In this document: one piece after another, positions 1 through 64,000 of the stretch | How the letters are laid out: each line of letters opens with the position of its first letter | Position numbering within the stretch: position 1 is the stretch's first letter | NCBI GenBank assembly: GCA_023212725.1 | Contig: JALBYF010000010.1 | Coordinates: 124,001-188,000, forward strand | Length of the DNA stretch: 64,000 nucleotides | Source: Tranzscheliella williamsii | Taxonomy: Eukaryota; Basidiomycota; Ustilaginomycetes; Ustilaginales; Ustilaginaceae | Direction: 5' to 3' | The notes under the pieces: generated by a model | Seen by the model: the letters and a program-made list of their open reading frames with translations, nothing else | Databases searched by the model: none | Told to the model about the DNA's origin: nothing | Made by a program: the position numbers and the translations under genes

Positions 1-1
1 G

Positions 2-886
2 GTCCGCGTCCTTGTTCGACGTGAAGGCGGCGGCGCTGGAAGCAGCGCATTGCCAAGCGGCAGCCATGCCGGCACGGGCGGTAGCGTTGCTCACCTCTCT
101 GCCACAGGCTCGCAGATCTTGTCACAGCAGCGGGAGTCTGGCCAACCGTCCAATGCGCTTGGAGCGCATCCGGTGAATTCGAGCGTCAGCGCCTCCAAAG
201 ACCCCGTTCTATCAGCCCTGAGAGGTCTGCGGCAGTACTATCTGTACGTGGCAGTGACTTCGCACGGCGGCTTGGATCCGATGAGCCCAATACCCGGCAT
301 GGCACATAATGCAGCCAGCGAAATGAAGCTGGATCTGATCGCAGATCTTTTCGAAGACATCGACTTTGGACAGGCGGTCATCTACTGTGCCAACGTCAAC
401 ACGCAGGAGGCGGTCATCTACAAGCTTGCCTCGAAGGGCATTGAAGCGCTAGGCCTGAATCGCGAGATGAACACCTACACCCGCCAGCAGACATTCTCCA
501 AGTTTCGATCGTCTGCATCGCAGTTTGGCACAAACACAATGCATGGCAGCGCGACGTTTGCGTCCCCGAACGGCTACATGGGCGTCGCGCCGGGAAGCCG
601 TGCTCGAAAGGCATTGGTGGTGTGCGACATGGCGGTAAACGCCAAGGACGTGCACCAGATCCCGCTGATCCTCTTCTACGACCTGCCACGCTCTGTGGAA
701 GAGTACAAAGACAAGATCAGTTGCGCTTCTGCCGGAGCCATGGCGAGACCGAGCGTCTGCGTCAACGTAGTGACCGCCTCTGGAGGCCCACGCGGCGATG
801 TGGAAATGCTCAGGACGCTCGAGTGCCACCTGGGCTGCAAGATGGCCGAACTACCCATGGACCCCAAGCAGATCCTCAACTTCTAG
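2..886 (+). CDS. Degenerate eIF4A-like DEAD-box helicase, C-terminal part (5' end outside window)
   Basis: The open frame runs from the window edge (frame of base 2) to TAG at 884-886, so only the second RecA-like domain is present. VRVLVRRE at the start and LRGLRQYYLYVAV further on match the eIF4A linker and the start of domain 2. KLDLIADLFEDIDFGQAVIYC corresponds to eIF4A '[21 protein letters not shown]', and NYDLP is conserved as FYDLP. Three low-complexity insertions interrupt the fold: after VRVLVRRE, after YLYVAV, and after FRSS. Motif V (DVxARGxDV in the family) reads DMAVNAKDV, and motif VI (HRIGRxGRxGR) reads DKISCASAGAMAR, so the arginine fingers are missing. The family unwinds RNA using ATP. 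With these losses I infer a non-catalytic or strongly diverged paralogue. The family call is good; the function is unknown. Confidence 0.7.
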   Translation, partial: VRVLVRREGGGAGSSALPSGSHAGTGGSVAHLSATGSQILSQQRESGQPSNALGAHPVNSSVSASKDPVLSALRGLRQYYLYVAVTSHGGLDPMSPIPGMAHNAASEMKLDLIADLFEDIDFGQAVIYCANVNTQEAVIYKLASKGIEALGLNREMNTYTRQQTFSKFRSSASQFGTNTMHGSATFASPNGYMGVAPGSRARKALVVCDMAVNAKDVHQIPLILFYDLPRSVEEYKDKISCASAGAMARPSVCVNVVTASGGPRGDVEMLRTLECHLGCKMAELPMDPKQILNF

Positions 887-1416
887 GCGCCCTCGATCCA
901 CTCTTCTTTATGCTCGTATGCCCCCTCAGCCACACTCTTCACGCCACCGTCTCTCCACTGCCCGCACCTCACAACCTCTTTCCGACTGACATTCGCGGAT
1001 ATGGCTTTGAGTTTCCTTTTCTCGGTTTTCTTCGTCCATAAGCCTGCCCGCAGGCACATGCCTTGTCTTCTATCGCATCCGTTCCCGTTGCTTGCTTCCT
1101 GCCGTAGATGCGACTTTCCGCCCCTTGATCGCACGCCGTTCCGCCCACATGCCCATCTCTGCATACTGTATCTTCACACACGCTCCGCCGCGCTGCCCGA
1201 ACGTAAGAATCTAGCATCGCGTTTCACATTGTTCTCTTTCGTGCATCGGGGCCGCCCCCGATGAGTTTCAGTGGTCTGGCGTCGGGATCGGGCCGGAGGA
1301 GCTTCGATTTCACATGGAAAGTCGGTACGCGCCAAAGTTGAGTGTGGAGCGGGTGTGTAAAAGGCCGGCGTTGTGTTGGAAGGTTCTTCGCGCCCACCAC
1401 GACAAGGACCTACAGG
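887..1416. other. Intergenic, two tandem plus-strand genes
   Basis: This 530-base gap lies between the helicase stop and the next likely ATG. It is pyrimidine-rich around 930-1060 and purine-rich from 1420 on. Apart from plausible 3' and 5' untranslated sequence, I see no RNA gene or repeat. Confidence 0.5.
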
Positions 1417-2484
1417 ATGGGCGAGGAGAATCGCGAAGGCAAGGGCAAAGCGAAGGTGCCAGGGGAGGGCTTGAGCGAGGGGGAGCGGGGGAAGGGGGGT
1501 GGAGATGGGGCTGGGGCTGCGCTGGCGCGTGCAGTGAGGAGCGGGATGGTGAGTGCGCAGCTTGGGTCGCTGCTCGCGGCGGGGGGTAAAGGGTTTGATG
1601 GGGGCGGGGTGGGGATGGCGGATGCGGGGCTGCGGGATTGGCTTGTTCAGGACTTGGTGTCTGCGGGGGCGGTGGCGGGGTCGTCGGCGGGTGGCGTGCG
1701 CGCGGGCTTCCGTTCGCGCGTGCCCGGAGATGGCGACGGCGAGCAGATGTTCGACGCCTTCGCCACGGGCGCCCCCCCGGCCGCGACGCACGCTGATGCC
1801 GGCCGCATCACGACCTACGCCGACCTCGACGCACCGCTGCACCGCGCCGTCCAAGCCGAGCGCCCCACCACCGACCCCACACCCCCGCCCCCACCCTCCA
1901 CCGACATCTTCACCCTCCTCGCCGCCGAAGATACCGCCCCCGCACCGACGCATCCCCCCCCGCCAGAGCTGCAAGAGGTCATGGCACAGTTCGAACCCGA
2001 GTATCGCCAGCCTTCACCCGCCGACGCCGCGTTCAGCCGCGATCAAGCCGCCATGCACCTCGCCCTCGCCCACGCCCACGCCGCACAGGCCCGCCACGAC
2101 GCCCTCGAACCCCGCCCAGACAACCCCGCCACCACGGAAGGCGTCTACGCCCCCACCCCCGCCCAAGCCCTCCACGCCGTTTTCGCAGGCCGCTCCGCCT
2201 CCACCACCACCAGGGCCGCCCCAGACCCCTCCGCAGACCCCTCCGCCCTGGTCGCCTCGATCACCCGCTACTTTGCAGCGACCACCTACGCAGACGACGT
2301 TTACGGCCTCCCCCCTCTCCTCTCGGAAACGATCCAGCAGGCTTCCGCCCCCGACACCGACGTTGACACGAGACAGACCGCCATCCGCAGACTAGAAAGC
2401 CTCTGGAACCACCTCGCCAACCGCCCGCCACAGGCGTCCGCTGACGCTGGCTGGGCCGACACGTGGCTCCGCTCCAACACATGA
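1417..2484 (+). CDS. Unrecognised Ala/Pro-rich protein, 355 aa
   Basis: The first ATG of a long open frame is at 1417, and TGA ends it at 2484. I do not recognise the family. The N-terminal third is Gly/Lys/Glu-rich (residues 1-60). The middle is rich in Pro, Ala and Thr (about residues 130-200), with a histidine/alanine-rich stretch near residues 215-235. The C-terminal 90 residues (SITRYFAATTYADDVYGLPP and onward) look the most globular and may form helices. No signal peptide or membrane segment is visible. The ORF is strongly GC-biased at third positions, like its neighbours, and long antisense frames across it are by-products of that bias. The gene is followed within 50 bases by the 3' end of the convergent phospholipase gene. 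It may be a fast-evolving lineage-specific protein. Confidence 0.55.
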   Translation: MGEENREGKGKAKVPGEGLSEGERGKGGGDGAGAALARAVRSGMVSAQLGSLLAAGGKGFDGGGVGMADAGLRDWLVQDLVSAGAVAGSSAGGVRAGFRSRVPGDGDGEQMFDAFATGAPPAATHADAGRITTYADLDAPLHRAVQAERPTTDPTPPPPPSTDIFTLLAAEDTAPAPTHPPPPELQEVMAQFEPEYRQPSPADAAFSRDQAAMHLALAHAHAAQARHDALEPRPDNPATTEGVYAPTPAQALHAVFAGRSASTTTRAAPDPSADPSALVASITRYFAATTYADDVYGLPPLLSETIQQASAPDTDVDTRQTAIRRLESLWNHLANRPPQASADAGWADTWLRSNT

Positions 2485-2524
2485 CACACCCCTGCGCGCA
2501 AGCCGCCTTTCAATGCTATTGGTA

Positions 2525-5500
2525 TCATCCCGTCGCTGCGCAGCGTGCATTGGTCTGTCGAGGTACGCGGAGGACGGGGTACGGGGAGGTTACGGGGGGT
2601 GGTGCTGCGGCGAGGCGGCGGGCCTTTTTGTCCTCGTACACGCGGCGCAGGACCTGGCGTATGGTGTGCAGAGCGTAGCGGTCGAGGTTGGCCTCGGCGG
2701 TGGCGAGCAGCGTGCGCACCTGCGCGGGCGTCCAGACGAGGTTGTACGAGTTGCTGAACCGCGACGTGCTCGGATCGTACGCGGCGTTGACCGCGTTCGG
2801 CAGCAGCGGGCAGTAGATCAGCCAGAGCGTCGAGCCGTCCGCCCGCCGCGTCCCGCGCAGCACGCGCGCGTACTGCCCGAGAAATGCCGCCTCCACCGCC
2901 TCCGCCGCCTCGTCCAGCCCAACGACCGGCGCCGCCGGCGTGAACTGGTGCGACTCGTCCACGAGATCCATGTCGCAGTCGTCGGCGAAGTTCTCGAGCC
3001 GCCGCATCGCCGACCCCGCCTGCACGTCTGAGGACGCATCGAACGCGAGGATCACGTCCACGCCCCGCTCCCGCCGCGCAAGGATGTGGTTCGGCAGGTT
3101 GTTCGACATGCCCGCGTCCATCAGCCGGATCCGCCCCTGGGACTCCCACGAAGGAGCCCCTTCCTCCTTGCTCATCCCCCCGTTCTGAGGACCGGGCTGG
3201 TGTTCATCCAGCCCCGTCTCGTTGCTGGCCCATTTCGACTCCGACCTCCGTTGGACAGCCCCCGCTGATGCAGGAAGCTTCACCTGAATGTCGTCCCAAT
3301 GGGTCGGTGCCGTGCGGCGGTTTTCCGAGTTCGGTCTAGCGGGCTCTATCGACACCTGCTCCCCACCATCGCCGGTCTGCTCCGCAAGCACGTTGGCGAC
3401 GACGTATTCGCCATCATGCGAGACACTGAGATGGAGCTTGGGTGCGGATCTGCTCAACCCGACCTTGGCCAGCCCTTGCTCTGAAAATTGCAGAAAAGGC
3501 TTCTTTGTCCGATACTCATAAGCTTCCAGCTGCGCAAGCTCGACGCCGTCCACCGGGCCACCCTCTGCAAATGGATCCCTCGTCTTGGTGACGCAGAGAT
3601 CTTTCCAAGCCACCACCCATCTGGGGTAGAGCGCTTTGTAGGCTGCTTCCTTTGCGCTCCACCGGACGGCCAAGTATCGCTGGAGAACGTCGTTGCTAAC
3701 CTCGTCGCCTGCGGCTTTGATCATGGTATTCCACTCCACAAGCTCTCGAGCGGAAAGAATACGATGAGCTAATCGAATAAGAGCCCGCGGTCGTCCCATC
3801 GCATGCGCTCTGAGCTTGCCGGGCGGTGGTTCCCGAGTGCTCCTCTGTACGTGTCTCTCGACCAGAGCCTGTATGCGGGGAAGGTGCAGGATATCGATGC
3901 CGACACCTAGCACCTTCGAGCGGATGGCCCCGGTCTTATCGTCCTTCTCCACAGGGCGCACATTGAGGCCGTAGAAAGGGTTGGGCTCGTCGCCGGCCCT
4001 GATCGGATTGCCCCACCTGCGTTCCCACCTCTTCATCCGGACAAAGTTGTTTAGCAGGAAGAGCATACGCGACATGGCTGTGCCTTGGGGCAAAGAGGCC
4101 AGCAAAGCGGATATGTAGCCGCTCAACGGGCCTGCGGGCGCGCTTGTACACTGGCCCAGGAGGAGAGAGAGGGAAGCTTCGGGCCTTCGGTCGAGCGACC
4201 GGCCCGAGACAAACGGCCGACCCCACGCCCAGGTGGGTATATACGCCTGAACATCAGCACTGCCCACTTCTAGGGGCGAAGCTTCGAACCACTGAAAGAA
4301 GCCTTTGGCAACCGGTTCGGACATGTAATCGGATTGCTTATCGTGCGAACGCCTTGCCGTGAGGTTTATCGCCGCCAGCGCCATCGCGTCCTCGTCTGAC
4401 TTTTTTTCGTGAGGTTGCTGGCGCTCGACTAAGGCTTTGGAGCTGGCCGTCTGATGCTGCGCCAGAGCTCTTTTAGGCGGCTGACCCTTACTTAGAGATG
4501 AGTCGGTGTGAGGCCGGACCCCTGCAGCGTTCCGGGGCGCGATGCGGACAGCCGTAAAAATAGGCATCGGTTCGGCTCCTACGTTGATCCCCGATCGTGT
4601 CCATATCTTTGAGAATTGAAAGGTCGCCCGACTAAGGCGGGCACGCGGCTCACGGGAAAGGAGCTGGTAGGTCGTGGTTAGCGTTGCGTAGAGGTCCATG
4701 ATCCCCAGTCCTACAATACCGGCACGTGCCTTCCTGAGAAGCGGACCAAGGAGAAAATAGACACCGCGGCTGCTCCTAGCCACCGTGTCCAGAGCATGTA
4801 GGCTCATGGGATGTGTAAGCTCGCTCGCAGTAGCGAGATAATGGCGGACAAGGCGTTGGGCATCCTGATAGGCAATCGTATAAAAAGCTGCAAGAGCCCA
4901 GCAGCTACCGCTTACACCAGCAGCCCATGTGATGCAGTCCCACAAGCCAGAACGCTTGGAGGCAGCGATAAAGGCGACAAAGCCGTACATGGCACGATAT
5001 CCTCCGCCCGAACCGCCAAGGGCCACCAAGGGTACATCTCGGGCGTCGACATTCTCGATCGCCGGGAGTTGCAGAAACTCGCGTAATGCATCCTTGCCAT
5101 CGCTCGAGATCCGCTTTTGCCGCTTCTTGATGAATTCAACCTCGTCGCGGTGCAATGCTGAAGACCTGCGAACCCTGGCGTCCCATTGCAGCTCAGGGAA
5201 AGTCTTGAGGTCGGTCGCATCGGCTTTCAGCAGCTGGCGGACTTGGGCAAGATCCTTAGCCCGCTGTGACCACCGCTTGACCAAAGACCTGAACCAGGAT
5301 TGGCCGGACTGCCTCCCGAGGAGGTCAGGCGAGACGACGACTTCCGTTGGTTGGGAGCTCTCGCGTTCTGCCACCGCATGAACAGAAGTGGACGTACCAC
5401 GAGCAGTGTGTGCGTCATAGTCTATTGGCACTATCCTTGGTCCTACTCTTGTGCTGCTAATGTGATATTTGTCGAGTTGCAGGCGTCGACCTGCCTGGGG

Positions 5501-5611
5501 AATACGAGAAGAGACCGGCGCAGCCTGGAAGAGGGTGACGAGCGAGCAGAGACAGTAGACTTTCACGTATAGATACGTTGGGGATTGACGTATGCTAGTG
5601 AGGATGGGCAT
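2525..5611 (-). CDS. cPLA2/lysophospholipase-type enzyme with nested AcpS-type phosphopantetheinyl transferase domain, 1028 aa
   Basis: A single uninterrupted frame. The first ATG is at 5611; the frame is open above it but only non-ATG codons occur there. The N-terminus (residues 1-35) is hydrophobic with basic residues and no acid, so it could be a signal peptide or a mitochondrial presequence. The cPLA2 catalytic region shows GGSGGGYRAM (Gly-rich oxyanion loop with Arg), GVSGS with nucleophile Ser234, and MDAGMSNNLP with Asp832, the Ser/Asp dyad of the family. Between the two halves, about residues 566-742, sits a full AcpS-like domain: GVGIDILHLPRI (Asp573), WSAKEAAYKAL (Glu655) and LSVSHDGEYVV. 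Asp and Glu in these motifs bind Mg2+ in AcpS, which transfers phosphopantetheine from CoA to acyl carrier protein. Both active sites look intact. The gene diverges from the COX16-ERV1 gene. Which compartment it acts in is unknown. Confidence 0.85.
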   Translation of the reverse strand: MPILTSIRQSPTYLYVKVYCLCSLVTLFQAAPVSSRIPQAGRRLQLDKYHISSTRVGPRIVPIDYDAHTARGTSTSVHAVAERESSQPTEVVVSPDLLGRQSGQSWFRSLVKRWSQRAKDLAQVRQLLKADATDLKTFPELQWDARVRRSSALHRDEVEFIKKRQKRISSDGKDALREFLQLPAIENVDARDVPLVALGGSGGGYRAMYGFVAFIAASKRSGLWDCITWAAGVSGSCWALAAFYTIAYQDAQRLVRHYLATASELTHPMSLHALDTVARSSRGVYFLLGPLLRKARAGIVGLGIMDLYATLTTTYQLLSREPRARLSRATFQFSKIWTRSGINVGAEPMPIFTAVRIAPRNAAGVRPHTDSSLSKGQPPKRALAQHQTASSKALVERQQPHEKKSDEDAMALAAINLTARRSHDKQSDYMSEPVAKGFFQWFEASPLEVGSADVQAYIPTWAWGRPFVSGRSLDRRPEASLSLLLGQCTSAPAGPLSGYISALLASLPQGTAMSRMLFLLNNFVRMKRWERRWGNPIRAGDEPNPFYGLNVRPVEKDDKTGAIRSKVLGVGIDILHLPRIQALVERHVQRSTREPPPGKLRAHAMGRPRALIRLAHRILSARELVEWNTMIKAAGDEVSNDVLQRYLAVRWSAKEAAYKALYPRWVVAWKDLCVTKTRDPFAEGGPVDGVELAQLEAYEYRTKKPFLQFSEQGLAKVGLSRSAPKLHLSVSHDGEYVVANVLAEQTGDGGEQVSIEPARPNSENRRTAPTHWDDIQVKLPASAGAVQRRSESKWASNETGLDEHQPGPQNGGMSKEEGAPSWESQGRIRLMDAGMSNNLPNHILARRERGVDVILAFDASSDVQAGSAMRRLENFADDCDMDLVDESHQFTPAAPVVGLDEAAEAVEAAFLGQYARVLRGTRRADGSTLWLIYCPLLPNAVNAAYDPSTSRFSNSYNLVWTPAQVRTLLATAEANLDRYALHTIRQVLRRVYEDKKARRLAAAPPPVTSPYPVLRVPRQTNARCAATG

Positions 5612-5936
5612 ATCCGCCGGCTGGCCCACATGCTCAGGCGCGTAGTAGAGGTGACGACGAGCTCGAGATAGTATTAGCGGCTGTATAGTCGTGGTATAGT
5701 GGATGGCTGGTAAGGGTCGCGGCAAAGGTGGTCTGTAGGAACGTGTTCGCTAAAGTTGATACTTCAGGCATTGGCTGTTCACGTTTTGATTACCGCCTTC
5801 AGGGTCCAAACGAAGAAGCCACGACGTTACACTTTTTGCTTCGGGACCCGGACGGCAATTGGCGCAGCGTCTTGGCAATTCGCAATATCGGTGCCACCCA
5901 GTGAACCTTCATCATCAACTTCGCCGAGGGATCGAG
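5612..5936. promoter_or_regulatory. Divergent promoter region between the phospholipase-PPTase and COX16-ERV1 genes
   Basis: There are 325 bases between the two ATGs, which point away from each other. The region must hold both 5' leaders and probably both promoters. I see no clear TATA element or long repeat. The assignment rests on geometry only. Confidence 0.5.
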
Positions 5937-7075
5937 ATGCCGACATTTGAATCAAAGCCATTGCGAAGGCCGCCGTCGTTTCTGGCGAGCCTGGCACCGA
6001 AAGTACGACAACGGCCAGTGCTCTTTTTCGGATTGCCATTCGTGATCACTATGGTGGGGGCGAGCTTCGGGCTGAGTACGCTGACGCAGACCCGATACGA
6101 CTACAATGCGACCAAAGTGCAGGCAATCTCAAAGGAGGAAGAGCTGAGGATGAAGAAGGACCGCAAGAGGGTCGACATCCGGGAAGAGTATTTCGTGAGT
6201 AGCGCATTCGCTAGTGAGCTCGCCAGTTGAAGAGACAAGCTACTAATCGCAATGCCCTTTGTATTTCGGCCGCGTGACAGAAACTGCAATCGAAACAAGA
6301 CGAGTTAGACGACTGGGAGCCAAAGCGGATCGAGCGGCCAGAAGGGGTGGCAGACTGGGGAGTGGTGCCCACCTCGTATCGCTCGGTGGAAGCGGAACCA
6401 CTGGCAGGAGCGGATGCGGACAAGGAAAGACGAACCGGCTTCAGCGTAGAGACGGTCAAGCCATCGCAAAAGCAGGGCAAGGTGGTTCTGGGTCCGGATG
6501 GAAAACCGTGTCGAGCTTGCAACTCGAAGCTTGCCTTCTCAGCAGCCATGAAAGGTACAAAGATGCCTTCTGCTGCTGCTGCTGCTCCTCTGGCCGATGG
6601 GAGGCAATCAGAAAGCCGTGCTGGTGCCGCTGCCGGTGCTGCGGCTTCGCTCGCAGGGGCAAGTTTGTCAAACAGGAGTGAAAGCAACGTGGAATGCCCG
6701 CCAGATGGTGAAGAGCTGGGTCGATCGACGTGGACCTTCCTCCATTCGGCAGCGTCGTATTTCCCCAACGATCCGTCTTCACAACAGCAGACATCCATGC
6801 TAGCGCTGCTGCGCTCTCTTCCTGATGTCTACCCGTGCCTGCCGTGCGCCGAGGCGCTCAAAGAAGAATACACACGAGAGGATCAAGACGGCGGCTGGGA
6901 GGAGAAGAGTCTCAGACTTAAGCAGGCTGTCCGGTCGGGACCGTCGCTGCGCAGATGGCTGTGTGGGATCCACAACGAAGTCAACCAACGACTTGGCAAG
7001 GCGCCATTCCCCTGCTCCGAAGCCAAACTCTCCGAACGATGGCTCGACGGTCCTGCCGACGGCAGCTGCGACTGA
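5937..7075 (+). CDS. COX16-ERV1: COX16-ERV1 fusion protein, two exons, 350 aa
   Basis: Exon 1 is 5937-6194 (86 codons). The intron is 6195-6280 (GTGAGT donor, TACTAAT branch site near 6241, ACAG acceptor, phase 0). Exon 2 is 6281-7075. Exon 1 is a complete COX16 N-terminal half: a membrane segment at about residues 27-49, then KKDRKRVDIREEYF. Exon 2 first completes COX16 (KLQSKQDELDDWEPKRIERP) and then continues in frame into an Erv1/ALR sulfhydryl oxidase. The Erv1 part has a shuttle CRAC (Cys163, Cys166) in GKPCRACN, GRSTWTFLH, the active-site CLPC (Cys272, Cys275), HNEVNQRLGK between the structural Cys314 and Cys331, and a terminal DGSCD like yeast Erv1. COX16 assembles cytochrome c oxidase in the inner membrane. 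Erv1 reoxidises Mia40 in the intermembrane space using FAD. The first ATG inside exon 2 lies after CRAC, so a separate ERV1 start would lose the shuttle cysteines. Confidence 0.88.
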
Positions 7076-8061
7076 GCCGCGACTGAAGCACGACTAGCCA
7101 TCCCCACCATAGCCAGGGCTGCGCCGTGATATTTGTACTTGTACTTTCAGCATAGTCATCACCTCCCCTCCTTGCAAATGCGAAATACTATTTTCTAAGG
7201 CTCTCTCTATCGGCGCGGACATCGTGTAGGGTCGGGCCCGATCAAGGTGCAGAAAGATAGACTTGCAAGCGACTTGCAGTGGCGCGGCGCGTGAAATCGC
7301 TGCCCTGCATCAAATAGCTAATGAAGCCCTCTATGATTGGATGGCTAGACGCTTAGCTATGGAACAATTGTGAATGCAGCCATTCCAGTACGGCGCTAGA
7401 CGCTGACCGGTTCAGCGTGAACAGAACAACCGACGACGATGCCACCGGCCATTTGCAGCACCTAGATTTGCCCCGCTCGTCGTACGGTCGCTGACTCGAG
7501 TAGATCTGCCTTCGAGCTTGGCAGGCGATGCCGTTTTCATCTGGGGGAATCTGCAGTGATTTGAATAATCTGATCATCGTTGTAGAGCGGCTCAAGCTGC
7601 GTTGGCGGCAGCTTTCAAATTCAATTGTGAACTCAACCAGCGGCGCATCAGCGACGGCTTGTCCGAATTGTATGTCCGTGGCATTTTCCGCTCTCTTAAG
7701 TGGCCGAGGCAAAGCCACGCCTACTAACAGCCAACAGAGAGTGAGGCGATGGGAAGAACTTTATCACTGTGTGTGACTATGACTATGCGATGCAGGCGAA
7801 TCAGATGCATGTCGCCGTCAGAAGACGGGCACTTCAGCCGCTTCGGTAGGTGCCATGGCCGGCTCCTTCCCACCTCCGGTTCCCGCAGCTTCTTTTGTCT
7901 GCCCCGCAACCCCTCCTTTCCCTCTTTATCTTACTTCGGTCTCTTCCTCACCATATTCTCTTTTTCCTTCTTCCGCGTCGTATTGCATTTCACTTTCAGT
8001 ACCTCTTCCTGCTCGCGCATCGCCCGTATCTACTTCCCCTAGGTCGATCGACAATATCAGA
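7076..8061. other. Intergenic and leader of the carnitine carrier gene
   Basis: About 1 kb. The left two thirds hold only short chance ORFs. From about 7890 to 8030 the plus strand is a dense pyrimidine tract (runs of CTTC, CCTTTCCCTCTTT), a common leader or initiator feature of highly expressed fungal genes. An ATG at 7855 opens a frame that joins the carrier ATG at 8062 without a stop. Confidence 0.5.
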
Positions 8062-9188
8062 ATGGCGGACGACCAGGCCTCCTCTGCCATCAAGGGCGAG
8101 GAGTTTGAGCAGAAGAAGCAAGCCACATCCTCCCTCAAGTCGTTCCTTTCCGGTGGCTTTGGTGGTACCTGTTCCGTACTGGTCGGACACCCCTTCGATC
8201 TTACGAAAACACGACTGCAAACGGCAGCGGATGGCACCTACACCGGCGGTCTCGACGTCGTGCGGAAAACCCTCAAGGCTGATGGTATCCGAGGGTGAGT
8301 GGCTGTAGACCCCTGCGATTGCTCCTCTGTTGTTGAATTTTGCCTGCTGACCTGTTCTCATCTGCACCTGTCGATCGTTTCGGTAGTTTGTATCGTGGAA
8401 TGGGCCCGCCTTTGATCGGTGTCACACCCATCTTTGCGCTTTCCTTCTGGTCCTACGATATGGGCAAAAAGCTCGTCTACTCCATGACGCCCAGTCGAAC
8501 CGATCCCAAGCTCTCGCTTCCTGAACTGGCGTTCGCAGGCTTCTTCAGCGCCATCCCAACGACCCTGGTTGCAGGTCCCGCCGAGCGAGTCAAGGTTCTC
8601 CTTCAACTCCAGGGACAGAGCGGCAGCACCGGCCCGGTGTACAACGGACCTGTAGATGTGGTCCGACAGCTGTACAAGGAAGGTGGTCTCAAGTCCATCT
8701 TCCGCGGTACCGGAGCGACGCTTGCGCGAGACGGCCCTGGAAGCGCTGCCTACTTCTGCGCTTACGAAGCATCCAAGCGAATGCTAACCCCCGCTGGGCA
8801 AGATCCTAACCAGCTCAACTTCCTCAACGTGCTCACCGCTGGCGGTCTCGCCGGTATGGCCATGTGGGGTCTTGCCATTCCCCCCGATGTCATCAAGTCT
8901 CGCTACCAAGGCGCTCCTCACGGCACCTATACGGGCTTCCTTGATTGCGCGCGCAAGACCATCGCCAAGGACGGTGTCAAGGCTCTCTTCAAGGGCTTCG
9001 GCCCTGCCATGGCCAGAGCCTTCCCTGCCAACGCTGCTACTTTCGTAAGTAGCCCAGATCCGGACCCGTCCCTGCTCTGCGCTTGTCCACTTGCTGACCT
9101 CTTGTTATCTTGCCCGTCTGCGCTCGTCTGCTGCGCTGCACAGCTCGGTGTCGAAGTATCGCTGGCTGCCATGGACAAGGCGTTCTAA
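8062..9188 (+). CDS. CRC1: Mitochondrial carnitine/acylcarnitine carrier, three exons, 311 aa
   Basis: Exons are 8062-8294, 8387-9044 and 9144-9188. The introns (8295-8386 and 9045-9143) have GTGAGT and GTAAGT donors and AG acceptors. Three mitochondrial-carrier repeats carry the signatures PFDLTK, PAERVK and PPDVIK. The third repeat, IPPDVIKSRYQGAPHGTY, and the ending RAFPANAATFLGVE match the carnitine/acylcarnitine translocase subfamily (Crc1 of yeast, AcuH of Aspergillus) closely. The protein exchanges acylcarnitine for free carnitine across the inner membrane and links peroxisomal or cytosolic fatty-acid breakdown to mitochondria. The length is typical for the family. Intron 2 is 99 nt with no stop in frame, so a transcript retaining it would still encode the same C-terminus with 33 extra residues. 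Confidence 0.92.
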
Positions 9189-9639
9189 GAAACACTGCAG
9201 CCCGAAAGACAAAATGTTCGACCATCTCCTACCGTCACCCATTTTCGCTTTCTGTATGGTGGTGTCGTTCTCCCGACCTCACACAGACGCTCCCAATATA
9301 GATGACCTCCGGATTGCGTGCGAGCAGTAGGCCAGGCTGGTATGTTTTGGCCGCAAGACTGAATGACTCTCGATGGCGATTTCGCTGCGAGCGCACGGGC
9401 GGTGGATTAGCGTGCGTGCCAATGAGATTTCAGCCTTAGAAATCGGATTCAGAATTCATGCAGAACATGAACAGTGCTGGTCAAAGTGTGGATTGCGCGT
9501 GGATTGCGCATTCGTGATTACCAGCCTGGCTCTCATGGGCTAGCACCATCACACCGTACGTCCAAGCCTTCTTCTACACTGCTATCCGCGCCTGCCAGGT
9601 CCAGGTGGTAGTTCCGAGATAGCGCAGCTGCCGGCCGAC
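9189..9639. other. Intergenic, tandem genes
   Basis: A 451-base spacer with no credible ORF. It contains a short direct duplication, 'tggattgcgc', within about 9489-9509. Nothing else is recognisable. Confidence 0.4.
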
Positions 9640-12075
9640 ATGGATGGGAACAAAGCTCAAGCCGGTCCGAGCGCGGGGCCTGCACTCTCGCTGCTGCCGG
9701 CCAACGTCCTGACCATCTTTCTCGCCTCGTTCCACGTCCGGCATGGCAACCAGATCGACTATCAGCATCCGCCGGCGGCTGCCCCCGACAAGCTGGTGGA
9801 TCTGGATGATGGAGTGCCTTCCAACCCTACGCACAGCGCGATCGATCTCAAGGATGTAGAGTGGAAGGTGCTGCCCAGCGGCAGCCACCTGGTCGAGACG
9901 GACGTTGTCTACTTCCAGCCTGCACGCAAGGCGGCCACCGGCGTCGCCTGTTTCCGGAACCTTAAGCTGGAGGGTGGCGAGGATGCCGTGCAGCAAAGGG
10001 GCGCGCGGATGGTCAGTGTCGGGCTCATCCTTCAGTGCGACGGCCCGGACAGTGTGCCACCCTCGGCCACCGCACAGCAGCTCGCCATCGTGCCCCACCT
10101 TGCCAATCTGCACGAGATGTCTGAGCAGCTGGCCCGCGACCCTGCCGCCACGGCCGTCCTTGAAGCTTACTATACAGCGCACGCGGCCACGCAGGGCACC
10201 GCGGATCCGGGCCTCGACGCAAAGCGCATGAAGCAGCTGCGCATGCGCAGGCGCCGCGATCCGAAGAATCTTCCGCACGACCCTATTTCGCACATGCCCG
10301 CACTGTGTGGCTCCCTCGGCGCCATCCTCCCGCACCTGCTCAAGCAGCTCATGCTTGCAAACCACCGTCTGCTCATCTACTCCCCGGCCCCGCCCCTCGT
10401 CAACGCCGCACATCTCGGCTACAACCTCGCCGACCTCGTCGCCCTCGCCGTCGCACGCTCCGGCAAGCGCCACCCTAACCTGAGGGAATTCTCGGCCCGA
10501 GGCATCATCGCCGTCCGCGGCCAGATTGGTGTCCACGACATTGCAGCGCTGGAGCGGGAAGAACGCGACAGGCGCGGCGCCGAAACCGCCAGCCGCAGCT
10601 GGATAGCCTGGTCGACTGACAAGATCCTGCTCGAAAAACCGCACCTCTTCGACAGCGTCCTCGACCTGAGCCCGCTGGTCGACCATGCGCCCAATGGCAT
10701 TCTGGATGAAAAGTCGCTAGAGACTTCCTTCAAGATGGCGCGACTACTCAAGGTCGTCCGTCCCACCGACACGGGCGCAAAGGTGCTCCGGGCGGAGCTG
10801 AAGCGCGAAAGATGGACAACGCGAGAGTTTGCGACCTTTAACGAACTTGACGCCCAGGCCGAGAGGCATGCCGAGCGCGTCGAGCGCGTCGGAGAGGATG
10901 CTTGCGTCAGCCGCAAGAAGCTCAGGAAGCGTGCCAGCCGGAATAGCGTGCGCCGCCTCGCTTCACAGGAGGGGAGCGCAGACCAGGAGGAAGTGCGGAC
11001 CTTGCGGAAGCGCGGCAACTACCGCGGCAAAGCGTCTCGGCTGGACGAGATGGAGTATATCCACGAGGAGCGCGACACTTTGACGCAATGGCGCGGCGGC
11101 TGTTCTCGCGCCCCGCGGCGCGGGATGGCCGGCACGACGAGCGCCGTGCTCGCCTTTCTGCGTTACTGGCTCGCCGGCTGGTGGTTCCTGCCGAAACACT
11201 GGCGATACGGTCTGCCCGCAGCCTACGTCTTGCCGCTCGGCATCCGCGGCGACGGCGGTGTCCGCGCCAGCATCCTCGTCATGCCGGAAGACGAGAGCGA
11301 AGATGAGTACGAGGAGCTCGACGAGGAAGAAGAAGATATCGCCGAGGAAGACCAGGACGATGAAGCGACCTCAGAAGACAAGGACCGGCTTTCGGCACTG
11401 CCATCTGCGGGCGGTCCGGACGGTGGTCGGGACGGGCTGGAGGAAGAGCAGGCGGAAGGACAGAGCACCACGAGCAGCTCTTCCGGGACCGAAGGGAGCC
11501 TTGTGCGGCTCGGTCACCATGGGCACCATCACCTGGTCCCACCGGACCCTCTGTTGGCGGCGGTAGGAGCGGGGCAGATGCGCAGTGTTGCCGGCGGCGA
11601 GTCGGACCGGATGTCGCATACGTCTTGGCGGCGGGGCAGCGTGGACCGGAGCGTCTATGCGCGCTCGACCGGCGAGAGCGACACAGCGCATGCCAGCCCC
11701 GACGCCTCGCTGACGCACACGCACTTCCGCAACGTCCTGTCCGACTCGCTCTGGATGGTCTGGTCGCACTGGACCACGGCGCTCGTCGCCGGCCTAATCG
11801 ACATCCTCGAAGACCGGCTTGCGCAGTACGCCGACGAAGCGGCCAGCGAGACCGCCAGCTCCCCTCTACTCGCCACCGAGCCCGCCGACGTCGTGCTTAC
11901 CCTCAAACCCGCCGACATGGCCGCCCTCGGCCTCAGCGCCGGCAACCATCTCGACGTCCAGCTGGTCGAAACTCTCGGCGCCCAGTACCTCGTCCTCCTC
12001 ACCGGCTCGCACCCAGACACCACCACCACCATCCGGGTGGACAAGGGCTGGCCCGTTTTGCGCTGGCTCCTCTAG
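9640..12075 (+). CDS. DENN-domain protein of the LCHN/DENND11 (DUF4484) type, 811 aa
   Basis: A single-exon ORF from ATG 9640. The N-terminus LTIFLASFHVRHGNQIDYQ is a typical upstream-DENN strand-and-turn (protein looks back on 'H..GN.I.Y'). It is followed by a core DENN segment, HMPALCGSLGAILPHLLKQL and HRLLIYSPAPP, near residues 222-252. DENN proteins are usually exchange factors for Rab GTPases in membrane traffic. The middle (about residues 380-480) is charged and basic. A hydrophobic stretch around residues 500-540 (AVLAFLRYWLAGWWFLP) is followed by an acidic, low-complexity segment (about 545-590) rich in Asp and Glu. The C-terminal 120 residues resume a globular pattern. The assignment to the LCHN-like fungal group is by pattern memory; the exact Rab target is unknown. 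Confidence 0.65.
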   Translation: MDGNKAQAGPSAGPALSLLPANVLTIFLASFHVRHGNQIDYQHPPAAAPDKLVDLDDGVPSNPTHSAIDLKDVEWKVLPSGSHLVETDVVYFQPARKAATGVACFRNLKLEGGEDAVQQRGARMVSVGLILQCDGPDSVPPSATAQQLAIVPHLANLHEMSEQLARDPAATAVLEAYYTAHAATQGTADPGLDAKRMKQLRMRRRRDPKNLPHDPISHMPALCGSLGAILPHLLKQLMLANHRLLIYSPAPPLVNAAHLGYNLADLVALAVARSGKRHPNLREFSARGIIAVRGQIGVHDIAALEREERDRRGAETASRSWIAWSTDKILLEKPHLFDSVLDLSPLVDHAPNGILDEKSLETSFKMARLLKVVRPTDTGAKVLRAELKRERWTTREFATFNELDAQAERHAERVERVGEDACVSRKKLRKRASRNSVRRLASQEGSADQEEVRTLRKRGNYRGKASRLDEMEYIHEERDTLTQWRGGCSRAPRRGMAGTTSAVLAFLRYWLAGWWFLPKHWRYGLPAAYVLPLGIRGDGGVRASILVMPEDESEDEYEELDEEEEDIAEEDQDDEATSEDKDRLSALPSAGGPDGGRDGLEEEQAEGQSTTSSSSGTEGSLVRLGHHGHHHLVPPDPLLAAVGAGQMRSVAGGESDRMSHTSWRRGSVDRSVYARSTGESDTAHASPDASLTHTHFRNVLSDSLWMVWSHWTTALVAGLIDILEDRLAQYADEAASETASSPLLATEPADVVLTLKPADMAALGLSAGNHLDVQLVETLGAQYLVLLTGSHPDTTTTIRVDKGWPVLRWLL

Positions 12076-12181
12076 CGCCACTTTGCATTTGCACGCCGAG
12101 CCTATCATACATAGTTAGCACGAAGCTGGCTGCCGTATCCTTACCCAGCTGCCGCATGTATGCACTAATCACTTCGACCGG

Positions 12182-12913
12182 TTACTCCAGTTGCATTAGT
12201 TCTGTTGCAGCGCGCTCGAGCGGGACATGCTGGGCGGTTTCGCTGTGGTGTGGTGTGGCCTGATCTTCGGTGGGATGGTCGTGGTGGTGCGGGTGGGGGT
12301 CGTCGTCGTCGTCGTCGTCGTCGTGTTTGGGGGCGGGATTGCGCAGTTCGGTGAGGAGGTCGGCGATGCGCTGGCGCGCTTGTGCGCCTAGGTGACCGTT
12401 GGCGCTGAGGAGGCCGCTGGTGCCGGCGGTGTGTGCGGGTGCGGGTGGGCTGGGCGGGGCGAGGACATGGGCGACGAGGAGGTCGTAGACGGTGGCGTCG
12501 GTGTGCGCGGCGGGGGCGGTCTCGAGGTGTTTGGCCAGTAGCTGGCTCTGGTTGCGCGCCTCTTGGAAGCGGAGCCCGTCGTGCGTCGCCTCGACCTGCG
12601 CACGCAGCATGCGGTCCAGCGTCCGCAGCAGCTCCGCCTTGGACCCCACCATCGCCGTGTTTTCGCCTTCCGTGCCGCCGCTCGTCCCCGCCGCAGCCGC
12701 AGACTCGGCGCTAAAGGCATCCAGCATCTGCCGCCGCAGCACATCCAGGTAGCCCGCCTTCTTGAACTCCTGCATCACCATCTCCGGCGTCATCCCCGTC
12801 GTCGCGCTCGGCCCCGCCGCCGCGGTATCGGCCCCGCCCCGTGCGGGAGCCCCCTCCCCTCCCCCATCGCACCTCCCTTCGGCTGCCCCACTTTCCACCA
12901 CCCCGCTCTCCAT
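12182..12913 (-). CDS. SHG1: SHG1/BOD1-like protein, probable COMPASS subunit, 243 aa
   Basis: The first ATG is at 12913; the frame is open above but begins with non-ATG codons. Residues from about 41 on, MTPEMVMQEFKKAGYLDVLR, followed by RQMLDAF and KAELLRTLDRMLRAQVEA, resemble the helical Shg1/BOD1 domain, whose start is typically 'hxxhKKxGxFDxhRRxhhxD'. Yeast Shg1 is a small subunit of the Set1/COMPASS histone H3K4 methyltransferase. The C-terminus is low complexity: eight aspartates in a row from a (GTC)n repeat and then a His-rich stretch. The 3' end is convergent with the DENN gene, about 106 bases apart. Confidence is moderate because the domain is short and divergent. Confidence 0.6.
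   Translation of the reverse strand: MESGVVESGAAEGRCDGGGEGAPARGGADTAAAGPSATTGMTPEMVMQEFKKAGYLDVLRRQMLDAFSAESAAAAGTSGGTEGENTAMVGSKAELLRTLDRMLRAQVEATHDGLRFQEARNQSQLLAKHLETAPAAHTDATVYDLLVAHVLAPPSPPAPAHTAGTSGLLSANGHLGAQARQRIADLLTELRNPAPKHDDDDDDDDPHPHHHDHPTEDQATPHHSETAQHVPLERAATELMQLE
12299..12324. repeat. (GTC)n trinucleotide repeat in SHG1-like gene
   Basis: About eight perfect GTC units on the plus strand encode a run of eight aspartates on the minus strand. It is likely to vary in length between strains. Confidence 0.9.
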
Positions 12914-14141
12914 CCGAGCACTCTTCTCGCGCGCGCGCAACACCACTCGGCCACAATAGCCGTCGCGAGTTACAGTCGCAGCGCCAATGCGTCGATAGAA
13001 ACTTTCCAACCCTCGGCCTGCGAATTAACGCGCGACTTACCGCGACTCGAGCCCTCGGCCATCCCGCGCTCGGCTTTCCCGCCCGCCTCGCTCCCCAGTC
13101 ACATCACATCCCTCATCCAGCACACTTTATCATCTCATCGAGCACACTACACAATCAAAGCGCGAGTGAGCTAAAGCCACGGCTCTGCAGGCTAGCTAGG
13201 CAGATGCGAGAATGTGTATTTCTAATTTCGCTGGGTAACCGCAACTAAGGAGACACGGTCGCCCACGGAAGCGGCCTGGTAGGACTCAACACAAGACCGC
13301 ACCTCTGCTGACGGGCGCACTCCATCGAATGAGATAGATTTACCTTGCAAGACTATGGACAAGAACGTACTGTACGGAGACTAACAAAAACCCAGCTTCT
13401 ATCGGTCATGTGCAGGAAAGGAGAGAGGTTTCGATTAGCTATCACTCGCGAAAGAACTTCGGTCGTGGCCGCTGCTAGTGACGCGCTCTGCCGCCCGCCG
13501 TTCTCTGGTAGCTTCGCCAAGCTATGGCGCTGTTGCTATGAGCAGCAGCGCTGGGGTCCGCGACAAATCAGAATCCGATGTAGATATCACCAAATGTCCG
13601 CAACCTTTTTTTCCACTCGAGCCGCTAGGCATCGAGCGTCTTCCCCCACCGCTCACATTGTACACCGGAGCTGAATGGAGGAAGAGAAGGAAACAGAATT
13701 GTTTATGTCCGCCCATCGGGGTAGTATCATCACTTTGTCCGGTCTTGACGACGGCGGCGGCAGGACGAGCGAAGCCTTGCTGAAGTGCACTTACCTTGAT
13801 GGCAGTTGCCCTCCTCCCGGTGCTACGGTCAGCTGCGTGACCCGCGAGCACGCGGCAGGGCCGTGGAGAGCGGACGTCGTGCGATGGTGGTCGGAGACAC
13901 AACTCCACGCCTTGTTTCGGCGAGCATTTGTGTTCAGACTCCACTGCGGCGAGTGAAGCGTTTCTTCGCAAGAAAGCGAAAAAACACAAGAGGCCAGGTG
14001 AAAGCTCCTCTCGTGCGAGAAAGCGGTTCACGATGTGGAGCGCGCCTTTCTTCTCGATATATGCTGGACCCTTGTTCCTTCCCCTTATCCTTCTGCACAT
14101 GCCCATCCTTTGCTCAGCAACGTACCACGCGGATCTTCAGG
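12914..14141. other. Long divergent intergenic region between SHG1-like and FMC1-like genes
   Basis: About 1.2 kb between divergent starts. ORFs here (for example 13522-14106 on minus and 13675-13956 on plus) show no recognisable domain and overlap each other. A segment around 13960-14000 is purine-rich. It presumably holds two promoters; no clear element is visible. Confidence 0.45.
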
Positions 14142-14833
14142 ATGTTCGCTACCACCTCACTCAGGTCCTCCTCCATCAAAGCGGTCTACAGCAGTGTGCT
14201 GGAATCTGCTGAGCGAGCAGTAAGTGTCCATAGCTTCGCAGCGGCGCGCAACATCACATGCTGACAGCTGCTGTGCCACTTCCCGCAGGCAAAGTCAGCA
14301 CCTTTGGCAGCGTACATCAGATCGGAGTACAGCGACGCAGCAGAAGGCAAGATCGCCGCTGACTCGACGGGCAGCACAGCTGCCCGCGAATATGCGCCCT
14401 TCGGTGGATCTTCCAAGTCGCCGGAAGAGATGCGCCGGCAGACCCTGGAGAACCTAGATATATTCTTGAAAAACAAGGTGATCCATTCGGTAAGCACCTA
14501 GCCGGGCCAACCACCTGCGGCACATCTCCTGTCTGACTTTGTCGCTTTCTTCTCCATGCACAACAGGAGCTGCTGCAGAGGTACAACCCAACTGTGGGAA
14601 TGTCGGAAGAGGAGAGGATCCGACTGACAGCTCGCCGGGTCGGGCTCGACGTTCCCGTACCGTACCAGGAAGGTAGCGAAACGGAGGCCAACAGCAACTA
14701 CCGCGACAGTGCCAAGATTGCACAAGACCAGTACGGACAGGACAAGGACCACAAGGAAGACCGACTGTATTCAGGGCAAGGAGATGGTATGAATGGCGGC
14801 GGCCCACTGCGTCCGCCCGTGCCAAAAGAGTAG
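14142..14833 (+). CDS. FMC1: FMC1-like ATP synthase assembly factor, three exons, 181 aa
   Basis: Exons are 14142-14219, 14289-14489 and 14567-14833. Introns of 69 and 77 nt have GTAAGT and GTAAGC donors and GCAG and ACAG acceptors, both in phase 0. The N-terminus, MFATTSLRSSSIKAVYSSVL, is basic and hydroxylated like a mitochondrial presequence. It carries a loose LYR-type helix (VYSSVLES). The third exon begins ELLQRYNPTVGMSEEERIRL followed by TARRVGLDVPVPY, the C-terminal signature I associate with fungal FMC1 (formation of mitochondrial complex V, needed for F1 assembly). The tail is hydrophilic. Spliced reconstruction is needed: no single long ORF covers the gene. The stop at 14833 is about 130 bases from the convergent PLP-enzyme gene. 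Confidence 0.68.
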
Positions 14834-14966
14834 GCCCTACCAATACCGTATTGGAAGTGACAGCGTCATTCATTGCAATAAGCTTGTTTTCGTACTAAGA
14901 TATGCTGTGTTACTGAGGCTAGTTCCCTACACTAGCTGCCGTGTGCTACGCCCCGTCGATACCCCT

Positions 14967-16313
14967 CTACAGTCCATATTCTTGGAATTTGGCCGCCACT
15001 TTGCCGACCTCGACATTGCCGCCGCTCCACACAACGCCGATACGTATTTCAGGATCCGCGTCACCTTCATCGACTCTCTTCTGAGCGATCTCACTGACCC
15101 AATGCTGGATGCCGCGCAGTGCCGGATCGCCAGCAGCGTACTCGCCCGTCGATTGGCCCGCTTCGTTGTGACCTTGCAGGACGATGGCGAGCCCGACAGC
15201 AGCGCTGGGCTCGACAAACTGCTTCTGGCGCGTCCAATGCAGCTGAAGGGCGCGCAGAATATTCTCCTCGCGCGCGGTCGCGATTGTGTCAACGTTGTTC
15301 TTCATATGCGCCAAGGTCAGCGGAGACAGAGAGGTGAGCAGTCCATCGCATATTGTCGTTGGTGGCTGCGGCGGCAATTGCACCGTACCACTTCTCACCG
15401 AGTGGAAGGCGTCGTTCACCAAATCCGGCTCGGCACCGACAACGATGATTCGTTTATCGGCGCCTTTGATGACCGTAGAAACGCCAGAAAGCATGCCGCC
15501 GCCGCCGACAGGTGCGATGACGATGTCGAACGCCGGTCGGTCGGGTGCGCGCGGCTTCCACAGACGATCGGCTTTCGGCCCCTTCGCGGGCGCGTTCTGA
15601 ACGCCAAACGCTGGCATGCCCGGCGGCCGCCCTGCAGACGAGGCAGCCGCTTGAGAATCTTCATGCTTTTCTAATCCGGATACCTGATCCAGCATCTCCA
15701 GTGCCATTGTTCCCTGGCCAGCGATCACCAAACGCTCGTCATAGGGATGTACGAAGCGGACCGTGTAGCCCTGCTCCGAATACGCGCGCATCACTTCTCT
15801 CGCCGTTGATTCTCGAGCCTGCAACGTGGGCGTGCAGAGCGTGATCCTCGCGCCGTATCCCGCGACGGCCTCCTGCTTCGGTTTCGGCGCATTCTCTGGC
15901 ATGACTACGGCAGCGATGCAGCCGGCCGACTTGGCGGCGCACGCCAGGGCGGCCGCATGATTGCCGCTGGAATGGGTGACTACAACGAGTTTGGCAGGAG
16001 AGAAGTCCTTCGCGCTGGCGCCCGAGGCGGCATGCTCTGCCTTTGCGGCGGACAGGTGGACCAGGACCGCATTCGTGGCGCCGCGGTATTTGAAAGCCCC
16101 GACTCGCTGCAGATGCTCGGCCTTGAAGGCTAGGCGGACTGTGGGGCCCGACTTTCCGAATAGCGTTTCCGTGGCCAGCGCATCGATCGCCTGGTTCGTC
16201 AGAAGCGGCGTATAGTGTGCATACGGTGCCACCCGCTCATGCGCCTTTTGCACGTCCTGTAGCGTGACAAGCGTCGGCGCTAAACCGTCTCCTTCCATCC
16301 CCTTGCCGGTCAT
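14967..16313 (-). CDS. Serine racemase/threonine dehydratase-type PLP enzyme, 448 aa
   Basis: The first ATG in the frame is at 16313 (upstream codons include only a GTG). It is a fold-type II PLP enzyme: KAEHLQRVGAFKYRGATNAV holds the Schiff-base lysine, HSSGNHAAALA the cofactor loop, and PVGGGGMLSG the phosphate-binding glycine loop. SGGNVEV near the C-terminus is the family end motif. The family includes eukaryotic serine racemase, threonine ammonia-lyase and hydroxyaspartate ammonia-lyase. There is no C-terminal ACT regulatory domain, so it is closer to serine racemase than to biosynthetic threonine deaminase. An insertion of about 45 residues rich in Ala, Gly and Pro lies before FDIVIAPVGGGG. 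The substrate cannot be fixed from sequence. The gene is divergent from TOM70. Confidence 0.85.
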   Translation of the reverse strand: MTGKGMEGDGLAPTLVTLQDVQKAHERVAPYAHYTPLLTNQAIDALATETLFGKSGPTVRLAFKAEHLQRVGAFKYRGATNAVLVHLSAAKAEHAASGASAKDFSPAKLVVVTHSSGNHAAALACAAKSAGCIAAVVMPENAPKPKQEAVAGYGARITLCTPTLQARESTAREVMRAYSEQGYTVRFVHPYDERLVIAGQGTMALEMLDQVSGLEKHEDSQAAASSAGRPPGMPAFGVQNAPAKGPKADRLWKPRAPDRPAFDIVIAPVGGGGMLSGVSTVIKGADKRIIVVGAEPDLVNDAFHSVRSGTVQLPPQPPTTICDGLLTSLSPLTLAHMKNNVDTIATAREENILRALQLHWTRQKQFVEPSAAVGLAIVLQGHNEAGQSTGEYAAGDPALRGIQHWVSEIAQKRVDEGDADPEIRIGVVWSGGNVEVGKVAAKFQEYGL

Positions 16314-16846
16314 CTCGCAGTGGATATTTGGGTCTCGATGTAGTGGCAGTGCGGTTAGAGTCACCTTGATGAGCCATTGTTGTGGTTCCGGCCAACGACC
16401 GGCGCTTTTGTCGGCCTTTTCGCAGCATCCCGAGGGTGAGTGCTCTTCTCGCACGGGTTAGTCGGACGTCTACTCCACATCTTGCTTGAAGATTAAGTCG
16501 TTTGCAAAGGAAGTGTGAAATTGTATTTACAGCCGCAAATATGATAATGATCCGATCTGGGAGACACAGCCGTTTTCTCTTCAAATCGAAAGGCTTCCAC
16601 TTCCAGCTTTCTCAATCTGATTTCTGATTTTCTTCTTGCGCGTAACGGTTGCGCGGTTGAGCCCGGCCGGCCCGCTTGAGCGTGGCAGGTAGAGTCCAAT
16701 CCTTCTCAACCTCATCATCATTTGACGGTCCAAGTTGCATCCCTTTTCCGCACCTTCGTCGACACGATCGCCCTGCCCTTGTCTCCGCCTGTTCGTCCCG
16801 TCTTGATCAACGCAGTCCGAGCAAGCACAGAGGGTTACGCATCGCT
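16314..16846. promoter_or_regulatory. Divergent promoter region, PLP enzyme and TOM70
   Basis: 533 bases between opposite start codons. The TOM70 frame is open for 57 codons above its ATG but without a convincing start. No clear TATA box. The region must contain both leaders. Confidence 0.45.
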
Positions 16847-18814
16847 ATGGCGCCTCTTCCGAACGCGCAGCACGCGTCCCAGCAGGCCGCTCAGGCGGCC
16901 GACCGGGCGCACGTCGCTGCCAACAACACCGCCAACAAGCTTTCCAGGTGGGTCGAAGAGAACAGGGCTCTCGTCATCGCTCTCGCCACCGGAACACTAG
17001 CTGTCGGCGGATATTACTTGTACTCGCGCTCCTCGGCCAAATCAAAAGCTAAAGGCTCTCTCAGCGACAGCGACGACGACGAAAAGCCGGGCTCCTCAGC
17101 CGGTGCCGGTGCTGCGTCTGCGGCCAAGAAAAAGAAGAAGAAGGGCACCAAGAAGAAGGCCGGCAGCGCCGCTGCTACCGGCTCCTCGTCAACAGAAAGC
17201 CACCCTCAGCATTCGGACAGCCTACCCAGCGATCCTGCGGGTCCACTGCTAGATGAGGCATCTGATGACCAGCTCGCCGAGCTGCCCGAGTCCGAGATTC
17301 GCAAACTCCCCGAAGAGAAGCGAAAGAGCCTCTCGCAATATCTTAAAAACCTGGGCAACAAGGCATACTCCAACCGCCAATTCGAGAAGGCCATCGTCCA
17401 CTACACCAAGGCGATCGCTGCTCATCCGGTGGCGGTCTTCTACTCCAACAGAGCTGCCTGTTATGCTAACTTGAGCCAGCCCGAAAACGTCGTCTCGGAC
17501 TGCAACGAGGCGCTAAAGATGGACAAGGTATATGTCAAGGCGCTCAACCGTCGCGCCGTCGCCAGGGAGCAGCTCGGCTCGCCAGCCGAAGGCTCGGATG
17601 GAATCGGAGAGGAGAAGGCGCAGATTTTATTCGACTCGCTCGCTGATTTCACTGCTGTCGCCATTCTCGGGCAGTTCAAAGACCAATCTGCTACCGACAG
17701 TGTCGAGCGGGTGCTGCGCAAGTTGGCCACGGGCAAGGCGCAAGATATCCTCAAGAACCGCGAGCCGAAGTTGCCTTCGCCCACCTTTGTTACCGCCTAT
17801 CTGGAGGCCTTCCGCGCAAAGCCGATTCCGAGTTTGCCAGCGAACCCCAGCCAGGGTGACGAGACGCTCAAATTGGCATACGAGGCGCTGGGCGCAAAGA
17901 ACTACCCGCACGCTTTCAGCCTCTTCAACGAGGCGATCGAGCAGGGCTTGAGCACCGAGGACCTCGAAGCCAACGCGTACAACATGCGAGGCACGTTCAA
18001 GTTTGTCATTGGCAACGCCAAAGAGGCGCTCGCCGACCTTGAACGCAGCACTTCATTGAGGCCAAACTACGTTCAATCGTGGGTGAAGAAGGCGTCGGTC
18101 CACATGGAGCTGTCTGATAAGGAGGCGGCCTTCAAGGACTTTGACCACGCCATCGAGGCCAACCCGGAGGACCCCGACATTTACTACCACCGTGGCCAGG
18201 TCAACTTTATCCTGGGCGAGTTTGAAGCCGCGATCAAGGACTATGAGAAGTCCACTTCGCTGGACGACACATTTATCTTCTCTCAGGTCCAGTATGCGGT
18301 CGCCCACTACAAAAATGGAAACACGGGTCACTCTACCGCGTCTTTCCGCAAGCTGCTGCGCACCTTTGACGGCTCCTCGGAAGCGTACAACTACTACGGA
18401 GAGCTGTTGTTGGATCAGCAGAAGTTCGAAGAGGCTATGGAGAAGTTCGACAAGGCGATTGACATTGAGGCGTCCAAGACCGGCTCCACCAACGTGCTTC
18501 CCATGATCAACAAGGCGCTGGCTTTGTTCCAGTGGAAGCAGGACATCACTGCTGCCGAGGAGCTCTGCCGCAAGGCGTTGGACAAGGACGAGGATTGCGA
18601 CGTAGCCGTCGCCACGCTGGCGCAGCTAAGTCTGCAGCAGGGCAAGATCCAGGATGCCATCGAGTACTTCGAGCGGTCCGCCACCATCGCCAGAACAGAA
18701 CCCGAGCTCATCAACGCGCTCACCTACGAAAACGCCTCGCGCGCCCAGCTCAAATTCATCCAGGAGTACCCCGAGCAGGGCGCTGCGCTCGGACAGATGG
18801 CCGGCATGGTGTAA
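16847..18814 (+). CDS. TOM70: TOM70 mitochondrial import receptor, 655 aa
   Basis: ATG 16847 was chosen because the protein then starts with a short hydrophilic segment followed by a membrane anchor at about residues 44-62 (ALVIALATGTLAVGGYYLY). Next come a Lys-rich linker with runs of lysine and a Ser-rich stretch, then tetratricopeptide repeats from about residue 165 (LKNLGNKAYSNRQFEKAIVH) to near the C-terminus. This is the layout of Tom70: an N-terminal anchor in the outer mitochondrial membrane, an N-terminal TPR clamp for Hsp70/Hsp90, and a C-terminal TPR core for carrier precursors such as the CRC1 product encoded nearby. The length (yeast 617 aa) fits. It is a single exon. Confidence 0.92.
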   Translation: MAPLPNAQHASQQAAQAADRAHVAANNTANKLSRWVEENRALVIALATGTLAVGGYYLYSRSSAKSKAKGSLSDSDDDEKPGSSAGAGAASAAKKKKKKGTKKKAGSAAATGSSSTESHPQHSDSLPSDPAGPLLDEASDDQLAELPESEIRKLPEEKRKSLSQYLKNLGNKAYSNRQFEKAIVHYTKAIAAHPVAVFYSNRAACYANLSQPENVVSDCNEALKMDKVYVKALNRRAVAREQLGSPAEGSDGIGEEKAQILFDSLADFTAVAILGQFKDQSATDSVERVLRKLATGKAQDILKNREPKLPSPTFVTAYLEAFRAKPIPSLPANPSQGDETLKLAYEALGAKNYPHAFSLFNEAIEQGLSTEDLEANAYNMRGTFKFVIGNAKEALADLERSTSLRPNYVQSWVKKASVHMELSDKEAAFKDFDHAIEANPEDPDIYYHRGQVNFILGEFEAAIKDYEKSTSLDDTFIFSQVQYAVAHYKNGNTGHSTASFRKLLRTFDGSSEAYNYYGELLLDQQKFEEAMEKFDKAIDIEASKTGSTNVLPMINKALALFQWKQDITAAEELCRKALDKDEDCDVAVATLAQLSLQQGKIQDAIEYFERSATIARTEPELINALTYENASRAQLKFIQEYPEQGAALGQMAGMV

Positions 18815-19697
18815 AGCCCGCCGCCCTATTCGCAGAGAGAGTGAACCGATCCCAGCTGGTCCGCCGTCCGGCTACACCAGTCGAGCTCGCACGGCCGCGT
18901 ACCGGGCCACGCCTCGCGTCCCACACGACATGTGTGATTTATTCGGCCAGATACGAAATACACCATTCATCCAGTGCCAGCTAACTGTGCTCTCATGCGG
19001 GCCATGTGTGACGGCGGTCGGGCAGCTGTGCGTGGGATGACACTCCCGTGACAGCATCCTGCGTTGTGCGTTGTCCTTTGTGCGTTGTGCACTGAAGTTT
19101 AGCGGACTATCTACGTGGAGTGCCAGAGGAGCGGCCTGCGCGTGGGCGTTGTGCGCGATGACGTGTTTGGGAGACCCTGACTTTTTTGCGCTTGTTTTTT
19201 TTCGAGCAGTTAGCAGCCTACCGATGCTGGCTATTGCACGCACGCCGACGTCGAAGCGTCCCGTATGACGCTGTCGACCGGGATCGGTTGCCAGCGACTC
19301 CTATCCGCGCACCGGCAGGAATGGTGCGTTGGACGGTCGCGGCCCGTGACTCAGCGCGCACACCCCGTCACCCAGCCGCCCGCGACGCGGCATGGACGTC
19401 ATCGTCTTCCCCCCGCCGTGTGCGCCGCCGCACGCACTTGGGGGGCGTCCAGAAACATCCCTCACCGCAGTCCGCCACAGCCTGGACCCGCCCCGCCTCG
19501 TCGAAGGTTCCAGCCCAGCTGCCGAGACACAGGGCGTCCCATGTGCCCACCCATCTCGGCATAACCCATATATACACCGCCATTGCACGGTCCGCTCCAT
19601 CCGCCATCCACCCATCCGACCCGTCTTTTCTCTTTTCGAAACATATCAAGGACACCTTACTCTTACATACATCGCCACCACACGCAAGAACTACATA
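18815..19697. other. Intergenic before the small spliced gene
   Basis: About 880 bases. Repeated GCGTTGTGC-like units occur at 19061-19092. A TATATA element lies at 19569-19574, about 125 bases before the ATG of the next gene. ORFs in this stretch show no family features. Confidence 0.5.
19569..19574 (+). promoter_or_regulatory. TATA box of the 68-aa protein gene
   Basis: TATATA within 'cccatatatacacc', followed by a C/A-rich leader and an ATG at 19698. Spacing suits a fungal TATA promoter, suggesting regulated or strong expression. Confidence 0.5.
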
Positions 19698-20033
19698 ATG
19701 GGAGGTGCGTATGCTGCGGAGCGTTGTGAAGCAAGTAGCGCGGTACTGACATACTTTGCGGGGGACAGCTGTCGCATCGTGCCTCAACTCGGTCGTCTCG
19801 GCGATTGCCAGCTTGTTCCACACCATTTTCTCGGCGATCGGAAGCGTGCTGCACACGATGTAAGTACTGAGTGCCGCTGTAGTCGCGCCTGTCGTGGTGC
19901 GTGTTGCTGACACCTCTCCAACAGTGTCTCGGCCGTCGCCGCCGCGCTTACCGCCACCTTCAACTGCATCGCCGACATCCTCTGCTGCCGCTGCGGCGGC
20001 GGACGCGGTGGCGGACGCAGGCGCAAGATCTAG
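19698..20033 (+). CDS. Small Cys/Gly/Arg-tailed protein, probably N-myristoylated, three exons, 68 aa
   Basis: Exons are 19698-19704 (only 7 nt), 19769-19859 and 19925-20033. The introns are 19705-19768 (GTGCGT...ACAG) and 19860-19924 (GTAAGT...ACAG). The spliced frame starts MGAVASCLNSVVSAIASL, continues with an Ala/Ile/Val-rich hydrophobic or amphipathic centre, and ends in CCRC followed by Gly- and Arg-rich residues and a terminal KI. Gly2 with Ser6 fits the N-myristoylation rule, and Cys7 is placed for palmitoylation. From memory, similar tiny MGAV..C proteins with GR-rich tails occur across fungi without known function. It has no long unspliced ORF. The splice sites and the protein pattern agree well, so I consider it real. 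It probably acts at a membrane. Confidence 0.75.
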
Positions 20034-20670
20034 CCCCTTCCCCAGCCCGCGCTCCCGCATCTCGATACCCCATGTCGCCCAGACCCCTGCAATACACGCG
20101 CCCGCTACCCCCTTCCGCTCCTGTGCCATAAGCTCGGTCGCACTCTAACAGAGTGCACTCAGCGAGACCGCAATGTGAATGCAGAAAAAAGCATCGTAGA
20201 TGCCACGTTCCTGACCTGAGCCGTGATCCTGAGCAGAAGCGGCGATTAAGGCGTGCCGCCCGCCGTCAAATCAACAGACGCGAGAGCGGTGGACAGGAAA
20301 CAGAGCAACAGGCAGCGTTCGGCCGCGAGTCAATTGGTGAAGGCGCAAAAATACAAAGATGGTACAAGGCTCAGAAAGAGCAAGTGGACAGAGGATACGA
20401 TCGGGTTCTGACAGGGGAGGGGCATCGGCTAGATGACGTCTTGTTCTGCTTGTCTTCTATCGTGAGCACTGAGCTGAATGACAGCGCGACCGACGGCTTT
20501 GGCCATGCGCATGGTTACTCGGCATTTCTAGTAGGACTACCCTCTCGAAGCACTAGGATGGGGTGGGTGAAGTGCGTGTCAGTCCCTGAGGCGATGCATA
20601 CGCCGATCGAGTCTTGATTGACAGGCCAGGTAGGATCAAGAGCGAGCGGCACTAGGCGGGACAAGTCGAC
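20034..20670. other. Intergenic, convergent to SUMO gene
   Basis: About 640 bases including both 3' untranslated regions. A 154-codon open frame (20153-20617) is Arg/Gln-rich with no domain and is probably chance. Confidence 0.45.
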
Positions 20671-21048
20671 TTATCGGCCGCCCAGCTGCTCAATCATGGC
20701 GTCGATCTCGTCCTGGTCATCCATGTTGAGCTACGCAGCGGAAAGCACAGAAGCGAGATGAGAGGTCAGCCATGACACGATGATCAGGGAATGTCTGGGA
20801 TAGCGCATGCCATCACCCGTACTTACCGATTCAGCAGTATCGTTGTCACCGATTCGTTGACCGTCAAAGATGAAACGAACACTGTTCTCCGGCTTGCCCA
20901 TTCGCTCGGCATACGCCTTTTTCAGCTTGGAGAGCTTGGTGGTGCGCTTGACCTTGAAGAACACCTCGTTGCCTTCGGCGTCCTTGACCTTGATGTTGAG
21001 CTGCTCGCCGCCTTCGGGCTTTGGCTGTGGGGCTTCCGCGTCGGACAT
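20671..21048 (-). CDS. SMT3: SUMO (Smt3), two exons, 93 aa
   Basis: Exon 1 is 21048-20827 (74 codons). The intron is 20826-20731 (GTAAGT donor, TAG acceptor). Exon 2 is 20730-20671. The protein shows the ubiquitin-like fold of SUMO: LNIKVKDAEGNEVFFKVKRT, LKKAYAERMGK, FIFDGQRIGDNDTAES, then LNMDDQDEIDAMIEQLGGR. The mature diglycine is followed by one arginine, which an Ulp-type protease would remove before conjugation. The N-terminal 17 residues are the flexible tail typical of SUMO. It modifies lysines on nuclear proteins. It is divergent from the CSL transcription factor gene. Confidence 0.95.
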
Positions 21049-21698
21049 GTTGAGCGTAACCTGGGAGATGAGATGACGAGGCGTGGGTTTCTTTTCGAGT
21101 GGTGCAGTGGCTTGCAAGGGGCCTTTCCAGCGAAGAATAACGTGTGGCGAGACGTGAAGGGAGGAGGAAAGAAACGAATGGAAGCTGGCTAGTCAAGGCG
21201 GCTCCTAAATTGCTGCCGAAGATGAGGCTAGCCGTTTCGCGTTCGTGCTTTGGATTGTCGGACAGCGTCTAGCTAACTTAACTCAGCTTTAGCAACTCAA
21301 TCCGCATCAAAGCGTGGCTGGCAAACCGCGTCGGAACCGAGGCTCCTTGCTAAGTGGAGGAAAGGGACGCTATGCTCGGTGCTGTTAGGTTGCCGCTTTT
21401 TTGCGTTCTTCCTAAATTTTTGGACGTCTGTCCCCTCATTAGCGCTTTCGAGGTTGGGCTCGTTCAATGCGCCGAATCAACGGTTCTCTCTACAGATTAC
21501 ACATCACGGCGTCGCTCCGACAGCTGCAAAGTCACATCTATTCCAGTCTACCGTTACTGCATGCGGCTTCCAGCCTCTCGGATGCACCGTAGCCCTCACT
21601 AGCAACACGGCTTGCAATCACATCCGCAAGCCCTCAGTCGAAACTCATGCGGATGGGCAGCTGTGCCGTCCCTAGAACAGAGCCATAGCTACGCCGAT
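21049..21698. promoter_or_regulatory. Divergent promoter region, SUMO and CSL factor
   Basis: 650 bases between divergent ATGs. The right half is open in the CSL frame from 21612 but lacks an ATG until 21699. No TATA box is obvious. Confidence 0.45.
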
Positions 21699-24600
21699 AT
21701 GGAGGCCGGCGAATCGATAGATGCAGCTGGTCATCCGGCTTCGCATTCATCGTATATCGATGAGCAAGCACAGAGCCAAGCTCAAACTCAGGCTTCAGTT
21801 CCAGTCCCCTCACCTTCGCATCCTTCCGACTCGCTTGCTGCCCCCAGCTCAACTTACCGTGCTCCCGACGCTGATTTGGCCGCGGTGCCGGATGCACCCG
21901 ATCTGTCCATCATGGATGGCGTGCCTACCCTGGATGCCTCTTCTCTGGCATCCTACCTTCCAGAAGCGTCCAGCTCCAATTCCACCGACACGGGCTCAGC
22001 GTCACTGGAAGAGCAGATCCAAGCTTTTACTGCTGGCTTAGCCGGGCAGTTTGGCCGCGTGGAGCATGCCGCTATCGATGCGTCGGCCATGAATTCAACC
22101 TACAGCACGCCCACGCAGGGCCAGGCCACACCTGCATCCGCGCCAGACATGGCCTCTTTCGAGTCTTTGATCGCTTCATTGATGCCGACGCCACAACCAG
22201 GTTCTCCGTCTCAGAATGAAACAGACCAGCCTCCCAGTCATCCCGATGTGCGATCTGCCTTGGCAACTCCAAAGCCACCGAACCAGTCAGCCGTGGATGA
22301 TGCAGCTCAATCGTTCGTCGACAAAGTTCTGCGTCAGGCGAACCTCTATCCGGCTGCAGACGAGTCTGCCAGTCATTCGGAAGCTCTTCCTGCTTCTTCG
22401 GCAGCAGCCCCACCGGTGGCAGCCTCAGATGATACTCTGGCCGCCAGTTTGGAACAGTTTATGGCAGGTTTACAGGCAAGGCTGTCATCCAGTCTGACAT
22501 CCGATGGCGATAAGAGCGCCGATGACAAAGCCAAGTCAAAGACGACTGCCAAACCGCAAAAGACGTTGAAGAAACCCAAAAAGATCCTTGGAAAGCGAAA
22601 GTACAGAGAGATCGGGCCAATGGAACGCAGAAGTCGCGTTGAGAAAGCGCTAGCAGAATATGTCGCTAGCATCGACACGCTCATCAAGCCGAATCTCGTG
22701 ACAGGACCCATCTCTGCTGTCGACGCGAGCAAGACCAAGATGACGACCATCCGCTGTATGCACGCTTCGGTCGCTCAAAAGAGCTATGGCTCCGAAAAGC
22801 GCTTCTTCAATCCTCCGCCTGTCGTCAGCATTAGCGGCCCTCTCCGTCGCTACGCCGAGCATGGTTCTGCTGTTCTTACAAGCTCATCCACTTCCGACGA
22901 CGCCGATGAGGAGGATCAGTTCAAAGTCAGCTTCCTTGTCAGGGGAGACGGAGACGAATACTTTTCCAGCGAAAGTATGGTCACTTTGGATCATCAGCTC
23001 GAGGCCAAGATACGGTCGCTGTACGTTACCCCTACTGGCCGATCCAAATCATTTCGTCTCCAGCTCAATCTGCTTCGCCCTAGCGGCTTGCAACCGCGCC
23101 TACCCGTCTTCAGTCCGCTGAAAAAGTCAAGGCTAGCAGACACTCAGTCACCCATGGTCACTGTTGGTAGTCCAGGCTTGGCGATCGGCGCACAGCATAA
23201 CGGAAACGACGCTGTCGACAGCCCCTCCGAACCTCTCTCACGCCTACCAAAAGGTCTTGCGTGGGCTTCCTTCGAGTCAGCACCTGTCACCATCATCTCC
23301 AAATCCTCGAAGAAAACCGCCAAACCTCGAGGTCAGACAAATCAAATCCAGAATGGCTCACTTGTCTCACTCTTCAATCGGATCAACTCTCAGACTGCCA
23401 GGACAAAGTACATGCACACCGCGCAAGACGGTGGACTTATGGTTCACAGCGGCGAATGGTCGACGTACCGCATAACCTTAATTTCGCGCCCACCACTTGC
23501 GGATCTGGCTGGTGCCGAAGAGGACAGCATCACATATGGCTCGACGGTGGTGCTTACCGACCTCATTTCTGGCCGAAGTACCGATCCCCTGGTTGTCTGC
23601 AAAGTCGATAAAGGCCAAGTGCAACTGCCGCAGATCGACCCACCGGCTGTGCTGCTAACCGCTGGTTCGGGCAACAAATCGCGACGTGTGCCTATCGACC
23701 CTGCCTTGCGCGAGAGGATTGCAGCCCTGAGTGCCTCGAGTAGTATCAATCAACAGCAAGGAACTGGACCACGTGCAAAGACCCAGACCACTCACACGTC
23801 TGCTGAACCTTCTACTGGCGTAACTGCCCAGAGCGGCAGTACCTTGCCTACTCCCAAGGTTGAGGGAGACGACAGCGTGGCTTTTGCTGAGAAAAGCGCA
23901 CCGCCAAGCACGGACAGCAAGAATGCTGAAGATCTCAATCTATTTGGCCCAGTTGGGCAGCTGCAAAAAGTAGCCCTGATGCGGTTCGTCCCAAACTCGG
24001 AGTCGGATACGGTTACTGGCGAATCTGAGCATCTCGAGTCTGATTTCTCCACCCCTCGCAGCTATCTATGCGCGATGAATCCGGGTAAGTGGAAGCATGT
24101 CGCTGCCGATGAGCGTCTGGGTCAGGAGCCGCTCGCCGTCGCTTTTGCTCGAACCCACCAAGCGGACTTTGGATCGATGGAGGCGCCCCACTCCACATTG
24201 GACTCGCATAACACCGCGGAAAGCAACTCGATCGTCTATACCACTCCGAAGACGAAGTGGGTACCCAAGGACAACGGTCCTGGTATCAAATCCGTGGATG
24301 ACGTCGACGATGCATTTGTCTGGACGGTCATCGGGGTATCCCGCTTTGAGTATTCCTATTTCGACACCAGCGCTACCCAGGCTTCGAAGGATGAAGGGCC
24401 GTGCGAAGTACCGATGACGCCGTTTCCGCTGATTACGTCCATGCCTACCTATGACCAGGCCAAGCACTCTATCATCACAACGGTGACCAACTTTATTGTG
24501 CCAGCCGCCATCACTTCTGACCCGATCCCGCTCGATGTCTGGATCGGCTCTGTCGGGCCGCTCAAAGTGGAGCACTCGAGCAAGCATCCGGCATCGGCAG

Positions 24601-24914
24601 GCACGGACCCGGAGGCGTATGTCTCGGTCCAGCTTCCGCCGATCCGCGACCTGCTATCCAATGCTCTGCGTGGCCAAGCTGGCGTGGCTGGGGGCGGGGT
24701 CCCCGCGCACTTCCTGCTGCCGCTCATCTTTGTCAACGATTCCGACGGGACCGCTTACCACTCAGGCCGGCACATCGTTTGCGAAGACCTCGTCCAGCTC
24801 ATGCGGGCCACCGGCCACGAGACTTCCAGCGACGTCCTCAAGCAGCTCGGCTTCGGGCTCGGCCCCATCGCCGGGCCCCCAGCGCACGGCGCATGGAGCC
24901 TCCGCATCATCTAG
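21699..24914 (+). CDS. CSL (CBF1/RBP-J/Su(H)/Lag-1) family transcription factor, 1071 aa
   Basis: First in-frame ATG at 21699, single exon. The first 290 residues are Ser/Pro/Ala-rich and probably disordered. The Rel-homology-like N-terminal DNA-binding domain begins near residue 350: TTIRCMHASVAQKSYGSEKRF, the most conserved CSL signature. The beta-trefoil domain includes GSLVSLFNRINSQTARTKYM near residue 556, also diagnostic, and WSTYRI after it. A third, IPT/TIG-like domain near the C-terminus is suggested by IPLDVWIGSVGPLKVEH. CSL proteins bind GTGGGAA-type sites; animal members mediate Notch signalling, and fission yeast Cbf11/Cbf12 control adhesion, the cell cycle and lipid genes. Long insertions between core strands are usual in fungal members. 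Ligand partners in fungi are not known to me. Confidence 0.92.
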   Translation: MEAGESIDAAGHPASHSSYIDEQAQSQAQTQASVPVPSPSHPSDSLAAPSSTYRAPDADLAAVPDAPDLSIMDGVPTLDASSLASYLPEASSSNSTDTGSASLEEQIQAFTAGLAGQFGRVEHAAIDASAMNSTYSTPTQGQATPASAPDMASFESLIASLMPTPQPGSPSQNETDQPPSHPDVRSALATPKPPNQSAVDDAAQSFVDKVLRQANLYPAADESASHSEALPASSAAAPPVAASDDTLAASLEQFMAGLQARLSSSLTSDGDKSADDKAKSKTTAKPQKTLKKPKKILGKRKYREIGPMERRSRVEKALAEYVASIDTLIKPNLVTGPISAVDASKTKMTTIRCMHASVAQKSYGSEKRFFNPPPVVSISGPLRRYAEHGSAVLTSSSTSDDADEEDQFKVSFLVRGDGDEYFSSESMVTLDHQLEAKIRSLYVTPTGRSKSFRLQLNLLRPSGLQPRLPVFSPLKKSRLADTQSPMVTVGSPGLAIGAQHNGNDAVDSPSEPLSRLPKGLAWASFESAPVTIISKSSKKTAKPRGQTNQIQNGSLVSLFNRINSQTARTKYMHTAQDGGLMVHSGEWSTYRITLISRPPLADLAGAEEDSITYGSTVVLTDLISGRSTDPLVVCKVDKGQVQLPQIDPPAVLLTAGSGNKSRRVPIDPALRERIAALSASSSINQQQGTGPRAKTQTTHTSAEPSTGVTAQSGSTLPTPKVEGDDSVAFAEKSAPPSTDSKNAEDLNLFGPVGQLQKVALMRFVPNSESDTVTGESEHLESDFSTPRSYLCAMNPGKWKHVAADERLGQEPLAVAFARTHQADFGSMEAPHSTLDSHNTAESNSIVYTTPKTKWVPKDNGPGIKSVDDVDDAFVWTVIGVSRFEYSYFDTSATQASKDEGPCEVPMTPFPLITSMPTYDQAKHSIITTVTNFIVPAAITSDPIPLDVWIGSVGPLKVEHSSKHPASAGTDPEAYVSVQLPPIRDLLSNALRGQAGVAGGGVPAHFLLPLIFVNDSDGTAYHSGRHIVCEDLVQLMRATGHETSSDVLKQLGFGLGPIAGPPAHGAWSLRII

Positions 24915-25293
24915 CTCTTTCCCCTTTCCCTTCCTCCTCTTTGTACTTGTATGGTCTTGTCGTTATACTCTCGCATTTACTGTTGCAAGCCACTGCCCCA
25001 AAATAGCAGAGTGCGTCCTCGGCAGCAATCTAAGCAGCCTGCTACAGCCAGCATCGGCTTGTCGGACACCACAGTGGAAATGGATTGCGACTTACTGTAC
25101 CGCACGCGTCTCGGGCGGCGCGATCGGAGTAGGAGACACGACAGAGATCAATTGTTCAAAAGAAGATGGAAGTCTTTAACATGCAAAGGCGTCATCGGAA
25201 GTCTCAGGCTGGCAACAAGCGGGGGTCAGAAGGGTCGGGGAAGCAGCGTTGCTGATCTGTACGTGGAAGAACGGCGGTGGTGGCCGCGTGCGT
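24915..25293. other. Convergent 3' region of CSL and multicopper oxidase genes
   Basis: About 380 bases holding both 3' ends, with T-rich sequence just after the CSL stop. Nothing else is recognisable. Confidence 0.4.
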
Positions 25294-27288
25294 CTAAGCG
25301 GGCACGACGAGGTTGAGCGCGGGTCCGGCGTTGGGACACTGGTTGAGCACGTCTTGGGAGAAGGGCAGCGCTTGGACCTTCTTGGGATGGATGGCGACGG
25401 CGGCCATCAGGCCCTGCGCGACATGCATGGCAATGTGGCAGTGCAGCGGCCACACCCCAGGCAGGTCGGCGTACAGGCGGACGATTGCGTAGCTCGCGCG
25501 CGGAATGGTGATCGTGTCGCGTCGCAACGGATTCTTGAGGTTCAGTGCCGTACCGTTCCGGTTCATCCGCCTCCAGTCCGCGGCGGTGACGTTGCCCGAC
25601 CCGCGCTTGATTACGTGCATCTCGGGCCCGTGCAGATGGAAAGGATGGTCGAGAAACTGGTCTTGGTTATTGATCACCAGATCGGCAATCCACACATCGT
25701 CCGGCACCACCAGCGAGGAAACCGTGGTCGAATTGATGGTTTGCCCGTTGTGTGTCAGCTCGAGGTACGGCTTGTTGACGAAGTTGGTATGAGTCTTGTT
25801 ATCAATAAAGAAGCGGCCAAGCGTTGAACCGTTGGACAAGACTAGATTACCAAATTGCGAGTTGAAGATGCCCAGCGACTTGGGATTGCGGTTGACTGGA
25901 ACCGAGGTGTCGACAGCCGGAACCAGGTCGGTGTCGTTCAGATCCATACACTGGCCACCAAGAACATCCTTCCAGTCTTGAGGCACAGGCGGCTTCTGCT
26001 TCTTCTTCTGACCGGGCTTGGTGTACCGCAGCGTAAGGTTAGCTACGGGATCCAAGAGTGGATCCACAAAAGCAAAGCAGGCTGTCATCATGGTGGAGCG
26101 GAGCAAGAAGCTGTCACCGGTCTTTCCCTGATTCGCGTGAACGAGAACGTCATGTCGCTGGCCGTTGTGCAAGGGTACTCGATGGACCTTGTGGCGCTTG
26201 ACAGGCGTACCGTCCGCACCGATGACCTCCAAATCGTGCTTATCGATCGAGATCATGTGCTGCGCATGTGACCCAGTGTTGATGAAACGGAAGCGGTACC
26301 TCTTACCATGCTCAATGTCCATCGTAGGGGTTTGAAGCATTGTGCACTTGGTCCCCGGCTTACTATTTTTGCGGTTGAGCAAGGCGCAGTTGAAGACTCC
26401 CATGCCGTTAATCAACCCCGACTGAGGCGAAGGCGCGGCCGAGGACCCATTGTAGCCGGCGACGCTTAACAATTGTTCGACGATGGTTTCGGCAAAGTCG
26501 TGATAATTGTCTGAAAACATGATAACACGCTCCTCATCATAATGTTTTCCTATCTGGTACGGATCACGTTTAGAACGAATGATGAGCGGTCCGTGCAATC
26601 CGTCAGTAAGCTGCATCGACGAGTGGCTATGCCACCAGTAAGAACCATATTGTCCTTCGATCTTGAATCGGTATGTCAAGGAACCACCGGCAGGAATAGG
26701 GCACTGAGAAAAGCCAGCGATGCCGTCCATGAACGGGGTGCTGTTCTGAAAGATCCCATGCCAGTGAATGGATGTTCCCACATCCATGAAGTTGTTCACC
26801 TTGACGACGATAGTATCTCCTTCGTTGGCTTCGACAGCAGGACCAGGTGCCTGTCCGTTGATCAGGATCCTTTTCTTCCTGAAGCCGTCTGGTGCTTGGT
26901 GACCATTAGTGATGTTGAACTCATATGTGCGTACTTGCGGGGTCCAGTCGATCTTGCCATGCTTGCTATGATGACTATCCGAATGATGCGGCCCAATTTC
27001 CGTGCCATGAGCACCTTGGTTCGGGTTCTTGGGAGCTCCGTTAGATCGGTGTTGAAGGTCTGCCTCAGATTCATTATCGTCGCAAGATTCATCTTTATCC
27101 CTCTTCCAGATGTCGCGTCCTATGGTGATCATGGGGTCAGCAGATAGAAAGTCACGTTCTAGAACGGTGACTTTACCCGTCTCTGCATCGACATCGATCA
27201 TCGGCTTGTACATCTCTACGGTTGGTACAGCCATAGCCTGGCAAACTGCAAGGCTTGCTATGGCGGCTGGCACCCAGGGAAACCTCAT
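25294..27288 (-). CDS. Secreted laccase-like multicopper oxidase, 664 aa
   Basis: The ATG at 27288 was chosen because it gives a clean signal peptide (MRFPWVPAAIASLAVCQAMA). The frame has an earlier ATG at 27546, but that would bury the signal peptide. All four copper-ligand blocks are present: HWHG near residue 172, HSH in SYWWHSHSS, HPFHLHG, and HCHIAMHVAQGL near 615 with the type-1 cysteine and an axial Leu position. Many NxS/T sequons fit secretion. An acidic/His-rich stretch, about residues 55-95, precedes the first cupredoxin domain. There is no C-terminal membrane anchor, so it is more like a secreted laccase than Fet3 ferroxidase. It oxidises phenols or similar substrates with O2. The substrate is unknown; melanin or lignin-related roles are possible. 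Confidence 0.85.
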   Translation of the reverse strand: MRFPWVPAAIASLAVCQAMAVPTVEMYKPMIDVDAETGKVTVLERDFLSADPMITIGRDIWKRDKDESCDDNESEADLQHRSNGAPKNPNQGAHGTEIGPHHSDSHHSKHGKIDWTPQVRTYEFNITNGHQAPDGFRKKRILINGQAPGPAVEANEGDTIVVKVNNFMDVGTSIHWHGIFQNSTPFMDGIAGFSQCPIPAGGSLTYRFKIEGQYGSYWWHSHSSMQLTDGLHGPLIIRSKRDPYQIGKHYDEERVIMFSDNYHDFAETIVEQLLSVAGYNGSSAAPSPQSGLINGMGVFNCALLNRKNSKPGTKCTMLQTPTMDIEHGKRYRFRFINTGSHAQHMISIDKHDLEVIGADGTPVKRHKVHRVPLHNGQRHDVLVHANQGKTGDSFLLRSTMMTACFAFVDPLLDPVANLTLRYTKPGQKKKQKPPVPQDWKDVLGGQCMDLNDTDLVPAVDTSVPVNRNPKSLGIFNSQFGNLVLSNGSTLGRFFIDNKTHTNFVNKPYLELTHNGQTINSTTVSSLVVPDDVWIADLVINNQDQFLDHPFHLHGPEMHVIKRGSGNVTAADWRRMNRNGTALNLKNPLRRDTITIPRASYAIVRLYADLPGVWPLHCHIAMHVAQGLMAAVAIHPKKVQALPFSQDVLNQCPNAGPALNLVVPA

Positions 27289-30005
27289 GTCGAAGCTTAG
27301 TTCTTGGTTTCGAGAGGGAATCAGTGCTCGTAGAGTAGGTTCAAGGGGGAGGTAAGGTGTGCCAGTGCAAAGGACGCTCACGGCAAGCAGTTGCGTGGGG
27401 GGCAGCAGGAGGCAGAGCAGCTTGACAGAGCTACTTATAGCACGCTTAGCTGAGCGTTGCCACTCGGTTTGGCACATGCCTTCGCACCTTAGTGCCGCCT
27501 CGTACTGGGTTACTCTGGCGGCCTGCAGCTCAGCAGACGGGTTCATCAGACTGAGCCATTTTCGCCAAGCGCAGGCGGCGGGACTGCCGATGTGTGATTA
27601 CTGTAGGAGGGTGGTGTAGCCACCGAGCGGAAAAAGCGAGGTGGGTTAATTCCACAGACTTGTGCCGTACCATCATAAACGGAAGAGCCACACAATGTGA
27701 GATGCCATCCGGCGGTGGGCTGCTTGCTGCGCCGATAGGAGGTTCACCGCGGTTGCCGTGGTGGGCACATGCGGACTGGGGCCTGCACCACCCAGATGCA
27801 GTGCTAAGGGAACTTATCCGCGTGCTGGATGAAAGATCAGGCTAAGGATAGTGATAGTTGGGGGGAAAGGATGATGAGCCGAAAACAAGCTGTAGTTATA
27901 CTGCAGAGTGTTAGCTTTCCGGCACTTATATGATACCTCCGATGTGTTCTACCGCTTTGGAGCCGAATCGACGCACCGTCGCTCCATCCGAAAGAAACCA
28001 AGTGCTGCAACAAGGGCGCGTTCGTACCGCTACGTTGTTCGGAGTTCCGCATTCGAGGACGTCGGTTTACCGACCGGAAGAATCGACAGGGGTGGGACCA
28101 TACATGATACAGGCTGGTACAAAGAGCCTTTCTAGTTGCCTCTGTATACTGGACAGCTTGGCGCAAGTTTGGGAAAGTCTTTGTTATGGCATGGATCCAG
28201 GCCGAGAACAGCCCGCAGTGGCATTCCTGCTGGTGGAAATACAGTGGGATGGATGTCAAGCCCTCTTGCCCCGAGAGCGCCCACTTGACTGATGCTGGCT
28301 TTCATTTCGCATGTCACAGAACCCAATCCGGACATGTTGCCGAACGAGAGAAAGCGCACAAGGAGGGATGGGAGTGCGGACCCCCTTCGTTGCTCGACAG
28401 CCTGTGTCGACCAGGAGCCAAACGCGGAGTTGAGCAGTGGCTTGGCGGCTGCTTCTATGCTTCCGAGCTGTCAAAACACGATAGACTACTTTTAAGCGAT
28501 AAAAAAGGGGAATGTTGAAATCGAAGCTATGTAACGACCTCCCTTTGAACTAACACGACCCACCCCCCTCCCGATTACCCATCAGGAACCCAACGGCGTA
28601 CTCGTGCATGCGATGCTTCCGTCCTTCAAGTCTGCTAGTATAAAGTTGTGCTGAAGAATGATCACATGAGCGAAGTCACAGCACTGTCACAAGACGCTTT
28701 CTGTGAGCCAACAGTTTTCGAGCGCATGTCGATAAAGCGGTCGCTGATTGACGGGGAAGGCTTCAAATCGGGAGATGTGCTTTTGCGTCTCAGCGTGCAA
28801 ATCGGGAAAACCGTCCATGTTTTGCGGATGGCTTAGACACAACTTGGATCAAGTCGCATCGACGCTAGATCGAAGCCGACCTCCGCTCGACCTTCACTCT
28901 TCCCTTGTCACCTGTGCCGTTGTCGGCTTAGACCCGCTCGTGCGGGGCGACCAAAAAAATGGCGCAGCCGAACTGAGTTCAGCTCCTGGGTACCGGAAGG
29001 ACCAGGCGAAGGTGGCGCCGACAATTGATATCTGGGCGGGTATGCATGTCGGAACTCCGACGCTGTCACCCCATCACAACCATTTTGTGTATCATCACAT
29101 TACATTCCGGAGTGCTCTACGCGCGTCACACGACGGGAAACGCAGGCGACGGCCGTTGGATGATCCGGTATCTACGTTCGAGTGCCTTAGTCGTCTTCGG
29201 AGCTGGCCGATAAGACTTGAAGTAATTCACAGGTGCCGGGCTCCCAGCGACCCACCAAGCGGACGCACGGGGCATGGCTGGGTGACAACGAGGGCACCCT
29301 GGGAGAGGTCGACTGCGGCTGCATGTCACACTCTTATAGGCTGGATGTGAGCGACGAGCCCCTCTGTTGCTTCCGCGACTCGGCATAGCTGCTTAGATCG
29401 CATGCGTTGCAATGTGGCTGTGACGGCTTGGCGCGATTGGTGCTCCGAGGGTCTGAAGCCGAGAAAGTGCGGAGTGCCTGCGTACCGTCTGCCAAGCAGT
29501 TCCTTCGCCGGCTCGGCTTAGAATCCCAAATATATAACGTATACCTCCAAGCAGCGCACTCACACTGATAGTACCGTCTGTGGCAATCGAACCAGACGGT
29601 ATCCCGACCACGCATCAACGAACTGTTTGTGCAGTACATGAGCGGCGCCTCACGATGAATCTCAATCTTGCATGCGGGACATCAAACAGCCTGCTGCATA
29701 GACGGCATGCTGGACTGTTTCTCCAGCGCACCGGAGAAAGACAGTACGGCACAACGGCACAGCGGCACAATGATCGTGGCCATGCAGATGTCCGGAGTAC
29801 ATGTGTTCGACATCGTCAGTCCACAGACACTACGAGCCTACTTGATCGGCGGCCCGATCCCGCCTTGAAAGTCACGACAACTTAGGGATGGTTCTATTGT
29901 TACACGTTGACAAAGGGAACATTGGCAAAAAAGTTGGTGCTGAGTTGCCTTGATGATACGATGTGGGATGGCTCCGGAGCTAGATAGTGGATTGCAAGCT
30001 ACAGA
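27289..30005. other. 2.7-kb gene-free stretch upstream of the multicopper oxidase
   Basis: No ORF here shows a recognisable domain, signal peptide or good splice structure. The longest (28748-29350, plus) looks random in composition. It may be an extended regulatory region for the oxidase plus the PRE4 3' end. A small spliced gene cannot be excluded. Confidence 0.5.
27431..27440 (-). promoter_or_regulatory. Possible TATA box of the multicopper oxidase gene
   Basis: The minus strand reads CTATAAGTAG here, about 145 bases upstream of the chosen ATG at 27288. This supports 27288 rather than 27546 as the start, since the earlier ATG would lie upstream of the TATA box. Confidence 0.45.
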
Positions 30006-30806
30006 CTACTGGGTCTGTGGACCGTATCCACGAAGCATCTCGGCAAAGTCCCAAGAGGTCGGCACACTGTAGGGCTCCGAGATGTGACAGCCCTCGCTGC
30101 TGACCTTGGCAATACGGAATCTGTTGAGCGACCTGGCATCACGGTAGAAAAGAACTTTCATGCAGTTTTCCAGAATCTCCTTAGCCTCTTCCTCCGTGAG
30201 GGTTTCTTCCCTGCCTTCGACCATCTTCCTCAGCAGAGGTTGAGCAAGGTGCATACCAAAGCCAGTGGCGATGGTGCTGCTGGTGAAAGTGGTACCTAAT
30301 AGATCGACGTAACCGAGAAATGGCTTGCCATCCTTGGGATCGACACCGCCGAGAACGAACGAGTTCCACAGGGGGTCGATCTTACTTCGTCGGTTGTACA
30401 TGACCCTTGCAAGGTAGGCGTAAATCTGCGGAGGAGTCAAGTTGTGCCCATCAGCGGAGATTTCTTCCGTGGTAATAAGCTTGTTGAGCATGTGCTGCAC
30501 GTATTGCCAGTCGCTCATGTCTCCACTGGCGCCGATCAAAGTATTCTGTCCGAATTGCGAGATGCGCTGAATGTCCATGAATCTAGCCAGCGAGCCGTAG
30601 GAAGCCAAGGTATCGGTGGCGATCATGATGCCATCCTTGTACTTCAGGCCGAGTACAGAAGTACCCGTCACGATTGGCTGCGAGGTGTGCGACGATGGGT
30701 CGGACGAAGACGAAGCGGCATGATTGAACGAAGGTGTGCCCATGTTCCTGGAGTACGCAGGCGAAGGGCCCGACGCCCAGGTCTGGCCTGGATGGAAGTT
30801 GATCAT
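30006..30806 (-). CDS. PRE4: 20S proteasome subunit beta-7 (PSMB4/Pre4), 266 aa
   Basis: ATG 30806. A 46-residue propeptide rich in Ser and His ends before TGTSVLGLKYKDGIMIATDT, the start of the mature beta subunit, followed by ASYGSLARF, a signature of beta-7. Next come the core VDLLGTTFTSSTIATGFGMH and the C-terminal RSLNRFRIAKV. Beta-7 lacks peptidase activity but forms part of the beta ring of the 20S core in cytosol and nucleus. Length and layout are normal (yeast Pre4 is 266 aa). It is divergent from the SF3a66 gene, 503 bases between ATGs. Confidence 0.93.
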   Translation of the reverse strand: MINFHPGQTWASGPSPAYSRNMGTPSFNHAASSSSDPSSHTSQPIVTGTSVLGLKYKDGIMIATDTLASYGSLARFMDIQRISQFGQNTLIGASGDMSDWQYVQHMLNKLITTEEISADGHNLTPPQIYAYLARVMYNRRSKIDPLWNSFVLGGVDPKDGKPFLGYVDLLGTTFTSSTIATGFGMHLAQPLLRKMVEGREETLTEEEAKEILENCMKVLFYRDARSLNRFRIAKVSSEGCHISEPYSVPTSWDFAEMLRGYGPQTQ

Positions 30807-31309
30807 GATGCTAAAGATGACCTGGACCGTTGCGAAGGTAGGCTGTTGAAATGGAGTGTGGGTGATGCCTTGGTCGACGACAAGGAGGTGGGGTCGGGCT
30901 GAGAACAATCTAGGTGGCTTAACCGTGCAAGGGATGAGTGCGGCTTCGGCTTGCGTGTACCTTGTTACTCTCCCAGCGCTGGACTTATGTGGAGTGATCG
31001 TTTGGTTGGAATCAAGCACGTGACTGGTAGGGTCCTTCCCCAAACGAAGCGAATCTGACAGATTTCATTCTTTATTATGAGACGCAGTCAAGCCGAACAA
31101 ACTTGTCTCCTCCACCATATAACATAATCTATCCTGCTAGCATTCAGGACCTCGGTCGTTGGGAACAGCATCACCTCGTTGTAGACTGGGTCAGCCATTC
31201 CAGTGTAAAGAAGACGCTCGAGTTCTTTCAATCCGCGGCAAACCTCTTCCTACATCCCGCGACCTGTTACAACGATTTAAGGTTACCTTAGTCTCGCCCA
31301 TATCGCACC
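30807..31309. promoter_or_regulatory. Divergent promoter region, PRE4 and PRP11
   Basis: 503 bases between start codons of two housekeeping genes pointing away from each other. No Rpn4-type PACE element (GGTGGCAAA) is present in exact form by eye. Both promoters must lie here. Confidence 0.45.
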
Positions 31310-32056
31310 ATGGACTTTTCTTCTCGCGCAGGCAACAAGGGTGGCGGTGTTGCTGGGGCGTCTGAGGCGAACGTTGACCGTCGCGAGAGGCTTCGCAAGC
31401 TTGCGCTCGAGACCATTGATCTTGCGAAAGATCCGTATCTGCTCAAGAATCACCTCGGGGGCCTGGAATGCCGACTGTGCCTGACGCTACACACGAACGA
31501 GGGTAGCTACCTGGCGCACACGCAGGGCAAGAAGCATCAGACGAACCTTGCCAGGCGCGCGGCGAGAGAAGCTAAGGACAATGCCATGGGCTACGACCCC
31601 AACAGGCTGCTCACTTCCGGAGCGCCCGAGGCAACCATTCCGAAGAAAAGCTTCGTCAAGATCGGAAGACCAGGCTACAGGATCACAAAAGTCCGGGAAC
31701 CTCTCATCGACGTCGATAATGGGCGCGGAAGCGGAGGAAGAGTCGGCCTGCTCTTCCAGATTCAGCTGCCCGAGATCAAAGACCATGTCAAGCCCATGCA
31801 TCGCTTTATGTCTGCCTTTGAGCAGAAGCAGGACTTGCCTCAGGACAGGAACTTTCAGTACCTTGTGGTCGCCGCTGAGCCGTACGAGACCATCGCTTTC
31901 AAGATCCAAAGCAAGGAGATCGAACGCGGCGATGGTCTCATTACATCCACATCCGCAATATCAGCCGCGTCGGCCAATGTCAGAGACGAACCGCCGACAT
32001 GGAGCCATTGGGACGTCGATGGCAAGGTGTTCACCGTACAGGTCATCTTCAAATGA
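31310..32056 (+). CDS. PRP11: Splicing factor 3a subunit 2 (SF3a66/Prp11), 248 aa
   Basis: It starts MDFSSRAGNKGGGVAG, as in SF3A2 (MDFQHRPGGKTGSGGVA in the human protein). A U1-type C2H2 zinc finger lies at about residues 54-76 (CRLCLTLHTNEGSYLAHTQG, then KKH). Conserved stretches KSFVKIGRPGYRITKV and LLFQIQLPEI follow, and DLPQDRNFQYLVVAAEPYE matches the C-terminal core. SF3a66 belongs to the SF3a complex of U2 snRNP and helps fix U2 at the branch point. The animal proline-rich tail is absent, as in other fungi. Single exon, normal length. Confidence 0.95.
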   Translation: MDFSSRAGNKGGGVAGASEANVDRRERLRKLALETIDLAKDPYLLKNHLGGLECRLCLTLHTNEGSYLAHTQGKKHQTNLARRAAREAKDNAMGYDPNRLLTSGAPEATIPKKSFVKIGRPGYRITKVREPLIDVDNGRGSGGRVGLLFQIQLPEIKDHVKPMHRFMSAFEQKQDLPQDRNFQYLVVAAEPYETIAFKIQSKEIERGDGLITSTSAISAASANVRDEPPTWSHWDVDGKVFTVQVIFK

Positions 32057-32328
32057 ACACTCCTTCTTTGCATCGACGCTCAATACCCACTCGACCGTGA
32101 TACCCCCAAAGTTCAGCGACATGCGATCTTGCTCTAATCACAAGCATATCGTCGTCGTCCTCCCCTCATCATGTATTTCTACTCAGTGCGTCTGCTTACA
32201 GGGTATTCGATTGTACTTGTTTTCTTCATTATGGCGCCTGCCTTATGGTACGCCACCGCATCCACACGAGATATATATTGGCCGGCATGTCGGCGATCCG
32301 TTCCTTATATGCGGCTCCTGTCGGCGGA

Positions 32329-35300
32329 CTAGAAGCTGGCAAGCTTGATTTGTCCCATTGACAGCCAAGAGCCGTAGGCGCGAAGCTTGGCTTCCGACGT
32401 GACGAAACTCGAAGCAGTCCCACCGGTACCAGCCCCAGTAGACGACATGTTGTTGGGGCCTAGAGCAGACCCGGGTATTGCAGAGTTCGGTGCGGTCGGC
32501 AAGCCTGCGGGGGTATGTGTGTTGGTTGTGTGTCGCGTGGGAGCAAAGATGCTGCTCGGCACCGTGTTGGCGTACGTGATCAGGGCAGGATCGATCACCG
32601 AGAACCTGAGAACCCGATCAATCGCACTGGGGCGGCCTTCACCAACTGCGACGCCATCTTCATACATCTGTATGTCTTTCTCGTCCAGCAGATGATGATC
32701 CGCAAATGCCGACCCTGTGGCCCTCATGTTTGACCCTGTGTCCGCAGCCAGAGGCAGTCCATCTATGCCCTGTGAGGAATCGACCTGCGTAGTTTGATTG
32801 TTGTTGTTCAACCGGCTGAACTCGTCGAGGAATTGTGTCGTGTAGAAGGTGTATTCTGATTCTTCATCCACCGAAACTTGCGGATGCATGGCCTTGGACA
32901 ACGCACTCTCGATCGCGACGTTACTGCCAGCAACATTCAACCCTGCTGGGTTGACTGCTTGCCACCGACCTGCGAAATTGAACGCATTCGGATCGAATCC
33001 GCTGGCACTTACATTAGCAGTGTCCGGCAAACCCATTTTGTCTTTGCCATGCTGGTCCCCAGCTCCGTCAGCAAGATCGCTCGAGCCACTACCGCCCGGA
33101 ATCGGGTTACCGATAGAAGGGACGCTGCCATGTCGCCTGCTCGCCTTCCGACGCCCGCCCGCGCCTAACAAGGGAGAAGCGTCAGCTCTGTTGATCGACA
33201 TCCAGCGCTTGACGCCGCCGATGATTGCCTTGGAAGGTATGACGCTAGTGATTGTAGAAGGGGAGCCAGGATCGGCTTGCGCAGGATTTGAAGTGGGGCT
33301 CTGTGTTGTATCGTTACTGATTGACGTTGCTCCGGCACCCAGATGTGTATGGACGCTGTCAAAAGAACGGCGGCCAGGATATGGCGGATGGCGCTGCGCG
33401 GCTGCGTCAGAGCCGCCGGCTTGAGTCGAAGCATGCCGGGGCTTGAAGGGGCTTGGGTATTCCAGAAGCGTCTCATTGATGCGACCCAATCTCGGAGTGA
33501 TGGACGATAGGCTCCCATGCGAATCAGAACGAGTATGGCTACCCCACTCGTTCGCACTCTTCACTTGTGTTGAGTACATGTGCAGCGAACCAGCGGAAAG
33601 ACTGCTCGGAACACCCGTCCCAGAGGCAGATCCTTGTAAATGAGAGAATTGATGCACTGCCGTCATCTTGAAGGCATGATGACGACTTAAGTCGGTGAAC
33701 AGGCTCGGCCGGTAGTACTCTGACCAGAAACCTGTGTCTGCGTTCACTACCTCCTTGAGCCTTCGCTCGCGCTCCTTAATAGTGCTTCCTGGCTGTAAAT
33801 GAAGGGGATCGTACCAGCGTTGGTAGTGTGGCCGGAAAGGAACAGCTTCAACCACTTCGTCTTGCTCTGCTAGATCACTGCCCCGTTCGGAATGGATTTG
33901 CTGATCAGCATAGGGCAACGTACGCCGCGACGTCGCTTCTAGGAAAACAAAGGGCGAAAAATCAGGAGCCAAGGGGTCCACTCCCAGAAACAAATTGATA
34001 GCAGCCTGCTTATCGGCGTCTGCAAACGAGTTTGCGTAGTACCTCTTCATGCTCTCGAGCACATCTCTTGAGTGTGAGGTCCATTGGTTAATCTTTCGAT
34101 AGGTATCGGTGGTGTGAGCCAAAGCAGATCCGCCATATTGCATTGCAATCGTGTCCCCGAGATCGTGATACATCTCAGTCAGCATGTTGACCGCGTCGGA
34201 ATCGAAAGGCAGTGTCGGATCATCCAAGAGGCCCAAGGCGTGCAATTGGTGTCCAAAGGCTGCTTTGCCAATAACGAACTGCGCAGCGTTGGTGCGATCG
34301 AGACAGTCTACGCAATTGACCCTTGCGACACCTTCCTGGAGTAGAATCGACTCCCTCCTCATGGGAGCGCCTAGCGTGGCGCCATTGTCTGCAGCGCCCT
34401 CACTATCCAGGCCAACTTCCGGCTCACTCGAAACTTTTGTCGTAGAATGGCTGAAAGCACGAGCATCATCTTTCTTTGGATGCAAGCTATCTGAAGATCG
34501 AAAGCTACTCGGCTCCGGTCCAGAGTGAAAAAACCGGGTCGTCTCGACGGTTTCCTCAGCAATGTCCTCTAAAACGCCGATGACATCCTGATCGTGACTT
34601 TTGCTGGCTCGGCTCATGTCCCAGGCGATGTACTTGATCTTTTTGTCGTCGGGGAGGAACTGGTTGAGGTAGCTGACGCACTCACCAAAAGCACGTAGGA
34701 GTTTTACTTCTCTTGGCTGCTTTTCCTTGCTCTTGATCAGGTTCAAGACGATTACAGGGGCTCCGTATCGGTGAAAGAGATCGTCGAAATGCAGCGCCGC
34801 TGCGGAATAGTAAGGGTCAACCAGACTGATCTCGATCGGTGGCCTTGGTGACATGTTGGTGGAATCTTGCGTCCAATAAACAGGGATACTTCCTCTCATC
34901 ATGACATACGACGTGTAGCGAGGTGAGGCCGTATACTTCAGGTCTTCTTCGTCTTCAATGAAGGCATCTGAATCCGACTTTTGATGTTGCCAGTGGCTGA
35001 GCGCATTCGCGGCAGCATCCGTCGTGAGTTTCGGTTTTTCACGAAGACCATTGGCTCGAACGACGTCTGGCTCTGGCCAGACGGTGTTGGGGGGTGGGGT
35101 TGAATGACCGGTTTTCTTCCGCCCCGGAGCAAAGAAAGGAGTTGTAAGAGCTTCGCTGACAATTTGTTCGGTCTCAACATCATTAGCGACATGACCCTTT
35201 TCATTAATGCCACGCTTGAGGAAACGGGCGCCGGCGAAGTGTCTGGACCTTCTAGCTATCAGAGTTGTGTATACGGTCTGGCTGAGTACACTGAGCTTAG

Positions 35301-37224
35301 CTTGGTCGACAAAACCGTAGATGAGTGGCAGGACCCATTCATTACGAGCATCTTGGTCCGGCTGTTGATGCTCTGAGGCGCCAAATGCCGGGACAAGGAG
35401 ATGATGGTTCCAAATGAATTTTTCATTGTAGCCCCAAGCCAGCAGCGGCTGCTTGGACGGACAAGCGCTGCAGCTCTGGACGACTGGGTCCATGGAGGAG
35501 GAAGTCAAGTTCTCTTGCAATGTCTTGGTAAGATCGTAAGTATAGCTGAAATAGAAATTCTTGCTGAGGTCTACTTGTTTGAAGAGATGCAGGAGTCTTG
35601 CCTCCTCCTGCTCTACAATTTTACTTCGGCCAGGCAGAGAAGCCAATACAGATGGATGACAAACCGGCATGATGACAGTCTCGTCGCAATGGTAGATATA
35701 ATGACCGCCAATCAATGCGACTACGCTACGACGGCTGATGAGGACCATGTAGTAAGTGCCAGTAAAGCGAATGAAGCCGACGATACCAAAGAAGCGCCCA
35801 ACTTCGCGCAGGCCACCAGTGGCGCGATTGCCTTCACGGATCATATCGAGCAACTCGGCTACTTGTGTCCTTGAGTACACGACTCGATCTGAAGTTACAT
35901 TGAGTTCCCACTCAGGGTCACCATTTCTGCCGGCAGCCGATGTTGTCTTGCTTTGTAATTTGTAGGGTGTGCCTTTATTGATGGCAGAGGCCGGCGCTGA
36001 CGTTCTGTCGGAGGACAAGGGCTCAGGGCCAGCAGGAGGTACCGTCGAACTATTCGCCTTGCTGGATCCTGGAGCTGTTTTCGATGTTGCCGTCTGCCCA
36101 TTTGGATTGAAGTTGGCCTCGTGATCGACAGTGTCGGCTTGCTTGGCATCGATCAACTGACGATTCAGTTTCGGAATCTGTGGGTCATCAACGGACAGAT
36201 AGCGCTGACCACGCACGGAACAGTCGTCCGCAGCATTCTTTTGATCAGGGTTACCGCTGTTGCGTGTGGAGCGCTTTAGATCCGATTTACCATCCTTGCT
36301 CTTTGCAGCGCTATTCTTTGGCAGCGTCATTTGGACGGTCTCAGCAAGAGGGGCAGCTTTCACTATTGAAGCAACCTCACTGTGCGCGTCACGACCGATT
36401 TCCGGTGCGTCGTCAGATTTGGGGGCCGGAGTGGCGATGGGTGGCGTACGATCAACTTTGAGGATGCGAAAGCGCGTTTGGCTGGTGTTGTAGGCTACCA
36501 AGTAGAAGCGAGTTTTGGTTTCCCACAGTGTGAAGCGTTTCAAGTCGCCGATGCGGCCAGGCTCAGCAGCTTCGGCCCTTGCGGCGGCGGCCGAAGCTGC
36601 GACAGGACCCCATGTAGATCCAGGAGTCAAGGTCGGGGTTGGATTGATGAACGAAGATGCAGCCATGGCGGGCCGAGGAGGCGGAAGTGCGGTGGGTCTG
36701 GAAGCCGACAGCGACACTGCTGGATCAGGAATTGTATTGGTAGCCTTGGCGCTACTGACCGAACGGGTTTCCTTGGTCTTAGGCGGCGGTGGGAGGCTTG
36801 ACAACGCGATGTGTTTCGGAGGCTTTGCCTCGCTGCTAATGTGCCCCAGGCCTCCTCTGTGCTCGGTCATCCCGTCTGGTTCTTCTGAGATAGGCAAGCC
36901 CGAAACCTTGCCATTTGCAAGCACAGCATCATGCTCCTGGATGGTCGGGTCTACTTCGGGCTTGCGAACTTCATCAGGGAGGTCGCGGCCATGGCTAGCG
37001 CTCCCAGACTCGAATGGCGCACATAATGTCTGCCTGCTAGAGGTGCCGCCCGCTGAGTACGACCTGCTTTTCGCAGATGTACATGGAGAGCTAGCGGGGT
37101 CATCTGCAGTAGTGCTCGAGGCTCTAAACGGTTGGCCCGTGGCTTCGGCCTCCCCTCCCGGCTGATTTGTGTCCACGGATGCCAGGGCTGGCGGAACGGT
37201 CTCTGTCGCACCGTCCGGATTCAT
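32329..37224 (-). CDS. FIG4: FIG4 polyphosphoinositide phosphatase (SAC domain), 1631 aa
   Basis: First ATG at 37224; the open frame above has only a TTG. The N-terminal 225 residues are disordered. The FIG4 beginning, LKRFTLWETKTRFYLVAYN and FRILKVDRTPP, follows at about residues 225-260. After it an insertion of about 170 Ser/Pro/Lys-rich residues separates it from DRVVYSRTQVAELLDMI. The SAC domain continues with FGIVGFIRFTGTYYMVLI, and the catalytic CX5R motif is intact in RVNCVDCLDRTNAAQF near residue 968. A long Ser-rich C-terminal extension includes a final DPALITYANTVPSS. Fig4 dephosphorylates PI(3,5)P2 and, with Vac14 and Fab1, controls vacuole size. Yeast Fig4 is 879 aa, so the extra length is disordered expansion. 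Confidence 0.9.
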   Translation of the reverse strand: MNPDGATETVPPALASVDTNQPGGEAEATGQPFRASSTTADDPASSPCTSAKSRSYSAGGTSSRQTLCAPFESGSASHGRDLPDEVRKPEVDPTIQEHDAVLANGKVSGLPISEEPDGMTEHRGGLGHISSEAKPPKHIALSSLPPPPKTKETRSVSSAKATNTIPDPAVSLSASRPTALPPPRPAMAASSFINPTPTLTPGSTWGPVAASAAAARAEAAEPGRIGDLKRFTLWETKTRFYLVAYNTSQTRFRILKVDRTPPIATPAPKSDDAPEIGRDAHSEVASIVKAAPLAETVQMTLPKNSAAKSKDGKSDLKRSTRNSGNPDQKNAADDCSVRGQRYLSVDDPQIPKLNRQLIDAKQADTVDHEANFNPNGQTATSKTAPGSSKANSSTVPPAGPEPLSSDRTSAPASAINKGTPYKLQSKTTSAAGRNGDPEWELNVTSDRVVYSRTQVAELLDMIREGNRATGGLREVGRFFGIVGFIRFTGTYYMVLISRRSVVALIGGHYIYHCDETVIMPVCHPSVLASLPGRSKIVEQEEARLLHLFKQVDLSKNFYFSYTYDLTKTLQENLTSSSMDPVVQSCSACPSKQPLLAWGYNEKFIWNHHLLVPAFGASEHQQPDQDARNEWVLPLIYGFVDQAKLSVLSQTVYTTLIARRSRHFAGARFLKRGINEKGHVANDVETEQIVSEALTTPFFAPGRKKTGHSTPPPNTVWPEPDVVRANGLREKPKLTTDAAANALSHWQHQKSDSDAFIEDEEDLKYTASPRYTSYVMMRGSIPVYWTQDSTNMSPRPPIEISLVDPYYSAAALHFDDLFHRYGAPVIVLNLIKSKEKQPREVKLLRAFGECVSYLNQFLPDDKKIKYIAWDMSRASKSHDQDVIGVLEDIAEETVETTRFFHSGPEPSSFRSSDSLHPKKDDARAFSHSTTKVSSEPEVGLDSEGAADNGATLGAPMRRESILLQEGVARVNCVDCLDRTNAAQFVIGKAAFGHQLHALGLLDDPTLPFDSDAVNMLTEMYHDLGDTIAMQYGGSALAHTTDTYRKINQWTSHSRDVLESMKRYYANSFADADKQAAINLFLGVDPLAPDFSPFVFLEATSRRTLPYADQQIHSERGSDLAEQDEVVEAVPFRPHYQRWYDPLHLQPGSTIKERERRLKEVVNADTGFWSEYYRPSLFTDLSRHHAFKMTAVHQFSHLQGSASGTGVPSSLSAGSLHMYSTQVKSANEWGSHTRSDSHGSLSSITPRLGRINETLLEYPSPFKPRHASTQAGGSDAAAQRHPPYPGRRSFDSVHTHLGAGATSISNDTTQSPTSNPAQADPGSPSTITSVIPSKAIIGGVKRWMSINRADASPLLGAGGRRKASRRHGSVPSIGNPIPGGSGSSDLADGAGDQHGKDKMGLPDTANVSASGFDPNAFNFAGRWQAVNPAGLNVAGSNVAIESALSKAMHPQVSVDEESEYTFYTTQFLDEFSRLNNNNQTTQVDSSQGIDGLPLAADTGSNMRATGSAFADHHLLDEKDIQMYEDGVAVGEGRPSAIDRVLRFSVIDPALITYANTVPSSIFAPTRHTTNTHTPAGLPTAPNSAIPGSALGPNNMSSTGAGTGGTASSFVTSEAKLRAYGSWLSMGQIKLASF

Positions 37225-37554
37225 GTGTCGTGCATACCGTTGCGCATCAGGATGGATATGTAGACTAGCACGTTGCAACAACTCGACTGATCACAGTCAC
37301 AGTGCGAGCGCGAGTCCGAATGAGGGTGTTATCAAGTGGAGAAACGCACCGGCCCCTCCGACCGCAGCTTTATGCAACAATCACAATTTCGACGCGTAGG
37401 CCGCTACAGGTGTTGGTCTTGCTCACTTAGCTGACCATGGCTAATCATCATGTTTATCTCGACACGAATCACATCCTATCGATAAATGTGTCTCTTCACA
37501 CCAGTCACGCCGTTCTCCTCTAGACCGGCAAACTGTGATTGTATGCAAGGTTCT
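37225..37554. other. Spacer between FIG4 and NGL2
   Basis: 330 bases: the FIG4 promoter and the NGL2 3' end. The 12-mer TCACAGTCACAG occurs at 37291-37302, about 70 bases upstream of the FIG4 ATG. An identical copy is at 57403-57414. Confidence 0.45.
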
Positions 37555-39495
37555 CTACAGTTCGATCTCTGCCCCGATCGCGATGTGGTCAGAAGCGCAG
37601 ACTCCTTTTCGGGGCACGCCTGGCTGAAGCGTTTCCGTCTTGTGAGTGCGGAGAAGCCGGGTCACCTTGGCGTAGTTTGCATCGGCAGCTCCGTGGCTAC
37701 TGGTAGCATCTAGTACGGCTGACCGTGGCAGGAGGAAGATGTAATCTAGCGTCAGAGAGAAGAGACTCGAAAAGATGGTCCACATTGGTTCGGTACTATC
37801 GCCCGTATGACAGCTCAGCTTGCCGGGCATCCAGTCAGCATCATCCCACCTCTCTCGCCCGCGTTGCGCTGATCCAAAGTAGTTTCCCTCTTCCGACGGA
37901 TCCGTCACCCGGCCGTAGTATAAGGCATACGAAGAGCCGAGGGCCGCTCGCTCTGTTACTCTTGGCGCGATCCCTTGGTCGCTTCTCGCTGGCGGCGCAA
38001 GGGGTGACAGACTCGAAGGCCGAGGACGGGAGATGTCGTGCAGCTGGATCAGCTCGTCCATGCTGAGCAAAGCATCATCAGCTGTAGCAGAACGACAATT
38101 TTTGAGCATCTGGTCATCTGCCCCTCCCTCCTCTTCCTCCTCCTCCCTATCCTCATCCCCTTCATCCTCAACCTTCTCCTCTTCGCCATCGTCTTCTACG
38201 CTTTTTCGTTCTTGCCCCGCTTCGTCGACCTTCTCTGGCTCTTCGTCCTTTGTATTCGCCTGCTCAGGTCTACCAGTGCTGTGATCGCCGCTCTGTGTCT
38301 TGACCGCTCGTAACTTCGGCTTTGTTGCATCTGTAGCACGTTCGGTGGTGCCGGATGCGAAGCCCTGCGAAACGTTGCCCTTCTCCCTTCGCTCATCGAT
38401 GCTTTTGTGTACGACGGTGGACTGCGCTACCTCCTCCAGACAATGTTCGGTGAGCTGCTTGCCTGTAAGGAGATGGTAGGTTGCTGAGTGTGGCTGGTCG
38501 TTAAAGTCGCCAGCAAAGATGCACTGCGCTTGTTGCCATTCCGGCCCTAGCGACTCGCGGAATTCCTGCAGCTTCCGCACCAGGATGCCGGACTGCCGCG
38601 CCCTTTCGTACGCATGCATAGGGTGCCAGAACAGATGAGTTGTGGCCACAATCAAACCGGGACCGTTGGCATCGTTGGGCGATACGGCTACAGCCTCGTC
38701 CCCGGGTAGCTTGAGCGCAACGAACAGGCCGATGTTGCGGGTGACCCGTGAGCCGGCGGTCCGGTAAGGTTCTGAGCGGGGAGCAACGCTTTCTGCATCC
38801 AGGTCAATCGTGAGCCGGCGGTGCGCGGTATCGCCGAACAGGGAGGACCTCCAGGCAATCAACAGACCATGTTGCTTCTGTCGATAACCCTTCTCGTACA
38901 CATAGCTGAATCCATCTTTCGACAGCATTTCCGAGTGCACGTCCATCCGGTCCACCTCCTGGAAGCAACCTACGTCCCAGCCATGCCCCGTCCTGCTCGA
39001 AAATTCGGACGCCAGGCCAACCGAACGATCCTTGAACTTGAGACAGTCGGAGCCGGGGAAAAGTGTCCGCCGTACCAGGCCTTGTGCTAGAATGTTCCAA
39101 CTGACGATCTTGATCCTCTGCTTTCTTTTGTCAGTAGAAGCCGGCGATGAAGCAGCCACGGAAGCCCAGTCCCTTGGCACATATAGCACACTGCCGTCAT
39201 CAGCAAGGTGGCCGTGGGGCACCCTTCCATTGGCGGCGATGGCGGCTTCGAGCTCAGCTTGCTTTGCAGCTTTCTCTTCCGCGTCCTTCTGCTTCTTAGC
39301 GGCTCTGGCATGCCGTTTCGCTTCTATCTCTTCGGGCGTCGGTTTCGAATTAGGCTTGCCCTTCTTGACTGCACTCGACCCTGTGCCCGAGCCAGAAGTT
39401 GTGGCCATAATGTTCCACCGGGTTTTGTATGTCTGATAACGGAAGGTATGTAGGCGGAGTTGTCTTGGACCAAGCGGTGCTAGCACAGAGTGCAT
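37555..39495 (-). CDS. NGL2: Ngl2-like CCR4-family exonuclease, 646 aa (or 617 aa from 39408)
   Basis: EEP-fold nuclease of the CCR4/Ngl group. KIVSWNILAQGLVRRTLFPGS is the Ngl2-type start of the domain. CFQEVDRMD gives the catalytic Glu, FAGDFNDQPHS the Asp/Asn pair, and ASDHIAI the final Asp-His near the C-terminus. Yeast Ngl2 trims the 3' end of 5.8S rRNA; related Ngl1 is mitochondrial. An acidic insertion of about 120 residues, with long Glu/Asp runs, separates the GDFND part from LTLDYIFLLP. Two starts are possible. ATG 39495 adds 29 residues rich in Arg and hydroxylated residues with no acid, a possible mitochondrial presequence. ATG 39408 (MATTSGSG) gives a cytosolic or nuclear form. 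I cannot decide between them. Confidence 0.83.
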   Translation of the reverse strand: MHSVLAPLGPRQLRLHTFRYQTYKTRWNIMATTSGSGTGSSAVKKGKPNSKPTPEEIEAKRHARAAKKQKDAEEKAAKQAELEAAIAANGRVPHGHLADDGSVLYVPRDWASVAASSPASTDKRKQRIKIVSWNILAQGLVRRTLFPGSDCLKFKDRSVGLASEFSSRTGHGWDVGCFQEVDRMDVHSEMLSKDGFSYVYEKGYRQKQHGLLIAWRSSLFGDTAHRRLTIDLDAESVAPRSEPYRTAGSRVTRNIGLFVALKLPGDEAVAVSPNDANGPGLIVATTHLFWHPMHAYERARQSGILVRKLQEFRESLGPEWQQAQCIFAGDFNDQPHSATYHLLTGKQLTEHCLEEVAQSTVVHKSIDERREKGNVSQGFASGTTERATDATKPKLRAVKTQSGDHSTGRPEQANTKDEEPEKVDEAGQERKSVEDDGEEEKVEDEGDEDREEEEEEGGADDQMLKNCRSATADDALLSMDELIQLHDISRPRPSSLSPLAPPARSDQGIAPRVTERAALGSSYALYYGRVTDPSEEGNYFGSAQRGRERWDDADWMPGKLSCHTGDSTEPMWTIFSSLFSLTLDYIFLLPRSAVLDATSSHGAADANYAKVTRLLRTHKTETLQPGVPRKGVCASDHIAIGAEIEL

Positions 39496-39771
39496 AGGAG
39501 AGGATGTTGTGCAGCCATACAACAGAAGCAGACCTCGAAGACCGCTTCGACATAATGCTCAGTTCGCATCGGCGAATAACGAAGACAAAATATCGGAACT
39601 GTTTTCACTGGATTTGTTCGCGACCAGAAATGCTTCGAAAAACCGAGCTGAAAAAAGCATGCCAATACCATATGACAGGCGAGCATCGGGCTACGCTTCT
39701 GCAAACAAGGATAGGAAGCTGAGCGGCTAGATTGATATATACAATAATGTAGGGAAGAGTATTGCGGTTCG

Positions 39772-40878
39772 TCAGGAGCCGACAGACTTTTTGGCGCCCA
39801 TCTCCTCGGCTGATGGAGTGGGGAAAGGAACGTGTTCATCAAGACGATCTTCCGCTTGCGTAGATGTTCCCTTCCGGTCTCCATCAGGAGCCACGAAGGT
39901 GCCCGCCTCTGGTAGGGAAGGGTCGTCGGCGCTCTTCTGCGTGCTGCCCGTGGATCGAAACGCGCTATCGCTGCTGAAGCGCTTCAGCCTCTCTGCCGTA
40001 GTCGGTGCACGTTCTGGCCGTCCCGCGGCTTGGCCCCGCCCTCTCGTTGAGCGAGCGTCGCGGCCTGCGTTCTCTTCATGTGTTGAGTTTGCAGCTTCCG
40101 AACCCGTGTCGGCTGAAGAGTAGCCTTCTTGCAGCGTCTGTTTGACGAGTGCACTGAGAGCAAAGGAGAAAGCCTGCCCGATCGACTTGAATCCGTACGG
40201 CACCACCAATTCACGGAGGCTCGAGGCAATCTCGCGCTTCTCTTCGTCCGACGTGCCTTCGGCTCTGTACGCGTGCAGCAGCTGCTTGATGCTGGCGATG
40301 TTGTCTCGAATGGGTGTGGGGGGCTGTATACCCTTGGAAGCCGGCAAACCAATTGTGATCTTGTGTTGTTCAGGATCGAGGAGGATCACAGGCTCAATGG
40401 GCCGGAACTTGGATCTGAGGAGGTGTGCCAACTGGCCATGGAAATACTTGACTTGCTTGCTGTCGTCAAAGTAGAATGTCTTGTACACATATACATAGTT
40501 CTTGACCGAGGACGGGTCTGAAGCAGACGCAGCACTCTGTCGCGGGAGGCTAACATCACCAGGCGGCAGGTGCCAAGGGGAATCGTCGCCCAAGATTCCA
40601 GTGACCAAAGGCAGAGCCACCATTTCGTCGTCTGTCAAATTTTCAGCAGTGTCGTGAGAGGGAATATGCTCGTTTGCATACGACCTGAGGTGCTGGAAGG
40701 TTCGCTGGAAGCTTTGCTCGTTCTGGCCCTGTCTTTGTGTGTTCTGAGCAACGCTGCTTGACACAAAAGTTTGAGCGGCGATCTGTATTCGCAACCAGCC
40801 TGGGTATGCTACGCCTATCCGTTGCGGATTGGCTGACTGCCCAAGGCGTCGTGAGTTGTTGCTAAAGGCCCTCAGCAT
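39772..40878 (-). CDS. Unrecognised protein, probably mitochondrial, 368 aa
   Basis: First ATG 40878, single exon. I do not recognise the family. The N-terminus MLRAFSNNSRRLGQSANPQR has five arginines and no acid in the first 40 residues, a typical mitochondrial presequence. The most structured region is about residues 120-245: VKNYVYVYKTFYFDDSKQVK, YFHGQLAHLLRSKF, PVILLDPEQHKITIGLPASK, and a helix-rich stretch to VKQTLQEGY. The last 100 residues are Arg/Gly/Ser/Pro-rich and likely disordered. No membrane segment. It lies between NGL2 and VID21 on the same strand, which says little about its role. It could be a lineage-specific mitoribosome-associated or assembly factor, but that is a guess. 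Confidence 0.65.
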   Translation of the reverse strand: MLRAFSNNSRRLGQSANPQRIGVAYPGWLRIQIAAQTFVSSSVAQNTQRQGQNEQSFQRTFQHLRSYANEHIPSHDTAENLTDDEMVALPLVTGILGDDSPWHLPPGDVSLPRQSAASASDPSSVKNYVYVYKTFYFDDSKQVKYFHGQLAHLLRSKFRPIEPVILLDPEQHKITIGLPASKGIQPPTPIRDNIASIKQLLHAYRAEGTSDEEKREIASSLRELVVPYGFKSIGQAFSFALSALVKQTLQEGYSSADTGSEAANSTHEENAGRDARSTRGRGQAAGRPERAPTTAERLKRFSSDSAFRSTGSTQKSADDPSLPEAGTFVAPDGDRKGTSTQAEDRLDEHVPFPTPSAEEMGAKKSVGS

Positions 40879-42637
40879 GGCGGAAAATGTAGCAGCACAG
40901 GAAGGTAGACTTGTCTGCGTGTGATCCGCGATGTAGATACGGTGTAAGTGGTCGAGAGCCGACACTTGCTTCCGCCTTCAGAGCAGGGTATATCGCGTTA
41001 CAAAAATGGCCGAAGCTTGCTTGCATGCATACGCAATTTTGCACCTAACTGCGCTCGTGGAGGAAATTCTTATCGGCCGGATCATCGTTCAACTGGCAAG
41101 CACGAAAATTTGTCAGAAGAATGGAGCTCATCACACGCCGCGAACACACGGTCCAGGCTTCCCTTCTTCCACCATAAACTCGAACTGGCGCAGATGGACA
41201 CGTCTATCGAGATAGCGGTGGATGTCCCTCTGGTATGGCATGATGAGCAACTATTCTCGCTATGGATGCAGGTAGAATGATCACGGCCATGACAAGAGGC
41301 TTCCAAGCGTTATCCGATCACTGTCACGTTCATGTCGGCTGATGCGCCGGCTATGATGCCATTCCGATAAGGGATGTACATCCCCCAACCTCCCAATCAT
41401 CCGAGAGAGACGCGCAAAGGACCGCTTCCGATCGACTTTACTCTGTACTGTCGATATCTTTTGCAGCCTTCTCCTTCGGGACATGCTGTAGGGAAAGTCC
41501 CCGGACACATCTGTTGAAGACAGAGAATCGTTGCTGGCGCCGTGACTAGTAAGCGGCTGTCTGACCCTTTGTCAGGCTTTCGGACGGCAGCTCAATGCCG
41601 AGCATTAGAGCAGCGGCATCACTGGCTAGCGCGGGGTTGCTTCCCGGGCCGACGTAGGAGGAGATTCCAAGACTAGAGACCAACTTTGGAAAGCGGCTGT
41701 CGTCGTAATGATACAGTCTACTCTGTGGCCGTCTGGACTCTCCTTGTTTTCCGTTGTTCCGGCGAAGCCAGCTCCGAACTATGCCATGGCCGTTTCTTGT
41801 CTGACTGCTCGATTGTCGACTACTGGAGAAAACCTTGGAGGAGAAGGGACAGCCGCGGTCGGTCCGGTCCGGGATGACGTACTCTCGCTGTAGGCGTTGC
41901 TAGACTCACGGTGCAGGGAAGAACAGCGTGGGTGGCCAGCTCCTATTTCGATAGGGGGCACGACTGCGGCAGCGGCTCCCGTTCCGTTGGTGAGACACTC
42001 ACGGTTTCTCCCGAACACGGGCGGGGGGTCGGAGCGAAGATACGAGCTCCGTCCCTACACCAAACCGACACCGTTGGGAGGAGCCGTGCCATCTCGGCCG
42101 ACGCACTTCGGGATGTTACTCTGCCGCGACTGTGTCTTGTGCTGGCTTTCTGCGCCGTTCGTGCCCTGCGCCGAGGGGTCTGGCGGGCCTGCGGCACATC
42201 CCGCCTCCCTTCCGCGCGGAGGGGGGCGATGCGATGCGGCGGCGTAAGCGCCGCCGCGCTCGATCTCGTTCGTCATCTGCTGATAGTTATGCGGTCGCCT
42301 CCTCCCGCGCTTGCGCGCCGAGTAGGTAACTCAACGGGGCTTACTCTTGCGTCGTCTCTCTCCCCATCCGCTCCGCGTGCGCTGCGCGCTCGCGGCTGCG
42401 CACCTGGTTCAACCCGCGCCTAGAGTTCTCCCGCAGCTTGCGGGCTCCCTCTCTCAGCCCTTGGGCCGGAAGCCCACTTGGTGGCTTTCAACAGCCGCCG
42501 CCTTTTTTTTTACACCGCAAATTCCGTTGTTAGATTTGTACAGTATGAACGGTTCGGCAATCCTTCGGACATGTCCATGGTGCTGACGGGCGCGGATAGA
42601 GTACAGTGTGTGGAGCGGGGGGGGAGGGGGTTGGCGG
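40879..42637. other. 1.76-kb gene-free stretch upstream of the unrecognised mitochondrial protein gene
   Basis: Very GC-rich from 41830 to 42450. Many short ORFs overlap in all frames and none has a domain. A B-box-like GGTTCAACCC at about 42408 lacks a matching A box or cloverleaf. It probably contains the promoter of the 40878 gene and the 3' end of VID21. Confidence 0.45.
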
Positions 42638-43697
42638 CTAGGATGGACGCGGCGTGGGCGGGCGGCTGGGCGGTTGGGCGGGGCTGGCGCCGGTGCGTGC
42701 AGGCGGCTGGTGGGGCTGGGGCTTCTGGTTCTGTGCGGCGAGGGCCTGGATGGCCTGGTTGAGGATCTGCTGCGGGGGACGCTGCTGGGCGCCGGGCGGG
42801 CGGGGCTGGTTGGGCGCGGGCCGCGGGCTTTGCCCCGCCTGCTGCTGCGCCTGCTTGTACAGCTGGATCGCAAGGCCGTTGATCTGCTCCGGCGAGAGGT
42901 TCGACGTCGCCAGCGAAATTGCTAGCTGCTGCTGCAGCGCCTGGATCGTCGCCGGCATCCCCGCCGGCACGCCCCCCGCGCTCCCGCCGCTGGAAGCGCC
43001 GGCCGAGGAGGGCGTCGGAGGCCGCGACGACGTACCCTTGTTCTGTGCCGCGCCCGTCGTCGGGATGGGCGGCGGCCGCTGCTGTGCCCCCATTCCCACG
43101 CCGTACTGCTGTGCTTGCGCAATGCCAGCGTTCTGGCCCTGCGGCGAAGACGCCGGGAGAGGCCGCATCTGCGCCTGCCTCTGCTGCTGTTGGTACAGCT
43201 GTAGCGCTGCCGCTTGCGCCTGCGCCTGGTTCTGCATGTTTGGCGGCCGCTGTTGTCCGTTGTTCTGCTGCATAGCGTTCTGCTGCTGTTGCTGAAGCAT
43301 CTGAAATTGTGCCTGCGCCTGGGCATTCGGCATCTGGAAAGGCATGCCTTGAACAGCTCCGACTCCGCCGCTTTGTGCGTTCTGCTGTGCAGCAGCAACA
43401 GCCGCCATTTGGTTCCGCAACTGCTGCTGTTGCGCGGCTGCGTTAGCTGCGGCAAGTTGGGCGTGATACTGCTGCTGCTGCTGCGGAGAGAGCGAAGCCA
43501 GCTGCTGTTGCGTCAGCGGGCCTCCAGAGGGGCGGTTCTGCACCACACCTGGCGGTTGCGGGATCTGTTGCTGGCGTTGTTGCGCCTGTTGCTGCTGCTG
43601 GATCTGTGCGTACAAATTCTGCATCTGTGCAGCCTGAGATGCCTGCAACTGCATCTGTGCTTGTGCCTGCGCCTGCTGCTGTTGCTGTTGCTGTTGC

Positions 43698-43786
<89 letters not shown>

Positions 43787-46700
43787 CTGCTGCTGTTGCT
43801 GTTGGTGCTGCTGCTGTTGGTGGGCAACCTGGGCTCCGTTCTGCTTGGGCTGTTGCGCCTGTGGAGCCTGCGGCGGGTGTGTCCCTGCTACATTGGATTG
43901 GGGCATGGTGATGCCAGGCTGCGCCCCTACGGTCGCTGCACTGGATTGTCCGACTTTGGACCCCTGACCCGCCTGACCCGCCGAATTCGATGTACCTTGG
44001 GACTGCTGTTGAGCTATCTTCTGGACCTGGGCCTGTTGGGCTAGCAGCCGCTGCTGTTGTTGTTGCTGCTGTTGGAAAGCCAAGTGCGCACGTTGCTGTT
44101 CATAATACTGCCGCAAGGCAGCCTGGTCTCGTTCCGCTTTGAGCGCGCTGAGCGCCTGCGGGGTTGCAGCAGAACCGCCTTTTACTTGAGCATGTGTTTC
44201 ATGGGTGTTCAGATTCACTTTTTTGGTCTGCTGGCTCTGCTGCGCCTGCTTGCCGGCTTCGCGTCGCTTGGCCGACTTGCGCATCACCTCCATCAGATTA
44301 CTTCGTCGAAGCTTCTTCTTGGAGCCGTCATATTTTGATCCCGGCTTCTTGCTCAGCTTGTCCCGCTTCCCCCCCAGAGGACCGGTCGCGGTGTCGCTCC
44401 CCTCTTTGCCCTCCGCTTTTTTTTCTTTGTCTTTATCACTTTCGGCAGGTCCTGCTGCCGTCGCAGCAGTCAGCTGCAGCGGACCGGGAGGAGGCTTTCC
44501 TTCATCCGCGGCTTGCTGAAGCCGTTTGCATCGATCATAGCAATCCCATGGCTCCCTCTTGTCAGTCGCCGTATTGAGCCGTGTCGAGTTGAATAGGTCC
44601 GCAACCAGCGACCAGTTATTGTGGTACTGTTTGGCAAGCGTCAGTAAATAACTATCCTCTTCAGGCGTCCACATGAAGAGAGCCGCGCGGGTTTCTGGGT
44701 GTGCAGGCTCAGCAGGGATCCCGACCGTGGGCTGCGTGACATCCTTCGAAGATTTGTTGTTCTTGCGGGCGAACAGGACAGACCCTGGCATGGCCGGCAA
44801 GCCAGCGTCAACGCCGTCTGGCACGCCTCGCATCGAATCCGACTGCTCAGCGGCAATGATCCAGTCGCTGTCTGGGATCCATCTACCCTGCGCTCTGTTT
44901 TTCGATGGTTCCAGGGTGCTGACAAGCAATGGCTTTGAGTCCAGAATTTTGGTAACATGCGTGAGCCTGGGCAATTGATTAAGGCTACCCTCGTCCCATC
45001 GCCTGTCGCTCTTGCTACTTGGATCAGGCACAGAGATACCACCATACAAGGGCAACTCGGGGAACATTTTGCTGAAAGAGAGGGAGCTGGGGTCCAGCAT
45101 ATCGGAAGCAGATGAAAGATCAGCAACGTCAATGCCCAGCAAGGCGGCGGCAGCTTCTGGATCTAGCGATTCGAGCAAGGCCATTGGAGAGACGATGGTC
45201 GTGTTGACGTTGGTCGCGAAAATTGGAGCCCGCAGAGTAGCGAGTAGTTGAGGAGGGAGTTCTTCAGCTAGCGTGGTTTCCGCTTCCACAACCTCGGCGC
45301 GCAGACCTGCAAGGTGTGCACTGTCCTTATCGTAGCCGTTCTCTCCGCTTTTATTGGAGGCGACAGAACCCGGCGTTTCTTCAGCTGTTGTCAAAGATGG
45401 CATGGGTTCACTGGGTGCGAGAGGCTCCCGGACCAGCACTACTACGGGCGGTTTGCTGGGTTCTCCTGAGACAAGCGCGGCTGTTGCGGCCTCGACGTCA
45501 TCCGCGTCAGCATCTCCATCCGCATCCTCATCTTCCCCCTCTGCATCGACTGCCTCTTCGCCCTTGTCGGCCATGGCTTGATCAGCATCTTCCAGTGCAT
45601 CCTCCACTGCCCGGGCTACCTCGTCGCTGTTTCCTTCAGTGGTTTGCAATTGGGCAGCCGCATTCTCCGCTGTGCTATCAATATGCTCGCCCTCTTGCTC
45701 CTCTGCTTTTATGGAAACACTGGCAAGTCTTTCGAGGGCAGCATCTGCGATTTCCGCCGCATCTTGCATGGTCTCGTCATCGTCGTGAGGTTTGGCTTCG
45801 CTTGCGCTAGCAGGCATAGCAACGGGGTTGGAACCGCTAGGATCCGTGTTCTCTGAGACCAAACGCTGGTGAGGCCGACGCATCGACACACAGTACAAAG
45901 CCCGTTCAGCGGGTGTCCGAGCTTTGTGCCAAGCAGCGATTTCGTGGGCGATCTCGTATGCGGTGGCCAGTTTCCATCGCCGCTCTTCGCGGTAGTCCGT
46001 TTGAAGCCACTTCATCTCTTCGAGCAGGTGATCCCAGTGGGCTTTCCTTACCACGGGCCCTTTTTGCTTCTTCGGCTGACGGAAACTCCACTCGCCTTGC
46101 GCTTTGAGCTTCTCAATCCTGGCCATTGCTCGAACGAAGCGTTGCTCATTGAAAGCTACTTTCCAGTCGCTTGTCATCAGACACTTGTCTGCCTTGCCGA
46201 CCATGCCTGCGCCTGGACTAGCCCTTGCTCGCACGTACCAGCGATAGAGATCCGCCTGACCGGAACCAGCAGGCCCGATCTTCATGGCAGCGATGCTCGA
46301 ATACGAGTTCGAGTTCATCTGGTTGCCTGAACTCGTGGCCTTCCTTCCGCCGCGATGATGAATCGCGCCTCCACCGACGCCGGCGGCTGTGATACGCCTC
46401 GTGGGATCTAGGGGTAGCGGACGCAGTGAGGCTGCATATGTCACCGAAAGAGGATTTGGCGCCAACGTTTGCAGCGTTGGATGGAGTGGCGGAAGGTCGA
46501 ACGTATCGGGTAAAGATGGGACAGCTGTAGGGGACGGCGGGAGGCGCACCCCAGTGGATTGGCTTTTTGTGCCTCGAGGGAGTCCAGGGTCGGTTGAGCT
46601 GACCTTGCCAAGCGGCGTCGATGTTGGGCCTTCCGACAAATCTGTTTTGTCTTGCGGTTCCCTCTTGATAGTGGTTGTCGCTGCGTCTGTAGATCCAGGA

Positions 46701-47626
46701 GTCGTCCCCGGCATAGGGAGCGGTTCCATATCGGTGAGCTGAGGGATAAAAGAAGTTGACGAAGCAGCAGCGGCGTTTACAAGAGGGGCGGCTTCAATGA
46801 AAAAGCTTGGTACCTGGCCGGGCTGCAAGGGCGCAACCTGGACACCTTGGTCATTGGCAGTGGCTATTGTAAGCGGGCTGATCTTTGAAGTGCCTTCGCT
46901 AATGGCACGGGCCTGTACAGCAGCTGCTGCGCGAGCAACTGCTTCGCTGCGCTGGGCGGCGAGCTTGCTGATGTAATCTGTTTCCTTCAAGCGATCGCGT
47001 TCCCGCTCGCGTTGAGCCTCAACGGCAGAGGCGCTAGTAGCGCTGGTCGGGGTAGGAGGAGGGGCGTATTCGACGGCGCCGGTCTTTAGCTCTCGTACGA
47101 CCAGATCTCGAAGCTGCCTGGGTTGCTCTATATGGTAGTCCGTAATGCTCTCCTCATTTTCGAGTGAGAGCCGGTACTTCTGGACGAAGGTCTGGACGTG
47201 CTCGCGGTCATCTCCCGTGGGTAGTGCCATGGTACCCGGCGGAAGCTTCCACGGACTACCTGCGGCTTCAGGTTTGTCGAAGGTTTCGCACATAAAGAGA
47301 AGCTCCCGAAGCTCGGCTTGGTGCGTTTGTTCCACTTCCTCGAGATGCTTCTTCTTTTGCTCGAAAAACGCGTCTCGGAGGTCGTCCAAAGTGACCATGC
47401 TCGTCGATGCCAGCGAATTCCACTCCTTGGGATCAAGCATAGTAGCCGACATGGCGACAGTAGCCGCAGCAGCGATAGATGCAGGATGATTCGCCACGGA
47501 TTGTTCTGGCTGCTGCGGCTGCTGTTGCTGTGGTAGATCCGATGGTAGTGATGCCTGTTGTGGGGCAACATGCGAGACGAGTTCTGGCTGCACCGGCGAC
47601 ATGAGTGGTGGCACTGTTGAACTCAT
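42638..47626 (-). CDS. VID21: VID21/EAF1, NuA4 histone acetyltransferase scaffold (HSA and SANT domains), 1662 aa
   Basis: First ATG 47626. An HSA domain lies near residues 525-600 (KAHWDHLLEEMKWLQTDYRE and RRWKLATAYEIAHEIAAWHK); this helix binds actin-related proteins. A SANT/Myb domain is near residue 980 (MWTPEEDSYLLTLAKQYHNN followed by WSLVADLFN), then WDCYDRCKRLQ. This pairing is that of Vid21/Eaf1, the platform of the NuA4 complex, related to animal p400. An N-terminal conserved helix (LRDAFFEQKKKHLEEVEQTH) is also present. The middle is acidic. The C-terminal 500 residues are Gln/Ala/Pro-rich, including 44 consecutive glutamines. It is a nuclear chromatin factor. Single exon. Confidence 0.9.
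43673..43804 (-). repeat. CAA/CAG repeat encoding 44 consecutive glutamines in VID21
   Basis: On the plus strand every in-frame triplet from 43673 to 43804 is CTG or TTG, giving 44 uninterrupted Gln codons on the minus strand, with a near-pure TTG core around 43700-43745. A shorter His-flanked run of four follows at the upstream side. It is a probable site of length variation. Confidence 0.95.
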
Positions 47627-48278
47627 GATGGCAGTACGGTACGGCGGCAAGGCCCCCTCGCTGCCGGCAAGCGCGTAATGCCTACTGCTCAATGGCACAG
47701 TTATGTACCTGGGGCAGGTCGAGTTGTGCGCTTCCCACCGCCTCAACGCGATCCGTTGATGTTGACCTCCACTGCCGGTATCCCTGTCGTCCGATGGAGA
47801 GCTCAGAAGGTGCGACCAAATATGACGATACGAGCGCTTCGCCTTGCCGCTGCGGATGCTTAGAGGCTACGATGGATCCAAGGGAGATAGATGATGGTCT
47901 TGTCTAACAAACTCGTGCTTTCCTCATCCAATCCGACGTTAGCTCCTCGCCCACACTCGGCCGAGTGACAAAAGTACACTTTAACAACAGGTATCCCAGC
48001 CACTCCGTGGCAAGAGTACTAGAATGCCAGGAAGTGTATTTGAGAGCGAGCAGGACTTCGAAAACTCGCCCTTCAAGCCAAGCATGGAACACACAATGTT
48101 GGTTTACGCGACGAGCATATGGGAGATACATGTATTCGTACATTTTAGAGAGGGAGCAAGTGGATGTTGGGAAGAGGATGATGTGCTACAAGGACGGCAT
48201 GTGCCAGAATGTGCGACTTGGGCACGAGAAAGTGTCCGCGCTTTCGAACGCGCCTGTAAACGAGTGCTGGGGCAAGGT
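47627..48278. other. Spacer between VID21 and the WOPR gene
   Basis: About 650 bases containing the VID21 promoter and the WOPR 3' end. Plus-strand ORFs of about 105 and 124 codons here show no family features. Confidence 0.4.
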
Positions 48279-50909
48279 CTAGATAGATGGTCTGGTAAGC
48301 AGAACCTTTTCGAAGTCCAATCTGCTATCGACAGCATCGCTCGAGACGAACTGGCCACCCTCGCCTTGCTGGAAGTCTGGACCTTGGGGGCTCCCTGACC
48401 GCGTAGGAAGCTGCTGATGGCGCGACTCGACCTGAGTCGCGGCATTTTGCGCAGGATCGGGCTCCCAGCTCGGCTCAGTGTTCGCGAGCCCGCCTATGCC
48501 CGTAGGTTGGGGCTGTTTTTCAAAGCTCGGCGTAAGGTAGCCGGCGTGCGGGTTGGGACGGTGGTCTGGATGCTGCTCGGGCTGCTGTAGACGCGGTGGC
48601 AATTGCGTAAGTGAATATTGACCGTGATGATATAGCGGTGCGTGGCGATGCAGGTGAGGGTCCGTAGTCGATCTGACCTGCAGACCGGGAGCTGCCATGC
48701 CCAATTCCAGGTCATGGTGCTGCGGACGCGGATACGGGCTGGAAGGGCCAGACTGTACGTGTAATCCAGCTACGTCGGAAGCTATCATACCATTGGGGTC
48801 GGCCTCTGCTGCCAGATAGGACCCATCTGCGCGTGCCATGAGCCGAGAAGAGCGGCTTTCATCAAGTTGATTGGCGAGCGGTTGATTGACGGTGTCAATG
48901 AGCTCGACAAAGCGCTCCGATCGGCGCGGCATGCCTGGTGCAAGTGACTGTCGGCTATCGTGCGAGGAGTTCGTGTGGGTCGGCGAATCACCGACACGAT
49001 CGTACGCCAAGTGACCGAAAGGGGGTTGGCCATACATCTGCATGGCAGACAGCCCTTGGCTTGTGGCCGGAGGCTGCTGCATCTGATGTAGAAAAGTACC
49101 GGACTGGGCCGGCTGATTGGAGTCCCAGCTACCCCGAGAATTCCTGGATGAGAACTGAAATGGGTCGGTAGGCTCCTGCTTTAGGCTGTCGTGTTCGAGT
49201 TTGACGTGTACACCTTCCTGTTCAAAGCCAAGATTCGACCGCCCAGGCTGACTTGGCACCGTAGGAAAGTGCGGTGAGTTTTGCAAAGATTCTACGTGAA
49301 ATGGCGGATGCATCCCAGTGCCTGGATCAGACTGCCCCATAGCACCCATCGACTGGCCCAGGTGATTCAAGCCTCCAGCGTTCGGCTGTTCGTACGGATG
49401 AACGGTCTGGTCCATGCCGAAAATAGAGCCGTCATGACGCTGAGCCATCTCCTCGTGTTGCTGAACACCAGGCCCTCCCGTCATGTGGGTCCAGCTGCGT
49501 TGGACTGGGAGATAGGGCCTTCGACTTCCTTCCATAGGAGAATCAATAAGCTCTATATTCGGACTGTGGGGATAGGCCTGAACTGCGGCCAGACCATTGC
49601 CAAAAGGAAATGGGTGATTGTACGGGTCGTATCGTGAATTCGTTCTTCGCCTTTGCACGTCGGACGATCTTCTGCTGCGACTGGCCGCGGCAGAGGTAGA
49701 CGGAAATGAGACGGACGAGGCTAGAAGCCCGCTTCCTCCTATCTGATGCGGGTAGCGATAGTAAGGGTCAGCTATGGATGGATCGTTGGGTCCCAAGGGC
49801 GAATATACTGATGTGCCACGATGTGAGCCTTGTAAACTGCCTTCGTGTCGCGCCTCTGAACCGGAGGAGTAGCTTTCGTTGCCGCTGCTATGATGTCCTG
49901 TATTCCGCATGGTTGCATCGGTGGCTTCGCCCACATAACGAGGTATGCCATCGGGACCAAACTCGACGATGGGAGGGTAGCGAAAGTTTGTCTTGTTCAG
50001 AAAGATAGGCGAGATACTCAGCGAAGCGATCTCTGGCAAGTTGGATGGAATCGCAAGGCGGGAGTGATGTACATCTTCGACCTTGTAGTAAGAGATGAGG
50101 TGTTGTGTAGACCCTTCCACCTGGATTGATATTGTCTTTTTGCAGAGACCGTCCTTGATGAAAGGGTAGCTGCTGGTCAAACTGCCGACGATATTTCGAT
50201 CCAGTTCGGCCTCGCGCTTGACAGCCGTCGGCGAGGAGGATTGAGCGATACCTACCATACCGGCCGCTTGAGCGTGGGGATGAGACGAGCTCGCAAAAAA
50301 GGCTTCGTGTTGATCATAGATGGGATTTGAAGACGAGGCCACCATCTCCAATGAACTATATGCCGCCTCCTGCTTGTAGTGCGACAATTGTCCGTCGGTG
50401 TCAATGGCGCCTGCTGTCAGCATCAAAGGCACAGGACGGACCTGTCCATGCTGATCACTGTTGATGCCCTCTAGCGGGGGTCCGGGAAGTGGAAAGCCAG
50501 GCTGGGAGTTGGCGAATGCTGGTTGATCAGAAGGGGGTTTGGGATCCTTCTTCTCAACTTCACGGTAGACGAGGAAATTGTTCAGGATCCGGCTCGGACT
50601 CCAGATCATGCCATCAGTCCAGCGCTTGATGCTAGACTCGACTTCGTCGAAGACAAAGACTGTGCCACTCCGTATGCTCTTGCGCTCGTCATCACGCAGT
50701 CTGCGTGTGATCTTGGGCAAGACGCCCCGTCGAACGGCTTCGAATATGAGCAAAGCGTCGCGGGTAGAATGTCTGGAGATGTGCGAGTTGAAATTGAAAT
50801 GGAAGCGGGAGGACACCTTCATCGATCAGCCGGGTGTCAGAAGTCCAGCTGTTCCGGAGCGATGTACTTACACATATCCGTGAAAGGTAGCCTCTTGGGA
50901 TGACCCCAT
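48279..50909 (-). CDS. WOPR-domain (Gti1/Pac2/Wor1) transcription factor, two exons, 843 aa
   Basis: Exon 1 is 50909-50872 (38 nt), the intron is 50871-50773 (GTAAGT donor, CCAG acceptor), and exon 2 is 50772-48279. Splicing yields MGSSQEATFHGYV joined to HSTRDALLIFEAVRRG; without it the first strand of the WOPR domain (FHGYV..T.DALLLFEA) would be lost. WOPRa continues with PKITRRLRDDERKSIRSGTV and IKRWTDGMIWSPSRIL plus NNFLVYREV. The second part, WOPRb, follows after a linker of about 130 residues: GLCKKTISIQVEGSTQHLIS and YYKVEDV. The remaining 550 residues are Ser/His/Gln/Pro-rich and probably activating or regulatory. WOPR proteins are master regulators of morphology and sporulation (Candida Wor1, Histoplasma Ryp1; in Ustilago maydis Ros1 controls sporogenesis). 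I cannot tell which smut orthologue this is. Confidence 0.9.
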
Positions 50910-51124
50910 GTTGGGGTCGGTTATGTCTTCCGGACACGGATCGAGAAGAGTTGTCCAGAGACGGGAGCAGCAGAGCCGAATTGACGATCCAAACCCGAGG
51001 TGAGCTTAAGGTGCGGCTAATTGGAGTGAGGAGACTGTGGTAGGACCCGCTATGATGCCAGTATGGCGGTGTCAGATTTATGAGACGCAGGGTGACACGA
51101 AAAAGAGAAGGAAATTGAGTAGCC

Positions 51125-51136
51125 GCTTTTAAAAGC
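51125..51136 (-). promoter_or_regulatory. Perfect 12-base palindrome with TTTTAAAA core, possible core promoter element of WOPR gene
   Basis: GCTTTTAAAAGC lies about 216 bases upstream of the WOPR ATG. An AT core like this in GC-rich DNA could act as a TATA-like element or a factor site. Support is by position and sequence only. Confidence 0.3.
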
Positions 51137-51357
51137 AGGGCTGAAACGCTTTGATATCGAGGTCCTTCGGCGAGGCTTGGGATGTGCTGGGAGGCGGAGG
51201 CAGGGCCAGAAGATGCAGATGCAGGTTGCAAAGGAAAAGATAACAGCGGAAAGGTCAGAAAGAGCAATGCTAAGGCTGAGTCCAAAGCGACCGGAGGCAC
51301 TCTAGGCAGGGGCGAGGCTGGCAGGGACACGTCCAGAAGTCGAACCAGGTGGCGTGA

Positions 51358-51417
51358 GCAAGTGCAAGTGCAAGTGCAAGTGCAAGTGTGCGTGTGCATG
51401 TGCGTGTGTGTGTGCAA
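51358..51417. repeat. CAAGTG minisatellite grading into TG-rich repeat
   Basis: About five head-to-tail copies of GCAAGT/CAAGTG followed by GTGCGTGTGCATGTGCGTGTGTGTGTGC. It lies about 450 bases upstream of the WOPR start. The alternating purine-pyrimidine TG part could take up Z-DNA. Confidence 0.85.
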
Positions 51418-54400
51418 CTGCGAGTGATGGGGCGAGAGCGCAGATCAGCACTGTGCGTGCCGTCGAGCAGCGGAGGTAGCCCGACGAGGATGCAGCACGC
51501 AGCAGCAGCACCCAGGTGCGTAATAGAAAACGTCCGCCTCAAGCCTCTGTGGATGCCACGGGGACGCCGTACAGTGTACAACCGCTCGAATGGATCAGAC
51601 TCGAAAAGGAATGTCCCAAAGACGATGATGTTGGCAAAGGGATTGTGCCCCGCGGGGTACGGAGAGAAGAGCAGAGCGTAAAGCCAGCTGCGCGCGGTGG
51701 GTTCGCGTCCGGAAAGCAGCGAGGATGATACTTTGTGTCAGTGATGCCGAAGAGCGGATGCGTACCAGTGCGTTGGAACTAGCTCTGAGGCTTCGAGGTA
51801 GAGTATCGGTAAAAGCTTAGTGAACGGAGCTCTGGCCGAGAAGGCCGTCAGGCAATGGCTGTGGGAAAATGAGTGGCAGAAGTATTCCGTGCTTTCGCGG
51901 AGCGAGCTGCTTCACCGTTTAGGTGCAAACTAGCGCTTTACAGGCGTCAAGGCTTCTCGTTCGCTGGCTCGCTGCTGATTTCACAAGCTCAAAGTTGGAC
52001 ACGGCGGCACTCAGCCTACGACCTTCGACCCGAGCACAAGGACGAATTCGATCGTGGAAGAGCGAGCTGGTCGAACGTAGTGCTTGTGGCTTTAGTGAAT
52101 GACGGTTTTGTTGTGGGTCACCTTCCAGCAAAAGTGTTGCTCCGGTGGTGAGCAGACTGGACGCCGGTACAGCGTGCGGAGGAGGAGTTCTGCTAGCCGG
52201 TTCGACAGTGGGTTTTTGAGTCTTATGCCACAACCGACGGACGCTGTTTTGTCTCGCTACCAAGTTCGAGGAAGAAGGGTTGCTGACAAAGACACGGAAA
52301 AGATGGATACCCGGATGCGGGCTGTCGTCAGGGCGGCAAGGTGGACAAAATGCGTCAGAGGATGTGCATGGAAAGCAGCTTGACGCCTCCGACGAGATAT
52401 GAAGTGCCGACAGGTGGTGAGGCGCAGTGCCTAGAGAATCGGTTTGCGTGATGCTCACACGGTAGCCCTGACGACGGTTTGAATCGCCAAGCTGTACTTT
52501 TGAGAAGTTTGGGCGAGCTAGCCAGGGTAATCGATATAGGCAGCACTCGAGCTGGCACAGTCGTAGCGCAATGGTCGAGTGGCGGCTGTGGCGCTGCAGC
52601 GTGGTGCCAGTGTCCGAGTGATCTCGAGCCACCACGCTTCAGTCGCACGAAAACGGCCGTCGGGTGTGCTTGCCCTTGATTAAACTCAAGCGATTTGCGA
52701 AAGAAGAGGAGAGCAGAAGACCCAACGCTCAGGCGCACAGGTTAAGGTTCACGAGGATGAACCTTGTCGCTGTGCAGTACGAAATGAAGCCAATAGAGGC
52801 CAGCTTGTGAACAGCTGTGCGTACCGCAGATGCAGGTTTGCAGAAGTGGGGCCGCTGCCAAGGTAGGATCTGCAGAAAGGCTCCGAGTCGCTCGAACAGG
52901 TTCGAGAGAGATCAAAGGCAATTACGGCTTGAATGGAAGGCTTGGACAGGACCAGCTGCTTGCGCCAAATATACTTTACGCCGGCGAGAGTGTTTCGTAC
53001 AAGCCTCTTTTGTCAGTATCTAGGCGTGGCCGCCACGAGGAGTTTTCTTGACCTCAAAAGCGCAATGGAGCGTCAAAGCAGACGGGACAGGTCAAACACA
53101 GCGAGGGCCCTATTGCCGGTCGAAGGTCCACTGTCAAGTCTGTCGCGAGGAGCAAGGATGGAAATCAAAAAAGGAACAGAAAATGGGATAATGGACGGGA
53201 AGGATCGTCAGATGGCGGAACCGCTGACGAAACGTCGGATGACCGCGTATGCTACTTCATCTGCTCCGTCACCACCAGGCCGGACTGCTTTTGCGCCCAT
53301 CCTCCCGGTGCTGCGGAGAAAGCAATGGCGAAGGCCAAGTGCAGGGTGGGAAGGCGAAGCCGTCTGGCTGGCGGCTGGTACAGAGTAGCGGGCCCACTGG
53401 ACCGTTCCAAGCTGCGGAGATGCGGAAAACGGCCCAGCGTGCGACTTCCTTAGCCCACCTGCGTGACATTATTATGCTGGTACTCCCACTTGTTGCTCCT
53501 AATATGCTACCCACGGTCTCCATTGAGACAGTATGGGTGACATACGCATGCAGAGGCGTATATCACAGATGAAAAGCGGGTCGCCGCCAAGGCGCGCCGC
53601 TCGGCATTTCCGAATGAAAGTAGCCGACTACGGGTTGCCCGCAGCAGAAGAGATCGAACTGTGCCTTTCTTCCCGTCTGCCATGTTTGCTGCTTCCTGAC
53701 TCGTACTCCCGTATCCACTCGGCCTACTTACCTATCGTGTGGCTTAGCCAAAGAAAATGGACGAAAAATCCTAGCTGTTTCCTAGTCGCAGAAGAAAGGT
53801 GGGAGGAGAAGGGCGAGCTGTCGTCCGAGGTGACCAGAGCGCTTGACGCCGAAATGGTCGAGCGCGTCAATTCTGCTGTCCGTCTCTGAGCGATTGTCGA
53901 ACCTGAAGCTAGCAGCTATGGCTGAACGCACGCGCGTAAAAGGAAGAGGCGTCTGAGCAGCTAGTATGTTGACGAATTCACCAGCATAAATGGATGAATC
54001 TCTATCTATAGTGGTAGTGTCGGAAACCTGTCCCTGATCATGGTCCTTGTAACTGTCGTCACAATGGTCTGGTAGCGTTCGTTCATAAGGTCCGAAGAGG
54101 GCGATCGGCAACTTAGTTTGGTGGGAAGCGGGCCAAGTGTCCGAGAAAGTCGTTAAGGCGGCTGACCGTATTAGCCGAGTGGGACGCTGCTATCAGAGTG
54201 GGACGATCTCGGAAGACGGACGCCGTGTAGAAAGGAGAAGAACCGGACGAGAACCTTGGCAGATGGATGTCGTAAGGATGTCTCCGTGCTTGAGGGGAGC
54301 GCCGCGGTCCACAAAAGCAGGTTCAAAGGGAACCGCCGATACGGGACTATGAAAGAGAAGCGGACGGATAAACGAGATGAAGGGCAAGTGCCAAGGGTCA

Positions 54401-54874
54401 AAGGAGGAAGAGTGGGGGCGTTATGCGCAACAAAGCTCTACAGAAAAACAAGAAGAAGGTGCAAAGGGTCGAGGCAGGTGAGGCTCCACATGAAGAGACG
54501 TGTGGACTCGAGTGCTGCATATGCCGTAATGGGCAGCTGAGGTCGCGACCGAGCAAGGAGGAGACTTGCGAGCAAGGGCCGAGCAAGGCGAGATGGATCT
54601 TCAGAGCCGAGCAAGGGGAGACAGCGAGAAAGAGTAGGCAGCAGATGGCGATCGACTTTGTGGATCCCAGTAATCACAACCTGGTACCGGCCAAATGCCA
54701 TCGGACGCGGCAGATACGAATACAGATATAGATTCCGAATCCGAAGCTGAAGCGGCTTGGAGAGCAGGTTCAGGTCCGGGATCCGATCATGTACAGCGCG
54801 AGGGAAAGCAAACACGGCGACAGAGATGGGACACGGCGAATGGTTGGTTGGGACAGGAAGCCATTGTGATTATT

Positions 54875-54899
54875 GACGATGGGCGATGGGCGATGGGCG
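54875..54899. repeat. Three tandem copies of a GATGGGC unit
   Basis: The 7-base unit is repeated three times, then GGAGC. It lies in the gene-free region and has no assigned role. Confidence 0.7.
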
Positions 54900-57412
54900 G
54901 AGCAGAATGACAGTTGCATCGAGCTTGTGCAGAGGGCAGACCGAGAAGCGTGTTCTGATCCAAAACTCCAAAGACGGTATTGGCTGGTTCTCGGGAATTC
55001 CAACAGGACGAAGGCCGAAAAAAAAGAGGTCTGGAGCCAGAGGCGGCTAGAGAACCGCGGCGGAAGCAGAAGAGTAGAGCGCACGGGCTGCATCTTGAGT
55101 GCGAGTGTGAGTGCACCTGGCTGCCGAGCATGAAACTTCTTCTCGGCATGAATCGCAATCCTACTTTTGGCAGAACCGCCCGGCCCGTGACCGCCCTGGA
55201 GGCCTCGGCTTTCCCGATGCCTGTTAAAAAACCTGTCTCTGTATCACAAACACAAGTCAAACCAGGGTAGCAGGCAACAGGTCCAAGAGCGCCTGAACCG
55301 AAGCTGCAAAGCACAGAAGTCCATGCGGGCACTGAGGTAATGGGTCGATTACAGTAGGCTCAAGAAGCTGCCGACGATGGCATTGCATCTTTCTGATGCG
55401 CACTGACGCGTGTTGGAGAGCGTGTCTACAAGCCGGCCTAGAGTCAAGACGCGGTTGCCGTCTATGTTCACTTGCCAGCGGCTATGATCGTAGAAAGCTG
55501 CATCACACCGCGCTGAGCACTCACTCGCTCAGTGGATTATCATTCGAGCTAACTTTATTGAGCCGAGCCGATCTTGCAGGAACAATTCGCCGATCAATTC
55601 TCGATCCGTGATTCGGTCAGAACCTTTGAGAAGAGCTGTTCATGTGAAAATGGCTGTATTCAGTTCAATTCTGGCTTTACTACGATCCGGGGCTTTCGCC
55701 GAGCCAAACTGGCTTCGCCCGGACTACAGCACTAGCCGCTAGCCGGTCCGTAAGTATGGTGAAATCCAGTTCTGATTGGTGCGGTGGAAGTGGCATGCCA
55801 AATCACGCTGTCATCGACCCAGCTCAGGCTCGCGACGAGCACAGCTGCACGGACAGCTTCAGAGTCAACTTCGTTGTTAGCTTGCCCATCGGGACCAGCG
55901 ACGTCGACTGGAACTGGTATGTGACCACAGGAGAACAGGACAATGCGGTCCTGCAAGGCTGCCACGGATGCATATATTGTCAAGAAGTTCACACGCTTCG
56001 TAACTTTAAAACGTCAACGGCGCCCATCCTTGCGTGACGCTTCGTTGTTGGATGCCCTGCTTTGGGACAGTGCTGGCCGGACGGACAGAGATTCCGCATT
56101 ACCAAAAACAAGTATGCTTCTCGAAACGAGATGCGCTGAGAGCGACTGCCGGTACGGCTTGGCAGGCGGCTGGGCTAGTCAGTCTTGCATCTGCCCAAGT
56201 AGAGAAAGTGGCTGCAGAGGCGCGAGTCAGCGTGAAAACCGCGTGTCGTGCGCAGTCTTCGGGTTGGAACCAATGTTCAATTTCCATGTTAAGCGAACCG
56301 GGGACGCCCGCCCGAGAAAAGGAGAACTGCGGTTACCATTCGCGTGTACCAGCGCCTTGGGAATCCAGCGGAATGGAAACCCTATCTCATCATCCGCGTC
56401 CGGCTGCATCTCAAAGCTGAGGTGTCGGAAGGGGGGTGCCGTAGCAAGTAGAAAGGCGAGATCCAGTCATGCTTTGCTGGGTACCACTCAGGGACGTCTC
56501 GATGCGAGGGTGTAAGGACAGTCGGGTCTGGAATGAAGCCGTCGGAACCCAATCGATGCCTTTTCCTGAGATCGGCGCCCACGTTATCCTTGGGCGCCCA
56601 GCAGATGCCGCCGAAGAGATAATTATGAATCTCCGCTGGCAAAATTGCTGTTCACATTTACATCGCGAGCGGACCACAAGTCTCCGAGCTGCTGTATGGA
56701 ACGCAAGTGGATGACAAAGATGCGCGAACACTTGGCGCAGTCTGAAGCGTACGAACACGTAAAGACAAGGTCTGTACGGATGTTCGGGGACAAGAATGCG
56801 AAGCGCATCAGCACATGGGCTTGTCTCTGGGGTTTAGAGCGCGGCCATCTTGCCCCAACAGTCCAAGATTTCTCGCTCAGAACAGGCCAAATTCAGCGGC
56901 AGGCTGCCGCGGCTTCTGCACGGCAACGGGGGAAGGGTGGAAAGCAAGATTGGAAACAACACTTCAGGGCCGACCGCCTCGCATGGCAAGATCGTGGAAC
57001 ATGTTGTCAAGAGCTAGCGCTCGTCTTCGGTTCTTACGAAAGGCGTTTGCGTAATAAAGCCGGCACCAGCTTTTGTGACTACTATAGTAATACCTTTTCG
57101 GGCGGCAATCGGGCGTCAATACAGGGAAGAGGCCGATGCTAGCAACTCTTGTATCCATTCTGGTGACGGTATGTGAATCACATTAATGTACTCGCTCGCT
57201 TCTACCCATCGTGGAAACTTTCTCCCACAACAGCCACCAACTCAAGCAGGCTGGTCCGTTCGGCTATGACTCTTCCACTACTGTCAAGCTCGGTGAAGGC
57301 GGTGAAGAAGGAGGGAAGGGCGCACCCATCACAACCCTTTCCGGACTGAGGATTACAATCCCACCCCAGTCACAAATTAGTCACTGTCGTATTTTAGCAC
57401 TGTCACAGTCAC

Positions 57413-57439
57413 AGCTAGTCAAAGCTCCAAGGACTAGCT
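57413..57439. repeat. 8-bp inverted repeat (AGCTAGTC/GACTAGCT) with 11-nt loop, flanked by TCACAG units
   Basis: AGCTAGTC at 57413-57420 pairs perfectly with GACTAGCT at 57432-57439. Several TCAC(A/T)G words lie within 60 bases on each side (57369, 57403, 57409 and about 57467). It could form a hairpin in RNA or be a binding site. It lies about 340 bases 3' of the polyamine oxidase stop on that gene's strand. Confidence 0.5.
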
Positions 57440-57775
57440 ACAGTACCCTTTGTGTCTGACAAGAGTCACAGTAGCTAGTGAGGTGTGGTGCCTTCATTCA
57501 CATACAACTGCGCTAGTTATAGTAGTGGGTAACGGAATATCCAAACAATTGGTGTTGCTCCATTCCTCAAGCTCCTCACCTACAACGCACCCCCAACCAG
57601 CTTGAACGTCTGCGCAGTTTGTCATTTCCTGCACGAGATCGATAAACCAGGGTCCAGGCATGCATCCGGGCGTCCCTTGTCTGGCAGTTGGATCAATGTG
57701 CCTTTGGTTACGATGAAGGCTCCTCAGGGCTAGGGAGACCGGGCTCTAGGCTACTAACCGTGGCCGTGCTCCTAA

Positions 57776-59501
57776 TCAGAGCTTGTTGGGGACCACAGAC
57801 GAAGTGGGGAAGTGTTTGTCCAGGTAGGCTACCAGCCGGTTGGCCTCTCTCTGGCCGGTCACGTACGCGCCCGCTGCCGAGCCACGGTCTGCAAGCAGAG
57901 GGCGCAAATGTAGAGGAAGGAGACGGGTGCCGCTCGTCAGTAGGCGTTACTGCGCATGTCGTGGGTGGGTAGAAGTACTTACGGTCCTGATCGGTGTGTT
58001 CTCCAGCGAAGCCGAGCCGGCCGTTCCAGAGTGGGCGGGCGAGCGCAGTGAAGTCGAGTGGTGAATTGGCGCTGCCGTGCTCCAATGAGACGGGCGAGGT
58101 GGTCGCGCCGCCGGTAAACGCCTGCTGGCGCCAGCGCGAGTAGAACACGTGCCGCGGACCCTGCGCGGCCGCGGAGCCAGTGCCGAGGCGCGAAACGAGG
58201 TATCTGTGCAGTGTGTTTCCCGCCTGCACGCGTTCGTAGGCTTCGAGCTGCTGCGCAGCAGACCCGCCGATCATCACCAGGAGCGACGTCGAAGCGCCAC
58301 CCTTGGCGCCACCCGCGGATGCGGAGGACGGCAACAGCGAAGCAACGATCAGCGTGTTGGAGGAATAGAGCTTCCATAGCTCCTCATCTTCGCCTTTGCC
58401 CGCCTCAGTGTTTGCCGAAGGCAGGACGAGGAAGGTACCGGCGTCTTTGTTCCACCATGCTGTCTCGTAGTGCAACAGCACCTTGTTCAGATCGCCGACA
58501 GACACCCGCTCGATCGTGTCTAGCCGGCGCTCGGGCAGGGCGGGGCTGAAGAGCGTAGCGGCGTTCTTCTTGAGCACCGCCAGAGGGATGGTAACCAGCG
58601 TAGTCTTAGCGATGTACTCGTCGCCTTGCTTCGTGGAGATCTTGACGGCACCGTGTGGTTGCGCGTCTGCCTCGCCGGGCGGGGCATCGCAGACGGATAC
58701 GACTTCGCCGCCCGTCTTGACATGATTGCCGAGACTCTCGATCTCTTCGACCATCTTGTTGATCAGGCTTTGGAATCCGCCTTCAGGCGCGGCGTCAGTG
58801 CCAGCGAAGGAGTGCTCGAATCCGGTCCACTTCAGCGCGGCCTTCTCCAACTCGATGCCCAGCGGAATGTGGAGCATCCTGGCGGTGTCCTTAGCGTAGG
58901 TCCTGTCCTTGTCGCTCTCAAGTCCGGCGAAAAGGGGCGAGTTGGAGGCGAAGAGGTAGTCCGCGAGCGACTGGGAGCTGCTGGGGCCGGTGGCTGTGGC
59001 GTTGAGGGCGGCGTGCTTGGCGGCTGCCTGGGCATTGGCGAGGTTGGCGGTGAGGGTCTTTGCGAGCGAGTGGGGCAGGGGACCGTTGTCGCCGACGATG
59101 ACGGTCTCTCTGGCTGCCGGCGTGGTGACGGGGATGCTGTAGCGCTCGGCGAGCTGTTTGAGCGGGCTGCCCTCGAGGTATCCGTGCATCCACGAGCAGC
59201 CAAAGTCGCACCAGTACTCGGTGGCAGCGCCGGGCGGGGCTGCGCGCGCGCTGTCGGTGAGGCTCGTCTTGTCGGTCCAGGTATGTGTGAACGCGCGCCC
59301 GCCGGTGCGCTCGCGCGCTTCAAGCACTACCACCTTGCGCCCCGCCTGCGAGAGCCGCACCGCCGCCGACAACCCCGCCCAACCTGCACCAATAATCAGC
59401 ACGTCCAACACCCCCGGCGCACCCCCCGCCCCCATCGCCGTAGTCGTCACCGCTGCCTTGACAGCAGACGTCGTCGTTCCTGCTCCTGCTCCGGCTGCCA
59501 T
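57776..59501 (-). CDS. FAD-dependent polyamine oxidase (Fms1-like), two exons, 543 aa
   Basis: Exon 1 is 59501-57983, the intron is 57982-57889 (GTAAGT donor, GCAG acceptor), and exon 2 is 57888-57776. Residues 33-65 hold the Rossmann FAD motif: VLIIGAGWAGLSAAVRL, then VVVLEARERTGGR. The substrate domain includes EGGFQSLINKMVEEI, and the C-terminal FAD block is LGFAGEHTDQDHRGSAAGAY spliced to VTGQREANRLV. This is the amine-oxidase family of yeast Fms1 and plant PAOs, which oxidise spermine or acetylated polyamines with O2 and release H2O2. Without splicing, the reading frame runs into an unrelated tail. The protein ends PNKL, a weak variant of the peroxisomal SKL signal, so peroxisomal location is possible but unproven. 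Confidence 0.88.
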
Positions 59502-59861
59502 CTTTGCGCGATATTGATTCAGTATGGTTCACAGTACGGATCGCGAGAGCGAAGCTTTCCAGCACTGGCGACGCGCTCGAGCACGCGAGATCTCCGGACC
59601 CCCGCACCGACCCACGCGCAATCCATCAAATCACCGCACTTTTCCCCGGCCTCCTCGCCGAAACGCACACACCGCCCACGCTACTTGCTGCCTCACCACA
59701 CGGCTCAGCCACGATCGCTTGTGCCCCACTGCAACCTAACACACAGGCCGTCGATGTGGCAGAGCGACTGCGCTTATGGGCATGCCTGGTACTGGTCAAC
59801 GAACGTGCCAGTAGTGTTATCCCGCGTGTATGCGAGAGTGCGTTCGCCGCAGTGTAGGGCA
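59502..59861. other. Spacer between polyamine oxidase and MED25-like gene
   Basis: 360 bases with the polyamine oxidase promoter and the 3' end of the next gene. No clear element is visible. Confidence 0.4.
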
Positions 59862-62800
59862 CTATTCGATAAAGCCGAGCGCACGTAGCTGCTCCATGGT
59901 CATCGGCTGGGAAAAGTCGATTTGTCCTGCTGTGGCGCCGGTGGGCGCTGCGTTGCCCGGCTGGACGGAAGCGGGAGCCGCGGACGGAGGCTGCTGGTGT
60001 GCCTGCTGCTGTTGCTGCTGCAAGCCCAACGGACCCATGGTGCCTACTGCCTGTGTGTTCTGGTTTGCACCGCTGTACATGGATGGCGGCTGCTGCTGTT
60101 GCGGCATGGGCATATGCGGCTGCTGGCCCGCCTGGCCGCCGATGCCGAGCAGCTGCGCGAGAATCGAGAGATTCGGCGTCATCGTGGACCCAGACGCCTC
60201 TCCGCTCGCAGCGCCTGGCGCATTGCTTCCGGACGGGCCCGTTGCTAGCAGATTACCGGCGCTGCTCAGGTTGCCGAAGCTTCCAAGGCTCGCTAAGTTG
60301 GCCGCGGTAAGCGGTTCAGCACTGGTGCCCATGCTAAAGCCAAGGCCGGCCAGAGCGTTCATGTTGCCGTTCGCCACAGCAGGGTTGCCGGCAGCGCCTA
60401 GCGCAGAGAGATTAAACGGCATGGAGGAACCCAAGCCCATGGATGAAGCGGGTATATTCGGGTTCGGCTGAGCTGCTTGCTGCTGTGGCTGCATTTGCTG
60501 CTGTTGCTGAAGTTGCTGGTGAAGCTGTTGTTGTTGCTGTAGCTGTAGAGTATACTGGTTAGCGTTCTGGGGCATTACAGGCAGCGGCGCTGAAGCGGAC
60601 GGTACAGGCCCCTGAGGCTGCTGGGTTTGTTCCTCTTTTGGCTTATTCGAGACTTGCTGACCTGCCGAATTGTGCACCTGCTGAGCGCTGCTCTGGGCGG
60701 TGAGAAGCTTGCTGAAAGGGATCGTATCCTTCAGCACCACTCCGATCAGCTTTGGCGGGATCGAGCCAGCCTTTGCATTCCTTTCGGCAGAGCTGGTTGG
60801 CTGGGTGGTGGCGAAGAGCACCATACCAGCGCCAGGGTTGCTGCCGTGGCGGATAAAAGCACAGCTCTTTTTGGCATCCAAGCTTCCTGCCAGACTCGAG
60901 TACATTTGCTTATTCCTTTCCGCGGTTGCCTGCGTCAACCCTCCTCCGTTGTCCTGGCTGTCCTGGGCCGCAAACAGGATATAAGGTGCACCCTGCGTCT
61001 GGGCGTATATCTGCAGGTTGCGTGGCGCAAGTTGGGTTATAGCGGTAATCTGCAGCTTTTCCGGCCAAGGCATTAGAAGTTTCTCCAGAGAGGAGCTGTT
61101 GGAAGTCGCTGAGACCAAGGTAGCAATGTCTCGTTTCTGCTTGGTGGCTGGGTCCGAAATGACTGACCATGTGATGGCGCCTTTCCAAAACGGTTTCGGC
61201 TTCGATGGACTTACAGGAGGTGGTGCCTGTGAAGACGAGGTGAGTGCGGAGGTGTCGGCTACACTTGCGGTACCGGCGGTCGGCACCGCGACAGGTTGTA
61301 GAGGGTGTGGTCGAACAGCAGATGACGATGATGGAAGTTGTTGCGGCAGCTGTGGTTGAGGCAGATGCAAGGCTTTGCTGGTCTGTTGTAGTCCTTGCTG
61401 CACGGGCATGGAGCTGCCATTCTGGCTGATACTTCCGCTCCTGCCTGCTCGGCCAGCGCCAGACGGTGTCCCACTGGGTCCACCCAAATTGATGCCCATG
61501 TCGCGAGCTTCCTTGTCGATCTTGATCAGGCTCTGTAGACAGCCATTGAAGTTCGGATTGGGCTCCTTGCCGCTGATGATACGGTGAACAAGGTGTTTGA
61601 AGGCCTGCTGTTGAGTCCATAGCTGGTTCTTCAGCTGGTCAAGGTAGGATTTGTTCGCTCCGGCTGGCTTGGACGGAGACGATGCTGCATCGGCGGCCGG
61701 AGCCTTCATCACGGCTGCATACGCAATACTCCAATTCTTAAACATGATCTCCTGCTGTTGGCGCAGAAAGACGATCTTGGTGGATGTGGAAGGATCCAGT
61801 TTTAGATTCTTTGGCAGCTCAGTCGGCGGTGGTGCGGGTGCAGTTGATGCGGTGACAGCGGCTTGAGACTGGTTCGGCTGATGGCTTATACTGCCGGATT
61901 TGGGTCTCTTTTGTGGCGTATTGGCCGTCTCTGAGTCCTCTTCGCGACTCCTCTTTGGATTGACCTGGGATATGGCTCCTGCGGTAAGGCCAGAAACCAT
62001 AATATTGGCAGCGTTAAAGATCTTTGCTCTTACCGCTTCCGGCAAAAGGCTGGCCAGGTCTTCATTTTTCAGTTTGTTGGGCTCTGCCACAGTTTTATGA
62101 AGGCCGAGGATAGCAGCTAGCGCCTCCTTCGAGGTAGGCCCTGGAGGAGCGCCGACATTGCTATCTGCCTTGATGGCACAGCTGCTGACAGAAGTCCCCA
62201 TTTTGGCCAATTTGGCGCCGATGTCAGAGATGCTGAGCTGATCATAGGTTGAACTGAGATTGAAGAACGGCGGAGAGGAGACATCAAGAGTTACGTCGAA
62301 CGAGTCTAGGCAGACATGGATAATGTGTCGAGCCAGAACGGGTGGCCTCTTCGGCGCCAAGGGATTGTAAATGCCATTGGAGGGCTGTTCCAGCAGCTCT
62401 AGGGCGGCGACAAAGGCTTCCAGTACATGAGCTGTAGGTTTTCTCGTCCTGTCAGTGGCAGCTGGACCGCTGGGAAGGAAGAAGGAGCCGTCTTCATCGA
62501 AGGAGTCCCAAAGTGACTTGTGTTGTGATGATGCGCCGAGAAGGGATTCCGGAGCTTTCAAGTCGCTAAGCATCTTGGTACCTGCTTGCAGTGGTACCCT
62601 TTTCAGCGTCCAGGCAGGCCGAAGAAGAGACTTGTCTGAAGTAGGCCGGTAGACGACAGCGCCGACGGTGAGCCTCGAACCCGGATAGAGGCTGTTGAGT
62701 CGCTTGGAGATAGAGTCAACAAGGGGTGCCACGATGTGCGCCCAGTTGCTGTGGATGGTGGGATGGTCTATGAGCACGAGAACGAGCTGAGTCTCTGGCA

Positions 62801-62933
62801 AGGACTGAAGCGATGCGAGCGCAAGCGACGAGCCGCGGGGAGTCGAATTGGACAGCATGGGGAGCGGAGAGGGCGTTGTCATGTTAACAACGCTGCCAGC
62901 GCCCGCTCCTGCACCGGGAGTTGGCGTGAACAT
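59862..62933 (-). CDS. MED25: MED25-like Mediator subunit (vWA and ACID-like domains), 1023 aa
   Basis: First ATG 62933. Residues about 45-260 resemble a von Willebrand A domain: TQLVLVLIDHPTIHSNWAHI, then LTVGAVVYRP and RHIIHVCLDSFDVTLD. Residues about 540-740 resemble the MED25/PTOV activator-interaction domain: FWKGAITWSVISDP, WPEKLQITAITQLAPRNLQI, YSSLAGSLDAKKSCAFIRHG and LIGVVLKDTIPFSKLL. The rest is Gln/Pro/Ala-rich, with several Gln runs near residue 800. MED25 links activators to the Mediator complex and RNA polymerase II. The domain order vWA, linker, ACID, Q-rich tail fits the family. Yeast lacks MED25, so this would be one of the fungal retentions. The call rests on domain pattern, not an alignment. 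Confidence 0.65.
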   Translation of the reverse strand: MFTPTPGAGAGAGSVVNMTTPSPLPMLSNSTPRGSSLALASLQSLPETQLVLVLIDHPTIHSNWAHIVAPLVDSISKRLNSLYPGSRLTVGAVVYRPTSDKSLLRPAWTLKRVPLQAGTKMLSDLKAPESLLGASSQHKSLWDSFDEDGSFFLPSGPAATDRTRKPTAHVLEAFVAALELLEQPSNGIYNPLAPKRPPVLARHIIHVCLDSFDVTLDVSSPPFFNLSSTYDQLSISDIGAKLAKMGTSVSSCAIKADSNVGAPPGPTSKEALAAILGLHKTVAEPNKLKNEDLASLLPEAVRAKIFNAANIMVSGLTAGAISQVNPKRSREEDSETANTPQKRPKSGSISHQPNQSQAAVTASTAPAPPPTELPKNLKLDPSTSTKIVFLRQQQEIMFKNWSIAYAAVMKAPAADAASSPSKPAGANKSYLDQLKNQLWTQQQAFKHLVHRIISGKEPNPNFNGCLQSLIKIDKEARDMGINLGGPSGTPSGAGRAGRSGSISQNGSSMPVQQGLQQTSKALHLPQPQLPQQLPSSSSAVRPHPLQPVAVPTAGTASVADTSALTSSSQAPPPVSPSKPKPFWKGAITWSVISDPATKQKRDIATLVSATSNSSSLEKLLMPWPEKLQITAITQLAPRNLQIYAQTQGAPYILFAAQDSQDNGGGLTQATAERNKQMYSSLAGSLDAKKSCAFIRHGSNPGAGMVLFATTQPTSSAERNAKAGSIPPKLIGVVLKDTIPFSKLLTAQSSAQQVHNSAGQQVSNKPKEEQTQQPQGPVPSASAPLPVMPQNANQYTLQLQQQQQLHQQLQQQQQMQPQQQAAQPNPNIPASSMGLGSSMPFNLSALGAAGNPAVANGNMNALAGLGFSMGTSAEPLTAANLASLGSFGNLSSAGNLLATGPSGSNAPGAASGEASGSTMTPNLSILAQLLGIGGQAGQQPHMPMPQQQQPPSMYSGANQNTQAVGTMGPLGLQQQQQQAHQQPPSAAPASVQPGNAAPTGATAGQIDFSQPMTMEQLRALGFIE

Positions 62934-63554
62934 GCACCACAAAGGCTCCGTACGGCCTATGTAGGCGTCTTGTAAGAATGCTCAGTGGCAAGTTCGCGCC
63001 GACGTTGAGGCAGCTTTGCAAAGGACAGATGAGGAGGCAGAAAACAGACCCACTACAGCGTACATGGCCAACCCAAGCGATCGGCCTACTTTACCGCCCG
63101 AGATCATGCACTGCCGCCTAGATCAGTGTGCGGAAAGTCCCGAGGCTGAGGCAAAGGCAGTTGACGGTATTGAGAGTTAGGTCAAGCAAGCAAGCGACCA
63201 CTAACCACGGTCTCGTCAACGATAAATCCCAATCCGACATACCACCCACCCGTGTGAAATTGTGGGTAAACTCGAATAAATCACAGGCTAAAAGGTGATG
63301 TGGGACGCAGGAAGTCACCCAAGACATCGGCTCATCCGCACAGCAATTACACACGGAAGTGCCGCGATCGCAAGGTCTATACAGTATGCTCGGTCATGGA
63401 CCAAACGGGTGTGGGCGGATGCTCTGCCGGTGATAATACATGATGGAGGGTGACCGGACAAGTGGAATATGATTGATGCTAGAAGAGTTGGTGTATGACG
63501 GCTGGTTGAGAGTGGTCACAGTGATGGTGACGGGATTCCTTGCTCTATCTGCGG
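62934..63554. other. Spacer between MED25-like and acetyltransferase genes
   Basis: About 620 bases. It contains the MED25 promoter and the acetyltransferase 3' end. No recognisable ORF. Confidence 0.4.
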
Positions 63555-63998
63555 CTATGCCCTTTCCGCCTGATCCAGTGTCCTCAGCACACGGCACGGG
63601 CTTCCTGCCGCAACGCTCCAGTCTGGGATGTTTTTTGTCACGACACTACCAGCGCCTATGGTGCAGCCCTGGCCGATCTTGACTCCGGCCATGATGATAC
63701 TGCCGCCTCCCACCCATGTGTCTCGGCCGATCGAAACTGGGAGGCTCCGTTCCAGCATCTGCTTGCGCTCTCTGACAGACACCGAATGTGTCCCGCAGTA
63801 GATGGAAACGTTCGGACCGAACAGGACACCATCTCCAAGCCGTACCTCGGAGCAATCCAGAATGGTGGTGTTGTAGTTGGCATAAAAAGCACCTTCGGGC
63901 TTGATGTTCGTGCCGTAATCAACCCACAGAGGAGGCTCGATCTCGATGTTAGCTACCTGCGAGGCCGGCACACCAAGCAGCTCTGCCAGCAGCCGCTG
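63555..63998 (-). CDS. Maltose/galactoside O-acetyltransferase-type hexapeptide enzyme, 3' part (5' end outside window)
   Basis: The frame is open to the window edge, with RLLAELLGVPASQVANIEIE before the first full strand, so the N-terminal maltose acetyltransferase domain lies beyond 64000. The left-handed beta-helix shows PPLWVDYGTNIKPEGAFYAN, LGDGVLFGPNVSIYCGTHSV (with the catalytic His) and IGRDTWVGGGSIIMAGVKIG, ending in GAGSVVTKNIP and DWSVAAGSPCRVLR. The family acetylates the 6-hydroxyl of sugars from acetyl-CoA and includes bacterial Maa and NodL. Fungal members are common and their substrate is usually unknown. Fungal copies are sometimes thought to derive from bacteria; nothing in this fragment shows transfer. 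Confidence 0.88.
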   Translation of the reverse strand, partial: QRLLAELLGVPASQVANIEIEPPLWVDYGTNIKPEGAFYANYNTTILDCSEVRLGDGVLFGPNVSIYCGTHSVSVRERKQMLERSLPVSIGRDTWVGGGSIIMAGVKIGQGCTIGAGSVVTKNIPDWSVAAGSPCRVLRTLDQAERA

Positions 63999-64000
63999 CC

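What the first reader, a model, noticed from the sequence alone, without database searches (positions are those of the whole stretch)
2525..5611. Phosphopantetheinyl transferase domain nested inside a cPLA2-type phospholipase
One uninterrupted frame holds the N-terminal half of a cPLA2 (oxyanion loop GGSGGGYRAM, Ser234 in GVSGS), then a complete AcpS-type domain (Asp573 in GVGID, Glu655 in WSAKEA, LSVSHD), then the cPLA2 C-terminal half with Asp832 in DAG. AcpS loads the CoA-derived cofactor onto acyl carrier proteins; cPLA2 releases fatty acids from phospholipids. Having both with intact active sites, and as a true domain insertion rather than an end-to-end fusion, suggests coupling of fatty-acid release to carrier-protein activation. 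I know of no described enzyme with this architecture. The signal-like N-terminus is puzzling because known carrier-protein substrates are cytosolic or mitochondrial.
Basis: partly seen in the sequence, partly recalled or inferred. Interest (0 to 1): 0.88.

Follow-up and report, generated by a model that had tools for sequence, protein, structure and literature searches.

The report
Mitochondrial cofactor enzyme inside a phospholipase
In smut fungi the enzyme that probably switches on the mitochondrial acyl carrier protein is not a protein of its own but sits, apparently working, in a loop of a phospholipase, and a copy that seems to have passed to other fungi kept the phospholipase while the guest enzyme decayed.

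Summary
One 1028-residue frame encodes a cPLA2-type phospholipase whose catalytic halves are separated by a complete AcpS-type phosphopantetheinyl transferase (PPTase, residues 566-748) on disordered linkers. It is no chimera: 20 of 20 smut-type proteins (this one, 9 named, 10 unnamed) have the same architecture and both sets of catalytic residues. The own genome has three PPTase domains: a FAS domain, an Sfp-type enzyme and this one. No stand-alone Ppt2 was found, though a mitochondrial ACP is encoded. Tilletia has a stand-alone Ppt2; cPLA2s of Tilletia, Meira and Ceraceosorus lack the PPTase. So the domain probably is the smuts' Ppt2, moved into the phospholipase. Ascomycete cPLA2s branch inside the smuts (AU p 0.003 against a smut-only clade); there the phospholipase is kept, but the PPTase has lost Asp573, Arg650 and Glu655 in 11 of 11 retained copies, or is gone: a natural experiment suggesting that its catalysis matters in smuts. 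The N-terminus is acid-free and conserved; an Aspergillus cPLA2-like protein is reported in mitochondria (title only). Metabolic coupling of the two activities is unproven.

The parts
2525..5611 (-). whole coding sequence, one open frame, 1028 aa plus stop (P0001)
   Evidence: start Met aligns with the start Met of most relatives shown
5474..5611 (-). residues 1-46: conserved acid-free hydrophobic N-terminus, presequence/membrane-anchor-like
   Evidence: alignments; composition; localisation itself not tested
3968..5314 (-). residues 100-548: first part of the cPLA2 catalytic domain (glycine-rich loop 199-204, Ser234 at 4910-4912)
   Evidence: Pfam PLA2_B, fold, residues intact in 20 of 20 smut-type and 11 of 11 ascomycete proteins
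3917..3967 (-). residues 549-565: entry linker, insertion point after NPFYG
   Evidence: pLDDT under 50 for 530-562; alignment with uninterrupted relatives
3368..3916 (-). residues 566-748: complete AcpS-type phosphopantetheinyl transferase (Asp573 at 3893-3895, Glu655 at 3647-3649)
   Evidence: Pfam ACPS, TIGR00556 E 6e-11, just under its cut-off, fold, motif conservation
3149..3367 (-). residues 749-821: disordered, poorly conserved exit linker
   Evidence: pLDDT under 50 for 750-835; 13-26% identity to the four other smut proteins compared
2606..3148 (-). residues 822-1002: second part of the cPLA2 catalytic domain (Asp832 at 3116-3118)
   Evidence: human cPLA2 match; Asp832 in 20 of 20 smut-type and 11 of 11 ascomycete proteins; the model is unsure for 822-835

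Best explanation
The gene encodes one polypeptide with two enzymes. The host is a fungal cPLA2-type phospholipase, probably mitochondrial. The guest, folded independently out of an insertion-tolerant loop on two flexible linkers, is the smut lineage's Ppt2: the AcpS-type enzyme that moves phosphopantetheine from CoA to the serine of mitochondrial acyl carrier protein (for octanoate/lipoate and, recalled, Fe-S and respiratory-complex assembly). Shown here: nested architecture, both folds, catalytic residues intact in all smut-type proteins examined, no stand-alone Ppt2 found in the own genome, a mitochondrial ACP and a LipB-type octanoyltransferase encoded, PPTase decay in the ascomycete copies. 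Inferred: catalytic activity, mitochondrial location, ACP as substrate. Likely origin (inferred): the stand-alone Ppt2 (still separate in Tilletia) was copied into the cPLA2 loop in an ancestor of the Ustilaginales, the phospholipase's address delivered it to mitochondria, and the original was lost. A gene of this kind later passed from a smut to an ascomycete, where a resident Ppt2 would make the guest redundant.
For: Folds and motifs. Asp573, Lys654, Glu655, His732, Asp733 invariant in 20 of 20 smut-type proteins. Nineteen positions are invariant in these 20 nested domains plus 25 stand-alone Ppt2s that I picked from the 120 listed. Own genome: PF01648 has 3 matches, namely the end of a FAS frame (ketoacyl synthase in the same frame), an Sfp-type gene (AASDHPPT_N) and this domain; a Tilletia Ppt2 query finds only this domain (E 2.2e-21). 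A mitochondrial ACP with presequence-like N-terminus and DSL motif and lipB are present. Tilletia stand-alone Ppt2; Meira, Ceraceosorus and Tilletia cPLA2s lack the PPTase. Ascomycetes nest inside smuts (AU p 0.0034) and have lost Asp573, Arg650 and Glu655 in 11 of 11 copies that retain the domain; of cells at smut-invariant positions they keep 50.4% in the PPTase but 89.8-92.1% in three phospholipase stretches. Ppt2 activates mitochondrial Acp1 and is essential in Candida albicans (PMC4659657, passages); filamentous fungi have homologs of all three yeast PPTases (PMC3360786, passages).
Against: No transcript, protein or activity data. The genome search is six-frame and intron-blind, so an intron-split Ppt2 could be missed; only one genome, itself unnamed and called a smut from its relatives, could be searched whole. 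In the protein database only the best 120 of 956 PPTase matches were listed; one of them, P0127 (Ustilago sp., 216 aa), is a separate gene model with part of the domain but without the GxGxD motif. The score for TIGR00556 is just under its cut-off. The reported Aspergillus location is the inter(intra)membrane space, whereas mitochondrial ACP works in the matrix (recalled). The human Sfp-type PPTase serves mitochondrial ACP too (PMC4659657 passage), so the smut Sfp-type enzyme could in principle do so. A resident Ppt2 in the particular ascomycete recipients was not looked for. In the PPTase tree the ascomycete copies lie among the smut ones with weak support and P. flocculosa is not the first branch, unlike in the phospholipase tree.
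Confidence: 0.77

Rival explanations
1. Functional coupling: the two activities are fused because fatty-acid release by the phospholipase and carrier-protein activation are coordinated, for instance by sensing CoA or acyl chains, or because AcpS-type trimers assemble the phospholipase on the membrane.
For: The fusion is kept with both sets of catalytic residues in 20 of 20 smut-type proteins; both activities concern mitochondrial acyl metabolism if the location is right (title only). AcpS enzymes are trimers (recalled).
Against: Ascomycetes with decayed or missing PPTase keep a conserved phospholipase; linkers are disordered and the exit linker is 13-26% identical in the four smut pairs compared, which does not suggest a precise interface.
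Confidence: 0.2
2. The PPTase is real and active but serves another carrier protein, outside the mitochondrion, and mitochondrial ACP is served by the Sfp-type enzyme as in humans.
For: The Sfp-type gene exists; location of either enzyme is not tested.
Against: The nested domain groups with basidiomycete Ppt2s and no other Ppt2 was found; in Fusarium fujikuroi the mitochondrial AcpS-type enzyme was inferred not to replace the Sfp-type enzyme on its lysine-pathway substrate, so the two kinds are not freely interchangeable there (PMC3360786 passage).
Confidence: 0.12
3. The PPTase is released or made as a separate product (proteolysis at the disordered linkers, internal promoter or alternative transcript), so the nesting is only a way of encoding two proteins.
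For: Linkers of low confidence on both sides would be cleavable; other genes encode two mitochondrial proteins in one transcript (recalled: RPP14-HTD2).
Against: Excision would split the phospholipase between its catalytic Ser234 and Asp832; the frame runs through in the 20 smut-type models of 978-1028 aa.
Confidence: 0.1
4. The insert is an inert passenger, or the open frame joins two genes by annotation or assembly error.
For: The ascomycete copies show that the phospholipase tolerates an inert or absent insert.
Against: Catalytic residues are invariant in 20 of 20 smut-type proteins of 978-1028 aa.
Confidence: 0.03

Closest known systems
Fungal mitochondrial Ppt2 / PptB (AcpS-type holo-ACP synthase)
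   Same: Fold, the metal-binding Asp and Glu, Lys and SHD motifs, grouping with basidiomycete Ppt2s
   Different: Known Ppt2s are small stand-alone proteins; here the domain is nested in another enzyme
Fungal cPLA2-type phospholipase (Aspergillus PlaA / AoPlaA) and human group IV cPLA2
   Same: Catalytic fold, Ser-Asp dyad, glycine-rich loop (compared with the human enzymes)
   Different: Carries a second enzyme between the dyad residues; no C2 domain found by Pfam. Orthology to PlaA not tested
Integral PPTase domain of fungal fatty acid synthase alpha
   Same: Precedent for an AcpS-type PPTase fused to a lipid enzyme; the own genome has one
   Different: C-terminal, and its activity is intrinsic to the FAS (PMC3360786 passage); the nested domain has no carrier domain in its chain
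Nested pseudo-PPTase cPLA2s of Stachybotrys, Paramyrothecium, Dactylonectria, Ilyonectria, Thelonectria, Mariannaea
   Same: Same insertion point and overall sequence (46-52% identity over 97% of the query)
   Different: Metal-binding Asp and Glu lost in 11 of 11 copies examined

Membership tests
AcpS-type PPTase / Ppt2 | AcpS fold over the full length | tested here: met
AcpS-type PPTase / Ppt2 | Metal-binding Asp and Glu plus Lys (GxG[IV]D, WxxKEA; roles recalled) | tested here: met
   Asp573, Glu655, Lys654 invariant in 20 of 20 smut-type domains and in 25 stand-alone Ppt2s
AcpS-type PPTase / Ppt2 | Curated family score | tested here: inconclusive
   PF01648 38 bits, cut-off 25, met; NCBIfam TIGR00556 42.5 bits against cut-off 45.35, not met, and TIGR00516 acpS 33.1 against 59.8
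AcpS-type PPTase / Ppt2 | Transfers phosphopantetheine to mitochondrial ACP | not testable with these tools
   needs an enzyme assay; a mitochondrial ACP gene is present
AcpS-type PPTase / Ppt2 | Mitochondrial location | tested here: inconclusive
   acid-free, conserved N-terminus; no predictor or experiment
cPLA2-type phospholipase (PLA2_B) | Ser-Asp dyad and glycine-rich oxyanion loop | tested here: met
   Ser234, Asp832, GGSGGG and Arg206 invariant in 20 of 20 smut-type proteins
cPLA2-type phospholipase (PLA2_B) | Catalytic-domain fold | tested here: met
Human-type group IV cPLA2 | N-terminal C2 domain | tested here: not met
   no C2 hit at E up to 1; so filed as a cPLA2-type catalytic domain only
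FAS-type integral PPTase | Carrier domain in the same chain | tested here: not met
   Pfam shows only PLA2_B and ACPS at E up to 1

The most novel reading that the evidence does not exclude
A mitochondrial PPTase, a kind of enzyme that is essential in other fungi, has in a whole order of fungi become an obligate guest of a membrane phospholipase, so that carrier-protein activation is tethered to the mitochondrial inner membrane (perhaps on the intermembrane side, acting on ACP during import) and rises and falls with the phospholipase; transfer to ascomycetes then recorded which half is dispensable.
Probability: 0.25. Interest if true: 0.85.

Novelty: new variant of a known kind. Interest (0 to 1): 0.74.

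Why it matters
It suggests where smut fungi keep their Ppt2, a kind of enzyme that is essential in Candida albicans and Aspergillus fumigatus and has been proposed as an antifungal target (PMC4659657, passages). It gives a rare natural experiment on domain insertion: gain in a host loop, apparent loss of the stand-alone gene, transfer between phyla, then decay of the guest alone. It also makes testable whether an AcpS-type PPTase works as a tethered guest, and in which mitochondrial compartment ACP is activated.

Tried and rejected
Assembly or annotation join: rejected, because 19 further smut-type proteins share the order. Secretory signal peptide as the reading of the N-terminus: no classifier was run; I prefer a mitochondrial address because of the conserved acid-free stretch and the Aspergillus title, but did not prove it. 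Search for a stand-alone Ppt2 in smut proteins: among the 120 listed of 956 matches P0122 is a contig-end piece of the nested gene (cPLA2 flank visible), P0123 looks like a frame-shifted model of it, and P0127 lacks the GxGxD half; all three judged by eye. P0134 is a PPTase joined to a thioesterase-like stretch, probably a gene-model fusion; not pursued. Paper searches for the full text on Aspergillus PlaA location gave only a title in a reference list (searches; passages of PMC4613230, PMC1855332, PMC6532591 and PMC12731236). Paper searches for the architecture itself; no title or abstract start that they listed describes it, and of the papers they listed I read passages of PMC3360786 only. 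Mitochondrial ketoacyl synthase search was unclear, as FAS- and PKS-like frames fill the list. The mitochondrial ACP pieces score under the TIGR00517 cut-off, being two separate pieces of a gene that looks split by introns. Rows dropped before the careful tree (45 of 53 kept): P0270, P0105, P0267, P0265, P0055, P0029, P0255, P0025 (long branches, truncated or near-duplicate rows); all are in the quick tree, where the ascomycetes also lie inside the smuts, P0105 with a very long branch. The smut-only clade was tested after the quick tree had been seen. The clade of 20 nested PPTases has only moderate support (70/93). Of the 11 ascomycete-type copies three have no species name (P0025, P0029, P0043) and are placed by the trees. 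Of the 20 smut-type proteins nine are named, one is the window's own and ten are unnamed; class and order names are recalled.
Full report
What is there. The finding's coordinates hold, but the gene runs on the minus strand: the frame 2525-5725 is open and its first ATG is at 5611, giving a 1028-residue protein, P0001. The start Met aligns with the start Met of most relatives shown. Pfam finds PLA2_B (E 2.9e-15) and ACPS (E 1.9e-9), both above the curated cut-offs; of the NCBIfam models TIGR00556 matches just under its cut-off.

Spread. A protein search gave 139 relatives, 120 listed. Twenty smut-type proteins (P0001-P0020: the window's own, nine named from Testicularia, Ustilago, Sporisorium, Melanopsichium and Pseudozyma, ten unnamed) have the nested domain with Asp573, Lys654, Glu655, His732 and Asp733 and the phospholipase residues Ser234 and Asp832 all invariant (20 of 20). 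P0105 (unnamed) and P0059 (a partial model from Kalmanozyma) also keep the PPTase motifs. A second search with P0111, an Exobasidiomycete-like relative filed under a fern and close to Meira, brought in cPLA2s of Meira, Ceraceosorus and Tilletia that lack the PPTase (Pfam scan of Meira).

Which PPTase is it? The own genome (18.2 Mb, 135 contigs) has three PF01648 matches: one at the end of a fatty acid synthase frame with a ketoacyl synthase upstream in the same 1584-aa frame, one Sfp-type gene with the AASDHPPT N-domain, and the nested domain. A Tilletia stand-alone Ppt2 used as query finds only the nested domain (38% identity, E 2.2e-21). These searches are six-frame and blind to introns. A mitochondrial-type ACP, apparently split by introns, with a presequence-like arginine-rich N-terminus and the DSL motif is encoded at C60, and a lipB-type octanoyltransferase at C35. 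Yeast has three PPTases, FAS-integral, Sfp-type and the mitochondrial Ppt2, and filamentous fungi have homologs of all three (PMC3360786, passages); Ppt2 is essential in Candida albicans and charges Acp1 (PMC4659657, passages). The nested domain fits the third slot. Stand-alone Ppt2s are listed from Tilletia, Sporobolomyces, Microbotryum, many mushrooms and relatives, and others (120 of 956 matches listed). In the PPTase tree all 20 nested domains fall with 20 of the 25 stand-alone rows, the basidiomycete ones and two unnamed, in a group supported 99/97, apart from Mortierella, Podila, Cetraspora, Diversispora and Paraphysoderma; the nested ones form one side of a branch with moderate support (70/93).

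Natural experiment. Ascomycetes (Stachybotrys, Dactylonectria, Fusarium, Mollisia and others) carry cPLA2s with 45-67% identity to this protein over 34-97% of it, more than Malassezia nana, caprae and equina (41%), which belong to the smuts' own subphylum (taxonomy recalled). In a tree of the phospholipase part alone, with the insert columns removed, the ascomycetes lie inside the smuts: Pseudozyma flocculosa branches first, then Ustilaginaceae-type rows and ascomycetes part (100/98; ascomycete clade 100/99). Forcing the smuts into one clade is rejected (9 rows against 36, p-AU 0.0034; 8 rows dropped, test chosen after the quick tree). I read this as a transfer from a smut to an ascomycete after the insertion. 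In the 11 ascomycete-type copies that keep the domain (P0021, 22, 23, 25, 29, 31, 32, 34, 36, 40, 43), Asp573 is Ser (10) or Gly (1), and Arg650 and Glu655 are replaced in 11 of 11, although these positions are invariant in 20 smut-type domains plus 25 stand-alone Ppt2s. Of cells at smut-invariant positions these copies keep 50.4% in the PPTase (the 25 stand-alone Ppt2s keep 79.9%) but 92.1, 89.8 and 90.9% in the phospholipase stretches 100-360, 436-548 and 822-880. Fusarium, Clonostachys, Diplogelasinospora, Thozetella, Mollisia and others have only 13-100 residues at that site, without the PPTase motifs. The phospholipase is thus kept without the PPTase, while the catalytic residues of the PPTase are preserved only in the smut-type proteins, and in the one smut genome searched no other Ppt2 was found.

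Where it works. The first 46 residues carry no acidic residue and contain a moderately hydrophobic stretch; Arg8, Ser10, Tyr13, Leu14, Lys17 and Tyr19 are invariant in 53 of 53 aligned relatives, with or without the PPTase, and 49 of the 53 have no acidic residue in their first 40 positions. [quoted passage not shown] 2009, seen only in the reference list of PMC6532591; orthology not tested). The gene stands head to head with COX16 (ATG 5611 on minus, ATG 5937 on plus; Pfam COX16 E 8.5e-22), followed by an Erv1/Alr-family frame and a mitochondrial carrier. A mitochondrial address is the natural reading, but matrix or intermembrane space is open, and ACP works in the matrix (recalled).

Mechanism. 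Best supported: a mitochondrial phospholipase that carries the lineage's Ppt2 as an independently folding guest (0.77). Functional coupling of the two reactions is possible but nothing here requires it; the flexible, fast-changing linkers and the ascomycete decay argue against a tight interface. AcpS enzymes are trimers with shared active sites (recalled), so a trimeric assembly is a fair prediction.

Novelty. Both enzyme families are known; the nested combination, its likely role as the only Ppt2 found, and its decay after transfer are not described in any title or abstract start that my searches listed (open-access library only). Public Pfam annotation already lists both domains on these proteins, so the pairing is visible in databases but, as far as I found, unremarked.

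Noticed in passing
window 5937-6196 (+): COX16 (Pfam PF14138, E 8.5e-22) starts head to head with this gene, 325 bases between the two start codons; possibly a shared promoter with another mitochondrial gene.
   Followed up: partly
window 6347-7072 (+) and 8340-9185 (+): An Erv1/Alr-family sulfhydryl oxidase frame and a mitochondrial carrier follow, so the neighbourhood looks rich in mitochondrial genes (the Erv1/Alr family also has an ER member, recalled).
   Followed up: no
P0111, filed under the fern Adiantum nelumboides: Nearly the Meira protein (84% identity); probably fungal contamination of a fern genome.
   Followed up: no
P0127, Ustilago sp. UG-2017a: A separate gene model with half of a PPTase domain, lacking the GxGxD motif; perhaps a broken second copy.
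   Followed up: no
Malassezia-clade cPLA2s (P0107-P0110, P0112, P0246, P0248, P0250, P0251, P0265): At the same insertion point they carry 109-256 residues without PPTase motifs, with a recurring proline/leucine stretch, a basic LR..R run and a DP..FMA motif that looks conserved.
   Followed up: partly
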